Part shown: piece by piece, positions 1 through 44,683 of the stretch
Position numbering within the stretch: position 1 is the stretch's first letter
Layout: each line of letters begins with the position of its first letter
Program-made: the position numbers and the translations under genes
DNA from: Byssovorax sp.
GTDB lineage: Bacteria > Myxococcota_A > Polyangia > Polyangiales > Polyangiaceae
Length of the DNA: 44,683 nucleotides
Assembly (NCBI GenBank): GCA_025362495.1
Contig: JANYGI010000223.1
Coordinates: 1-44,683 of the forward strand
Direction: 5' to 3'
The notes under the pieces: model-generated
Seen by the model: the letters and a program-made list of their open reading frames with translations, nothing else
What the model was told of the DNA's origin: nothing
Database searches by the model: none

Positions 1-233
1 GCGATGACGACGCCTACACCACGCTTTGCCGCCGCGAAGATGCGGGGCGCCTGGCCGAGATGCTGGTGGGCACATGCAGCCCGCTCGAGCAGCACGTGGT
101 GATGCTCGACGTCGAGGATCGCAGCGACGCCGAGATCGCGAGCGCGCTCGAGATCTCCCTCGTGCACGTGCGCGTCACGCGCCACCGCGCGCACAAGAAG
201 CTGCGCGGCGCGCTTCGAGACGAGGCGCGGTGA
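1..233 (+). CDS. ECF RNA polymerase sigma factor, C-terminal part (truncated by window edge)
   Basis: The frame starting at base 3 is open from the window edge to a TGA at 231–233. The roughly 76 visible residues read as sigma region 4: the helix-turn-helix includes SPLEQHVVMLDVEDRSDAEI followed by ASALEISLVHVRVTRHRAHK, the usual pattern of the -35-binding region of ECF sigma factors. The N-terminal region 2 lies outside the window, so promoter specificity cannot be judged. The stop overlaps the GTG start of the next small gene (GTGA), which implies translational coupling with a possible anti-sigma or zinc protein. The family call is good; the partner relationship is inferred. Confidence 0.75.
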   Translation, partial: DDDAYTTLCRREDAGRLAEMLVGTCSPLEQHVVMLDVEDRSDAEIASALEISLVHVRVTRHRAHKKLRGALRDEAR

Positions 234-475
234 ACGAATCGCCCTATCCCGCTCCGGCCGCCTGCGTCGAGCCGAGCCTTGGCGCGGAGGCGACCCTGGC
301 GCTCGGCCGGGCACCATCCCTTCCTGTCGTCGCACACCTCGCGATCTGCCCGGAATGCCGCCTCGTGCGCGCCGAGTTCGAGGCTGCCGCGGCCGGGGCG
401 GTGCCGCTGGACTCACGGATGCGCGACCGGCTGCGTCGCCTGGCGCTCCACTCGCGGCGCCGAAACGCCCCGTAG
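230..475 (+). CDS. Small zinc-finger-like protein, possible anti-sigma factor
   Basis: This 81-residue protein starts at a GTG that overlaps the sigma stop codon by four bases. Its only recognisable feature is HLAICPECRL, an HxxxCxxC pattern like the zinc-binding helix of ZAS/zf-HC2 anti-sigma domains, followed by an acidic then strongly basic C-terminus. There is no membrane segment, so if it is an anti-sigma factor it would be a minimal soluble one. The coupling to a sigma gene supports that role, but the protein is shorter than typical ZAS domains and could simply be an orphan zinc knuckle. The existence of the gene is fairly sure from the overlap and codon use; the function is inferred. 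Confidence 0.6.
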   Translation: MNESPYPAPAACVEPSLGAEATLALGRAPSLPVVAHLAICPECRLVRAEFEAAAAGAVPLDSRMRDRLRRLALHSRRRNAP

Positions 476-505
476 CGGACACGCCGCGAGACAATCGCCC
501 GACGG

Positions 506-535
506 CGTGTAACGCGGACCCGGGTTTGCTGAAGT
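506..535 (+). promoter_or_regulatory. Possible ECF-type promoter upstream of the HDO gene
   Basis: CGTGTAAC occurs at 506–513. Counting 16 bases after TGTAAC, a TGAA-like -10 follows at 530–533. The same octamer CGTGTAAC, with 16 bases to TGTA, lies at 2189–2216 before the sigma/kinase pair. AAC-containing -35 elements are typical of ECF sigma factors. With only two instances this is a suggestion, not a proven promoter. Confidence 0.35.
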
Positions 536-618
536 ACAGGGGGTAAGGGCGGTGGGGACCACTGGTCGCCGACTGCTCCCGCGCCTACACGTCGTGGGCG
601 CCAACAGAGGACTGTACC

Positions 619-1281
619 ATGAGCCATGATTACGTCAGCATTCTCGAGCGCGAGTCTTCCGCCTTGGTGGACTCGATTGACCGCGATCCGCTGATCGGGA
701 GCGTCATCCGCGGCGACGCGTCCCGTGAAACTTATGTGAGGTTCCTCGTGGGAACCTATCATTACCTCCGCTGGTCCGGCCCGCTCCTCGCGGAGACCGC
801 CGAAGGGCTCCGGCGCAGCGGCCGTTGCCCCTGGCTGCTGGCGATCGTCGATGCCAAGACGGCCGAGGAGTCACCGCACGATGGCTGGGTGCTCGACGAT
901 CTTCGCACGTGTGGAGTCAACGTCGAGCTCATCAAGGCCCAGCCGGCGCCGCGCGCCGTCGAGGCTTACGTCCAGTGGAGCCGTACCCTGTCGGACGAGG
1001 GCTCCCCGGCGTTCCTCGGCGCCGCCTACATGCTCGAGCTCATGTCGATGCGCCGCGCGAACATGGCTGCCGGAAACCTCCGAGCGCGCAAGGCGATCCC
1101 GAACATCGAAGGAGCGGTATCGTTCCTCGAGGGCCACGGCGACGCGGACGTGGGTCACATCGAGGAGCTGACCGTGATGCTGCGTTTGCTCACGGATCCG
1201 ACGGATCAGGCCGCCATCGTGCTCTCCGCGGCGGTGCTGCGCACCCTTTACCCGCGCTTCTTTCACGTCGTCGCGTCGTGA
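619..1281 (+). CDS. Heme-oxygenase-like diiron (HDO) / iron-containing redox enzyme family protein
   Basis: The 220-residue all-helical protein belongs to the TenA/PqqC/heme-oxygenase-like fold, the subgroup often annotated 'iron-containing redox enzyme'. It has the expected metal-ligand pattern: a Glu in the early helix after YHYLRW, then EESPHD near residues 83–88, and a late HGDADVGH (H-x3-D-x3-H) near residues 172–179. In characterised HDOs such residues bind two irons that activate O2 on fatty-acid or amino-acid-derived substrates. AGAGGA lies about seven bases before the ATG. The next gene, 107 bases on, is an N-acyltransferase, so a substrate relationship is plausible (inference). The substrate cannot be read from sequence. 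Confidence 0.75.
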   Translation: MSHDYVSILERESSALVDSIDRDPLIGSVIRGDASRETYVRFLVGTYHYLRWSGPLLAETAEGLRRSGRCPWLLAIVDAKTAEESPHDGWVLDDLRTCGVNVELIKAQPAPRAVEAYVQWSRTLSDEGSPAFLGAAYMLELMSMRRANMAAGNLRARKAIPNIEGAVSFLEGHGDADVGHIEELTVMLRLLTDPTDQAAIVLSAAVLRTLYPRFFHVVAS

Positions 1282-1316
1282 CGCCGCCTCAACACTGACA
1301 CTCTGAACACTCGATA

Positions 1317-1334
1317 GCTGCGCTGAGCCGCAGC
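1317..1334 (+). other. Short hairpin between HDO and acyltransferase genes
   Basis: GCTGCG pairs with CGCAGC across a six-base loop, shortly after the HDO stop codon. No T tract follows, so it may be a weak attenuator or an mRNA-stabilising stem rather than a true terminator. Confidence 0.25.
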
Positions 1335-1356
1335 GGTCGCCCACACCCCAATTCAA

Positions 1357-1374
1357 CCGGTCAGCGCTGACCGG
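1357..1374. promoter_or_regulatory. Perfect 18-bp palindrome just upstream of the acyltransferase RBS
   Basis: CCGGTCAGCGCTGACCGG is a perfect 9+9 palindrome ending 14 bases before the GTG start and a few bases before the GGGAGA ribosome-binding site. On DNA it could be an operator for a dimeric regulator (TetR-, LuxR- or MarR-like sites have this size). On RNA it would fold into a stem next to the RBS. No regulator gene sits beside it in this window. Confidence 0.5.
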
Positions 1375-1388
1375 ATCGGGAGAACCTC

Positions 1389-2171
1389 GTGCAAAAATTC
1401 CACTGCATCATCGCCACGACCGCACAGCAGATCCGCGACGCCCAGCGCCTGCGCTGGACGGTTTACGCGGAGGAAGAAGGCCTCCTCGGGGGCCCGACTC
1501 CCATCGACGGTCGAGAGATCGACGCCCGCGACTACTGCGAGGGAACGACTCACCTCCTCGTCTACGATGGTCAGGAGGCCGCCGGCACGGTGCGCCTGCT
1601 CGAGCCCCGAGGCTCTCTCGGACTCGATCTCTCGGCGAAGTTCGATCTCGGGGCGCTCTCCGCGCCCGGGATCGCGCCGGCGGAAGTCACCCGCTACTGC
1701 GTCCTCCGTCGCTACCGGTGCACCGGCGTGACGAGCGCGCTCTTCTCGGGCCTTTACGCGGAGAGCTCGCGGCGTGGAGTGACCCACTGGGTCGCGGGCG
1801 CGAACATGGGGACAGACTGTGTCGAGGATGCAGCGCTCGCCCACCGCGTGGCCTGCGCCCAGGGGCTCATGAGCGAACGGTTCTCTGCCGCGGTCCGCGA
1901 TCGCGAGCCCGCGCAGACGCCGCGACGCCGCCCCGGCTACACCGACGAGCAGAGGCTCCGCGCGCAGGGCGGCGACCTCACGGGGCTGGAGCTGCCGCGT
2001 ACGCTCTCGCTCTTCGCGAAGCGGATGGGCGGTCGTTACCTCGGGTTGCCCGCATACGACGCCTATTTCAACGTGTTCGCGCTCCCCCTGGTCGCGACGC
2101 TCGCCGACATCGCCGCCCGGCGGTCGCCCGCGGCGAGCCCGGAGAGAGCGGTCGCCGAAGGCCTCGCCTGA
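1389..2171 (+). CDS. GNAT-fold N-acyltransferase, FeeM / autoinducer-synthase-like
   Basis: The 260-residue protein resembles the LuxI/FeeM-like N-acyltransferases that move acyl chains from ACP or CoA to amino compounds. The N-terminus shows RDAQRLRWTVYAEEEG, the typical 'R..R..vY..E.G' opening. The core includes EVTRYCVLRRYRCTG before the acyl-donor-binding helix, and the C-terminus has GGRYLGLPAYDAYFNVFALP, like the ending of FeeM/OlsB-type enzymes. The start is GTG, six bases after GGGAGA. Likely products are N-acyl amino acids or a related signal/lipid, but neither substrate is visible. The preceding HDO gene and following sigma/kinase genes run on the same strand. The family call is moderate to good; a signalling role is inferred. 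Confidence 0.7.
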   Translation: MQKFHCIIATTAQQIRDAQRLRWTVYAEEEGLLGGPTPIDGREIDARDYCEGTTHLLVYDGQEAAGTVRLLEPRGSLGLDLSAKFDLGALSAPGIAPAEVTRYCVLRRYRCTGVTSALFSGLYAESSRRGVTHWVAGANMGTDCVEDAALAHRVACAQGLMSERFSAAVRDREPAQTPRRRPGYTDEQRLRAQGGDLTGLELPRTLSLFAKRMGGRYLGLPAYDAYFNVFALPLVATLADIAARRSPAASPERAVAEGLA

Positions 2172-2188
2172 AAAAAACGACGCGATCC

Positions 2189-2216
2189 CGTGTAACCCCG
2201 GCGCGGCGTTCCTGTA
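2189..2216 (+). promoter_or_regulatory. Possible ECF-type promoter upstream of the sigma/kinase operon
   Basis: CGTGTAAC at 2189–2196 with TGTA at 2213–2216 gives TGTAAC-N16-TGTA, matching the motif before the HDO gene. The purine-rich stretch AGAGGCAGGAAA follows, just before an ATG at 2237. If real, it could be autoregulated by the ECF factor encoded downstream. Confidence 0.35.
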
Positions 2217-2449
2217 CCCGGACAAGAGGCAGGAAAATGAAGACTGAACGCTCGCCGATCCATATCCCGGTCGAAGCTGGTTGCGCCAACGACACCGCGC
2301 GTCCGTCGATCGCTCCTCCTGCCTCCGGGCGGAGGAGCATCGTCGCCCCGAGCGGCGCCGCGCTGCTCGGAAGCTTTGCTGGCTTCGAGCTCGATTGGGC
2401 CGATGAGGCTACCCCGAAACGAGATAAGGTCCCGCGGGGGACCCCACCG

Positions 2450-3145
2450 ATGAAACCAAGTGGGCGCGAGTTCCCGACGACGAGATGGACGCTGGTCTGC
2501 GCTGGGGCGGCCTCGCCCGCGGCGCTGCAAGAGCTCTGCGCGGCCTATCACCGCCCACTCCTGGCCTTTGCGCGCATGATCGAGTTCGATCCCCAGCGCG
2601 CGGAGGACCTGGTCCAGAGCTTCCTGATCAGGATTCTCGAGCAGAAGGTGGTCGACAAGGCGGACCAAGCGCGGGGGCGCTTCCGCACGTTCCTGCGCCA
2701 GGCGCTGCGAAACCACGCGATCAACCTCCATCGCGCCGAGAAGGCTACGAGGCGCGGCGGCAAAGCAACCTTCGTCGAGCCGGCCGAAGGCGAGATCGCG
2801 AGCGAGGCTCTCGCGGCCGACCGGCTCTACGATCGGGCCTGGGCGCGCGCGCTGGTTGATCGGGCGCTCGCGCGGCTCCGCGACGAGCGGCGGTCCCGAT
2901 CCGGCAACCCGGCGGTCTTCGAAGCGCTCGCTGACCGGCTCGAGGGCGATGACGACGGAGCGACGCTGCTCGAGGTGGCATCGAAGCTCGGCATGAGCGA
3001 GGTTGCGGTGAAGGTGTCGCTCTTCCGGTTGCGGCGGCGCTATTTCGATCTGGTCCGCGCCGAGGTCGGGGCCACGGTAGAGCGGCCCGAAGACGTGGAT
3101 CCCGAGCTCTGCTCCCTGCGCGCCGCGCTGAGGGGTGAAGGGTGA
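2450..3145 (+). CDS. ECF-like RNA polymerase sigma factor paired with a Ser/Thr kinase
   Basis: The 231-residue protein opens with [10 protein letters not shown], the hallmark start of the sigma subgroup found beside kinases in planctomycetes and myxobacteria. Region 2 contains [15 protein letters not shown]. Region 4 has [20 protein letters not shown] followed by [13 protein letters not shown]. This ATG has GGGGGA eight bases upstream. An in-frame ATG at 2237 with a good AGGAAA RBS would add a 71-residue N-terminal extension without a recognisable domain; homology of the family start favours 2450, the promoter-like site at 2189 favours 2237. The stop overlaps the kinase start by four bases (GTGA), so the two are translationally coupled and the kinase probably controls the sigma factor (inference). 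Confidence 0.8.
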
Positions 3146-4968
3146 TCGCTCGCGAAAATTGCCCCCGTTGCGGGGCCCAGGTCGACCCCGAGGGATCGTG
3201 CGCAGCGTGCCTGATCACCGCGGCGATCACCCGCCCCGAGGCGCCGGATCTCACCGGGGCAAAGATTGGCCCCTACGAGATCGGTCGCATCCTCGGGCAA
3301 GGCGGCGTCGGCGTGGTGTACGAAGCCGTGGATACCCGCCCCACGTCGTGCCGTTTCGGTCACACCGTTGCGCTCAAGGTCCTCGCCGCCGACTTCGATG
3401 CCTCCGATCACCTCGTGCGCGAGGCGCAGCTCATGGCGTCCCTGGACCACGATCATATCGTGCCGGTGTACGAGGTGGGCGAGGACGAAGGGATCGCCTA
3501 TTTCACGATGAAGCGCATCGACGGCGGGCGGCTCGTGACCCCCGCCGGAGGCGCGCGGCGCGCCGCGGAGGTCGCTCTCGCCATCGCCCGCGCGGTGGAG
3601 TTCGCGCACCGACATGGCATCTTGCACCGCGACCTCAAACCCGCCAACGTGCTCGTCGATAGCACGGGGCGAGTCTTCGTCACCGATTTTGGCCTGGCCG
3701 CGCGCGACACCCTCCATGCCAGCGCGGCGGTCGCGCTGGGCGGAACACCGCAGTACATGGCCCCCGAGGTGTGGAAAAGCGAGCCTGGAGCCGCGTCCAC
3801 CGCTGCGGATGTGTGGGGCGCAGGAGCCATCCTGTACGAGCTGCTGGCGGGACGCCCACCCTTCGAGGGCTCCACGCTGGACGAGCTCCAGCGCCGGGTA
3901 ACGACGGAGTCGCCGGCGCCGCTCGCGGGTGTTGATCCGGATCTCGCGGCGGTGTGCCTCCACTGTCTGGCGAAAGATCCCTCTCGCCGCTACGCGACGG
4001 CAGGGGCGCTGGCGGTCGATCTCGCGCTGTTCCTCGCAAAGGAGCCTGTCAGTCAGGAAGCGCGCCCGCTCGGCCGCGGCCGACGCTGGCTCCGTCGGAT
4101 CGCGCGCCATCCGGTGATCGCCGGGCTCACAGTGCTCCTGCTGATCGCCGCGCTCCACGCCGTCGTCACGGCGCTCTCCCTCTCGCGCGCTCGCGATAGT
4201 GCACTTCGTGGCGCGGACGCCACCGCGCGGTCGCTGGCGCGCCTCACGGCGCTCCAATTCGATCGCTACAAGGCCACGGTCGAGGCCGCGGGCAGGGATC
4301 CACGCATCGCCCTCGCGATGGCCGATCCAGCGTCCTCCAAGGGCTCGAACGAGTGCGCCCGGCTACTCGCGGACACCCTCGGGCCCGACGTCGCCCCCAT
4401 CGCCTTGTGGTTCCTCGTCGACGAGAACGGCAAGCTCATTGCTGCCGCGCCGGCGCCACCCGACGTTCTCTGGGGACGGTCCTTCCAGTTTCGGGACTAC
4501 TTCCGCGGCGTCCAGGAGCAGGAGCGAGCACAGCGCCGGAATGCCTACGTCTCGCGCGTCTATCGCTCCGAGGGCAACGGTGAATACGGGATCACGATCG
4601 CTGTCGCCCTCCACGACGCCGACGGCCGCTGGACCGGGCTCCTCGCCGGCGGCCTTCCAACCGGCTCGGCATTCGGCTCGATCGAGCTGGAGGAGTCCGG
4701 CAACGACGACTTCACAGTGGCGCTGCTCGCGCCCCGCGGCCCCGAGCGGGGAGAGTCGGAGACAATGCCTGGCCTGGCATTTCTCCAGCACCGCACCCTC
4801 CCTCGCGGACTGGCTCCCTCCGCTGGCCTCGGTGATGTGCTGGGCACGGACCGTGGTCAAAGCGGCCTGGTTCGCCTCGTCCCGGTACGGGGAACGCCCT
4901 TTTCCGTGCTGGTGCACGTTGCTTACGACGGCCCGCTCGCGGGCGCGTCAACCCCGCTCCAGCGCTGA
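3142..4968 (+). CDS. Membrane Ser/Thr protein kinase with N-terminal zinc ribbon and extracytoplasmic Cache-like sensor
   Basis: 608 residues, GTG start overlapping the sigma stop. Residues 7–26 form a zinc ribbon (CPRCG and CAAC). The kinase domain follows: glycine loop [10 protein letters not shown], Lys in VALKVLAA, catalytic loop [13 protein letters not shown] in [10 protein letters not shown], and APE in MAPEVW. A hydrophobic segment near residues 326–347 spans the membrane. The outer domain contains [15 protein letters not shown] and FQFRDYFRG, as in dCache ligand-binding domains. The architecture suggests that an external small molecule switches kinase activity and hence the adjacent sigma factor. 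All catalytic motifs are intact. The ligand is unknown; the neighbouring acyltransferase product is one speculative candidate. Confidence 0.88.
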
Positions 4969-5154
4969 GCGCTCCTGGAACCGGAGGGCACGAAATACCC
5001 ATTCCGGGACCGCTGAGCTGTATGTCCAGATCCGGTCGCCAGCTCGGGCCACGTGGGGTGGCGTGCAGCGGGACCACGTGGGTGCCAGTCGCTACGGCGC
5101 CCACGAGCGTATCCACCTCTGGAGGCGCCGACCCCGCGCGGTCCGCCGCCGAGC

Positions 5155-5988
5155 TCACTTCGCCTTCACGGGATCCTGCGGCGCAGCCGGCGCGAGGCGT
5201 CGTCGCACCGAGTCGCGAAACGCGGCCTCGGTCAGCCCCTCGCCGGGGCACCGCTCCGGCAGCGTCTGCGCCCGGGGCTCGTCCTCGATCGCGGTGAACG
5301 TCTCTTCGAGGCATGACGAGACCATTGTGGCCGCGGCTCCGAGCCACCGACGGCGCATGCTGCGGAGCGACGATTGCGCGTCCGCGTCAATCGCGCAGCT
5401 CTTCTGGTAGCCTATCGCCAAGAGGAGCGGGGCCCCGCAGGCGACGCCGCTGCACTCCGCATCGCTCGTCAACAGCGCCTGCGCATCGGGGCAGGCGGTG
5501 CGTTCGTGACCAGGGAGCCAGTTGCTCCAGAAGGCGTCACGGCGGCGGACGACCAGCACGGCGCGCGCTCGCGCTCTCGTCTGCTCCTCCGCGCCCTGCG
5601 TTGGGTACTTCGCGCGGTCGAAATCGAGCTCCCGCGCTTTGGCTTCACGGCACGACGAAGCGTTATAGTAGCCGTACACCGCCGACGCGAGGTGCACCGC
5701 CGCGAGGCCGAGGTCCGCGGCGATGACCGCGGTGCGCACCGAGGATCTGCCGAATGTCCGATCCGGCTGCGAGCTCGCCCAGAGCCCGCTGATGAGGTGG
5801 GTGCCAAGGAGCGCGGTGTCGACCACCGGCGGAGCCACGCTGCCAGAGCACTGGACCGGGGTATCGGCCGTCATCTTCGCCGGCGCGACGGCCGGGCCGT
5901 GGGAGAAGACGAGCGAGCAGCCGGCGCTGGCGAGCCCGAGGCAGGTTGCGGTGGCGACGAGCAGGGCTCTTTTAGCGATTGACTTCAT
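5155..5988 (-). CDS. Hypothetical lipoprotein
   Basis: 277 residues starting at the ATG giving MKSIAKRALLVATATCLG, a signal peptide that ends in the lipobox ASAGC with lipidated Cys24. The mature part has several cysteines (SSCREAK, ERTACPDA, CSGVACGA, QKSCAID, SSCLEE, ERCPGEG). A hydrophobic stretch, TAVIAADLGLAAVHLASAVY, lies near residues 85–105. I do not recognise a domain family. It is convergent with the Ser/Thr kinase gene and separated from it by about 185 bases without a clear terminator. The open frame continues far upstream of this ATG, but the signal peptide fixes the start. Function unknown; probably anchored in the outer or inner membrane. Confidence 0.7.
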   Translation of the reverse strand: MKSIAKRALLVATATCLGLASAGCSLVFSHGPAVAPAKMTADTPVQCSGSVAPPVVDTALLGTHLISGLWASSQPDRTFGRSSVRTAVIAADLGLAAVHLASAVYGYYNASSCREAKARELDFDRAKYPTQGAEEQTRARARAVLVVRRRDAFWSNWLPGHERTACPDAQALLTSDAECSGVACGAPLLLAIGYQKSCAIDADAQSSLRSMRRRWLGAAATMVSSCLEETFTAIEDEPRAQTLPERCPGEGLTEAAFRDSVRRRLAPAAPQDPVKAK

Positions 5989-6660
5989 GGGTTGTCTTCC
6001 TGGTTCGATTTCATCGAGGTGGAGCCCGCCGCGGTCGGGCAGACACGGCGGCGCTGTCCTCGAACGGGCAGCATCCGCCCGGACACGCCGATCCGGAATG
6101 CGACTTTGGTGGTAGTCGTCCTCCATCTCCCTGGAGAGGACTCGACAGGGACGCGCACGACGCGGCGCCGGATCCTGGTACGAGCAGCTCACCCCCAGGA
6201 AGATCCTGGTCCTCGGCGGCATGCGCTTCTCTGGCGAGACCCCGGTAGACGACCTCGTGTCGACCGGGCCCAGGCGGTCGGCGGCGGGCTGATGCGCCTC
6301 TGATCGACAGCCGAACGCGCTGGCGAGCCCGGATCGTTTCGCTCCCGCCGGCGACGAGCACGGTTCAGCCCACCTCCCCTGGTCGCGACCGGGCGCGCCG
6401 CGCGGCGGTGCCTCGAACGGCTTACGACTTAAGTCGCATGGCCGCGTAACGGTCCCCGCCCGTATGGTTCTCGGAGGGACAGATGATGACACTTGCCCAT
6501 CAATCCCGGTCTTTCTCGCGACGGTGGAGCTGGCCGCGTGCGGGGTACTCGGCGCGCACTCCCGGCAGCCCGCGCTCGAGCAGTGGAGCTCGTTCAGCGC
6601 GTGTACCTCGGCGCCGCGTGGGAGAAACGACTCGTGACGCCGCGCCGCGAGTGCGAACAA
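5989..6660. other. Intergenic stretch without a supported gene
   Basis: About 670 bases between the lipoprotein start and the kinase remnant. Open frames exist on both strands but read as Arg/Pro-rich shadow translations with no domain or signal peptide. The promoter of the minus-strand lipoprotein must lie in its left part. No repeat or RNA gene was recognised. Confidence 0.5.
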
Positions 6661-6942
6661 ATGGAGTTTGTCATGTCATTCAACATCCTCGAAGGAGCGG
6701 TGATCGACGACCGCTTCCGCCTCGTGCGCCGCCTCGGGAGCGGGGGAATGGGTGAGGTGTGGCTCGCGCACCACGCGGCGCTCGACATGCTCTGCGCGTT
6801 GCCAGCCGACAGCGGTGCCGAGCCACGCCGCGTCGTCGCCTCGACCTGGGTCGACCTGCTCGAGGGGCGCCTCAGGCAGCCGCGGGCGCGCGAGGCGAGG
6901 TTGTGGAGCCATGAGGCTTCAACCCAGGCGAGTTCGACTTGA
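6661..6942 (+). pseudogene. Remnant of a Ser/Thr protein kinase gene (N-terminal part only)
   Basis: From ATG 6661 or 6673 the frame reads MSFNILEGAVIDDRFRLVRR and then LGSGGMGEVWLAHHAALDM, a textbook kinase start with an intact glycine loop. At about base 6800, just where the invariant Lys strand should follow, homology ends and the frame runs through unrelated sequence to a stop at 6942. There is no Lys, HRD or DFG downstream in any frame that I could see. The piece resembles the start of typical myxobacterial PknB-like kinases, so this is best explained as a deletion or recombination scar. It could still encode a non-functional 90-residue peptide. Confidence 0.7.
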
Positions 6943-7034
6943 CGGAGCAGATTGCTGCGTTCGCGTCAGGCTTCGACTGTTCACCGACTCGGGGAGGATC
7001 ACTATCCGGGGTGACCATGGGAAGCGGCGGATGA
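6915..7034 (+). pseudogene. Orphan C-terminal coding fragment
   Basis: Directly after an in-frame stop at 6912–6914, a different frame reads GFNPGEFDLTEQIAAFASGF, then DCSPTRGGSLSGVTMGSGG and a TGA at 7032–7034. The composition (Phe, Asn, Asp, Glu, Gln, few Arg/Pro) is unlike the shadow frames around it and looks like the last 39 residues of a real protein. It has no start codon. I do not recognise the family. It is probably the other side of the deletion that truncated the kinase remnant. Confidence 0.4.
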
Positions 7035-7121
7035 TCCAGACGGGATCCGGAAATCAAGAGGCGTCTCGCCCGCTGTGGCAGTTGTCAGAATATCCCATCC
7101 TCCGTCCTCATCAAATCCTCG

Positions 7122-7191
7122 GATAGTCGCGTAATTCCATCGAGATAGCGAAATGCGATAGTCGCGTAATTCCATCGAGATAGCGAAATGC
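7122..7191. repeat. Perfect 35-bp tandem duplication
   Basis: Two identical 35-base copies lie end to end at 7122–7156 and 7157–7191. Each begins GATAGTCGCGTAATTCC and ends GATAGCGAAATGC. It is less GC-rich than its surroundings. Within each copy TCGCGTA and TAGCGA form an imperfect dyad, so each unit could be a protein-binding site. It lies about 85 bases beyond the 3' end of the minus-strand SBBP lipoprotein gene, between it and the gene debris on the left. Confidence 0.85.
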
Positions 7192-7275
7192 TGGGGCATC
7201 GCCCTGCGGCTGCTCGTCCACACGCTCGCAGGGCGCTACCAGGGTGGCTGCGCCGAGCCTTCGCCCCACTATCGA

Positions 7276-8700
7276 TCACGGCCCAACAATCTTCAGCACA
7301 AACGCATCCTGCCCCCCAGCGAACACCGACTGCGCGGCCGAGGAGACCGGGAAGTTCGCCGACGTCGTCGTGCCACCCACGTAGGCGCTTCCGGCCCCGT
7401 TCACCGCGATCCCGAAGGCCAAGTCGACGCCGCTCCCTGCCGCATAGGTGGAGTACGACAGCGCCGATCCCGCCACGCTCAGCTCGGTCACGAAGGCGTC
7501 GTACCCGCCGCCGTTGAACGAACGAAGTGCGCCCGGCGTTGCGGGGAAGTCGGTCGACAGCGTCGTCCCCGTCACATAGGCATTCCCGGCGCTGTTCACC
7601 GCGATCCCCGAGCCGGAGTCACCGCTGCTGCCGCCCAAGTAGGTGGAGTAAAAAACGCTGTTTCCCGAAGCGTTCAGCTTCGTCACGAAGGCATCCTCCA
7701 CGTCGGCATGCGTGGTGCGGAGGGCGCCCGGCGTCACCGGGAAGTTGTGCGACGCGGTGTCGCCCGTCACGTAGACGTTGAGCCCGCTGTCGATGGCAAT
7801 GGCGTTGGCGCGGTCGGTGTCGCTGCCCCCCAGGTACGTGGAGAACGAGAGCGAAGAGCCCGACGGGACCAGCTTGGTCACGAAGGCGTCCTCCATGCCG
7901 GCGGCCAGGGTCCGATACGCGCCAGCCGTCGTCGGGAACGAGCCGACCGAGCCCAGCGGGCTGGTGTAGCCTGCCACGTAGGCGAAGCCACTGGCATCGA
8001 CGGCAATCCCCAGCGCGAGATCGAACCCATCGCCCCCGAGGTAGGTGGAGTAGACGAGCGCGTTGCCCGCTGCATTGAGCTTGGTGATGAACGCGTCGGA
8101 CTGCCCCCTTCGCTTGGTCTGGAAGGCTCCAGCGGTCGTCGGGTAGTCGATCGAGTCGGTGTCCCCGGTCACGTAGGCGTTGCCGGCGCCGTCAATCGCG
8201 ATACCGTACGGCTGGTCGGGGCCAGTCCCGCCGAAGAACGTGGAGTAAAGCAGCGCGGTGCCAGCCGCGTTGAGTTTGGCCACGAGGATGTCGGCCGATG
8301 GACTGTACGACGTCGTCGACGCGACCACGTAGGTATTCCCCGCGGCGTCGACCGCGATCCCCGCGGGGACTTCCGAGCCCGGACCACCGAAGTAGGTGAA
8401 GTAGATGAGCGCCCCGGCCGAGCTGAGCTTGGCGACGAAGATGTCCCCGCCCGTGCCGTAGGTGGTGGTCCGCCCGGTCACGTAGACGTTCCCCGCGCTG
8501 TCCACCGCCGGCCGGCAGGCGAACTCTACCCCCGAGCCACCGAGATACGTCGAGAAAGCCACGGAAGTGAGGGCCTCCGCCTCCACGCTGACCATCTCCG
8601 GAGCTTCGTCATCCCCGGGAGAAGACTCCATCGGCGCCGCACAGGCACCCAGAAGGGCCATGGTCATCGCTACCGCGCTGCAACGCAAAACCTGCTTCAT
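7276..8700 (-). CDS. SBBP-repeat beta-propeller lipoprotein
   Basis: 474 residues from the ATG giving MKQVLRCSAVAMTMALLGAC, a signal peptide with lipobox LGAC and lipidated Cys20. AGGAGAGACG precedes this ATG. The rest is about seven copies of a roughly 60-residue repeat with (S/F)TY(L/F)GG, GIAVDxAGNxYVxG and DAFVTKLNxxG, the signature of SBBP repeats, which fold as a beta-propeller. Seven 'TYLGG'-like strands are consistent with one seven-bladed propeller. It is presumably exported and surface-anchored, where it may bind carbohydrate or protein; no catalytic residues are apparent. The neighbouring Kelch protein on the same strand is also a seven-repeat propeller lipoprotein. Confidence 0.88.
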   Translation of the reverse strand: MKQVLRCSAVAMTMALLGACAAPMESSPGDDEAPEMVSVEAEALTSVAFSTYLGGSGVEFACRPAVDSAGNVYVTGRTTTYGTGGDIFVAKLSSAGALIYFTYFGGPGSEVPAGIAVDAAGNTYVVASTTSYSPSADILVAKLNAAGTALLYSTFFGGTGPDQPYGIAIDGAGNAYVTGDTDSIDYPTTAGAFQTKRRGQSDAFITKLNAAGNALVYSTYLGGDGFDLALGIAVDASGFAYVAGYTSPLGSVGSFPTTAGAYRTLAAGMEDAFVTKLVPSGSSLSFSTYLGGSDTDRANAIAIDSGLNVYVTGDTASHNFPVTPGALRTTHADVEDAFVTKLNASGNSVFYSTYLGGSSGDSGSGIAVNSAGNAYVTGTTLSTDFPATPGALRSFNGGGYDAFVTELSVAGSALSYSTYAAGSGVDLAFGIAVNGAGSAYVGGTTTSANFPVSSAAQSVFAGGQDAFVLKIVGP

Positions 8701-8790
8701 GATCGTCTCTCCTCGCAAGGGATGAATGCACGCTCCGCGCTTGCACGAGCCAGCGCGGATACTCCTTCTTTACGCGGCGGCCTCCAAAGG

Positions 8791-11496
8791 TTACCGCCTG
8801 TCGAACGTTTCCTGACGACAGCGCGAGTGAGGACGCTCAGACCGGCGGGGGAGGTGCCTTTGCGCGCGACGCGTGCTCGGCGGGACGGCTCCGCGTGGTG
8901 CGCAACGCCGCCAGGGGGCCGGCGAAGAGGAGCACGGCGCCACCCACGGACCAGGCCACTTGGACGCGGAGCGGCGTCGGCGGAGGCGGATCGTCGCGCC
9001 GAGTGCGAGGATCCAGCCGAGGCCGAGGGAGCTCGACGCTCGATCCTCACCGGCCACTTCGCATCCACATCCGCCGAACGCGATTCCGCTGCCGGACCCG
9101 CCGCCCGCGCCGCCTGCGCCGCTCGTGGTGGCGGCTTGGTCGCCGCTGCTGGAGCCACCGCTCGCGCTGCTCGTCGCGCCCACCGTCGATACGGAGCCGC
9201 CTGCGCTGCTCGTGGTAGCTGCCTGGCCGCTGCTGCTGGAGCCACCGCCCGCGCCGCTCGTCGTGGCGGAGCCGCCCGCGCCGGTCGCGGAGCTGCTGGT
9301 CGTGCGGCCGACGTCGAGCACGCACGCCTGGATCGCCGCGTCGCAGACGTAGCCTGCCGCGCACGCGGTGCTGTCGACGCAACCCGTCGTGCACAGGGTT
9401 CCCATGCACGCGTAGCCCTGGAGGCAAACCTTCGTGCCCCCCGCGAGGCACTGGCCAGAGCCGTCGCACGTCGACGCCGACTTCTCGGTCGCGCCGCTGC
9501 ACGAGGCTGCCGCGCAGATCGTCCCCGCGGCGTGGAGGCTGCACGCGCCCTGGCCGTTGCACGAGCCGCTCTGCGCGCAGGTCGACGCTGCCTGTGCGGC
9601 ACACTCGCTCCCGGGATCGAAGCCAGCTTTGATCGGCCCGCACTGGCCGTCGGCGCCCTGACCCTTCATCGCCGCCGAGCAGGCAACGCACGTCCCGGTG
9701 CACGCGCCGTCGCAGCAGACGCCGTCGGCACAGAAGCCGCTCTGGCAATCCCCGGCCTGCGCACAGGCGCTGCCAAGGCTTCCCAGCACGGAGGAGGCAT
9801 AGAGCTCGCAACTCGCCAGCGGGGAGGGTGGGCCGCCCGCGGGCGAGCCGCCTGCCACCAGCACTGTGCCGTTCCCGAGCAGGGTCGCAGTGTGACCATA
9901 GCGGCTTGGCTGGATCATCGCGGCGGCCGGCGACCAGAAGTTCGTCACGGGATCATACAGCTCCACGTCCGGGCTCTGGTCCGCGTACGTGCCCCCCGCG
10001 ACCAGCACCTCGCCGCTCGGCAGCAGCGTCGCCGTGTGGCCCGATCGGGCCTGGATCAGCGGGCCGGCCACCGACCACGTGTTCGTCCCGGGATCGTACA
10101 GGTCCGCGCTGGATACAGCCATCTGGTCCCCCCCGGCCGCTATCAGCACCTTGCTGCTCGGCAGCAACGTCGCGGTGTGGCCCGCGCGGGCCTGGCTCAT
10201 CGAGCCGGCTGGAGACCAGGTGTTCGTCGCCGGGTTGTACAACTCTGCTGTTGCGTGAATATAGAAAGGAGAAAAGGAGATACCGCCCGCGATCAGCACC
10301 TTGCCGCTCGGCAGCAGCGTCGCGGTGTGGTTTGCGCGGGCCTGGCTCATCGAGCCGGCCGCCGACCAGGCGTTCGTCGGCGGATCGTACTGCTCCGCGG
10401 CCAACGAGCCGCCGCCCGCGACCAGGACTCTGCCGCTCGGCAGCAGCGTCGCCGTGTGACGGAAACGACTGGCGCTCAGCGGACTCACCAGCATCCAGGT
10501 GCTCGTTACCGGATCGTACCGCTCCGCGCTCATCAGCCCGGAGTCGCTGCCCACCACCAGCACGCTGCCGTTCCCGAGCAGCGTCGCCGTGGGAATGTAG
10601 CGGTCCACGATCATCGGACTGGTCAGCGACCAGGTGTTTGCGGCAGGGGAGTACAGCTCTGCGCTCGTCACCGCCGTCCCCGAGCCCACGCCGCCTGTCA
10701 CCAGCACGTCGCCGTTCCCGAGCAGCGTCGCCGTGTGATCCCAGCGGGCCACCATCATCGATCCCGCGGGGGTCCAGAGCGGGTCTACCAGGACGGCCTC
10801 CCCGTCCGCATCCACCCGAAGCTCGATCCTCGCCCCGGTCGCCACCAGCCTGGCGCCGATCTCTCGTCCACCCGCCGCGTACGCGACCGGTGCGGTCACC
10901 GAGAGGCGCACCACCCCGGAGGCGTCGACGACTTCAACGCTCTCGCCGCGCTGTCGCACCGCCGCCCCCGCGATCTCCCAGGCTGCCAGCGCTTCCCCAC
11001 TACGCACCGCGCTGGCGTCGACGTGCAACCACTCCTCGACTTTACTCGCGCTCGCGGTCCAGAACGACGCCCCGCCGGTCCGCCGATAAACTACCGCCCG
11101 CCCCGTTGTCTCTCCCGCATCGTACGTGCCGATCTCCCGAACCTTCAACTCCATGCCGCCGAAACCGCGCATGACGATCGGCTCGGAACCGTCGCCGGGC
11201 AAGGCGATCTCGACGCCGGCCCAGCCAGCTCGTCCAGGTGTAGCCGCCGGCGCAAAACCATTTGCGGTAGCGACGAAGGCCTCGCCCCACTCGAGCACCA
11301 GCTCTGCCTGGTCTGGGAAGCGCTGTCGCAGAACATCCGCCGATGCCGACGCAGGCGCAGCGGTCTCACCGAGGCAGCCACCGGCCCCCGAGGCAAGCAG
11401 CGAGAGGACGACGAGCAGCGACATGCGTTGCAGGAATTTGACCAGCAGGAGTGGACGAGCTGGTCGTGTTTGCGCGGAGGTCATCAAGGGTTTCAT
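8791..11496 (-). CDS. Kelch-repeat lipoprotein with Cys-rich stalk and MYXO-CTERM-like tail
   Basis: About 901 residues. The likely start gives MKPLMTSAQTRPARP, followed by the signal LLVVLSLLASGAGGC with a lipobox Cys; a later Met at LQRMSLLVV is an alternative. Residues around 255–600 hold seven Kelch-type repeats, each with HTATLLxxGxVLVxGG. A Cys-rich stalk follows (CADGVCCDGACTGTCVAC and similar), then a Gly/Ser/Thr linker. The end has FGGCGCEVAGED, a short hydrophobic segment LGLGWILALGATI, and LRRRR, which matches the myxobacterial sorting tail. Unusually the frame continues about 59 residues past the Arg cluster, rich in Arg, Pro and Ser. It is probably displayed on the cell surface. 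Confidence 0.85.
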   Translation of the reverse strand: MKPLMTSAQTRPARPLLLVKFLQRMSLLVVLSLLASGAGGCLGETAAPASASADVLRQRFPDQAELVLEWGEAFVATANGFAPAATPGRAGWAGVEIALPGDGSEPIVMRGFGGMELKVREIGTYDAGETTGRAVVYRRTGGASFWTASASKVEEWLHVDASAVRSGEALAAWEIAGAAVRQRGESVEVVDASGVVRLSVTAPVAYAAGGREIGARLVATGARIELRVDADGEAVLVDPLWTPAGSMMVARWDHTATLLGNGDVLVTGGVGSGTAVTSAELYSPAANTWSLTSPMIVDRYIPTATLLGNGSVLVVGSDSGLMSAERYDPVTSTWMLVSPLSASRFRHTATLLPSGRVLVAGGGSLAAEQYDPPTNAWSAAGSMSQARANHTATLLPSGKVLIAGGISFSPFYIHATAELYNPATNTWSPAGSMSQARAGHTATLLPSSKVLIAAGGDQMAVSSADLYDPGTNTWSVAGPLIQARSGHTATLLPSGEVLVAGGTYADQSPDVELYDPVTNFWSPAAAMIQPSRYGHTATLLGNGTVLVAGGSPAGGPPSPLASCELYASSVLGSLGSACAQAGDCQSGFCADGVCCDGACTGTCVACSAAMKGQGADGQCGPIKAGFDPGSECAAQAASTCAQSGSCNGQGACSLHAAGTICAAASCSGATEKSASTCDGSGQCLAGGTKVCLQGYACMGTLCTTGCVDSTACAAGYVCDAAIQACVLDVGRTTSSSATGAGGSATTSGAGGGSSSSGQAATTSSAGGSVSTVGATSSASGGSSSGDQAATTSGAGGAGGGSGSGIAFGGCGCEVAGEDRASSSLGLGWILALGATIRLRRRRSASKWPGPWVAPCSSSPAPWRRCAPRGAVPPSTRRAQRHLPRRSERPHSRCRQETFDRR

Positions 11497-11973
11497 GGGA
11501 TATCTCGCGGTCCGGTCCAGGGCAGTCGATGAAGTCGAGCCGCCGCCATTGGGACTCGACGTGAAGGAGGGTGGTCCAAACCAGTCTGATCTCGTGATGG
11601 CAGCCCGTGCAGCAACCTGGTTCCGCCCGCGCCAGAGGCGCCAAATCACCAGGCGTTCGGCTCTACAGCTTCCCGGATCTTGCTCGACAGCGCGCGGTGG
11701 CGTCATGGATGACGGTTCGCCGTCTTCACCCGCCAGACGCTCTTGGCTTCTATGGAACATCCCCTCCGGTTTTGATGTCGCGCAGCGGTCTTGGCGCCGG
11801 CCTGATGGCCTGTTTAGTTAGAGGCGTCAAAGCGGGCGAGCACGCCGCATCGCCCGCGATGATCGACGTGGACCGCGCGAACGATGCCCGCGAGGCGCGA
11901 AGGCCGGCGCGGACTCACTCGTCCGGATCGACCGAGCCCCGGCAGATCGCCGGGGGTTCAGCCGCGCCGCCGT
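11497..11973. other. Intergenic region upstream of the Kelch lipoprotein
   Basis: About 480 bases between the Kelch gene start and the end of the next minus-strand gene. Open frames here lack domains, signal peptides and a sensible composition. It should contain the Kelch gene promoter, but I could not assign clear -35/-10 boxes. Confidence 0.45.
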
Positions 11974-12585
11974 TCACTGGCAGTGGGCGATGCAGTTCGA
12001 GAACGAGCTCGACTCTTGGGAGCTGCACTCCTGCGGGCTACCAAGGCCGAGGCACGCACAAGACGTCGCTTGCACGCAGTCCGATTGGCAGAGATCCAGC
12101 ATACCCAGCGCCGCGGTGCACTGAATAGATACGCCGGGTCCCGACGACGAAGGCGTGTAGTTGGGGCAGGACGACAGCTTGGCGAGGACGGCGTCACTGG
12201 CCCGGGTGCAATCGTCAACCCCGCCGGCGCCGGCGCTCCCCGAGCCAACCCCGGCGCTCCCCGAGCCAACCCCGGCGCTGGCCTTCATGCACGTGCTCAA
12301 GGTCTTCTCGGGGGCACCGCAGTTCGCATTGACCTCCTCGCTGCCGGCTCCACACGCGAGATCGGATACGCAGCTCGCGGCGTCGTCGAACTCGGCGCCG
12401 CAGTTCACGCTGTCCGCTTTCTCTCGCGCGGTGGTGACCTGGGTTTCGCACTCGGTCTGGCTGAAGGTGGTGCCGGCTTTGGTGGCGCACTCCTCGGCTT
12501 TGGCGCACGCGCTGGAGGAGGAGCTGCCGCAGCCGGGGAGCGCGATGAACGCGAGAACAACTGCCATGGACGAAATGATCTTCAT
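11974..12585 (-). CDS. Cys-rich lipoprotein
   Basis: 203 residues. MKIISSMAVVLAFIALPGC is a signal peptide ending in the lipobox ALPGC. The mature protein holds two Cys-rich blocks with regular spacing (CAKAEEC, TECETQV, NCGAEF, CVSDLAC; later CTRASD, SSCPNY, CQSDC, CACLG) separated by a flexible linker with two copies of GVGSGSA. The cysteines suggest disulfides outside the cytoplasm. AGGAG lies about nine bases upstream of the ATG. The heptapeptide repeat comes from a 21-bp tandem duplication at 12231–12272. Similar Cys-rich lipoproteins recur at 28467, 29857 and 30560. Function unknown. Confidence 0.8.
   Translation of the reverse strand: MKIISSMAVVLAFIALPGCGSSSSSACAKAEECATKAGTTFSQTECETQVTTAREKADSVNCGAEFDDAASCVSDLACGAGSEEVNANCGAPEKTLSTCMKASAGVGSGSAGVGSGSAGAGGVDDCTRASDAVLAKLSSCPNYTPSSSGPGVSIQCTAALGMLDLCQSDCVQATSCACLGLGSPQECSSQESSSFSNCIAHCQ
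12231..12272. repeat. 21-bp tandem duplication inside the Cys-rich lipoprotein gene
   Basis: Two identical 21-base units encode GVGSGSA twice in the linker. Being a multiple of three it keeps the frame, and is probably a slippage site that varies linker length. Confidence 0.8.
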
Positions 12586-12936
12586 GTGTACACATCTCCT
12601 GTAAAGGTGGTATCAATCGCGGCGACGCCTCCACTTGCTGCTGATGGGCATTCACCACTCCGGTGATGGACGCCTATCAACAGTCTTGGGACCGTCGGAG
12701 CTGCTGTCTGGTGGTGGCCAATCGAAGCGCCGACTCGCCCCCCGCTCGAGGGCGGAGGGATCGAGGTCGCGAGCACGTCGGGGACTTCATTGCCCGGAAA
12801 AAGCGGCGAAGGAGACGTTCTTCCCGACGGGTGCTGGCAAAAAATCATCGTTCTTGCGGGATCTCGACCGTTGGCGTGAATCGCGCAGCCGGTCTCCCAC
12901 GTTCCGCGCGCTGCGCTTCCGCGTGCTGTCCCCGAG

Positions 12937-12954
12937 ACCGACCTCGCGGTCGGT
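12937..12954. other. Hairpin ACCGACC / GGTCGGT
   Basis: A perfect 7-bp stem closes a TCGC loop. It is stable, but there is no T tract and no gene just upstream on either strand, so a terminator role is uncertain. Confidence 0.4.
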
Positions 12955-12987
12955 AAGCCATCTCTACCCGGTCAGGCGATCGAATGA

Positions 12988-13007
12988 CATACCACTTTGG
13001 TGGTATG
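12988..13007. promoter_or_regulatory. Operator-like palindrome CATACCAC-N4-GTGGTATG
   Basis: An 8+8 bp perfect inverted repeat with a TTTG spacer. Its size and spacing suit a dimeric DNA-binding protein such as a ribbon-helix-helix or AbrB-type antitoxin. No toxin–antitoxin genes can be recognised nearby, so it may be a relic of a lost operon. Confidence 0.45.
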
Positions 13008-13417
13008 CGGCGCGAGACCGAGACCGAGCGGGCAATCTTTCGCAGGGCCGGCCGTCGCCGATCTTGCGCAACCGCGGTGCCACTGGTTCCGATATCCCTG
13101 TTGGAGCTCGAGAGGGGATGAGGGCGAGGAGCTCGGGGAGGCGCCCACCGGCGGAGGGCAGCCGCGTGGGGGTAGTGGTTCTGACTTCCGGTAATGCTCT
13201 GGGCACCGAGTCGCCTTATCGCACAGGGCGCGAACGGAATAGTCCCGAGTGCTGTGGGGCGCGATTTCCGAATCGGGAATAGCGCCCTGTTGTCGAATAT
13301 CAACGGCAGAATTCACTCGCGCATCCTTTGAGCGCGCTGGGTACGCGGACCTGCTCCGCGGTCACAGCCTTGGGCCCGTGGAGCGTGATCGTGCCGACTT
13401 GCCGCGTCAAAAGATAA

Positions 13418-13439
13418 CATTGATCAACCTTGATCAATG
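13418..13439. promoter_or_regulatory. Perfect 10+10 bp palindrome with 2-bp spacer
   Basis: CATTGATCAA and TTGATCAATG are separated by CC. The internal TTGATCAA is itself a palindrome and occurs in both arms. It sits in AT-richer DNA about 310 bases before the transposase. It is likely a binding site for a symmetric protein; the regulator is not visible. Confidence 0.6.
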
Positions 13440-13548
13440 CATGCCAATGTCGCACCATGGACGCCACACAACCAATCCAGTGTCTCCCCGGCTCGTCCCC
13501 ACTTCGTAACAACGTCAACGCAGTTAACGTCGTCAACGACTGTACAAC

Positions 13549-13569
13549 CTAGGACAGCACGTGTCCTAG
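13549..13569. promoter_or_regulatory. Palindrome CTAGGACA-N5-TGTCCTAG
   Basis: A perfect 8+8 bp inverted repeat with GCACG between the arms, about 30 bases before the large hairpin. It could be an operator or part of the left end of the insertion element. Confidence 0.45.
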
Positions 13570-14640
13570 TGATGCGCGGATAAGCGCGTAAACCAGGGCG
13601 TTTCGTTCTACACTTGATCTCCAAGTTAGAACGAAACGAACCCCGAGAGAGCGGCTAACTCTCCCGAGGTTCTCAGAACTCGAAGCGTCGCCGCCTCGCG
13701 TCCCTACATCCGGGAGACTGGCGCCGCCTTCGTGGAAAATCAAGGTCCACGTGGCGAACGTACTCCCCGACGAGAAGCGCCTCCGCGTTCTCGCCGCTCT
13801 GGTCGACGGCAACAGCGTGCGGGCAACGGAGAGGATGACCGAGGTCAACCTCCGCACGATCCTCCGCTTCGGTGTCCTGCTCGGCGAGGGGGCCCAGCGG
13901 CTTCACGATCGGATGGTCCGTGACCTCGCGTGCAGCATGGTAGAGGTCGACGAAATCTGGTCGTACGTCGGGAAGAAGCAGGCTCGCGTGGATCCCCTGG
14001 TCGACGGCCCCAACGTCGGCGAGGCGTACACCTTCGTTGCCCTCGACACGTCGAGTCGACTCGCGATCTCGTTCCACGTGGGCAAGCGCGATCATGAGTC
14101 GACGGACACCTTCATTGCCGATCTCCGCGCTCGCCTGGTCGTCATGCCCGCGATGACGTCGGACGGCTTCGTGCCGTACATCCCGGCGATCGGCGCGAGC
14201 TTCGGGCCGAGCGTCGATTACGCGCAGACCGTCAAGAACTACCGCTCTGGTGGGAACCGAGGGCCCGACCACCGCTACGAGCCTGCACGTGACCCGTTCA
14301 TCACCAAGCGCGCCGTCTACGGCTCACCGAACCTGGCTCGCGCGACTACCGCGCACATCGAGCGCAACAACGGCACCACGCGCCACGTCAACGGCCGGAT
14401 CCGCCGCCTCTGCTACGCCTTCTCAAAGAAGCTGGAGAACCACCGCGCCGCCGTCGCGCTGTCCTACGTGCATTACAACTTCTGCCACGTGGTGAAGACT
14501 CTGCGGGTCACTCCGGCCATGGCCGCGGGCATCACAGACCACGTCTGGACTCTCGCCGAGTTCATGGAGGCTCTGCTCGACACGGCGCCGGCCGATCGGT
14601 TGATCGCCCGACCGCTCGCGCACCGTGCGCCCGAAGGCCC
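13560..14640 (+). mobile_element. IS1-like insertion sequence (approximate limits)
   Basis: The element is defined by the transposase gene; its ends are approximate because no matching terminal inverted repeats were found by eye. The left limit is set near the palindrome and hairpin cluster, the right limit where transposase similarity fades at about 14590–14640. The right side cuts into what seems to be a minus-strand gene. Confidence 0.45.
13600..13637. other. Large stem-loop upstream of the transposase
   Basis: GTTTCGTTCTACACTTG (13600–13616) pairs with CAAGTTAGAACGAAAC (13622–13637), giving 16 base pairs with one bulged C and the five-base loop ATCTC. A second imperfect stem, CGAGAGAG with CTCTCCCG, follows within 40 bases. 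No T tract follows, so this is not a standard terminator. It may be a transposon-end structure, a structured leader limiting transposase expression, or a small RNA. Confidence 0.65.
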
Positions 14641-15175
14641 CTCGCGCGAGCTGCCCGGCGCACGTGGCTTCCTTCGCGTCGTCGGCGGGGGGAAGCGGAG
14701 GGACGGCCCCGACGAGCCCCGCGACGCCTCCCCCGGTCGCACCGGCGGTCGTGCCGATGCTCGCCGTTGTCGCGTCAGCCGAGCCGACCGGCCAGCTCGA
14801 CATCTCGTTCCCGGTGTGGAGCACATCGTCAGCGAAGTGACGCTGGAGATTGTCGAGCGCGGCCTGGATCTTCTGCTCGTGCTCGACGCGAACAATCCGC
14901 CGCTCGAGCAGCTCGGGCTCGAACTTCTCGGGATCGTCGCCGAAGTCCTCGTCGCCGAGGGCATCGAAGTAACTGGCCAGCTCGGCCTGCTTCGCGCCCG
15001 GCACCTTCAGGATACCGAAGAGCAGCCGGAGCGGCCCCGCGAAGATGCCGAGAGCGCGCCCGCCGCTGGTCGTTCGCTCGGTCTCTTCGAGCCGCTTGAG
15101 CCCCGGCCAGAGCGCCCGGATGGCGTCGATATGGCGGCTGGTCTCGGTGTACGAGCTGGGTCTGAATCTGGCTGA
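13751..15175 (+). CDS. IS1-family-like DDE transposase with read-through C-terminus
   Basis: GTG start five bases after AAGG. Residues 1–45 form a helix-turn-helix (LRVLAALVDGNSVRATERMT). The DDE core shows VEVDEIWSYVGKK (Asp67), MTSDGFVPYI (Asp near 137) and HIERNNGTTRHVN (Glu near 204), then AFSKKLENHRAAVALSYVHY and TPAMAAGITDHVWT, which I recall as standard for IS1-like transposases of about 290 residues. Such proteins normally end soon after the 'VWTLAEF' segment (about base 14590). Here the frame stays open to 15175 through sequence that reads as a better gene on the other strand. The native stop has therefore probably been lost, leaving a 474-residue read-through product, or the element is degenerate at its right end. 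Confidence 0.75.
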   Translation: MANVLPDEKRLRVLAALVDGNSVRATERMTEVNLRTILRFGVLLGEGAQRLHDRMVRDLACSMVEVDEIWSYVGKKQARVDPLVDGPNVGEAYTFVALDTSSRLAISFHVGKRDHESTDTFIADLRARLVVMPAMTSDGFVPYIPAIGASFGPSVDYAQTVKNYRSGGNRGPDHRYEPARDPFITKRAVYGSPNLARATTAHIERNNGTTRHVNGRIRRLCYAFSKKLENHRAAVALSYVHYNFCHVVKTLRVTPAMAAGITDHVWTLAEFMEALLDTAPADRLIARPLAHRAPEGPSRELPGARGFLRVVGGGKRRDGPDEPRDASPGRTGGRADARRCRVSRADRPARHLVPGVEHIVSEVTLEIVERGLDLLLVLDANNPPLEQLGLELLGIVAEVLVAEGIEVTGQLGLLRARHLQDTEEQPERPREDAESAPAAGRSLGLFEPLEPRPERPDGVDMAAGLGVRAGSESG

Positions 15176-15256
15176 GCGTGGCACGACGGGCGCAGCTGAC
15201 CGCCCTCGGGGCGCGCCTCGGCTGGTAGGTGCCAGTCGGCTCCATCGCCTCTTCAT
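14423..15256 (-). pseudogene. Probable hypothetical-protein gene truncated by the IS
   Basis: On the minus strand the frame from about 15256 (ATG giving MKRRW) or GTG 15184 reads HIDAIRALWPGLKRLEETER, LGIFAGPLRLLFGILKVPG and ELASYFDALGDEDFGDDPEK, with high GC3 and normal protein composition. It continues without a stop into the antisense of the transposase 3' end and terminates at 14423, so its genuine C-terminus seems to be missing. I do not recognise the family. The opposite frame is the transposase read-through; both are open, and composition favours this strand for about 14640–15180. The start is uncertain. Confidence 0.4.
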
Positions 15257-15484
15257 CGCCGCTCGCGCGCCGATTCTGCTCGTCCGGCGATCGGGGTGGA
15301 GATCGTGAAAGAGCGGCGAGCAGCGCGACCTGCCTGCGCCGGGAAGTCCGGAGGTCGACCAGCGCACGGGCCCGTACTTCGTTCCAGGACGTTCAGGTAT
15401 TCCCTTACTTGTAAAGCCATGTTCCCCTGACTGACGGAAGGGGGCTCGATCACCGATTGTCAGGCCTCCCCTTGACTGGCGCTC

Positions 15485-17968
15485 ATGCACAACTCTGAAG
15501 ACGCGACGAAGCACCACGCGCAGCGCTCCCGGGCTTTCACGTTGAGCCGGCGGGCTCGCGTCGGCGCGCGGGGGTTCGGCGCCTCGCTGCGGCGCGCCCA
15601 GGCGGCGGTGCTGCAGGCGGAGGGGCGCTTGACGCTGCTCGCCGAGGGGACGGCCATCCTCTCGGCGGAGCAGGACATCGCCGCGTCGCTCGCCCTCCTC
15701 GCGCGCCTCCTCGTGCGCGACCTCGCCGATGTCTGCGTGATCGATCTGGCGCGCGACGGCGGCTTGCACGCCATCGCCACCGCCCATCGCAGCCCCGAGC
15801 AGGCGCAGCTCTTCGCGGACATGCGCGGCCGCTACCCGGTGGCGGTGGACGCCACGCAGCGGAACCCGCTCTTCGAGTCGCTGCGCGCCGGTCGAACCTC
15901 GCGGTGGGCAGGCGACGATCCCGTGTTCCTGCGCGCCGTCGCCAGCGATGATCGGCACCTCGCGCGGCTGCAAGAGCTCGCGACGAACGTCGTCGTCGTC
16001 ATCCCGATGATGGTGGCGGGCCAGGTCATCGGCCTGATGACGATCGGATCGAACCGCCCGTCGATCTCCGACGCGGACGCCTCCTGCGTCGAGCAGCTCG
16101 CGAAGCGCGCGGCGCTCCTCGTCGACACCGCGCGCGCGTACGGCGCCGAGCGCAAGGCGCGCCTCGAGGCCGAGCAGGCCGTGGCGCGCCTCGCCCACGA
16201 GCAGGGCGTCTCGGCGGCCCTCTACCAGAACGAGCGGCTGGCCAACGAGCGCCTCGGGCTCGTCGCCCAGGCCGGCGATCTGCTCTCGTTGACGGTCGAC
16301 TACGAGCTGACGCTCAAGAACGTGGCGCGCCTCGCGGTGCCCGTCGTCGCCGACTACTGCCTCTTCTCGCTCATCGAGGGCAACGACGTTCGCAACATCG
16401 CGGGCACCTACGATCAGGCCGTCATCGAGATGCTCGGCCGCTCCTGGCGGTGGCCGTCGGAGATGTCGGGGGTGGCCTGCAGCCGCGCCCTCGCGGGCGC
16501 TCGGGTCGCGTTCTACCCCGAGATCGACGAGGTCGGGCGCGTGGCGATCCTGCAGGGCCCCGAGCACCTCCGCGCCCTCGCCGAGCTCGACGTACGCTCG
16601 GCGATCTCGGTGCCGCTCATCGCGCGCGATCAGGTCCTCGGCGCCCTCACGTTCTGCTTCGCGAGCTCGGGGCGCCGCTACAATCGCGGCGATCTCGAGC
16701 TCTGCGGCGAGCTCGGCCGACGCGCCGTGATGGCGGTCGAGAACGCCCGCCTCCACCGCGCCTCGCACGACGCGATCACCCGCGCCCACGAGGCCAATCG
16801 CCTCTCCGAGCAGGCCAACCGCGCCAAGGACGAGTTCCTCGGCGTCGTCTCGCACGAGCTGCGCACGCCGCTCAGCGCCATCCTCGGGTGGTCGCAGCTC
16901 CTCGGCCGCGAGAAGGTCGTCAACCCGGCCATCCTGAGCAAGGGGCTCGCGGTGATCGAGCGCAACTCGCGGGCTCAGGTGAAGCTGATCGAGGACATCC
17001 TCGACGTGTCGCGGATCATCTCGGGCAAGCTCCGCCTCGAGCTCAAGCCCCTCGATCTCGACGGCGTCCTCCGCGCCTCGGTCGAGGTGATCCGCCCCGC
17101 GGCGGAGGCCAAGGGCGTGTCGCTCCGCGCCGCGAGCATGAGCGGCTCGATGGTGCTCGGCGATCCGGACCGGCTCCAGCAGGTGCTGTGGAACCTGCTC
17201 TCCAACGCCGTGAAATTCACGCCCGCGGGCGGCCAGATCGACATCGCGCTCGATCGCGCCGGCCGCAGCGTGCGCGTGATGGTGCTCGACTCCGGCAAGG
17301 GCATCGCCGCAGATTTCCTGCCGTACGTGTTCGAGCGGTTCCGGCAGGCCGACAGCTCGACGACGCGCCGTCACGGCGGGCTCGGCCTCGGGCTGGCGAT
17401 CGTGCGGCACGTGATCGAGCTCCACGGCGGCACGGTGCGCGCCCTGTCCGGCGGGGTGGATCGCGGCTCGACCTTCGTGATCAAGCTGCCGCTCTACTCG
17501 GGCGACGACGTCGCCGGCGATCGCGAGCCGGGCGTGCGCGTGGCGCGCGACACCGATCCCGGCGCGATGGCCCGCCTCGATGGAATCCGCGTCCTCGTCG
17601 TCGACGACGAGCCCGACGCGCGCGAGGTGCTCGGCACGATCCTCGCGGCCGCGGGCGCCGACATCGCGCTCGCCTCGTCCGCGAGCGAGGCGCTGAGCGC
17701 CCTCGCGTCGTTCGCGCCCGACGTGCTCGTGAGCGACATCGGCATGCCCGGCGACGACGGCTACGCGCTGATCCGTCGCGTGCGCGAGGGCGCGTCGCGC
17801 TTCACGCGCGTCCCGGCGCTCGCCCTGACGGCGTACGCCAGCCCCGAGGACGCGCGCCGCGCCGTGCTCGCCGGCTTCGACATGCACATGGCCAAGCCGA
17901 TCGAGCCCGCGACGCTCACGGCCGTGGTGTCGCGTTTGTTCGGAAAAGAAGGCGGATCGTCGCTGTAG
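15485..17968 (+). CDS. Hybrid histidine kinase: GAF–GAF–HisKA–HATPase–receiver
   Basis: 827 residues, cytoplasmic (no membrane segment). Two GAF-like domains lie at about 45–215 and 260–420. The dimerisation/phospho-acceptor motif FLGVVSHELRTPLSAILGW has its His near residue 455. The ATPase domain has NLLSNAVKFTP (N box), LDSGKGIA (G1) and GLGLGLAIV (G2). A C-terminal receiver opens with VLVVDDEPDAR and has the phospho-acceptor Asp in VLVSDIGMPGDDG near residue 749 and Lys in HMAKPIEP. All catalytic residues are present. The start lacks a strong RBS. It is convergent with another large histidine kinase. No cognate output regulator is adjacent, so it may feed a phosphorelay elsewhere. Confidence 0.92.
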   Translation: MHNSEDATKHHAQRSRAFTLSRRARVGARGFGASLRRAQAAVLQAEGRLTLLAEGTAILSAEQDIAASLALLARLLVRDLADVCVIDLARDGGLHAIATAHRSPEQAQLFADMRGRYPVAVDATQRNPLFESLRAGRTSRWAGDDPVFLRAVASDDRHLARLQELATNVVVVIPMMVAGQVIGLMTIGSNRPSISDADASCVEQLAKRAALLVDTARAYGAERKARLEAEQAVARLAHEQGVSAALYQNERLANERLGLVAQAGDLLSLTVDYELTLKNVARLAVPVVADYCLFSLIEGNDVRNIAGTYDQAVIEMLGRSWRWPSEMSGVACSRALAGARVAFYPEIDEVGRVAILQGPEHLRALAELDVRSAISVPLIARDQVLGALTFCFASSGRRYNRGDLELCGELGRRAVMAVENARLHRASHDAITRAHEANRLSEQANRAKDEFLGVVSHELRTPLSAILGWSQLLGREKVVNPAILSKGLAVIERNSRAQVKLIEDILDVSRIISGKLRLELKPLDLDGVLRASVEVIRPAAEAKGVSLRAASMSGSMVLGDPDRLQQVLWNLLSNAVKFTPAGGQIDIALDRAGRSVRVMVLDSGKGIAADFLPYVFERFRQADSSTTRRHGGLGLGLAIVRHVIELHGGTVRALSGGVDRGSTFVIKLPLYSGDDVAGDREPGVRVARDTDPGAMARLDGIRVLVVDDEPDAREVLGTILAAAGADIALASSASEALSALASFAPDVLVSDIGMPGDDGYALIRRVREGASRFTRVPALALTAYASPEDARRAVLAGFDMHMAKPIEPATLTAVVSRLFGKEGGSSL

Positions 17969-17997
17969 AGCACCGCGCGCACTGAAGAGACGAAGGG

Positions 17998-18098
17998 AGA
18001 CCGCAAGGGCGAAAGGGGCGCGAGGAGGGACGCAAAAATTTTCCCTCCGACCCTCGCGCTCTCCCTCTGACCCCCCGCGCCCCTTGCGCCCTTGCGGT
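17998..18098. terminator. Long inverted repeat between convergent kinase genes, likely bidirectional terminator
   Basis: A 24-base left arm (17998–18021, starting GACCGCAAGGGCG) pairs with 18075–18098 (ending CCCTTGCGGTC) with a single mismatch. Inside it GGAGGGA (18023–18029) pairs with TCCCTCC (18041–18047) around a loop containing AAAAATTT. A second pairing of GCGCGAGG with CCTCGCGC is also possible. The position between two convergent genes supports termination, although there is no long T tract. Confidence 0.6.
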
Positions 18099-18113
18099 CA
18101 ATTCGGGGTCTTT

Positions 18114-20489
18114 TCAGGGAGATCGCGGATGGCTCACGCCGCGGGGGAGGCGCACCGTGAACGTGGTGCCGGCGTCCATGGTCGACGCCACGCCGACCGT
18201 GCCTCCGTGGGCGATCACGATGGCCTCGACGATGTAGAGCCCGAGGCCGACGCTCCGCGTCTTCAGATCGATCTCGTCCGTCGCGCGCTGCAGCGGCTCG
18301 AAGATGCGGCTGAACCGCTCGGCCGGGATCGGCGGCCCCTCGTTGTGGACCGCGAGCTCCACGTGGCCGTCGTGGCCCATCACGCGCACAGCGACCGGCG
18401 TGCCGGGCGGGCTGTATTTGAGCGCGTTGGTCACCAGGTTCGTCACCACCTGGGCGATGCGATCGACGTCCCAGGTGCCGCCGGTGTCGCCCGCGCGGAG
18501 CAGCTGCACGACCCGGTCGGGGTGCGTCGCCTCGATCTCCTCGACGGCCGCGCTCGTCAGCGCGTGCAGATCGGCGTCGCGCTTCTCGAGCCGGATCCCG
18601 CCGCCGAGGCGCGCCTGGGTGAAGTCGAGCAGATCGCTGATCATCCGCACCGAGCGCTCGGCCGACGAGCGGATGCGGAGAGCGATCTTCAGCGCGAAGT
18701 CGCTCTGATGATCGAGCTCGAGCAGGCCCGTCGCGCCGAGGAGGATCGCCCCGAGCGGGTTCCTGAGATCGTGGCTGACGATGCCGAGCAGGTGCTGCTC
18801 GAAGCGGGTGCGCTTCTCGAGCTCTTCGCGCGTCCGCTTGGCCTCGTCGATGTCGGTGTTGGTGCCGAACCACTTGGTGATCGCGCCCGCGGTGTCGCGC
18901 GCGGCGCGAGCACGGCCGAGGTGCCAGCGGTACGTGCCGTCGGCGCGCGCGAGCCGGAACTCGATTTCGTAGGGCTCCCCCGTGGCGAGGCAGCGGGTCC
19001 AGCGCTCGATGCACGCGGGCAGATCGTCCGGGTGGATGACGTCTTGCCACCCCGCGCCGAGGACCTTCTCGCTCGTCGAGTCGAAGTAGTCGAGGACGCG
19101 CTGGTTGACGAAGTCGAGCGCCCCGTCCGGCCGCGAGGTCCACACCTGCTGCGGGATGGCCTCGGCGAGGGTGCGGAAGCTCTCCTCGCTGCGCTGGATC
19201 GCCTCGATCGCGCGGTGCTGCTCGGTGATGTCGGTGTTGAGCACGACGGCGCCGGTGATGGTGTCGCCGACGCGCACCGGCGCGACCACCGATCGGATGC
19301 GGAGATCACGCCGCTCGATCGGGTGCCAGACGAGGTACTCCTCGGTGAAGCTCTCGCCGCGCAGCCCGCGGACGAAGTTGGCTCGGTCGGGCGGGAGCGG
19401 CTCGCCGGTCGAGGCCAGGCGCGACGAGAACATCTTGCTGAGCTCCGGCGGGCGGAGCTGCAGCTGGTCGACGCTGGTGACGCCGAGCATCGCGAGGCCG
19501 GGGGCGTTGGCGCGGCGGACGCCGCCGGCGTCGCCGAGGTACACGCCGTCGCCGATGCTGTTGAACATCGCCTCGAACTCGGCGCTCTTGGCCTCGGCAG
19601 CGCGGCGCGCGAGCACCTCGATCGTCACGTCGGTCGCCACGACGAGGATGTCCGTCACCGAGCCGTCGATCTCGCGCAGCGGCTGGTAGACGAAGTTGAT
19701 CAGCATGTCCTCGGTGCCGCCGCCGTGGCGCGGCAGCGTGACGGCCGCCTCGCGCCCGGCGAGCGGCGTCCCCGTGCGCCGCACGCCGTCGATCAGCTCG
19801 GGGAAGCCTTGCTTCCTCGCGTCGACGAGGATGTCGAAGATGGGCCGGCCCATCAGGCTCTCGGACGGGGCGCCCCAGATCCGGCAGAGCGCCTCGTTGG
19901 CGAGCACGACGACGTTGTCGTCGCCGCGGAGGATGCCGACGGCGACGGGCGCCTGCGTGAACGCGCTGGTGAGGCGCTCGCGCTGCACCTCGGCCTCGCG
20001 CCGCGCGACGTCGGCCTCGCGCCGCGCGAGGACGAGCTCGCTCGTCTCCGTCGTCGCCAAGCGCCGCGCGTACTCGGTGGTGGCCTCGGCGACGGCGTTG
20101 GTGAAGAGATCGTTGAGCCGCCGCAGCTCGCGCACCGACACCATCGCCGCGGAGCTCTCGACGAGATCGAGCACGAGGTGGAGGAGCAGCCCGTACTCGC
20201 GCACCACCGACGCGAGCTCGAACCCGAGGCGAAAGCGCTGGGCGCCGTGCTCGCGGCCGACCGCGCTCCAGCCGTGGGTGGGCGACTCGTCCGCGGCGCC
20301 CGGGGGCTCGCGCAGCGTGGCGATCACCTCGCGGAGGAACACCGGGAGGTGATCGGCGAGCTCGGGCGCGGTGAGGTTGTCGGGCGCGAGGAACGTGCCG
20401 ACGCGGCTGATCCACTGCTGGAGCAGCTCGTCGAGGCGGGCCTCGAGGAGATCGGCGAGCGGAAGCATGAGGGCGGCGGGAGCGTACAA
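18114..20489 (-). CDS. Multi-PAS sensor histidine kinase with RsbR-like N-terminal domain
   Basis: 791 residues from a TTG start preceded by AAGGAAAG; the in-frame ATG at 20468 (MLPLADLLEARL) is an alternative. Residues 8–150 resemble the RsbRD_N/globin-like helical sensor domain. Three PAS domains follow (for example TQAPVAVGILRGDDNVVVLA, and a PAC-like LDYFDSTSEKVLGAGWQDVI). The kinase core has LLGIVSHDLRNPLGAI with the phospho-accepting His, NLVTNALKYSP (N box), HNEGPPIP (G1) and VGLGLYIVEAI (G2). There is no receiver domain or membrane segment, so it is probably a soluble redox or ligand sensor. It lies 68 bases downstream of the EamA transporter gene on the same strand and may be co-transcribed with it. 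Confidence 0.9.
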   Translation of the reverse strand: MYAPAALMLPLADLLEARLDELLQQWISRVGTFLAPDNLTAPELADHLPVFLREVIATLREPPGAADESPTHGWSAVGREHGAQRFRLGFELASVVREYGLLLHLVLDLVESSAAMVSVRELRRLNDLFTNAVAEATTEYARRLATTETSELVLARREADVARREAEVQRERLTSAFTQAPVAVGILRGDDNVVVLANEALCRIWGAPSESLMGRPIFDILVDARKQGFPELIDGVRRTGTPLAGREAAVTLPRHGGGTEDMLINFVYQPLREIDGSVTDILVVATDVTIEVLARRAAEAKSAEFEAMFNSIGDGVYLGDAGGVRRANAPGLAMLGVTSVDQLQLRPPELSKMFSSRLASTGEPLPPDRANFVRGLRGESFTEEYLVWHPIERRDLRIRSVVAPVRVGDTITGAVVLNTDITEQHRAIEAIQRSEESFRTLAEAIPQQVWTSRPDGALDFVNQRVLDYFDSTSEKVLGAGWQDVIHPDDLPACIERWTRCLATGEPYEIEFRLARADGTYRWHLGRARAARDTAGAITKWFGTNTDIDEAKRTREELEKRTRFEQHLLGIVSHDLRNPLGAILLGATGLLELDHQSDFALKIALRIRSSAERSVRMISDLLDFTQARLGGGIRLEKRDADLHALTSAAVEEIEATHPDRVVQLLRAGDTGGTWDVDRIAQVVTNLVTNALKYSPPGTPVAVRVMGHDGHVELAVHNEGPPIPAERFSRIFEPLQRATDEIDLKTRSVGLGLYIVEAIVIAHGGTVGVASTMDAGTTFTVRLPRGVSHPRSP

Positions 20490-20557
20490 GCTTTCCTTGT
20501 GCGCTCTCCTGCTTTCGACCGAGGGCCGGCGTGCGAATTTCAGTCTTTCCGCGATTG

Positions 20558-21622
20558 TCAGCCGTGTTCGTGCTGATGATGCAGGTCGGGACCGTGCTCG
20601 TGTGCGTGCTCGCTCGCCTCGTGGCGGTGGGAGTGGCTGTGCTCACCTTCGAACGGCGGATCGTGCCGGTGATCGTGGTGATCGTCGTCGTGGCGGTGGG
20701 CGTGCTCGTGCTCCATCGCGGCATGGCGATGCCGGTGGCGGTGCCGCTCCGAGGCGTGGAGGTAGATGCCCGCGGCGAAGAGCAGCCCCGCGAGCCCGGT
20801 CGCGACGCCGAGGTGCCGGTCCCCGAAAGACCAGGCCACGAGGACGCCGACGAACGGGCCCAGCGCGAAGATGGAGCCGGTGCGTCCGGCGCCGAGGTGC
20901 CGTTGCGCGAGCAGGTAGAAGCGGAGGCTCAATCCATAGCCGACGGCGCCGCAGGCGAGCAGGGCGAGGGCGTGTGTCGCCGTCGGTGAGGCCTCGTGGA
21001 GCACGCGGGAGGTGGTGAACGACAGGGCCGCTCCGATCCCCGCCTTGGCGAGCACGACGCGGCGCGGATCGAGGTCCGAGAGCGGCCGGGTGAGGGTGTT
21101 GTCGAGGGCCCAGCCGAGCGTGGCAATCGCGACGGCGAGCGCGCCGAGAGTGGATGTCTGCCCGGCGCCGTCATTGCCAGTCACCAGGAGCGCGCTCCCG
21201 CCCGCGACGAGGGCCACGGCCCCGATCACCCGCGCTCCCATGGCCTCCCGGAAAATGACCCAGCCGAGGACGACGGTGAATATCGCCTCCAGGTTGAGCA
21301 AGAGCGAAGCGGTGGTCGCCGAGGTGCGCTGGAGCCCCCAGGCGAGCAGGGTCGGGGCGATCACCGCGCCGATCACGGCCACGAGGAGCAGCCGCGGCGC
21401 GTGGCCGGCGCGCGGCGGCGGCTCGCGCGAGGGCGCCCGCGAGCCGACCAGCGAGACGCCCGCCGCGCCGAGGTAGAGCAGCGCCGCCGTGACGAACGGG
21501 CCCGCGCCGGCGCCCGCGAGCTTCACCAGCGGCGCGGTGATCCCGAAGCTCACCGCCGCGAGGACGGCGAGCCCGACGCCCGCGCGGATCGGCGACGAGG
21601 ACGACGGAGATCGCGAGGTCAC
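20558..21622 (-). CDS. EamA/DMT-family transporter with His-rich C-terminal tail
   Basis: 354 residues with ten predicted membrane segments in the two-fold EamA repeat (AVLAAVSFGITAPLVKLAG starts the first; the second ends LATGLAGLLFAAGIYLH in outline). The last 65 residues are extraordinary: about two dozen histidines mixed with Glu and Asp in HxH and HEH patterns (HRHRHRH, EHEHAHRHDDDHHDH, EHSHSHRH). Such tails in ZIP, CDF and HupE proteins bind Zn, Ni or Co, so this protein may export a metal or metal complex, or sense it, rather than an ordinary metabolite. The start is 16 bases after the preceding gene's stop, so the two are co-transcribed. The tail function is inferred. Confidence 0.88.
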   Translation of the reverse strand: MTSRSPSSSSPIRAGVGLAVLAAVSFGITAPLVKLAGAGAGPFVTAALLYLGAAGVSLVGSRAPSREPPPRAGHAPRLLLVAVIGAVIAPTLLAWGLQRTSATTASLLLNLEAIFTVVLGWVIFREAMGARVIGAVALVAGGSALLVTGNDGAGQTSTLGALAVAIATLGWALDNTLTRPLSDLDPRRVVLAKAGIGAALSFTTSRVLHEASPTATHALALLACGAVGYGLSLRFYLLAQRHLGAGRTGSIFALGPFVGVLVAWSFGDRHLGVATGLAGLLFAAGIYLHASERHRHRHRHAAMEHEHAHRHDDDHHDHRHDPPFEGEHSHSHRHEASEHAHEHGPDLHHQHEHG

Positions 21623-21638
21623 GCGGGCGCCATGGCGT

Positions 21639-22823
21639 TCAGCCGGCGGAGATTTTCACGATCATCGCCGAGGTGGCGAGGTCTTCCTGAAGGAGGGCGA
21701 TCAGCGGCCGCAGCGCCTCGGTCATCGCCGCGGGATCGTCGCCGCAGCCGGCGATGCGCGTGAGGCCGTGCACGACGGTGTCGGTGAAGGCGGGCGTGCC
21801 GGCGTCGGGGAAGCGCCCGCCGTCGGCGTAGCGCGCTTCGTCTTCACCAGGAAACGCCGAGGTGATCGCCGCGTCGATCACCGCCGCGGCGAGGGCGCGG
21901 TTGACGTCGGCGCGGGTCATCTCGGCGCGCGCGAGGGCGACGGCGACGACGCTGGCCTCGTGGTGGAGCGCGCCGACGACGTCGGCCCCGAGGGCCTGGC
22001 TCCAGCGGGCGATCTCGGCGGCGCGGCTAGCCTCGTAGCCGCCCGGCGGCGCGTCGGAGACGGGGACGACGTTGGCGAGCATCTCGGCCGAGCTCTCGTC
22101 GACGACGACGTGGCGGAGCGTGATCAGATCGTGGGCGCGGAGGAAGCCAATGAGCAGGCGCGCCGACGAGTCGCGCACCGTCGGCGCCACGAACGCGCCC
22201 ATCGCCGAGGGCGGCGTCCCCGGGGGCATGAGCAGCGACTGGATCGAGCGGATCTGGCTCGATCCACGGCGGCGCGGCGGCGCGCCGTAGCCCGCGTGCG
22301 GCGGGAGCGGCGACGTCGACGAGAGCGGCGCGGGCATCGACGAGGGCGAGAGCGATCGCGGCGGGGCCGATGGCTGCGCGGGCCGCATCGACGGCACCCC
22401 GCTGCCGGACGGCGTCATCGGCCGCGCGGGCGGCTGCGTCGAAGGCGGCAGGGGAGGGACCGAGCCGCTGCTCGAGGCGCGGCGGAGCTCGTCCGAGAGC
22501 GTCGGATCACCGACGACGTGGAGCGCCGCGAGCTCGACGGCGCGGGCCGGCGGGATGTCGCCGGGGTAGCGCGCGAGGAGCTGGGCGTTGAGCTGCGTCT
22601 CGGCCCCGATCAGGCGCTCGTGCTCCGGCGCCTCGCGCAGGAGAGCGATGGCCACGGTCGCGCAGCGATCGGCCGCGGCGTCGGCGCTGTTCTGCCGCTG
22701 GGCTTCGCTGAAATGGATCGTGAGCTTCCCCCGCACCTTGACGCCATTCTGCGTCGCCGCGGTGATCACACGCGTCGCGATCTCGATGTCGGCAGGATCT
22801 CGTCCGAACGGCCAGAAGGGCAT
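21639..22823 (-). CDS. Conserved hypothetical protein, Band-7/SPFH-like N-terminus
   Basis: 394 residues. The start MPFWPFGRDPADIEIATRVI is preceded by GGGGAGA. Residues 1–125 (NGVKVRGKLTIHFSEAQRQN, then ADRCATVAIALLREA and LNAQLLARYPGDIPPARAVEL) resemble the strand–helix pattern of SPFH/Band-7 proteins, without a membrane anchor. A Pro/Ser-rich linker covers about 140–220. The C-terminal 170 residues are helical and Ala-rich (ADVVGALHHEASVVAVALAR), with no family I recognise. It precedes the EamA transporter by 16 bases. The Band-7 link is a weak pattern match. Function unknown. Confidence 0.65.
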   Translation of the reverse strand: MPFWPFGRDPADIEIATRVITAATQNGVKVRGKLTIHFSEAQRQNSADAAADRCATVAIALLREAPEHERLIGAETQLNAQLLARYPGDIPPARAVELAALHVVGDPTLSDELRRASSSGSVPPLPPSTQPPARPMTPSGSGVPSMRPAQPSAPPRSLSPSSMPAPLSSTSPLPPHAGYGAPPRRRGSSQIRSIQSLLMPPGTPPSAMGAFVAPTVRDSSARLLIGFLRAHDLITLRHVVVDESSAEMLANVVPVSDAPPGGYEASRAAEIARWSQALGADVVGALHHEASVVAVALARAEMTRADVNRALAAAVIDAAITSAFPGEDEARYADGGRFPDAGTPAFTDTVVHGLTRIAGCGDDPAAMTEALRPLIALLQEDLATSAMIVKISAG

Positions 22824-22915
22824 CTCGTCTCCCCGCGGAGCATTGTGGATCAAGCGGTCCGATCCGGGCGAGATCTTCGTTGAAGATGCGACGCGACGAG
22901 GTGGGGCGCGCTGCC

Positions 22916-23518
22916 TCAGTCGCGAGGAGGTACCGACACGTACCGGTTGCCCCGCTCGTGGAAGCGCCAGGGCTTCTTCACCCAGGCGCCGGCGTAGTCG
23001 ATGTTGATCCGCGGCGAGCGCCCCACGGCTCCGCGCTCGCCCGGCGCCAGGTAGAGCGGGCCGGTGCACAGGTCGAGGCCGTAGGCCGATCGATCGAGCC
23101 CGAGCGCCGCGCAGAGCTTCCCCGGGCCGTTGCAGAGCGTGACGCTCTTCGCCGGTACGCCGCGGCGCGCCGCCATGATCTCGACGCCGACGAGCGGCTC
23201 TAACGCGCGCACGAGGACGGCGTGCGGGTGGCCCTCGGGGCCGGCGACGATGTTGAACGCCCAGTGCATCCCGTAGAGCAGGAACATGTACGCGTGCGCG
23301 GGCGGGCCGAACATCACCCGGGTGCGCTCGGTGATCCGCCCCTTCGCGCTGTGGGCCGCGAGATCTTCCGGGCCGCGATAGGCCTCGGTCTCGACGATCC
23401 GCCCCGCGACGAGGCCCTCGGGCGCCTCGTGCACGAGGACCTTGCCGATGCAGTCGCGGGCCACGACGAGCACGGGGCGCTCGTAGAAATCCCGCAGCAG
23501 CCGCGCCCCGAGCTCCAC
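22916..23518 (-). CDS. DNA-3-methyladenine glycosylase (AAG/MPG family)
   Basis: 200 residues from a GTG start two bases after the stop of the NtrC-like gene, so translation is probably coupled. It shows the AAG family landmarks: IGKVLVHEAPEG, GRIVETEAYRGPEDLAAHS with the catalytic Glu in ETEAY, RVMFGPPAHAYMFLLYGMHW, and NGPGKLCAALGL. The length agrees with bacterial MPG enzymes. It removes alkylated purines (3-methyladenine, hypoxanthine) in base-excision repair. Its coupling to a regulator gene suggests transcription together with that regulator; whether this reflects a DNA-damage response is not visible. Confidence 0.93.
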   Translation of the reverse strand: MELGARLLRDFYERPVLVVARDCIGKVLVHEAPEGLVAGRIVETEAYRGPEDLAAHSAKGRITERTRVMFGPPAHAYMFLLYGMHWAFNIVAGPEGHPHAVLVRALEPLVGVEIMAARRGVPAKSVTLCNGPGKLCAALGLDRSAYGLDLCTGPLYLAPGERGAVGRSPRINIDYAGAWVKKPWRFHERGNRYVSVPPRD

Positions 23519-23520
23519 GA

Positions 23521-25059
23521 TCAGGACTCTATGCCGAGGCGCTTCAGGCGGTAGTAGAGCGTGGTGCGCTGCACCCCGAGCGAGCGCGCGACCTCGGCCT
23601 TGTTGCCGTTGCAGCGCGCGAGGGCCGCGAGGAGCTCGCGCCGCTCGATGTCGTCGAGCTGCGAGTCGAGATCGATCCTGGAGCCGCCGATGATCTCGCC
23701 GAGATCGGGCGAGCTCGAGCGTGATGGCCGCGGATCGAACGGCTCGAACGGAGCGGTCGGCGCGACGAGCAGCGGCGCGGCGCCGGGCGTCGACGACGCG
23801 GCCTGCGCGACGGGGAGCCCGGGGCGCGCCGCGAAAGCCAGGTGCTCGGGCTGGATCACGTCGCTGCGGGAGAGGATGGCCGCGCGCTCGATCACGTTCT
23901 CGAGCTCGCGCACGTTGCCCGGCCAGGCGTAGGCCTCGAGCTTGGCGACAGCCTCGCCCGAGAGCGCCGTCGCCGCGCGGGGGTTCCGCCGGGCGTACTT
24001 GCGGAGGAAATGCTCGGCCAGCGCGCGGATGTCTTCGCGGCGATCACGGAGCCTCGGGAGGCGCACGGGGAACACCGACAGCCGCGCGGCGAGATCGGCG
24101 AGCACGTCGCCCGACGCCCACGCGGCCTCGAGGCTCGGGGTGAGCGAGACGACGACGCGCACGTCGACGGGCGTGGGCTCGGTGGCGCCGATCCGCTCGA
24201 TTTCTCCGCTCTCGAGCGCGCGGAGCAGGCGACCCTGGAGGGACGGCGAGGGCGCCGCGAGATCGTCGAGGTAGATCGTCCCGCGGTGGGCCAGCTCGAA
24301 GCGGCCGGCGCGATCGGTGAACGCGCCGTCGAAGGCCCCGCGCTGCCAGCCGAAGAGCTCGCGCTCGAGGGCGTCGCCGCGAAAGGCCGCGCAGGTGACC
24401 TTGACGAACGGCTTCTCTTCCCGAGGTGATCCCACATGGATCGCGCGCGCGACGACCTCTTTCTCGGAGCCGGGCTCGCCCTCGATGAGGACGGGGGACG
24501 ACGTCGGCGCGCCGAGGGCGATGCGTTCCGACAGCTCCTTCAGCGCGGCGCTCTCTCCCGTGATCTCGCCGAAGTCGATCGGATCGCGCTGCTCGCGCTC
24601 GAGGTAGCCCGCGTAGTGCGCGAGCTGATCGCGGAGACGCCGGTTCTCACGCACCGTCGCGAAATTCCCGATCGCCTGGCGGAGGATCACCGTGAGCTCC
24701 TTCGAGTCCCAGGGCTTCTGGATGTAGCGCTCGACCGAGCCGGAGTTCACCGCCTCGATCAGCACGGCGAGATCGGCGTAGGCCGTCAGGAGCACGCCGA
24801 CGGTGTCGGGGCGCCGCTCCTTGGCCTTCTTCAGGAAATCGATCCCGTTCATCCCGGGCATGCGCTGATCGCTGACGATCACCGCGGGATCGATGCGCTC
24901 GATCAAGTCGAGCGCCTGCTGCCCGCCGAGGGCGTAGTGGAGCGTGAACGACTTGCGGAACGCGAAGCGGAACGCGTCCAGGTTGTCCTCTTCGTCGTCG
25001 ACGACGAGGACGTCGAAGCTCCTCCAGTCGAGATCCCGCATCGACGACGCTTCTATCAC
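23521..25059 (-). CDS. NtrC-like response regulator with degenerate sigma-54 AAA domain
   Basis: 512 residues; GTG start here, or ATG at 25041 (MRDLDW). The receiver domain (VLVVDDEEDN; phospho-Asp in IVSDQRMPGMNG; Lys in IQKPWD) is intact. The AAA domain departs from functional enhancer-binding proteins: Walker A is GEPGSEKE instead of GETGTGKE, the sigma-54 contact loop is GAFDGA instead of GAFTGA, Walker B is IYLDDL instead of LFLDEI, and the arginine-finger region reads VLADLAARL instead of FREDLYYRL. The C-terminus is a normal Fis-type helix-turn-helix (NKAEVARSLGVQRTTLYYRL). It may regulate without sigma-54, or be a DNA-binding scaffold. It is coupled to the glycosylase gene. Confidence 0.88.
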   Translation of the reverse strand: MIEASSMRDLDWRSFDVLVVDDEEDNLDAFRFAFRKSFTLHYALGGQQALDLIERIDPAVIVSDQRMPGMNGIDFLKKAKERRPDTVGVLLTAYADLAVLIEAVNSGSVERYIQKPWDSKELTVILRQAIGNFATVRENRRLRDQLAHYAGYLEREQRDPIDFGEITGESAALKELSERIALGAPTSSPVLIEGEPGSEKEVVARAIHVGSPREEKPFVKVTCAAFRGDALERELFGWQRGAFDGAFTDRAGRFELAHRGTIYLDDLAAPSPSLQGRLLRALESGEIERIGATEPTPVDVRVVVSLTPSLEAAWASGDVLADLAARLSVFPVRLPRLRDRREDIRALAEHFLRKYARRNPRAATALSGEAVAKLEAYAWPGNVRELENVIERAAILSRSDVIQPEHLAFAARPGLPVAQAASSTPGAAPLLVAPTAPFEPFDPRPSRSSSPDLGEIIGGSRIDLDSQLDDIERRELLAALARCNGNKAEVARSLGVQRTTLYYRLKRLGIES

Positions 25060-25204
25060 GATCGCCGATCCACCGAGAGATCCCCGACGATCCCCCGGAC
25101 CTCGGGTCGGGCGCGATCCGCTGTCATTTCATCGAACCCAGCCTATCCCTCGGACGCAATCCCTCGTGCTAGGCTGCGCGCCCCGTCGACGGGAGGAGAG
25201 GGTC

Positions 25205-25762
25205 ATGCTTGAAGAGGTTTTCCAGGAGCTGCGCGCGGGGATCGAGAAGGCCATCGAGGCCCTTCGCCGCGACCTGTCGAAGGTGCGCACCGGCCGCGCG
25301 AACGCGGGCATGCTCGACAGCATCCGCGTCGACTACTACGGCACGCCGACGCCCCTCCAGCAGATGGCGAACATCTCCATCCCCGAGCCCCGCCTGATCG
25401 CGATCAAGGCCTGGGAAAAGGGTCAAACCAAGGCCATCGAGAAGGCCCTCCGCGAGAGCGATCTCGGGATCAACCCCCAGGTCGACGGCGAGCTCGTCCG
25501 CATCCCGATCCCCGCCCTGACCGAGGATCGCCGCAAGGAGATGGTCAAGCTCACCAACAAGTACGGCGAGGAGAGCAAGGTCGCCGTGCGCAAGCATCGC
25601 CGCGACGCCAACGAGATGCTCGACAGCCTCGAGAAGGACGGCGACGTCAGCCGCGACGACGCCGACCGCGCCAAGAAGAAGGTCGAGGAGATGGTCGCCG
25701 ACGGGACCAAGCAGGTCGACACGGTGATCGCCGCCAAGGCGAAGGACATCCTCGAAGTCTGA
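25205..25762 (+). CDS. frr: Ribosome recycling factor
   Basis: 185 residues, the standard RRF length. The ATG follows GGGAGGAGAG. Characteristic segments are LSKVRTGRANAGMLDSIRVD near the N-terminus, VDYYGTPTPLQQMANISIPE, and LTEDRRKEMVKLTNKYGEES with VRKHRRDANEML in the long helices. RRF, with EF-G, splits post-termination ribosomes. In many bacteria frr follows tsf and pyrH; here it stands alone between an NtrC-like gene on the other strand and a PP2C gene. A 7-bp inverted repeat (CAGCCTA/TAGGCTG, 25139–25176) lies in its promoter region. Confidence 0.97.
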   Translation: MLEEVFQELRAGIEKAIEALRRDLSKVRTGRANAGMLDSIRVDYYGTPTPLQQMANISIPEPRLIAIKAWEKGQTKAIEKALRESDLGINPQVDGELVRIPIPALTEDRRKEMVKLTNKYGEESKVAVRKHRRDANEMLDSLEKDGDVSRDDADRAKKKVEEMVADGTKQVDTVIAAKAKDILEV

Positions 25763-25784
25763 AGCGGCTCGGGCGCTCGCGCGC

Positions 25785-25799
25785 TCGGGCGCTGCCCGA
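25785..25799 (+). terminator. Short hairpin after the ribosome recycling factor gene
   Basis: TCGGGC and GCCCGA form a 6-bp stem with a GCT loop about 20 bases after the stop. The stem follows two direct copies of GCTCGGGCGCT. There is no T tract, so termination is only suggested. Confidence 0.3.
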
Positions 25800-25874
25800 T
25801 CGAGCTTCGGGTGGCATCACCCCGGCCCGCACCGCACGATCGATGATCGGAATGAGCCGGGCCTCGTCGCTTGC

Positions 25875-25903
25875 TTGACAGAGCGATGGGCGCGTGAAAC
25901 CCT
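25875..25903 (+). promoter_or_regulatory. Probable sigma-70 promoter of the PP2C gene
   Basis: A perfect -35 TTGACA (25875–25880) is followed after 17 bases by AACCCT (25898–25903), a weak -10. Transcription would start near 25910, downstream of the GTG at 25894, which supports translation from the ATG at 25960. Confidence 0.45.
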
Positions 25904-25959
25904 CGTTTTCCGGCCGTAAACGCCAAGGGGCCGCCCGGCAAGAAGGAACCGCTTACGCC

Positions 25960-26814
25960 ATGCGAGCCATCGCATCAGGGTTGACCGACATCGGTCTCCA
26001 GCGCGATCACAACGAGGACAGCTACGCCGTGCTGGCGGAGTACGACCTCTTCATCGTCGCGGATGGAATGGGCGGGCATCGCGCGGGCGACGTCGCGAGC
26101 CGCCTCGCGACCGACTCCATCGCCGAGTTCTTCCGCTCCACGGCGCAAGAAGACGCGACGTGGCCGTTCCACTTCGACACCAGCCTCTCGGAAGACGAGA
26201 ACCGTTTGGTGACAGGCATCCGTGTCGCCAACCGCCGCATCTTCGAGCGCAGCATCCGCTCGCGCGACTGCGCCGGCATGGGGACCACGGTCGTCGGCGC
26301 GCTCTACTCGCGCAAGAAGAACCGCTTCTTCGTCGGCCACGTCGGCGACAGCCGCGCGTACCGCATGCGCGCCGGCGTGATCAAGCAGCTCACCCGCGAT
26401 CACTCGCTGATCAACGACTACATCCTGGCGATGCCCGAGCTCACCGAGGAGCAGCGCGCCGAGCTGCCGAAGAACGTGATCACCCGCGCCCTCGGGATGC
26501 AGGACAGCGTCTCGGTCGACCTCGTGAGCGACGAGCCCCAGGTCGGCGACGTGTACCTGCTCTGCTCGGACGGCCTCTCGGGGATGCTCACCGATGAGCA
26601 GATCCTCGACGAATCGAGCACGATCACCGAGCCCGGCGAGATCTGCCGCCGCCTCGTCGCGAAGGCCAACGAGCACGGCGGCGAGGACAACATCACCGCC
26701 CTGGTGATCTGCTTCGACGACACCGCGGCCCCCTCGGTCGAGCCCACGTCGCCGACGATGTCGCCGCCCCCGCCCGACAGCCAGTCGGGCATCTCCGCCG
26801 CCAGCAAGAGCTAG
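25960..26814 (+). CDS. PP2C-family Ser/Thr protein phosphatase
   Basis: 284 residues. The ATG at 25960 gives MRAIASGLTDIGLQRDHNED, the usual PP2C opening; an upstream in-frame GTG at 25894 lies before the likely transcription start. Metal-binding and catalytic motifs are intact: RDHNEDSYAV, VADGMGGHRAGD, MGTTVVGALY, VGHVGDSRAYRM, LLCSDGLSGML and GGEDNITALVI. It is a soluble manganese/magnesium-dependent phosphatase that presumably reverses the action of one or more of the many Hanks-type kinases in this genome. The C-terminal 25 residues are a Pro/Ser tail. It has no kinase partner directly adjacent. Confidence 0.93.
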   Translation: MRAIASGLTDIGLQRDHNEDSYAVLAEYDLFIVADGMGGHRAGDVASRLATDSIAEFFRSTAQEDATWPFHFDTSLSEDENRLVTGIRVANRRIFERSIRSRDCAGMGTTVVGALYSRKKNRFFVGHVGDSRAYRMRAGVIKQLTRDHSLINDYILAMPELTEEQRAELPKNVITRALGMQDSVSVDLVSDEPQVGDVYLLCSDGLSGMLTDEQILDESSTITEPGEICRRLVAKANEHGGEDNITALVICFDDTAAPSVEPTSPTMSPPPPDSQSGISAASKS

Positions 26815-26819
26815 CGCTC

Positions 26820-26835
26820 TCGGAGATCTCTCCGA
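26820..26835 (+). terminator. Palindromic stem directly after the PP2C stop
   Basis: TCGGAGA and TCTCCGA flank a TC spacer, six bases after the stop codon. It merges with the left arm of the REP doublet and could help terminate transcription. Confidence 0.35.
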
Positions 26836-26974
26836 TGTGGGGCGGGCCTCCGCGCCCGCCGCATGGACAGGCTCCAGCCACCAGAGCTGCAGAGCATTTG
26901 CTCTCGAGCGGATCCCGATCAGGTCTGGGTCGCTGTCGAGATTCCATGCGGCGGGCACGGAGGCCCGCCCCACA
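26836..26974. repeat. REP-doublet (BIME-like) element
   Basis: A 32-base arm at 26836–26867 is repeated in inverted orientation at 26943–26974 with one mismatch, around a 75-base spacer. Each arm is itself able to fold (GGCGGGC with GCCCGCC). Two inverted, self-pairing GC-rich units flanking a spacer in an intergenic region is the layout of paired REP elements. It lies between the convergent PP2C and flavin reductase genes and could also stall transcription from both sides. No tyrosine transposase (RAYT) gene is in the window. Confidence 0.75.
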
Positions 26975-27023
26975 CGGATCTGGATCAGCTTGAATTACTG
27001 GTCGGGTCGGCTCGAATCGCTGG

Positions 27024-27557
27024 CTAGAGGCGGGTGACGCGGCCGTAGCCGCGGTTGTGGTAGACGAGCGTGTCGTGCCCCTCGCCGAGGTGGATGCCGG
27101 TCACGTCGCCCAGCACGAGGGTGTGATCGCCGGCGTCGACGAGCTGCCGCACCGTGGCCGAGAACGCGCCCGTGGTGCCGTGGAGGAGCGGGGCGCCCGC
27201 GAGGTCGCCCGTCCACGGGAGCTGCTCCCAGAGGCCGACGCGCTCCGTCGCGGGCCGCGCGAAGGCGCCCGCCGTGTCCTGTTGATCCGGCGCGAGCAGG
27301 TTGACCGCGAAGCCGCGCGCGTCGCGCAGCATCGCCATCGCGCTCGACGCGCTCGTCGCCGACACCGCGATGATCGGCGGCGCCATCGACACCGTGAAGA
27401 ACGCGGTGGCCGTGAAGCCATCGAGCTCGGCGGCGCCGACGGCTATCGCCGCGTCGGTGCGACGGACTGTCACCACCGTCACGGTCGCCGCCCAGGTGCG
27501 GGCGAGGGCTTTGTACTGATCGATCGCGGTCGAGGAGAAGCTCTGCATGGCGGTCAC
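27024..27557 (-). CDS. Flavin reductase-like, FMN-binding split-barrel protein
   Basis: 177 residues from GTG 27557 (ATG 27548 is equally plausible). It matches the flavin reductase family of two-component monooxygenases and NADH:FMN oxidoreductases: ARTWAATVTVVTVR, the FMN-phosphate region GFTATAFFTVSMAPPIIAVS, then FAVNLLAPDQQDTAGAFARP and GDHTLVLGDVTGIH. It should supply reduced FMN/FAD to a partner oxygenase. No partner monooxygenase is adjacent. The aquaporin gene lies 96 bases upstream on the same strand. Family call good, physiological role unknown. Confidence 0.88.
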   Translation of the reverse strand: MTAMQSFSSTAIDQYKALARTWAATVTVVTVRRTDAAIAVGAAELDGFTATAFFTVSMAPPIIAVSATSASSAMAMLRDARGFAVNLLAPDQQDTAGAFARPATERVGLWEQLPWTGDLAGAPLLHGTTGAFSATVRQLVDAGDHTLVLGDVTGIHLGEGHDTLVYHNRGYGRVTRL

Positions 27558-27653
27558 CCGGGCTCGTTGTGCTGGGCCGAGATGGTAGCCCGGACCGGCG
27601 CGACGACCGAGCGAAGATCGCGGATATGCGCTGATTTTACGGGGATTCTGCGC

Positions 27654-28391
27654 TCAGCGCGGCGCGACCGCGGAGGCCGGATCCGCGTCGCCGAGCGGCG
27701 TGTGGAGGAGGCGATGCGCGCCGGCCGCGAGCGTGGCACCGACGATCGGCGCGACGACGAAGAGCCACACCTGCTCGAGCGCGAGGCCGCCCGCGATCAG
27801 CGCGGGGCCGAGCGCGCGCGCCGGGTTGGCCGCGAGGCGCGTGACCTGGAACCCCACGAGATGAATCAGCGTGTAGGCGAGCCCCGCCGCGAGCGGCAGG
27901 AGCGCCGAGCTCGGCCGTGAGCCGGCGCGCGACGCGGAGGTCGAGGCGCTGACGCCGAGGTACACGAACGCGAAGAGCGCCGTGAGAACGACCTCGGCGA
28001 TCATCGCCGATCCGAGGCCGTAGTAGCCCGGCGAGAGGCGCCCGTAGCCGTTGGCGATCGCCTCGGCCGCGCGCGGCGCTCCGCCGGGGCGACCCTCCGC
28101 CATGGCGATCGCCGCGCCCGCGCCGAGCACGCCGCCGCCGAGCTGCGCCGCGACGTACCCGGGCACGTCGCGCCACGCGAGCCGCCGCGTCAGCGCCATG
28201 GCCACCGTGACGGCGGGGTTGAAATGGCCGCCCGAGATCGGCCCCGCGGCGAAGAGCATCGCCGCGAGCGCGAGGCCGAACGCGAGCGCGATCCCGGCGT
28301 CGCCGAGCCTCGCGCCGGCCACGAGCGACGCGCCCGAGCCCGTGAACACGATGGCGAACGTTCCGATGGCCTCGGCCGAGTACCTGCGCAT
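27654..28391 (-). CDS. Aquaporin / major intrinsic protein
   Basis: 245 residues, six membrane helices plus the two half-helices with signature motifs GGHFNPAVTVAMAL and RLAANPARALGPAL (both NPA boxes intact). The His in TLIHLVGF before the second NPA and the Arg after it resemble the narrow filter of water-selective AqpZ channels, rather than the wider glycerol facilitators. The C-terminus is short. It presumably equilibrates water across the inner membrane. It is preceded 75 bases upstream by a Cys-rich lipoprotein gene on the same strand. Confidence 0.93.
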   Translation of the reverse strand: MRRYSAEAIGTFAIVFTGSGASLVAGARLGDAGIALAFGLALAAMLFAAGPISGGHFNPAVTVAMALTRRLAWRDVPGYVAAQLGGGVLGAGAAIAMAEGRPGGAPRAAEAIANGYGRLSPGYYGLGSAMIAEVVLTALFAFVYLGVSASTSASRAGSRPSSALLPLAAGLAYTLIHLVGFQVTRLAANPARALGPALIAGGLALEQVWLFVVAPIVGATLAAGAHRLLHTPLGDADPASAVAPR

Positions 28392-28466
28392 GGCGACCCT
28401 CCAGCGACGAGCGTAGCAAGCGTCGCGGCAAGTTCACCCGGCCATTCGCCGCGCCCTCGCGCTCGC

Positions 28467-28946
28467 TCAGTTGTTGGCGCAGTCAGCGAAAGGGATCCCG
28501 CAGCCCGCCATCGGGTCCTGGAGGCAGGTGACGCACGTCGGCGCGGGCATCAGGCCGGCGCACGCGGACGCCGCGCACTGGACCGCGCATTTGTCAACGC
28601 AGAGGCACTGCACGAAGCCGAAGTACGCCTTGCCGGAGAGGGTGTTATCGCAGAGCTTGTTCGGGTCCCCCTCGGGCGGGGTGATGGCCTCGGCGCACGT
28701 ATAGGTCGGATCGCAGCCGGTCGTCCCGGTCCCCGTCGTCACCGACGTGGACGCGACGGCAGACACGGCGACGACGGCGACGCTGGTCGACGGATCGGGC
28801 GCGCCATCGGCGGTCGTGAACGAGCTCGGCGTCCCGCCCGCTCCCCCCGTCCCCGACGCGCCCGACGATTCGACGACGACCTTGCCGCCGCACGCCGCGA
28901 GGGTGATGGCCACGAGGCCGAGTGCGAACAGGACCGGCTTTTTCAC
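28467..28946 (-). CDS. Cys-rich lipoprotein
   Basis: 159 residues. MKKPVLFALGLVAITLAAC is a signal peptide with lipobox LAAC. A Gly/Ser/Thr/Val linker of about 55 residues leads to a C-terminal module with 11 cysteines: CDPTYTCAEAI, KLCDN, VQCLCVDKCAVQC, ACAGL, CVTCLQD, CGIPFADC. The same module (C-x4–5-CaeAI … LCd … C-x-C-x3-C-x3-C … C-x2-C … C-x5–6-C) recurs in the proteins at 29857 and 30560. It is probably a disulfide-rich surface domain on a flexible stalk. It starts 39 bases after the nucleotidyltransferase stop. Function unknown. Confidence 0.82.
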   Translation of the reverse strand: MKKPVLFALGLVAITLAACGGKVVVESSGASGTGGAGGTPSSFTTADGAPDPSTSVAVVAVSAVASTSVTTGTGTTGCDPTYTCAEAITPPEGDPNKLCDNTLSGKAYFGFVQCLCVDKCAVQCAASACAGLMPAPTCVTCLQDPMAGCGIPFADCANN

Positions 28947-28985
28947 GGGGCGATCTCCTTCACGATCAGTTGAAACGAAGCTGAA

Positions 28986-29747
28986 TCAGCGCGCGGCCCA
29001 CCACGACTCGGCGAGCTCGGCGTCCTGGATCGTGTCGATCTCCATGTAGCCGCCGTCGGTGTCGACGCGGTGCATCTCCTCGCCGCCCTCGATCATGCTC
29101 TGGAGCAGATCGAGCAGGTAGGCCTTCTCGAAGGTGCGCCCCTCGCGGAAGACCTTGCCGGCGAACCCGGCGCGCGCGGCGTCGAAGGCCGCGATCAGGT
29201 GCGCGGCGCCCTTCGGTGAGGCCTTCATCACGCCGATGAACTCGCCGGCGGCCTGCTCGGAGGCGACGCGCCGCGAGATCTCCACGACCCGCGATCCGTC
29301 GGCCCGCAGCTTCTCGGCGTCGGTCTCGGGGTGCTGCGATCGACCGACGTAACGGCGGCGCCAGGCCGTGTCGCACGCGAGGGTGATGTCGTGCGGCGAC
29401 TTCATCAGATCGGCGACGATCGCCGGGCGATAGACGATGTCGGCGTAGGTCGAGACGAAGCCGCCTTCGAGGTGCTCGCGCGCGCAGAGCAGCGAAGCGA
29501 GGATGTTGTTGTGCTCCCAGTCGCGGTTCTCGACGTACTGGAGATCCGGGTAGCGCTCGCGGATGACCTCGTTGCGGTAGCCGCAGATGAAGATCACGTC
29601 CTTGCGCTGGAAGCCGCCGGCGGCGAGCGCGTCGAGGATGCCGTCGAGCATCGGTCGCCCGAGGATCGGCACCAGCGTCTTCGGGATCTCGTCGGTGAGG
29701 TGGCGGAGGCGGCTGCCGCGGCCCGCTCCGATGATGATGGCCTTCAC
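28986..29747 (-). CDS. Sugar-phosphate / phosphocholine-type nucleotidyltransferase
   Basis: 253 residues from the GTG giving VKAIIIGAGRGSRL. The signature GAGRGSRLRHLTDEIPKTLV is the nucleotide-binding loop of NTP:sugar-phosphate transferases, with the activating Lys in PKTLVPI. ENRDWEHNNILASL and FVSTYADIVYRPAIV (metal-binding Asp) and YMEIDTIQDAELAESWW place it nearer the LicC-like CTP:phosphocholine or short NDP-sugar pyrophosphorylases than full-length RmlA/GalU. It makes an activated headgroup or sugar for surface polymers. No glycosyltransferases are adjacent; a Wzx-like flippase lies 5 kb away. The longer frame upstream of this GTG lacks family similarity. The substrate is not determinable here. 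Confidence 0.82.
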   Translation of the reverse strand: MKAIIIGAGRGSRLRHLTDEIPKTLVPILGRPMLDGILDALAAGGFQRKDVIFICGYRNEVIRERYPDLQYVENRDWEHNNILASLLCAREHLEGGFVSTYADIVYRPAIVADLMKSPHDITLACDTAWRRRYVGRSQHPETDAEKLRADGSRVVEISRRVASEQAAGEFIGVMKASPKGAAHLIAAFDAARAGFAGKVFREGRTFEKAYLLDLLQSMIEGGEEMHRVDTDGGYMEIDTIQDAELAESWWAAR

Positions 29748-29856
29748 GCCCGCCGTCGTACCACGAAGGCCGGGGCGCGCAGATCGGATCCACAAAACGC
29801 CGCGAGCGACGTCGCCGCCGCTCGCGAGGATCGGGACCCCGACGGGGCCGAGCCGT

Positions 29857-30312
29857 TCAGCTACCGACGCAGGCGTCGAACTCTTTCTTGCAGCCCGTGT
29901 CGGCCGTGACGAGGCACGCCTTGCACGCCGCCGAGGGCTCGAGCTGCATGCAGGCGTTGTCGGCGCACGAGGTCGCGCAGTTGCCCATGCAAGTGCAGGC
30001 TGAGAGCGCGTCGAAGTTCGTCAGGGCGGCGGTGCCGTCACACAGGAGGGCCGGATCGCCCGTGCCCTGCGCGATGGCCTTGGAGCACGTGTACTTCGGG
30101 TCGCACATCCCCGTGCCGGTCGTCGTTGTCGCGCCGCCGCTGCCGGCCGTGCTCGTCGCGCTCGTGTCGGGGTTGCCGCTCGTGCTCGTGACGCCGGTGG
30201 TGCTCGCGGTGCCGCCCGTCCCGGTGCCGCCGGCGCCCGTCGTCACGGTGCAAGCGCCGAGAGCGAACGCGGTGATCGTCCCGAGAATGACCTTCAAAGA
30301 CTGCATCTTCAT
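29857..30312 (-). CDS. Cys-rich lipoprotein, paralogue A
   Basis: 151 residues. MKMQSLKVILGTITAFALGA is a signal peptide leading to lipobox LGAC. A Thr/Gly/Ser linker precedes the shared Cys-rich module (CDPKYTCSKAI, LLCDG, CTCMGNCATSC, NACMQ, CKACLV, CKKEFDAC). It starts ten bases after GGAGG. The leader sequence GGGAGGATTTGCGAA directly before the ATG is identical to that of the gene at 30560, and both proteins share the start MKM-SL, so they are recent tandem paralogues. Presumably an outer-membrane or surface protein; function unknown. Confidence 0.82.
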   Translation of the reverse strand: MKMQSLKVILGTITAFALGACTVTTGAGGTGTGGTASTTGVTSTSGNPDTSATSTAGSGGATTTTGTGMCDPKYTCSKAIAQGTGDPALLCDGTAALTNFDALSACTCMGNCATSCADNACMQLEPSAACKACLVTADTGCKKEFDACVGS

Positions 30313-30559
30313 GTTCGCAAATCCTCCCGGGGAAAGCATCCGGAGCTCGATGTCAAGAACGGAAGCAACGTAGCTCAACGCGGCGAGATGGCGACTCCAG
30401 GAGCGCTCGACTCGTGCTCTCGCGCCGCCCGCGTGGTCCGCGGAGCGGCCGGTCGGGTGGGCGTGGAGCCAGCGATCCGTCGCGGCATCGAGCTACAAAA
30501 TGCCACGAGCGGCGCAGCCGCCGCTCGTGGACTTCATGAATCGCGTCGGACGCGAGAGA

Positions 30560-31018
30560 TCAGCCAGCGTCCGAGGCGCAGGCGTCAGCCTCTTTCTTGC
30601 AGCCGGTGGTCGAATCCTGGAGGCACGCAACGCACGCCATCGAGGCGCCAGGGCCGTCCTTCATGCACGCGTTGTCGCCGCAGGCAGTCTTGCAGGCGCC
30701 TTCGCAGGTGCAGGTGTGCAAGGCGTCGTAGAGCATGGCCGACGGGCCTTCGCAGAGGAGACCCGGGTCGCCCTTCATGGGGTCGATCGCCTCGGCGCAG
30801 CTGTAGCCCATCATGCAGGCCGCCATGCCGCCCGTGCCGGCCGTCGCGCCGCCGCTGCCGCCGACGCCGGAGGCCTCGCCGCCCGTGCCCGCCGCCGCGG
30901 TGTTACCGCTGCCGCCGCCGGCGCCCGTGCTCGTGGTGCCCGTCCCGGTGACCGTACACGCGCCGAGCGCGAAGATGGAGATGGCACCGAAAACAACAGT
31001 CAAAGAATTCATTTTCAT
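30560..31018 (-). CDS. Cys-rich lipoprotein, paralogue B
   Basis: 152 residues. MKMNSLTVVFGAISIFALGA leads to lipobox LGAC, followed by a linker rich in GTGG-type repeats and the conserved Cys module (CMMGYSCAEAID, LLCEG, CTCEGACKTAC, NACMKD, CVACLQD, CKKEADAC). It shares the 15-base leader GGGAGGATTTGCGAA with paralogue A, 250 bases downstream. The modules differ clearly in sequence while the cysteines and leader are kept, so both copies appear to be under selection. Function unknown. Confidence 0.82.
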   Translation of the reverse strand: MKMNSLTVVFGAISIFALGACTVTGTGTTSTGAGGGSGNTAAAGTGGEASGVGGSGGATAGTGGMAACMMGYSCAEAIDPMKGDPGLLCEGPSAMLYDALHTCTCEGACKTACGDNACMKDGPGASMACVACLQDSTTGCKKEADACASDAG

Positions 31019-31359
31019 ATTCGCAAATCCTCCCAGGAAGCGCCCCGAGTTCGACAAGGACGGCGGCAGAGTAACAGAAGCCCGTCCTCGTGCCAACCTC
31101 GGTGCAGGTACTCCGCGACGTGCGTCGCCCCGCAACCCTTGAGAAAGAAAGCCTGCGCGAAGGTGAATCGACGCGGCCTCGCGAGGCCATGTCGACACGC
31201 CTCCGTGCGTGCCAGGTTCTTCGACGAGGCCCTCGCGGGTTGATTCAGGCGATGAGATCGCGGAGCTGGATTTCAGCGCGTGGCGGCCTGGAAGTGGGGC
31301 CCGGCGGGGTGGCCCGTCCATCCCGAAAATGCGCGGTGTGCGGGGACTACGCGGAGTAA
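31019..31359. other. Intergenic region upstream of lipoprotein paralogue B
   Basis: About 340 bases without a credible gene. It should hold the promoter of paralogue B. At its right edge a 13-bp sequence, ACTACGCGGAGTA, is repeated in tandem (31346–31371), overlapping the stop of the FabV-like gene. Confidence 0.5.
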
Positions 31360-32472
31360 CTACGCGGAGTAGAGCAGGCTGAATGCGCCGGGGAGATCGG
31401 CGCTCGTCAGCGTGGCCTTGCGCGCGTGGAACTCGGGCAGCGTGGCCTTGTACGCGTCGTCGAGGCGGAGCTCGCTGCCGTGGAACCCGGGCGTGAACAT
31501 CGCCATCGTGTCGACGCCGAGGCCGAGGACGTCGCGGTACTGGCCGCGCTCTTTCAGGATCTGGGCGCTGAGCGCGAACATCAGCGAGCCGCCGGGGATC
31601 GAGCCGAGCGCCGTGGTGCCGACGGGCGGGTAGCAGATGCGCACCGTGCGGACGCCGAAGCGATCGCGGATCTCGGCGAGCTTCTCGCGCTGGAGGTTCT
31701 TCGCGCCGGCGAGCGGGCCCATCGCGTAGACCGGATCGTCGGGCGGGTAGTCGTAGTCGCAGAAGGCGACGATGCTCTCGCCCCGCGCGAGCAGCCCCGC
31801 GGCCGCGAGCGGCTCGGCCCACAAGAGCGACGAGCTGCCCATGTATTTGTTGGTGCGCTCGATGTCGACCTCTGTCGCGACCTCGACGTCGACGAGGCCG
31901 ACCTTGCGGATGCTCTCCGGCTTCGAAAAATCCGGCACCTGGAGGATGGGATCGAAGGCGACGTCGAGGTCCTTCACCCGGGTCGGGCCGTGCTCGGCGT
32001 AGCGCTTCATCGCGCCCGCCGCGATGCCGTTGATGACGTGGACCGCGCGGAACTTGCTCTTGAGATCGGCCACGACCTCCTCGATCACGGCCGGCTTGCA
32101 CGCGTCGTCGTTGCGGAACACCGCGGTGAGGCCCGCGGCCTCGGCGGCCCTGGTGATGGCCTGCGCGTGGAGGCCGCCGATCTGCATCTTCTCGCTGTCG
32201 AAGTGTACTCCGTACACTCTGGCCTTCTCGCCGAAGAGGAGCTGCACGGCGACGGCGCGGGTGATGCCGTTCGAGCCGCCGAGGATCAGCACCGCGGTGT
32301 CGTCGGCGATCTTCGTCCCCATCGGGCGGAGCGTCTTGCGCTGGGCCTCGAGCAGCTCGGTGGCGACGCGGAGGCCGTCCTTCGCGAGGGCGCCGACGAG
32401 GGCGCGGCGATCGATCCCGCCGAGCGGGAGCTTCTTGAAGACTTCGAGCTCTGTGGCGATGGGGGCGGTCAT
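31360..32472 (-). CDS. FabV-like enoyl-ACP/CoA reductase family protein
   Basis: 370 residues. The start MTAPIATELEVFKKLPLGG lies two bases after the epimerase stop. A Rossmann dinucleotide fold is visible in AVLILGGSNGITRAVAVQLL. The layout and later segments (HVINGIAAGAMKRYAEHG; IVAFCDYDYPPDDPVYAMGP then LAGAKN; VRTVRICYPPVGTTALGSIP) resemble the trans-2-enoyl-CoA/ACP reductase (FabV/TER) family, where Tyr and Lys of a Y-x8-K-type motif act in catalysis; here the Tyr–Lys region is within YAMGPLAGAK. It is somewhat shorter at the N-terminus than FabV. The coupled epimerase suggests joint action on a lipid-related or NAD(P)-linked substrate (inference). Confidence 0.6.
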   Translation of the reverse strand: MTAPIATELEVFKKLPLGGIDRRALVGALAKDGLRVATELLEAQRKTLRPMGTKIADDTAVLILGGSNGITRAVAVQLLFGEKARVYGVHFDSEKMQIGGLHAQAITRAAEAAGLTAVFRNDDACKPAVIEEVVADLKSKFRAVHVINGIAAGAMKRYAEHGPTRVKDLDVAFDPILQVPDFSKPESIRKVGLVDVEVATEVDIERTNKYMGSSSLLWAEPLAAAGLLARGESIVAFCDYDYPPDDPVYAMGPLAGAKNLQREKLAEIRDRFGVRTVRICYPPVGTTALGSIPGGSLMFALSAQILKERGQYRDVLGLGVDTMAMFTPGFHGSELRLDDAYKATLPEFHARKATLTSADLPGAFSLLYSA

Positions 32473-32474
32473 GG

Positions 32475-33395
32475 TCACTCCGGAGCGAGGATCGATTCGA
32501 GCGCGGGCACGAGGCGGGCGCGGTGGAACTCGTAGCCGAGCTCGATCGCGCGCTTGGGCATCACGCGGACGCCGTCGAGCAGGATCGTCGCGGCCTCGCC
32601 CATCGCGAGCTTGAGAGCGAAGGCCGGCGCGGGGAGCGACGAGGGGCGGTTGATCACGTTGCCGATGGCCGTCGCGAGCTCTTTCGAGGTGACGGGGTTG
32701 GGCGAGACGGCGTTGATCGGACCTTTGATTTCCGGGTTGTCGATCGCCATCAGGAGCATGCCGACGACGTCGTCGCGGTGGACCCAGGAGACGACCTGCT
32801 TGCCGTCGCCGACGGGGCCGCCCGCGAAGAGCTTGAACGGGATCAGCATCTTCTCGAGGGCGCCGCCGCCGTCGCCGAGGACGACGCCGATGCGGAGCTG
32901 CACGGCGCGGACGCCGAATTTCTCGACCTCGCGCGCGGCCTCTTCCCAGCGCTGGCAGACGCTCGCGAGGTAGTCGTTGCCGGGCGGCGAGGTCTCGTCG
33001 ATCTCCTTGTCCGAGGGCTGCGGGCCGTAATAGCCGATGGCCGACGCGCTCACGAAGACCTGGGGCTTGTGCTTGGCCTGGCCGATGGCCTCGACGAGGA
33101 GGCGCGTGGAGTCGATGCGGCTCGTCTCGATCCGCTTCTTCACGGCGTCGGTCCAGCGCTTGGCGACGCCCTCGCCGGCGAGGTGGACGACGACGTCGAC
33201 GATCGCCAGCTCTTCGGCCCAGGCGCCGGCCTTCTCGGGGTTCCACGCCGCGCAGCGCACCGCCGCGGGAAGATCGCCCTTGGCGCGCCGCGGATCGCGC
33301 GTCAGCACCGTGACTTGATCGCCCCGCGCGAGCAGCGCCTGCGCCAGCTTGCGGCCCACGAACCCGCTGCCTCCCGTGATCAGCACTCGCTTCAT
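32475..33395 (-). CDS. TIGR01777 family (YfcH-like) NAD-dependent epimerase
   Basis: 306 residues. The ATG gives MKRVLITGGSGFVGRKLAQA, the NAD(P)-binding glycine motif of extended SDRs. VVVHLAGEGVAKRWTDAVKK and FVSASAIGYYGP (with the Ser/Tyr active-site region) are standard for TIGR01777. The C-terminus FALKLAMGEAATILLDGVRV followed by MPKRAIELGYEF is the DUF1731 tail. The family is widespread and its substrate is still unknown. It overlaps nothing, but is two bases from the FabV-like gene, so the two form an operon. Divergent from the potassium channel gene 77 bases away. Confidence 0.92.
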   Translation of the reverse strand: MKRVLITGGSGFVGRKLAQALLARGDQVTVLTRDPRRAKGDLPAAVRCAAWNPEKAGAWAEELAIVDVVVHLAGEGVAKRWTDAVKKRIETSRIDSTRLLVEAIGQAKHKPQVFVSASAIGYYGPQPSDKEIDETSPPGNDYLASVCQRWEEAAREVEKFGVRAVQLRIGVVLGDGGGALEKMLIPFKLFAGGPVGDGKQVVSWVHRDDVVGMLLMAIDNPEIKGPINAVSPNPVTSKELATAIGNVINRPSSLPAPAFALKLAMGEAATILLDGVRVMPKRAIELGYEFHRARLVPALESILAPE

Positions 33396-33471
33396 AGGCG
33401 GGCTGATTACCATGCATGTCCCTCGATTCCCAGGCCTGCCGGGGGCGCCGCCGATGGGATAGCGTGGAGCC

Positions 33472-34542
33472 GTGGAGCCACGCCGCCCCGACGATCGACC
33501 GACCCGGATCCTGACGCCGATCACGGTGCTCGGGATCGTGATCGTGTCGGGGGCGTTCGCCATGTACGAGGTCGGCCGCGGTCGCTGGAGCCTCGGCGAG
33601 GCGTTTTACCTGGCGATCAACGCCGTCTCCACCGTGGGCTTCAGCGAGCTTTCCGGGATGGAAGAGGTCCGCTTCGCGCGGCCGGTCGCGGTGGTGATCA
33701 TCCTTGCGGGCCTCGGCACCGTGGCCTACTTCCAGTCGAGCCTGACCGCGATCCTCGTGCAGGGCGTGATCGGAGAGAGGTTTCGGTCACGTCGCATGCA
33801 GAAGCGGGTCGAGTCACTGTCGAACCACGTCATCGTCGCCGGGGCGGGCGCGACGGGGATGCACGTGATCGAAGAGCTCCACGCGACGCGGACGCCCTTC
33901 GTCGCCATCGATCGCAACCGGCACACGCTGGAGCGGATCTCCCGCGATTTCGTGGGCGGCGAGATGCTCTACGTCATCGGCGACGCCACCGACGACTCGG
34001 TGCTGATGGCCGCGGGGATCACCCGGGCGATGGGCGTCGTCGCCGCGCTGACCGAGGACAAGGACAACCTCTACGTGACGCTCTCGGCCCGCAGCCTGAA
34101 CGTGAGCGCGCGGATCGTGAGCAAGGTGATCGCGCCCGACGCCGCGCCGAAGATGATCCGCGCCGGCGCCAACGCCACCGTGAGCCCGAACATGATCGGC
34201 GGCCGTCGCCTCGCGAGCGAGCTGGTGCGGCCGACGGTGGTCGAGTTCGTCGATCAGATGCTGCGCGAGCGGGAAGACGTGCTCCGCCTCGAAGAGGTGG
34301 CGATAACGGACGGCTCATGGTTCGTCGGCAAATCGCTGCGAGAAGTGCCGATCCGCGCCGAGACAAAGCTGCTCGTCGTCGCGATGCGGGTCGACAAGAA
34401 GTTCATCTACAACCCCGAGCCGAGCACGGCGCTCGAGGTCAACAGCGTGCTCGTCGTCCTCGGTGCCAGCTCGAACGTGGCGCGGCTGCGCGAGCTCGTG
34501 GCCCGCACCGACGCTCCGCAGCCCCCGGACGAGCCCGGATAA
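33472..34542 (+). CDS. Potassium channel-like protein with RCK (TrkA-N/TrkA-C) domains
   Basis: 356 residues from a GTG start. TM1 (TPITVLGIVIVSGAFAMYEV), a pore loop and TM2 (AVVIILAGLGTVAYFQSSL) are followed by RCK-N (NHVIVAGAGATGMHVIEELH, a Rossmann loop, and YVIGDATDDSVL) and RCK-C (about 260–345). The filter reads STVGFSE instead of TVGYGD; related bacterial proteins often show TVGF(S/G)E, so it may be a genuine but altered potassium filter. It is expected to be a tetrameric, ligand-gated inner-membrane channel. Divergent from the epimerase gene. Confidence 0.9.
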   Translation: MEPRRPDDRPTRILTPITVLGIVIVSGAFAMYEVGRGRWSLGEAFYLAINAVSTVGFSELSGMEEVRFARPVAVVIILAGLGTVAYFQSSLTAILVQGVIGERFRSRRMQKRVESLSNHVIVAGAGATGMHVIEELHATRTPFVAIDRNRHTLERISRDFVGGEMLYVIGDATDDSVLMAAGITRAMGVVAALTEDKDNLYVTLSARSLNVSARIVSKVIAPDAAPKMIRAGANATVSPNMIGGRRLASELVRPTVVEFVDQMLREREDVLRLEEVAITDGSWFVGKSLREVPIRAETKLLVVAMRVDKKFIYNPEPSTALEVNSVLVVLGASSNVARLRELVARTDAPQPPDEPG

Positions 34543-34804
34543 GCGACAGCCGCCGGGGGCGCGCTGAGAAGTCGATCAGAATCGAGCAGCGCACCCCCGG
34601 GGGCTGGGGACAGATTGGGGTCACACCCCGAACGCGCTTCCCCCGAAGCGCACCGTCCTTCAAATATGAATAGACGAGTGTCAGCTAGCGATCGATCGGG
34701 GGGATCTGGATTGTTGGTAGTCATTCGCCTGACGCTACAATCCCGCACATGTGATCCCGCCTGGGGCGGAAACCAGGGCGACATTTCGCGGGAATGCCTG
34801 AAGT
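34543..34804. other. Convergent intergenic region between channel and flippase genes
   Basis: 260 bases with an inverted repeat (34553–34600) and, right of it, GGGGT-CAC-ACCCC in the context TGGGGACAGATTGGGGTCAC. The latter resembles dispersed repeat ends seen in many proteobacterial genomes. The rest is less GC-rich and contains no credible gene. Confidence 0.45.
34553..34600. terminator. Inverted repeat after the potassium channel gene
   Basis: CCGGGGGCGCGCTG pairs with CAGCGCACCCCCGG with one mismatch across a 20-base loop, starting eleven bases past the stop codon. It is a probable factor-independent or bidirectional terminator without a T tract. Confidence 0.5.
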
Positions 34805-36346
34805 TCAGGCGTTCACGGGCTTCGGGAGGGCGGCGCGGAGCAGGCCAAGGAGGTCGTGTGAGGCCGAAGGAGCGATCAGCAGCGCCGAGGGGACGAAGCT
34901 GAGCGCGCCGACGAGCACCTCGGCGAGCAAGGCGATTGACGCCGGGGGACCGCCGAGCGCGACGAGCCCGCGGCGGACGGCGAGGATCGCCAGCACCATC
35001 GGCGCGCAGGCGAGCACCGGCGGGATCAGCGGGAGGATCTGCGCGCGGAGCGTCAGGCCATCGAGGCGACGGATCACCCAGAAATAGCCGAACGAGCCCA
35101 GCGTGAAGGCCACGCCGACGGCGGTGCACGCCCAGAGCGGGCCGAGGCGGCCGAGCAGCGCGATCGCCGCGAGGAGGCCCGCCGTCTTGGTGATCTCGAG
35201 CGCCATGATCGCGCGGGGCTCGTTCTTCACCTGGAGGTACGAGGCGCCGATCCAGCCGACGGGGCGCACGACGGAGAGCGCCGAGAGCAGGGTGAGCATC
35301 GGCGCGACGTCGGCCCAGCGCGGATCGAAGAGCGCGCGCACCAGCGTGGGCGCGATGGTGCCGAGGCCGAGCGCGAGCGGGGCGACGCTGAGGATGAGCA
35401 GGCGCATCGATCGACAGAGCGCGGCGCTGCGGCGCTCGTCGCAGTCCATCTGCGCGAACGAGGGGACGAGCACGTCGCCGATGGTCTCGCCGATCTGCGT
35501 CGCGGGGATGTCGGCGAGGTTGTACGCGAGGTTGTAGAGGCCGGCCGCCGACTCGCCGAAGAGGCTCGAGAAGATCAGGTTGTCCCAGCGTCGCGAGCCG
35601 AAGCCGGCGAGGCCGGCGACCGACATCGGCAGGCCGAACGCGAAGAGGTCGCGCGTCCGCGCCAGGGTGATGCGCGAGGGCGTGAGCCACTCGCGCCACG
35701 AGGTGATCAGCGAGAGGCCGACGAGCCGCACGAGCGAGCGCACGATCGAGCCCCACACGACGGCGCTCGCGCCCCACCCGGCCCAGGCGAGCGCGACGGT
35801 GACGATCGCGTACGCGATCTCGCCGAGCGAGCGGAGCAGGCCCACCTCGCGGAAGCGCATGTCGCGCACGAGAACACGATCCTGCACCGTGCCGACGCGC
35901 TCGAGGAGGCCGGCGATCGCCAGGCCGGGGACGTACTGCGCCATCCCCGGCGCGCCGATCAGCGCGCCCAGCGGGCCGCGGAAGAGCACGGCGAGGCCGA
36001 GCGCGAGCCCGCCGAGGAGCGTGTAATACAGGGTCGCGTGGAAGGTGGCCGCGCGCCCTTCGTGGGGCCGCGAGACGATGTACTGGCTGAGCCCGCACGA
36101 CGAGACGGCGTGGGCCGTCTGGATGATCACCGAGGCGAGCGAGACCTCGCCGTACACGTCGGGAGCGATGAATTTCGTGAGGAGCAGCGTGCCTGCGAGG
36201 CCGACCGCGCGCGCGCCGACGCTCGTCGAGATCGTCCACACGGCGCCGAGCGTCGCCTGCCGAGCGAGCGCGCTGCCGGCCGCCGCGACGGTGCCCGGCG
36301 GAGTATCGCGGCGATGTCCGCGCTCGGTGTCGTCGGACCCTGGCAC
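34805..36346 (-). CDS. Lipopolysaccharide/oligosaccharide flippase (Wzx/MVF-like)
   Basis: About 513 residues from the GTG at 36346. It has 12–14 hydrophobic segments typical of the Polysacc_synt/MOP superfamily: TLGAVWTISTSVGARAVGLA, YGEVSLASVIIQTAHAVSSC, LFAFGLPMSVAGLAGFGSRR then WDNLIFSSLFGESAAGLYNL, and several C-terminal helices. Such proteins move lipid-linked sugar units across the inner membrane. The start is uncertain because the open frame runs further upstream into the next gene; the chosen GTG is the only suitable start codon after that gene's end. No glycosyltransferase or polymerase genes adjoin it, although a nucleotidyltransferase lies at 28986. Confidence 0.88.
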   Translation of the reverse strand: MPGSDDTERGHRRDTPPGTVAAAGSALARQATLGAVWTISTSVGARAVGLAGTLLLTKFIAPDVYGEVSLASVIIQTAHAVSSCGLSQYIVSRPHEGRAATFHATLYYTLLGGLALGLAVLFRGPLGALIGAPGMAQYVPGLAIAGLLERVGTVQDRVLVRDMRFREVGLLRSLGEIAYAIVTVALAWAGWGASAVVWGSIVRSLVRLVGLSLITSWREWLTPSRITLARTRDLFAFGLPMSVAGLAGFGSRRWDNLIFSSLFGESAAGLYNLAYNLADIPATQIGETIGDVLVPSFAQMDCDERRSAALCRSMRLLILSVAPLALGLGTIAPTLVRALFDPRWADVAPMLTLLSALSVVRPVGWIGASYLQVKNEPRAIMALEITKTAGLLAAIALLGRLGPLWACTAVGVAFTLGSFGYFWVIRRLDGLTLRAQILPLIPPVLACAPMVLAILAVRRGLVALGGPPASIALLAEVLVGALSFVPSALLIAPSASHDLLGLLRAALPKPVNA

Positions 36347-36428
36347 GTGTGGACGAGCTCCGGAGGAAGGTCCCCCGTTCGATGCCGCCGCCTCGCGCGA
36401 GGATGCGCTGCCGCGAAACGTCGACGTC

Positions 36429-37676
36429 TCAGGAGCGGCTGAGCGCGAGCACGGCGGCCTCGTAGGCCTCGACGGCGCGGCGTGCGCGCGCGAGCGGGAT
36501 CGGGCGCGCGCGAAGGAGCCGTTCGGCGTCACGGGCGCGGGCCTCGATCGGCGCGGGATCGACGCCGGCGCGAGCCGCGAGCGCGGCGGCCTGGGCGCGT
36601 CGTGCCGCGAGTCGACCCTCGAGCTCGGCGCGCGCTCCGATCGCGGCGTCGGCCTGATCGGCGGCGCGTTGATCGTGCTCCGCGTAGCCCTCGACGGTCT
36701 CGCCAAAGCGGGCGAGCCCGACCTCCGCGGCGGTGATCCGGTGCGCGACCACCGTCGCCGTCAGCTTGTCGAGCCACGCGTCGAGGCCGCCGAGCTGGCC
36801 CTCGTCGAGCGGCCTCGCGAGGGTGCCGGCCTCGTCGTCGATCGCCCGCGAGGCGGCCGCGAACGAGGCCACCGCGCGGGCGTGCAAGGCTCCGAGGGCC
36901 ACCCGCTGCGCGCGCGCTCGATCGAGCGTAGCGGCGACGCGCTCGGCGGCCGCGGCCTCGGCGTCGAGCCGCGCGCGGAGGGCCACGAGGCCTGGAATCG
37001 AAGGCTTTTCGCGTCTCGCGACCCACCCGAGCGGATCTTGCTGCACCAGCACGCCGAGCTCCCGCAGCCGCTGCGAGGCCTCGTCGATCTCCGCGCGGGC
37101 GCCGTCGCCGAGCCGCGTCGACAGCGCGCGCAGCGCCTGGATCTCGCGCTCGATCGCCTCGATCATCGGCCCGAGCGCCACCGCCGCGCGCGTCACCAGG
37201 AGCAGCACGTCGCGTGCGCGATCGAAGGCCGCGACCATCCCCGCGAGCAGCACCTCGGGCTCGACGCGCAGCTCGCGCTCGGCCTCGTCGAGCAGGCCGA
37301 GCTCCGCGCGCGGCGTCGTGTGGACGCCGACCTCGATCGACGGCGTCCGCAGCAGCCGCACCACCAGCGCGAGCTTCTCGTCGCGATCCCAGAACGTCAG
37401 CGCCGAGATCGAGGCGCGCGTCGCGCGGGCGCGGGCCACGATCTCGCCGAGCTGCTCGCGCTGGTGAAAGAGCTCCGTCACCGCGTCGAGCGCGGGGAGG
37501 GCGCGCTCGGCCGTCAGGCCGACGAGGGGCGCGCGCCGCCCCGCCACGCCCGCGAGCCGCTGGTACGTCGCGTCGCCCTCCAGCGCGATCAGGTTCGCGT
37601 CCACGCGCTGGAGCCGCGTTTCCCAGGCCGAGAGCAGCGCGTCGACGGCCTCGATCGTCGGCCCCGGGGCGCTCAC
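36429..37676 (-). CDS. Helical coiled-coil protein of the FHA/vWA/PP2C cluster
   Basis: 415 residues from a GTG that overlaps the FHA gene stop (GTGA). It is almost entirely helical and rich in Ala, Leu, Arg and Glu, with heptad-like stretches (RALSTRLGDGARAEIDEASQ; AAERVAATLDRARAQRVALG). No membrane or signal segments. The end, ERLLRARPIPLARARRAVEA, followed by YEAAVLALS, resembles from memory the C-terminus of helical proteins in actinobacterial clusters that also hold FHA, vWA and PP2C genes. It may be a scaffold for the phospho-signalling proteins. Last gene of the four-gene minus-strand operon. Function unknown. Confidence 0.75.
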   Translation of the reverse strand: MSAPGPTIEAVDALLSAWETRLQRVDANLIALEGDATYQRLAGVAGRRAPLVGLTAERALPALDAVTELFHQREQLGEIVARARATRASISALTFWDRDEKLALVVRLLRTPSIEVGVHTTPRAELGLLDEAERELRVEPEVLLAGMVAAFDRARDVLLLVTRAAVALGPMIEAIEREIQALRALSTRLGDGARAEIDEASQRLRELGVLVQQDPLGWVARREKPSIPGLVALRARLDAEAAAAERVAATLDRARAQRVALGALHARAVASFAAASRAIDDEAGTLARPLDEGQLGGLDAWLDKLTATVVAHRITAAEVGLARFGETVEGYAEHDQRAADQADAAIGARAELEGRLAARRAQAAALAARAGVDPAPIEARARDAERLLRARPIPLARARRAVEAYEAAVLALSRS

Positions 37677-38293
37677 CGCCGCGCTCGCAGCGTGATCCGC
37701 GTCCACCGACCCAGCGTCACGGCGTCGCCCGGTGCGAGGCGGCGCCGCGTCCCCGCGGGCACGTCGCGGCCGTTGAGCTGCGAGCCGTTGGTCGAGGCGA
37801 GATCCTGGATCGCGACGCCGCCGTCGGCTTCGCGCACGAACTTGGCGTGACGCCGCGAGGCGCCGGGATCGAAGAGCGGGATCTCGGGGTGGATGTCGCG
37901 CGGATCGTCGTCGCGGCCGACGAGCAGCTCCGATCGATCGATCACCAGCACGCGCGGCGCCGCGAACGGGGGGCAGGGGTGCGCGGGATCGGGATCGGTG
38001 TCGAGCGCCGGATCGACGGTGATCACCAGCTCCCAGCCGAGCGGGGGCGCGGTCGACGCTGCCGACGCGGGGGGCGCCACGATCGGCGGCGGCCCGGGCC
38101 GCTGCTCGTGAAAATCGAAGCGACAGACCTCGCAGTAGCGCGCCGGGGCGGGCTCGCGCGTCTCGCCGCACATCGGGCAGAAGCCGCCCGTCTGCGCCGC
38201 CAGGATCACCGTCGCGCCAACGATCCGCGCGCCGCAGACCGAGCAGTAGTCGGGCTCGTCCGAGGCGTGCCCGGACCGACAGGTGAAGCTCAC
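37673..38293 (-). CDS. Zinc-ribbon FHA-domain protein
   Basis: 206 residues from a GTG overlapping the vWA stop codon (GTGA). The N-terminal 60 residues hold paired CxxC motifs (CSVCGAR, FCPMCGE, YCEVCRF) that form zinc ribbons. After a Pro/Ala linker a typical FHA domain lies at about 115–200: LLVGRDDD, PGASRRHAKF and DLASTNGSQLNG, including the Arg, Ser-Arg-x-His and Asn-Gly residues that bind phosphothreonine. It should read out Thr phosphorylation made by a kinase, most simply the one encoded at 41830. It is coupled to both neighbours. Confidence 0.92.
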   Translation of the reverse strand: MSFTCRSGHASDEPDYCSVCGARIVGATVILAAQTGGFCPMCGETREPAPARYCEVCRFDFHEQRPGPPPIVAPPASAASTAPPLGWELVITVDPALDTDPDPAHPCPPFAAPRVLVIDRSELLVGRDDDPRDIHPEIPLFDPGASRRHAKFVREADGGVAIQDLASTNGSQLNGRDVPAGTRRRLAPGDAVTLGRWTRITLRARR

Positions 38294-39588
38294 GATCCGC
38301 CTTCGGGTCGCCGCAGCGCGCGGCTCGTCGTGCGCGACTCGAGCTGGAGCTCCATCGTCGCGGCCTTCTTCACGTCGCGCTTGAGCCGCACCGTCCCGAG
38401 GCCGGCGTCGACCACCTCGACCACCCGCGCGAGTCGCTGCGTCATCGCGGCGTTGTGCGACGTCTGCGAGATCCGCATCGCCTTCCCGAGGAGCTGCGCC
38501 GCGCCGGCCTCGTCGCCCTGCTCTTGCCGCAGTAAGCCTTCGTGGATCGAGCGGGCCAGCTCGGCCTGCCCGGCATAATGGAGGACCTGACTGGAGATGT
38601 GCTGGAGCATCGTCTCGTCGGTCCAGCGCGCGAAGACGCGGCCCGGAGCGGGCTTCTCTTCGCGCTCGATCCAGCCTCCGCCCGCGTCGGGCGCGGCCTC
38701 GAGGTAAACGAGGCTCGGGCGCGCCGCGAGGATCTCGTCGTTGATCGCGCCGGCGGGCACGGCGATCGCCACGTGGAAATCGCGCGACTCGCCCGCGGCC
38801 CACGAGCCGGTCAGGTAGTCGCGCACCTGCGGCGAGATCACCCGCGCTTGCTGCGTCAGATCGTCGATGGTCGGGTTGACCTGCTTCACGAAGATCGGGC
38901 TCGCGCCCTGCGGCGTCCACAGGCGGAGGCGCACGTCTTTCAGGGCCTTGCCGCGGGCCTGCTCGATCGCCGCGCGGAAGGCCGCGTCGACGCCGCCGGG
39001 CTCGGGGATCAGCGACGCCTTGCCGAGCAGCGCGTCGGCGATGCGCTGCACCTCGCCCACCTGCCAGTCGGTGCCCACGCCCCAGCAATCGCACTCGAAG
39101 ACGCCCGCGCAGCGCCCGAGCTCCTCGGCGACGACCTGGGCCTTCTCGCCCTCGTTCTTCCCGTCGGTGAGGAACACGGCGCGGCGGATCGCGCCGGGCA
39201 TCCGCTCGAACAGCGTACGCGCCGCGCGGAGGCCCGCCGACATCGCGGTGCCGCCCTGGGCTTGGAGCTGGAGGATCACCTGCGACGCGTAGCGCTTGGC
39301 CTCGGGCGTCGCCCGCGCCTCGCGCGACACGACGTAGCCGCTCCCGTCGAACGCCACGACGAAGAACATCGCCCGCTCGTCGAGGAGGTCGATCGCCCGC
39401 ACCACCGCGCGCGCCACCGAGTCCATCCGCGCGCCGGTCATCGAGCCGGACTTGTCGAGGATGAACCCCACGACGAGCTCGCCGGTGGCCTTCAGATCCG
39501 CGTCGGCCGTGACCGAAAGGATCGCGTCGACCCGCGCGGTCCCGGGCGCGAGGTGGCGATTCTGGAAGGCCTCGACCTTGAAGCTCAT
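38290..39588 (-). CDS. vWA-domain protein with intact MIDAS
   Basis: 432 residues. The opening SFKVEAFQNRHLAPGTARVD is distinctive for vWA proteins that occur with PP2C and FHA genes. The vWA domain (about 38–210) has the metal-binding MIDAS DKSGSM at residues 45–50, the Thr in GGTAMSAG and the Asp in FLTDGKNEG. The C-terminal half is a beta domain and then helices of unknown function. It has no signal peptide, so it acts in the cytoplasm, probably as a metal-dependent protein-binding platform, as for TerY-like proteins. It lies 64 bases after the PP2C gene and overlaps the FHA gene. Confidence 0.92.
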   Translation of the reverse strand: MSFKVEAFQNRHLAPGTARVDAILSVTADADLKATGELVVGFILDKSGSMTGARMDSVARAVVRAIDLLDERAMFFVVAFDGSGYVVSREARATPEAKRYASQVILQLQAQGGTAMSAGLRAARTLFERMPGAIRRAVFLTDGKNEGEKAQVVAEELGRCAGVFECDCWGVGTDWQVGEVQRIADALLGKASLIPEPGGVDAAFRAAIEQARGKALKDVRLRLWTPQGASPIFVKQVNPTIDDLTQQARVISPQVRDYLTGSWAAGESRDFHVAIAVPAGAINDEILAARPSLVYLEAAPDAGGGWIEREEKPAPGRVFARWTDETMLQHISSQVLHYAGQAELARSIHEGLLRQEQGDEAGAAQLLGKAMRISQTSHNAAMTQRLARVVEVVDAGLGTVRLKRDVKKAATMELQLESRTTSRALRRPEGGS

Positions 39589-39652
39589 GACGATCTCCGA
39601 GCCGCCGAACGTACACCAACGGCGCGACGCCGGGCTGCTGCGACGCGAGCGG

Positions 39653-41365
39653 CTACGGCGCGAACGCGTGGATCGCCACCGAGACGTTGTCGTGACCGCC
39701 GCGGGCCAGGGCGTAGTTCACGAAGAGGCGCGCCACCGCGACGGCGTTGCGATCGTCGGGGAGCGCGCGGAGCACGCGGGTGAGATCGTCGGGCCCCGGC
39801 GTGTAGTTCCAGAGCCCGTCGCTGCAGAGCAGGACCACGCCGCGTCCCGTCAGCTCGCGGGATTTCACGTCGGGCTCCACCTCGGCGGGCACGTCGCCGA
39901 CCTCGAGCGGGCCGAGGCAGCGCGTGATGGTGTGCGCGAGCGCGCCCTGCACCTCGGACGCGTCCTTCACTTCGCCGCGGGCGATGGCGTCGTTGACCCA
40001 CGAGTGATCGTGGGTGAGCAGCTCGGCCCCGCGCGACGACAGCCAGTAGAGCCGGCTGTCGCCCACCCAGCCCACCGTGAGGCGCTTCTTGTAGACCACG
40101 CCGACCACGATCGTCGTGCCGGGCAGATCGGTCACCGGCGCCGCCACGTGGGCCGCGCAGATCGCCAGGTGGGCCGCGCGGATCGCCGTCGACACCGCCG
40201 CGGTGCTCGCCTCGTGGATCACGTCGGGCGACCGCCAGAAATGGTCGAGCGCGTCGCGCGCCGCGCTCGCCGCCGTGCGCGAGGCCAGCTCCGAGTGCGG
40301 CGACGACGACACCCCGTCGCAGACCACCATGATCGTGAACGGCTCGCCCTCGACGCTCACCCCGCGCGCGAGCGCCGTCGCGTCTTGATTGTAGGGCCGC
40401 CACAGGCCCGGATCGCAGAGGTCGGCCGTCTCGTCGGTGCTCATCGGCTCGTCGAGCTCGGCCTTCACCGCGTCGAGGAGGCGGCGCACGTCGGCGATCG
40501 ATCGATCGATGGCGTCCTCGGCGTTGCGGTTGGCGACGAGCAGCCGCACGAGCCGCGTCGGCCCGAGGATCGCCGGCGCGAGGAACACGTCGCCCAGGGA
40601 CTCGAGGAGCCGCCGCGCGTCCATCCGCCGCGCCCGCTGCGCGCCGCGCATCCGCGACACGGCGACCTTGCCGTCGGCCTGCACCAGCAGATCGCGCGGG
40701 GCCGGGTAGAAGCTGTACCCCACGCTCTCCGCGGCCTCGACGAGATCGAGCAGCCCCTCGATCGCCGCCACGGCCTCGGCCGGCGTCCCGTTCTGCACCA
40801 CGTCGCTGAGCTTGCGCAGCGAGGCCGGGGGCGCCGTGAGCGCGGCCCACGCCAGCGGCGGCTTCTCCCCGCGCTCGAGGAGCTCGGGGAAGCCGCGCGC
40901 CCCGTGGAGCCGCTGCAGCGCCTCGATCTCGACGGCCAGGGTCGAGGGCGAGCCGAGCAGCATCAGCACCTCGCGCCCGTCGGCGGTGAGCGCCCGGGCG
41001 TCGTCGCGCGCGGCGGGGCCGAGCACCGTGTAGTCGCCGACCGAGAGGCCAGGGCGGAGCGACGTCGCGGGGGCCTCGTCGACCGAGGCCTCACCCACGC
41101 TCGAAAAAGGCTCGATCCGCGCGCCGAGCCGGTGCCCGCAGCCCTTGCAGTAACCGTCGCCGTCGTCGGCGTGCGCCGCCCCACACGCGGCGCACGCGCC
41201 GGTGTCGATCGCGGCCGAGACCCGCAGCGAGGCGCTCAGCAGCGCGACGTCGGAGGGCGACTCTTCCTGGGTGATCTCGCCCGGCGAAAGACGCGTCCCA
41301 TCGGCCTCGCAGAACTGATCGTCGTCGCCGCAGGGGGCATCACAGGTCGGGCAAAACTGCACCAC
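39653..41365 (-). CDS. Zinc-ribbon – pseudokinase-like – PP2C fusion phosphatase
   Basis: 570 residues, GTG start. Two zinc ribbons lie at about 5–25 (FCPTCDAPCGDDDQFC) and 58–80 (CAACG, YCKGCG). Residues 105–300 follow the layout of a protein kinase without its catalytic residues: VGDYTVLGPA in place of the glycine loop, VGYSFYPAPRDLLVQADGKV in place of the HRDLKPEN loop, and AVSRMRG where DFG should be. The C-terminal PP2C domain (about 320–570) is intact: VVCDGVSSSPHSE, GTTIVVGVVY, VGWVGDSRLYWL, LCSDGLWNY and GGHDNVSVAIH. The pseudokinase reading is a pattern judgement, not an alignment. It heads the vWA–FHA–helical operon and diverges from the kinase gene. Confidence 0.85.
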   Translation of the reverse strand: MVQFCPTCDAPCGDDDQFCEADGTRLSPGEITQEESPSDVALLSASLRVSAAIDTGACAACGAAHADDGDGYCKGCGHRLGARIEPFSSVGEASVDEAPATSLRPGLSVGDYTVLGPAARDDARALTADGREVLMLLGSPSTLAVEIEALQRLHGARGFPELLERGEKPPLAWAALTAPPASLRKLSDVVQNGTPAEAVAAIEGLLDLVEAAESVGYSFYPAPRDLLVQADGKVAVSRMRGAQRARRMDARRLLESLGDVFLAPAILGPTRLVRLLVANRNAEDAIDRSIADVRRLLDAVKAELDEPMSTDETADLCDPGLWRPYNQDATALARGVSVEGEPFTIMVVCDGVSSSPHSELASRTAASAARDALDHFWRSPDVIHEASTAAVSTAIRAAHLAICAAHVAAPVTDLPGTTIVVGVVYKKRLTVGWVGDSRLYWLSSRGAELLTHDHSWVNDAIARGEVKDASEVQGALAHTITRCLGPLEVGDVPAEVEPDVKSRELTGRGVVLLCSDGLWNYTPGPDDLTRVLRALPDDRNAVAVARLFVNYALARGGHDNVSVAIHAFAP

Positions 41366-41829
41366 GATAGACTACTGCAAATGCCGTCGAAAGTGCGCCC
41401 GCCTGCACCTCGGCCCGCGTCGTCGATCGCGCTCGCGGGCGGCAAAGCGGCTCGGCGCTCCCGATCTCGGGGCCAGGCGGCCGTCACGACTGCGGTTCAC
41501 ACCCCGGGCAAACACCGAGTCACGGCCCGCGCTCGGAGCCTCGTGATGGCTTGGTGATTCAATCGCTCTCCGCCGCGCACACCCGCTCTCTGGACTCGAC
41601 GCCTTGGCTGGCCTCGACGCGCGAGGGGGGGCGCGCCGCTGCAGTGGCCGTTCATCGCGGGCGTATCCTGTCCGGGCGCGTGGCAGGATCGCCGATCTCC
41701 GGCGGGGATCGAGCCCGGGGGGACCGCGTGTGGTAGTCTGCCGACTCACGTGATGATGAGCCTTCGAGAAGCAGCGCGCGTCCGGAGCTACAGTTTCCTT
41801 CGCACCCGCCGTTCTTCACGGGTCCACTG
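41366..41829. other. Divergent promoter region between PP2C and kinase genes
   Basis: About 460 bases with no credible gene. TAGTCT boxes occur close to both ends: on the minus strand directly before the PP2C start, and on the plus strand at 41734 about 95 bases before the kinase start. These could be -10 elements, but clear -35 partners are lacking. The two transcription units of the cluster probably share this control region. Confidence 0.45.
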
Positions 41830-43467
41830 ATGGCGCTCGAAGTCGGACAGACGCTCGACCGCTATGCCATCGAGGCCCTCGTCGGGGAGGGCGGGATGGG
41901 GCGCGTGTACCGCGCCTTCGACACCCGCCTGGAGCGGCGCGTGGCGCTCAAGGTCCTCCGCGGCCGCGTCGGCGAGAGCGAGAGCGCGATCGCCGACGTC
42001 CTGCGCGAGGCGCGCGCCGCCGCCGCGATAACGCACACCAACGCCACGGCGGTGTACGACGCGGGGGAGCTCGAAGGCCGCGCCTGCATCGTGATGGAGT
42101 ACGTGCCTGGCACGTCCCTACGGCGCCTGATCGGGACGCCCGACGTGCCAATCGACACCCGCATTCGCTGGCTCGTCGACATCGCCGGCGCGCTCGGCGC
42201 GGCGCACCACGTCGGCGTGATCCACCGCGACATCAAGCCTGAAAACGTGATGATTCGCGACGACGGCCTGGTGAAGGTGCTCGATTTCGGCGTCGCGGGC
42301 CGGGCGCGCCTCGTCGAGCTTTCGCCGGGAGAAGACCCGCTCAGCATGGTGACGCCGAGCAGCGGCAACGCGGTCGGCACCCCGTCGTACATGGCGCCGG
42401 AGCAGCTCCGCGGGCTGGCGATCGATGGGCGCGCCGATCAGTTTGGGTGGGCGGTGCTCGCGTACGAGGTCCTGACGGGGCGCCTCCCGTGGAAGGAGGC
42501 CGGCGACGTCATGCGGGCCCTCGTGGCCGTCCTCACCGAGCACGTCGAGGCGCCTTCGGGGGTCGATCCTGCGATCCCGCCGGCCGTCGACGCGGCCATC
42601 CTGCGGGCCCTCGCCAAGTCGCCGGACGATCGCTTTCCCTCGATGGTTGCAGTCGCCGCGGCGCTGGTGGCCGCGTCGTCGGACGGCCAGCCGCCGCGCT
42701 CGTCGCGCGCGCCGGCCTCGTCGCGCCTCGAGGTCCGCCGCTCGACGTCGCCGCCGCTGAGCCTGCCGGGCGGCCCGGATCTGGCCTCGATCATCGATGT
42801 CGCGGCGCGCTCGACCTTCGCTTCGCGCATCCCCACGCCGCGCGAGAGCCGACTGCCGGGGCCGGCCCCCGCGACGCTCCATCCGCCCCGCTTCGGGGCG
42901 GCGATCGATCTCGACGAGCACCTGCGCCGCATCCCGAGCGGGGCGACGGTCAAAGGCATGTTCTTCCTCGAGCTCCAGCGCGTCTCCGAGCAAGGCGGCG
43001 TGTGGCCTGCGGTCGTGCTCGCCGCGGGGATCCCCGAGCGACGGTATTACACCTTCCGCGACTATCCGATGGTCGACAACCTCCGACTCACGGTCTCGGT
43101 GGCCAGCCACCTGTACCCGCGCTTGCCGCAGGGAGAGGGCATCCGCCGCATCGGTCAAACCGCGCTCGACGTCGTGCTCGGCAGCCAGATCGGGCGGGCC
43201 GTCTTCGGCGCCTTCGATCGCGACATCGAGCCCCTGTTCCTCCGCGGCCCCAAGGCCTTCCGGCTCCTCCTCGGCATGGGCGACGTGACGTCGGAGAAGA
43301 TCGGCGCGCGCAAGTATCGCTTTCAAGCGAAGAATTTCCCGGCGTTCCTGGAGACGTACCAGGTCGGGGTGATTGAAGGGGTGCTCCGCCACTGCGGGAA
43401 GACTGGCACCATCCTCGTGGCGATGGATGGGCTCGCCAATGCGACGATCGAGGTTGAGATCGTTTGA
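41830..43467 (+). CDS. Ser/Thr protein kinase with C-terminal DUF2378 (TIGR02265) domain
   Basis: 545 residues. The kinase domain (about 12–275) is complete: LVGEGGMGRVYRAFD, VALKVLRG, VIHRDIKPENVMI, KVLDFGVAGR, GTPSYMAPEQL. A Ser/Pro/Arg linker follows. Residues about 365–545 (VKGMFFLELQRVSEQGGVWP; YTFRDYPMVDNLRLTVSVAS; DVVLGSQIGRAVFGAFDRDI; VLRHCGKTGTILVAMDGLAN) match my memory of DUF2378, a domain nearly restricted to myxobacteria and attached to kinases or standing alone. There is no membrane segment. It diverges from the PP2C–vWA–FHA operon and is the natural kinase partner of those proteins (inference from context). Confidence 0.92.
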   Translation: MALEVGQTLDRYAIEALVGEGGMGRVYRAFDTRLERRVALKVLRGRVGESESAIADVLREARAAAAITHTNATAVYDAGELEGRACIVMEYVPGTSLRRLIGTPDVPIDTRIRWLVDIAGALGAAHHVGVIHRDIKPENVMIRDDGLVKVLDFGVAGRARLVELSPGEDPLSMVTPSSGNAVGTPSYMAPEQLRGLAIDGRADQFGWAVLAYEVLTGRLPWKEAGDVMRALVAVLTEHVEAPSGVDPAIPPAVDAAILRALAKSPDDRFPSMVAVAAALVAASSDGQPPRSSRAPASSRLEVRRSTSPPLSLPGGPDLASIIDVAARSTFASRIPTPRESRLPGPAPATLHPPRFGAAIDLDEHLRRIPSGATVKGMFFLELQRVSEQGGVWPAVVLAAGIPERRYYTFRDYPMVDNLRLTVSVASHLYPRLPQGEGIRRIGQTALDVVLGSQIGRAVFGAFDRDIEPLFLRGPKAFRLLLGMGDVTSEKIGARKYRFQAKNFPAFLETYQVGVIEGVLRHCGKTGTILVAMDGLANATIEVEIV

Positions 43468-43494
43468 GGGCGGCGGGATGCCCCCTATCCCCGG

Positions 43495-43522
43495 CCCTTT
43501 CGCCCGGTTTCGGGGGAAAGGG
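43495..43522 (+). terminator. Hairpin after the DUF2378 kinase gene
   Basis: CCCTTTC pairs with GAAAGGG within a longer C-rich/G-rich complementarity, about 30 bases after the stop. The stem is strong but no T tract follows. Confidence 0.4.
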
Positions 43523-43690
43523 AGGGGAACGGAGATGAATTGTGCGCAGGTGGGGCCTCGTGGCTGCGCTTTTTCATGATCTCCATCTGAATGGGGAAGA
43601 TCCGGAGGGGGATTGGACTCTCCCGCAGAGGCGCAAGGCAGGCGTTCCAGATCCCATGTCGACCCGCGGCCCCCCGGCGCGGACACCGGC

Positions 43691-44491
43691 TCAGGGCGTC
43701 TTGCCACCTTCCGCGGGAGCCACGGGCGCGGCCTCCTTCTTCGCCCCGCCGCTCCGCGACGCATAGAGCTTGTCGAGCTTGAACGCCTTCAAGATCGCCG
43801 GATCCCCGAGGTGCTTCGACGCCGCCACGGCCGCGTCGCGCGCGCGGCGGCAGATGTCGAGGATGATCCCGTCGATCTGATCGAGCCGCTGCGTCTCCTC
43901 CGGCGTGCCGCGCACGGTCGGCTTCCTCGACACGGCGTCACGGATCGCCAGCGCGGCCGCGCGGAGCGGAGCCAGCGTCTCCGGGCCACCGCGGTCCGCC
44001 GCTGCGGCCGCTGCCTCGGGTGCTTTGGCGGGATCGAGAGCGTCGGCGAGATGATCGAGCTGCTTCGCCAGATCCTCACCGAGCTTCTCCGAGTCAGCGG
44101 TCGCCTCGAGCGTGGTGTGCACGTCATTGGCCGAGGCCTTCTTCCCCTGCTCGAGGAGCGCGCTCTTCGTCGACGTCAGGATGGATCGCCCCCGGATCCG
44201 CGCGTGGCGCCCGGCCCGGTTCGCGTCGTCGAGGCCTATCCCGAGCGTCTTCTTGGCGCTCCGCGCCTGGTTGCGCCCGTAGCCCGAGTCCGAGAGGAGA
44301 TCGCGCGCCTCGGCGAGCCGCGTCGTATCGGAGAGCGGCAGTCCATAGGCCTTGAGCGTGTCGGCGTACTTCTCGAGGCCCTGGCCGGTCTGCGTGGCCT
44401 GCGCAAAGGTGTCATCGGAGCTGAACTCCTCTCCTGCGGAGATGAGCGCGAGCTTCACGTCGGGAGGGAATGCGTTGAGGTCGATTGTCAT
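43691..44491 (-). CDS. Conserved-looking hypothetical protein
   Basis: 266 residues starting MTIDLNAFPPDVKLALISAG. It is mainly helical and soluble, with no signal peptide, membrane segment or metal motif. Segments such as DTLKAYGLPLSDTTRLAEAR, GYGRNQARSAKKTLGIGLDD and QRLDQIDGIILDICRRARDA show normal composition and GC3, so the gene is real. The C-terminus is an Ala/Lys/Pro tail. I do not recognise the family; proteins of this type occur in multi-copy hypothetical families of myxobacteria, but that is only an impression. No operon partner in the window. Confidence 0.7.
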   Translation of the reverse strand: MTIDLNAFPPDVKLALISAGEEFSSDDTFAQATQTGQGLEKYADTLKAYGLPLSDTTRLAEARDLLSDSGYGRNQARSAKKTLGIGLDDANRAGRHARIRGRSILTSTKSALLEQGKKASANDVHTTLEATADSEKLGEDLAKQLDHLADALDPAKAPEAAAAAADRGGPETLAPLRAAALAIRDAVSRKPTVRGTPEETQRLDQIDGIILDICRRARDAAVAASKHLGDPAILKAFKLDKLYASRSGGAKKEAAPVAPAEGGKTP

Positions 44492-44632
44492 GGGCCGAGA
44501 GTACAGAGGCCCATCGGGTGGGCAAGAGAGTTCGTGCGGGGGCGTACGAACGGCGGAAGTGAGATATGTGGGCCCGGGTGGGCGATCGACGGCCGCGACC
44601 TCGGGGCGGGTGAGGGCGACCTCGCGGATCGG

Positions 44633-44683
44633 GGCCCCGACCTGGCGGTTGGCGGCCCCGACCTGACTGTCGGCGGCCCCGAC
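44633..44683. repeat. Start of a 21-bp tandem repeat array (cut by window edge)
   Basis: Units begin GGCCCCGACCTG and recur every 21 bases (44633–44653, 44654–44674, then a partial copy to the edge). The period is a multiple of three. In the plus direction one frame, open from a GTG at 44534, reads GPDLAVG GPDLTVG GPD; on the minus strand a frame reads QVGAAxx heptads. Either could be the edge of a repeat protein; neither can be confirmed. Confidence 0.65.

Follow-up and report, generated by a model that had tools for sequence, protein, structure and literature searches.

The question raised by this locus is what a putative oxidase and an acyltransferase, encoded side by side and followed by a sigma factor and a membrane kinase, may do together, and which regulator belongs with them. 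The window, i.e., the whole stretch of DNA analysed, comprises 44,683 nt of Byssovorax sp. contig JANYGI010000223.1 (GCA_025362495.1; genome labelled G000, a draft of 240 contigs and 10.8 Mb, 96.56% complete). The features concerned are the following.

3..233, + strand: second ECF sigma gene, truncated at the contig start so that its 3′ part is left; matches to Sigma70 region 4 just under the Pfam cut-offs
230..475, + strand: anti-sigma-like protein of ChrR / zf-HC2 type, weak; overlaps the stop of sigma 3..233
506..533, + strand: promoter-like box CGTGTAAC-N16-TGAA, 5′ of HDO
619..1281, + strand: HDO (candidate), 220 aa; PF14518 above cut-off
1389..2171, + strand: AT, 260 aa, GTG start; FeeM/LuxI-superfamily GNAT acyltransferase; Pfam FeeM above cut-off
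2189..2216, + strand: promoter-like box CGTGTAAC-N16-TGTA, 5′ of the sigma gene
2450..3145, + strand: ECF-type sigma factor, Sigma70_r2; outside the conserved pair
3142..4968, + strand: membrane Ser/Thr kinase, Pkinase 1.2e-44; start overlaps the sigma stop

The four same-strand genes claimed in the earlier note are real, as borne out by open frames and Pfam matches, and they split into two units, HDO plus AT and sigma plus kinase. The window starts where the contig starts, inside the second sigma gene (3-233), and HDO is preceded by 618 bases. This sigma gene and the anti-sigma-like gene overlapping its stop (230-475; TIGR02451 8.7e-5 and zf-HC2 0.018, both below cut-off) were absent from the earlier note.

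Concerning the first enzyme, its match to PF14518 (Haem_oxygenas_2; E 1.1e-10, 42 bits, cut-off 28.9) makes it, at the level of sequence, a candidate heme-oxygenase-like non-heme di-metal oxidase (HDO). The probable ligands are E83 or E84, H87, E140, H173, D177 and H180, a 3-His/3-carboxylate set that aligns opposite the ligand motif of CADD. The ligand columns are complete in 14 of 15 aligned rows, the exception being the divergent G159 copy, with Ser at 140. The nearest solved chains in profile searches were 3dde (1.9e-17) and then CADD (0.0014).

The second enzyme, AT, matched PF13444 (3.2e-9) and PF21926 FeeM (1e-7; 32.3 bits versus a cut-off of 27), both above cut-off. Its predicted model (pLDDT 83.0, pTM 0.81) had FeeM 2g0b as the best fold match, with Z 18.0 and an rmsd of 2.6 over 171 residues; the next chain reached Z 15.7, and the AHL synthases (Z 13.7-14.2) stood no higher in that list than unrelated GNATs. 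Residues E43, D45, D48, R69, E99 and R102 align opposite identical residues of the AHL synthase BjaI, and these active-site columns are well kept among the AT relatives (R69 and E99 in 15/15 rows, D48 and R102 in 14/15, D45 in 13/15). LuxI AHL synthases have a conserved N-terminal Trp; in AT there is no Trp at residue 34 or in its column, and the BjaI Trp lies opposite a non-Trp consensus position. The score against the NCBIfam AHL synthase model, 15.6 bits, falls far short of the cut-off of 250. T_hemolysin was also considered as an AT homologue and rejected, since profile similarity was undetectable with a four-row profile.

The pairing of both enzymes was followed across genomes. Strong AT loci numbered 13, in 12 of the 183 genomes of the order, and HDO was adjacent in all 13. 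It was also adjacent to AT in the divergent G159 copy and in Pyxidicoccus L060, so that the two genes, far from being almost never neighbours, which the earlier note had named as the result that would speak against its pair, adjoin at 15/15 loci. HDO and AT are thus a pair conserved in several soil bacteria. In trees, the window pair groups with that of G147, with support of 100 on the joined data and 77 on AT alone. In a collection of genome contigs, the single AT protein as query gave no relative, and the AT alignment gave eight loci; because the collection was entered through short peptide patterns only, AT relatives may exist beyond the phylum. In the surroundings of all 14 weak AT matches of a phylum sample, the AT match was re-found in each case and HDO in none (0/14, all open frames), three of these stretches (L083, L084 and L145) being short (2.1-5.3 kb).

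The common third member of these loci is a LuxR-type regulator, present at 13 of the 15 and without a nearby counterpart at the other two. An order-wide search yielded 14 regulator loci at E < 1e-90, 13 of them beside AT-HDO, while the next matches were at 7.7e-15 or weaker and mostly of helix-turn-helix type. One Pyxidicoccus LuxR adjoins an HDO, and two of 16 LuxR loci had neither enzyme nearby, one of these on a contig of 8.3 kb. The regulator gene is co-directional with the pair in four loci and convergent in nine; pair and regulator stay linked even where gene order, orientation and surrounding genes differ, the divergent copy included.

This linkage bears on a reading that would assign separate, unrelated tasks to the enzymes, with HDO as a p-aminobenzoate synthase that sacrifices itself like CADD, or as some unrelated stress enzyme, AT as an OlsB-like lipid enzyme, and their proximity as shared expression. 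CADD is among the few solved HDO relatives, and AT does match OlsB models weakly. However, the OlsB score is far from the cut-off (33.9 versus 350 bits), and the residue opposite CADD position 27 is not Tyr in HDO, though at the margin of an alignment that is itself weak; Tyr27 is the residue that CADD sacrifices, according to PMC13108848. The tight link to a dedicated regulator would also stay unexplained, and the reading is considered improbable.

Regarding the regulator itself, the layout comprises an N-terminal GAF/autoinducer-binding-like domain, a PAS-like middle domain and a GerE helix-turn-helix, the latter found in 12/12 members. Eleven of the 12 gene calls give it a length of 331-364 aa, and the other one 262. 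LuxR AHL receptors are two-domain proteins of about 240 aa, a plan that the regulator exceeds by the additional middle domain of its predicted model. When the modelled N-domain was searched with Foldseek, AHL receptors came on top; the fold scores were Z 15.3 for LasR, 15.0 for CepR2, 14.8 for 3p01 (tied) and 13.9 for the GAF domain of PDE5A. Pfam matches were to GAF_2 in 7/12 members and to Autoind_bind in 1/12 (E 0.0016). The N-domain profile scored 29.9 against LuxR receptors, above 50 column shuffles (at most 15.8), although the probability given for this match was just 35.5%; FhlA, which bears a GAF domain, reached 27.0 in the same comparison, and none of 12 single receptors matched the profile well (probability at most 3.2%). 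The predicted N-domain fold resembles that of AHL receptors or of GAF-type domains.

Another reading takes HDO-AT for a minimal operon that makes an N-acyl product (a lipid, an antibiotic, a metal binder or a protective compound) and LuxR for a mere pathway switch, which would sense redox, light or another cue through its GAF domain, with no communication involved. The GAF-like matches are as expected from it, and natural product pathways are the main setting of known HDOs, according to the review PMC13108848. Moreover, HDOs of this family also occur in proteobacterial T_hemolysin, AMP-ligase, HDO and SDR operons, where four such stretches carried no LuxR-family annotation and two of them had response regulators near. 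On the other hand, the regulator is almost confined to this pair (13/14 in the order), AHL receptors were the best N-domain fold matches, though others tie, and neighbour clusters other than the regulator are common to at most eight of the AT-HDO loci. This reading is deemed doubtful, if serious.

A possible target of the regulator was found upstream of HDO. Four related loci, all from a single clade and three from the same genus, have a common palindrome 150-155 bp 5′ of HDO. It is the best-conserved 20-column window in their upstream regions; in a test that ignores relatedness, 2 among 10,000 column shuffles attained this level. In L045 the palindrome is also near a divergent gene. One operator common to all lineages was sought upstream and not found.

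The window departs from its relatives in this respect. No LuxR orthologue was found in the G000 assembly, while G147, with which the window pair groups, does carry one; beside HDO-AT stand sigma and Ser/Thr kinase genes instead. It seems that the ancestral LuxR sensor was lost or replaced in the genome of the window, but since the genome is a draft and the contig has just 618 bases ahead of HDO, the gene could lie in an assembly gap.

The sigma/kinase pair was the sensing half in the earlier proposal, in which the kinase may detect the HDO/AT product and pass this on to the adjacent sigma factor. In the full circuit, detection would lie with the outer domain of the kinase, and the activated sigma factor would drive HDO-AT. 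The sigma factor has Sigma70_r2 (5.3e-9), and its start at 2450 was set by homology, as most full-length homologues align from its residue 1-10 (an in-frame ATG is also present at 2237). The kinase is confirmed as such, with Pkinase at 1.2e-44 and DFG visible in the translation, but the naming of its outer domain as 'Cache' is weakly backed (dCache_1 24.3 bits versus a curated cut-off of 45). The outer part has matches in seven other genomes. In six (G161, G159, G158, G170, G152 and G147) sigma and kinase are adjacent too; the seventh, G045, has its pair on a contig of just 3.8 kb. Among the six readable genomes, HDO/AT is near sigma-kinase in G147 alone, about 3 kb off and on the other strand. 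No HDO or AT was found in the 16-20 kb covered around the pair in the other five, four of which (G158, G159, G161 and G170) have HDO-AT elsewhere. The partnership of sigma/kinase with HDO-AT thus largely falls away, and the kinase was rejected as ancestral partner.

The earlier note had also pointed to promoter-like boxes common to HDO and sigma. They are present, CGTGTAAC having just two exact occurrences in the window, at 506 and at 2189, against 0.20 expected, with at least two in 3 of 100 shuffles. The best 28-base match between the two intergenic regions, 20/28, was equalled in 2.2% of 1000 pairs of shuffled sequences, and the 8 bases of the longest exact match in 58%, so that the boxes are suggestive only and hint weakly at co-regulation. 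A looser pattern, derived from the two window sites themselves, matched five times in the 10.8 Mb genome, including both window boxes, and its reversed control six times. Of the other three matches, two are inside gene calls and one is intergenic, about 0.9 kb 5′ of the nearest same-strand gene; no CGTGTAAC regulon is therefore visible, and that candidate was rejected.

It is in this one genome that the kinase is kept as a conceivable sensor, because of the similar boxes, nothing else having been found for it. The gene adjacency in the window, the G147 pair about 3 kb from HDO-AT and a precedent for phosphorylation of the partner ECF43 sigma by Hanks kinases (PMC13147305) agree with such a circuit. 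The separation in 5/6 other readable genomes and the modest box statistics argue against it, as does the fact that the window sigma has a better match in G147 (2.9e-29) than the sigma near HDO-AT (2.0e-11). The circuit is regarded as very improbable.

It seems reasonable to interpret the locus as part of a LuxI/LuxR-like make-and-sense module, with HDO as tailoring oxidase and LuxR as the ancestral sensor, lost or replaced in the window. With chemistry and sensing both inferred, this reading is given a probability of about one half. The make-and-sense idea of the earlier note thereby survives with the linked LuxR-type regulator as partner, its kinase/sigma sensor being largely unsupported. HDO and AT would supply the enzymes of a module conserved in myxobacteria, which the LuxR-type regulator usually completes as third member. 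AT would transfer the acyl group of a thioester onto an amino compound, and HDO would oxidise the product of AT or a precursor. The LuxR protein would bind the product and control the operon, in one clade via the palindrome 150-155 bp upstream. This would amount to signalling or self-sensing in the manner of LuxI/LuxR, with oxidative tailoring as an added step and probably without homoserine lactone. In the window genome, control may have been lost, or moved to the adjacent sigma factor with its HDO-similar promoter-like box. A bolder version, deemed less probable, is an undescribed myxobacterial quorum-sensing-like family, in which a FeeM/LuxI-fold synthase and HDO yield an oxidised N-acyl amide signal read by a three-domain LuxR, rewired in the window to ECF sigma plus kinase.

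Myxobacteria are social predators, and with a synthase-oxidase-regulator trio conserved in Sorangium and Polyangium strains that have been sequenced, the question of a diffusible acyl signal among them can be put to a direct test. If true, HDO enzymes gain a role in signal chemistry, and the window is an added case of a regulator apparently lost or exchanged. The combination of HDO, FeeM/LuxI-like enzyme and LuxR regulator was not found described in the open-licence PMC literature, in titles and abstract starts among the matches listed. A 2026 preprint states that a complete LuxR/LuxI system is not documented in any myxobacterium (PMC12919014), and known myxobacterial AHL synthases are without a linked receptor (PMC7862692).

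Compared with known systems, the window resembles the ECF43/Hanks kinase pairs (EcfP-PknT, EcfK-PknS) in that a Ser/Thr kinase gene overlaps an ECF sigma gene. According to PMC13147305, Hanks kinases phosphorylate the partner ECF43 sigma, which has a QTTA motif in sigma 2.2, whereas the window sigma has an acidic RAEDLVQ instead. Like other HDO enzymes (UndA, SznF, BesC, AetD, MboA and CADD), the window HDO has PF14518 and 3-His/3-carboxylate ligands, but it is without a close solved relative (the best, 3dde, is of unknown function) and is partnered with a FeeM-like acyltransferase, plus a LuxR regulator in relatives. The HDO of the proteobacterial T_hemolysin operons is homologous to it (26-31% identity), and these operons differ in having the AMP-ligase and SDR in addition. 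AT shares the Pfam FeeM profile with FeeM-type N-acyl amino acid synthases and has FeeM as best fold match, but it is longer (260 aa versus FeeM chains of 170-190 aa) and is partnered with HDO and, in relatives, with LuxR. AgpI, the solo AHL synthase of Archangium gephyra described in PMC7862692, is likewise a LuxI-superfamily enzyme in a myxobacterium; it is a LuxI without receptor, while AT is FeeM-like and mostly accompanied by HDO and LuxR. Concerning LuxI/LuxR quorum sensing, AT is nearer FeeM, far below AHL-synthase cut-offs and devoid of the LuxI Trp, with an HDO gene added. The regulator has the extra middle domain and, by profile alignment, other residues at two Trp positions that have roles in LuxR receptors, and the window genome assembly is without such a regulator. 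The likeness lies in the LuxI-superfamily fold (predicted) and active-site residues of AT, in the linked LuxR-type regulator with its predicted AHL-receptor- or GAF-like N-domain fold and, in one clade, in the upstream palindrome.

The frames and domain matches agreed with the identities given by the earlier note to four genes, each of them recognized as an open frame with domain matches:

619-1281, + strand: HDO protein (heme-oxygenase-like di-metal oxidase candidate)
1389-2171, + strand: AT, a FeeM/LuxI-like acyltransferase
2450-3145, + strand: ECF-type sigma factor
3142-4968, + strand: membrane Ser/Thr kinase

Concerning the kinase, the label of Cache-like domain for its outer part was weak (24.3 bits versus a curated cut-off of 45). 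The window is an entire contig (44,683 bases) of a 10.8 Mb draft of 240 contigs, and thus starts where the contig starts. Positions 3-475, directly 5′ of HDO, contain the fragment of a second sigma gene, truncated by the contig end, and an anti-sigma-like gene that overlaps it; in Pyxidicoccus (stretch L060, 8554-9845), genes for a sigma factor and a DUF4384 protein are likewise located directly 5′ of the AT-HDO pair. An in-frame ATG with a ribosome-site-like stretch occurs in 2237-2449, 71 codons 5′ of the start of sigma homology; this alternative ATG (2237) is about 20 bases 3′ of a promoter-like box.

The adjacency of HDO and AT was considered in 183 genomes of the same order. The AT search yielded 14 places in 12 genomes at E ≤ 1e-5, 13 of them at E ≤ 1e-40, and the HDO search 21 places in 17 genomes at E ≤ 1e-6. 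By match coordinates, an HDO was within about 160 bp of all 13 strong AT places and of the weak fourteenth. The pair was also present in Pyxidicoccus caerfyrddinensis, from another collection, so the homologues are adjacent, as the earlier note expected, and HDO and AT are a real, conserved pair. Their order is not fixed, some loci having AT first and others HDO first. Seen from the HDO side, 14 of the 21 places adjoin AT; another, in G172, lies so near the end of its contig that an AT gene may have been lost from the assembly, and in G045 the neighbour protein matches AT weakly (3.4e-5). Around the remaining five, whose HDO matches are all weak, the 6-20 kb read contained no AT. A phylum sample of 377 genomes gave 14 weak relatives of AT, none with an HDO nearby.

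Other HDO surroundings were also observed. In L051 (9453-11227) the gene after HDO encodes a protein that matches AT weakly and has what we take, by eye, to be a cyclic-nucleotide-binding region. A second, distant HDO of the window's own genome (L010, 9466-16893, contig C193) is in a gene run with PGA_cap, fatty acid desaturase, phospholipid methyltransferase, phosphoglucomutase and two proteins without Pfam match. HDO matches occurred in 23 plasmid records; the four that were read all have the order T_hemolysin, AMP-ligase, HDO, SDR (L173, 4871-8524; L174, 4825-8505; L175, 4882-8417; L176, 5025-8345); in L176 the HDO match is within the AMP-ligase gene, and two-component or sigma/FecR genes are near some of these operons.

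The earlier note had proposed that the kinase senses the HDO/AT product and relays the signal to the sigma factor. The sigma factor was matched in 28 of the 183 genomes and the outer part of the kinase in eight, the window's own included. Both occur together in the neighbourhoods read in six other genomes (G161, G159, G158, G170, G152 and G147), and G045 has them on a contig of 3.8 kb. Among these other genomes with the pair, it is close to HDO-AT only in G147 (about 3 kb, opposite strand), which argues against a tie between both pairs. The boxes CGTGTAAC-N16-TGWA, which precede both HDO and the sigma gene, favour the proposal, with modest statistics and a pattern derived from both sites themselves. 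The pairing of a kinase with a sigma factor is an established mode of regulation; within the ECF43 group, the partner sigma is phosphorylated by Hanks kinases (PMC13147305). ECF43 sigma factors carry a QTTA motif, unlike the sigma factor of the window.

Neighbour clustering gave one further gene common to 12 AT-HDO loci, encoding a LuxR-type regulator; GerE is present in 12/12 members, and roughly half also match GAF weakly. Its profile detected 14 loci in 12 of the 183 genomes at E below 1e-90, the next matches being 7.7e-15 or weaker and mostly helix-turn-helix only. Thirteen of these loci adjoin AT-HDO, including a divergent second copy in G159 and a regulator lacking the middle domain (G018, contig C1); the fourteenth (G155) has neither HDO nor AT on its 8.3 kb contig. 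Conversely, the regulator is near 13 of 15 AT-HDO loci, with one gene between in G170; it is missing at the pair of the window and at that of Pyxidicoccus. Pyxidicoccus has two regulators, one adjoining a second HDO without AT, the other with neither HDO nor AT in 20 kb. In L206 (8416-10618), Pyxidicoccus HDO and LuxR genes are convergent, with an 86-codon frame between them; the 20 kb read there contains no AT. The phylum sample of 377 genomes gave five regulator loci, in four genomes, each of them among the loci described above.

The sequences 5′ of HDO were aligned for four loci that are related to each other (G144, G018:C1, G169 and G172, the last three of one genus). A candidate operator, CTGCYGCA-N3-TGCAGCA, was present 150-155 bp 5′ of the HDO start in 4/4, the rest aligning poorly. 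It was the most conserved 20-column window (16/20 columns identical); of 10,000 column shuffles, which ignore the relatedness of the loci, 2 gave a window as conserved as this. In L045 it is also about 80 bp from a divergent gene. In L050 (G172, 998-1321) a short frame, divergent before HDO and beside this candidate operator, which is palindromic, matches the LuxR profile at helix-turn-helix level only (3.3e-9). Another palindrome, TTGCGYGATCRCGCAA, occurs at Polyangium loci; of the six, two have a perfect copy and one a copy with a single mismatch. Upstream of AT, the Polyangium promoters of L009, L043, L044, L046, L047 and L049 share a TTGCG-GATC-CGCAA palindrome; the same region of the six contains two GGATCCACC repeats, one within at least 19 bases identical in all. 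Neither the candidate operator of the four loci nor TTGCGYGATCRCGCAA was found near the HDO-AT genes of the window.

The AT model (pLDDT 83.0, pTM 0.81) matched best the fold of FeeM (Z 18.0, rmsd 2.6 over 171), other GNATs giving 15.7 and lower; the AHL synthases TofI, LasI, RpaI and BjaI (Z 13.7-14.2) were intermixed with unrelated GNATs. Residues E43, D45, D48, R69, E99 and R102 are identical in the BjaI alignment, and R22, R69, E99, T142 and D143 are invariant in 15/15 rows. The G147 row is gapped at positions 45 and 48 and has Gly at 102, while position 45 is Ser in Pyxidicoccus. In HDO, E83, E84, H87, H173, D177 and H180 are kept in 15/15 rows and E140 in 14/15.

The regulator model (So ce26 protein; pLDDT 79.4, pTM 0.52) had AHL-receptor domains as best fold matches of its N-domain (LasR, Z 15.3, rmsd 3.0 over 154; CepR2, 15.0), in a tie with a Nostoc response-regulator domain (14.8) and followed by the PDE5A GAF domain (13.9). 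Profile-profile comparison with LuxR receptors scored 29.9 over 133 columns, versus at most 15.8 in 50 column shuffles, but its reported probability was no more than 35.5%; FhlA, which carries a GAF domain, scored 27.0, and the scores of single receptors were poor. So, the N-domain belongs to the broad AHL-receptor/GAF fold, its sequence fitting receptor or GAF alike. The printed alignment retains the Asp of the receptors, with other residues at both receptor Trp positions. Speculatively, this would fit an amide ligand other than homoserine lactone.

In the trees, the window genes group with those of G147 (support 100 for HDO, 77 for AT and 100 joined). Since G147 possesses the LuxR gene, the simplest account is a loss or exchange of the regulator in the lineage of the window, unless it is in an assembly gap.

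The best-supported mechanism for the conserved HDO-AT-LuxR trio is a self-sensing module of LuxI/LuxR style, which would make an acyl amide, would include an oxidising step and would sense its own product, with its chemistry, ligand binding and direction of control as predicted features. No description of the trio was found in the open-licence literature among the best-ranked matches for broad queries. The words acyltransferase, GNAT, N-acyl and quorum do not occur in the main text of an HDO review (PMC13108848), and the mangotoxin paper surveyed HDO neighbourhoods for ATP-grasp ligases (PMC13185094). As to the known LuxR/LuxI systems, a 2026 preprint gives a complete one as undocumented in any myxobacterium (PMC12919014), and the Archangium paper (PMC7862692), stating that AHL production had been observed in no myxobacterium before, reports a solo synthase.
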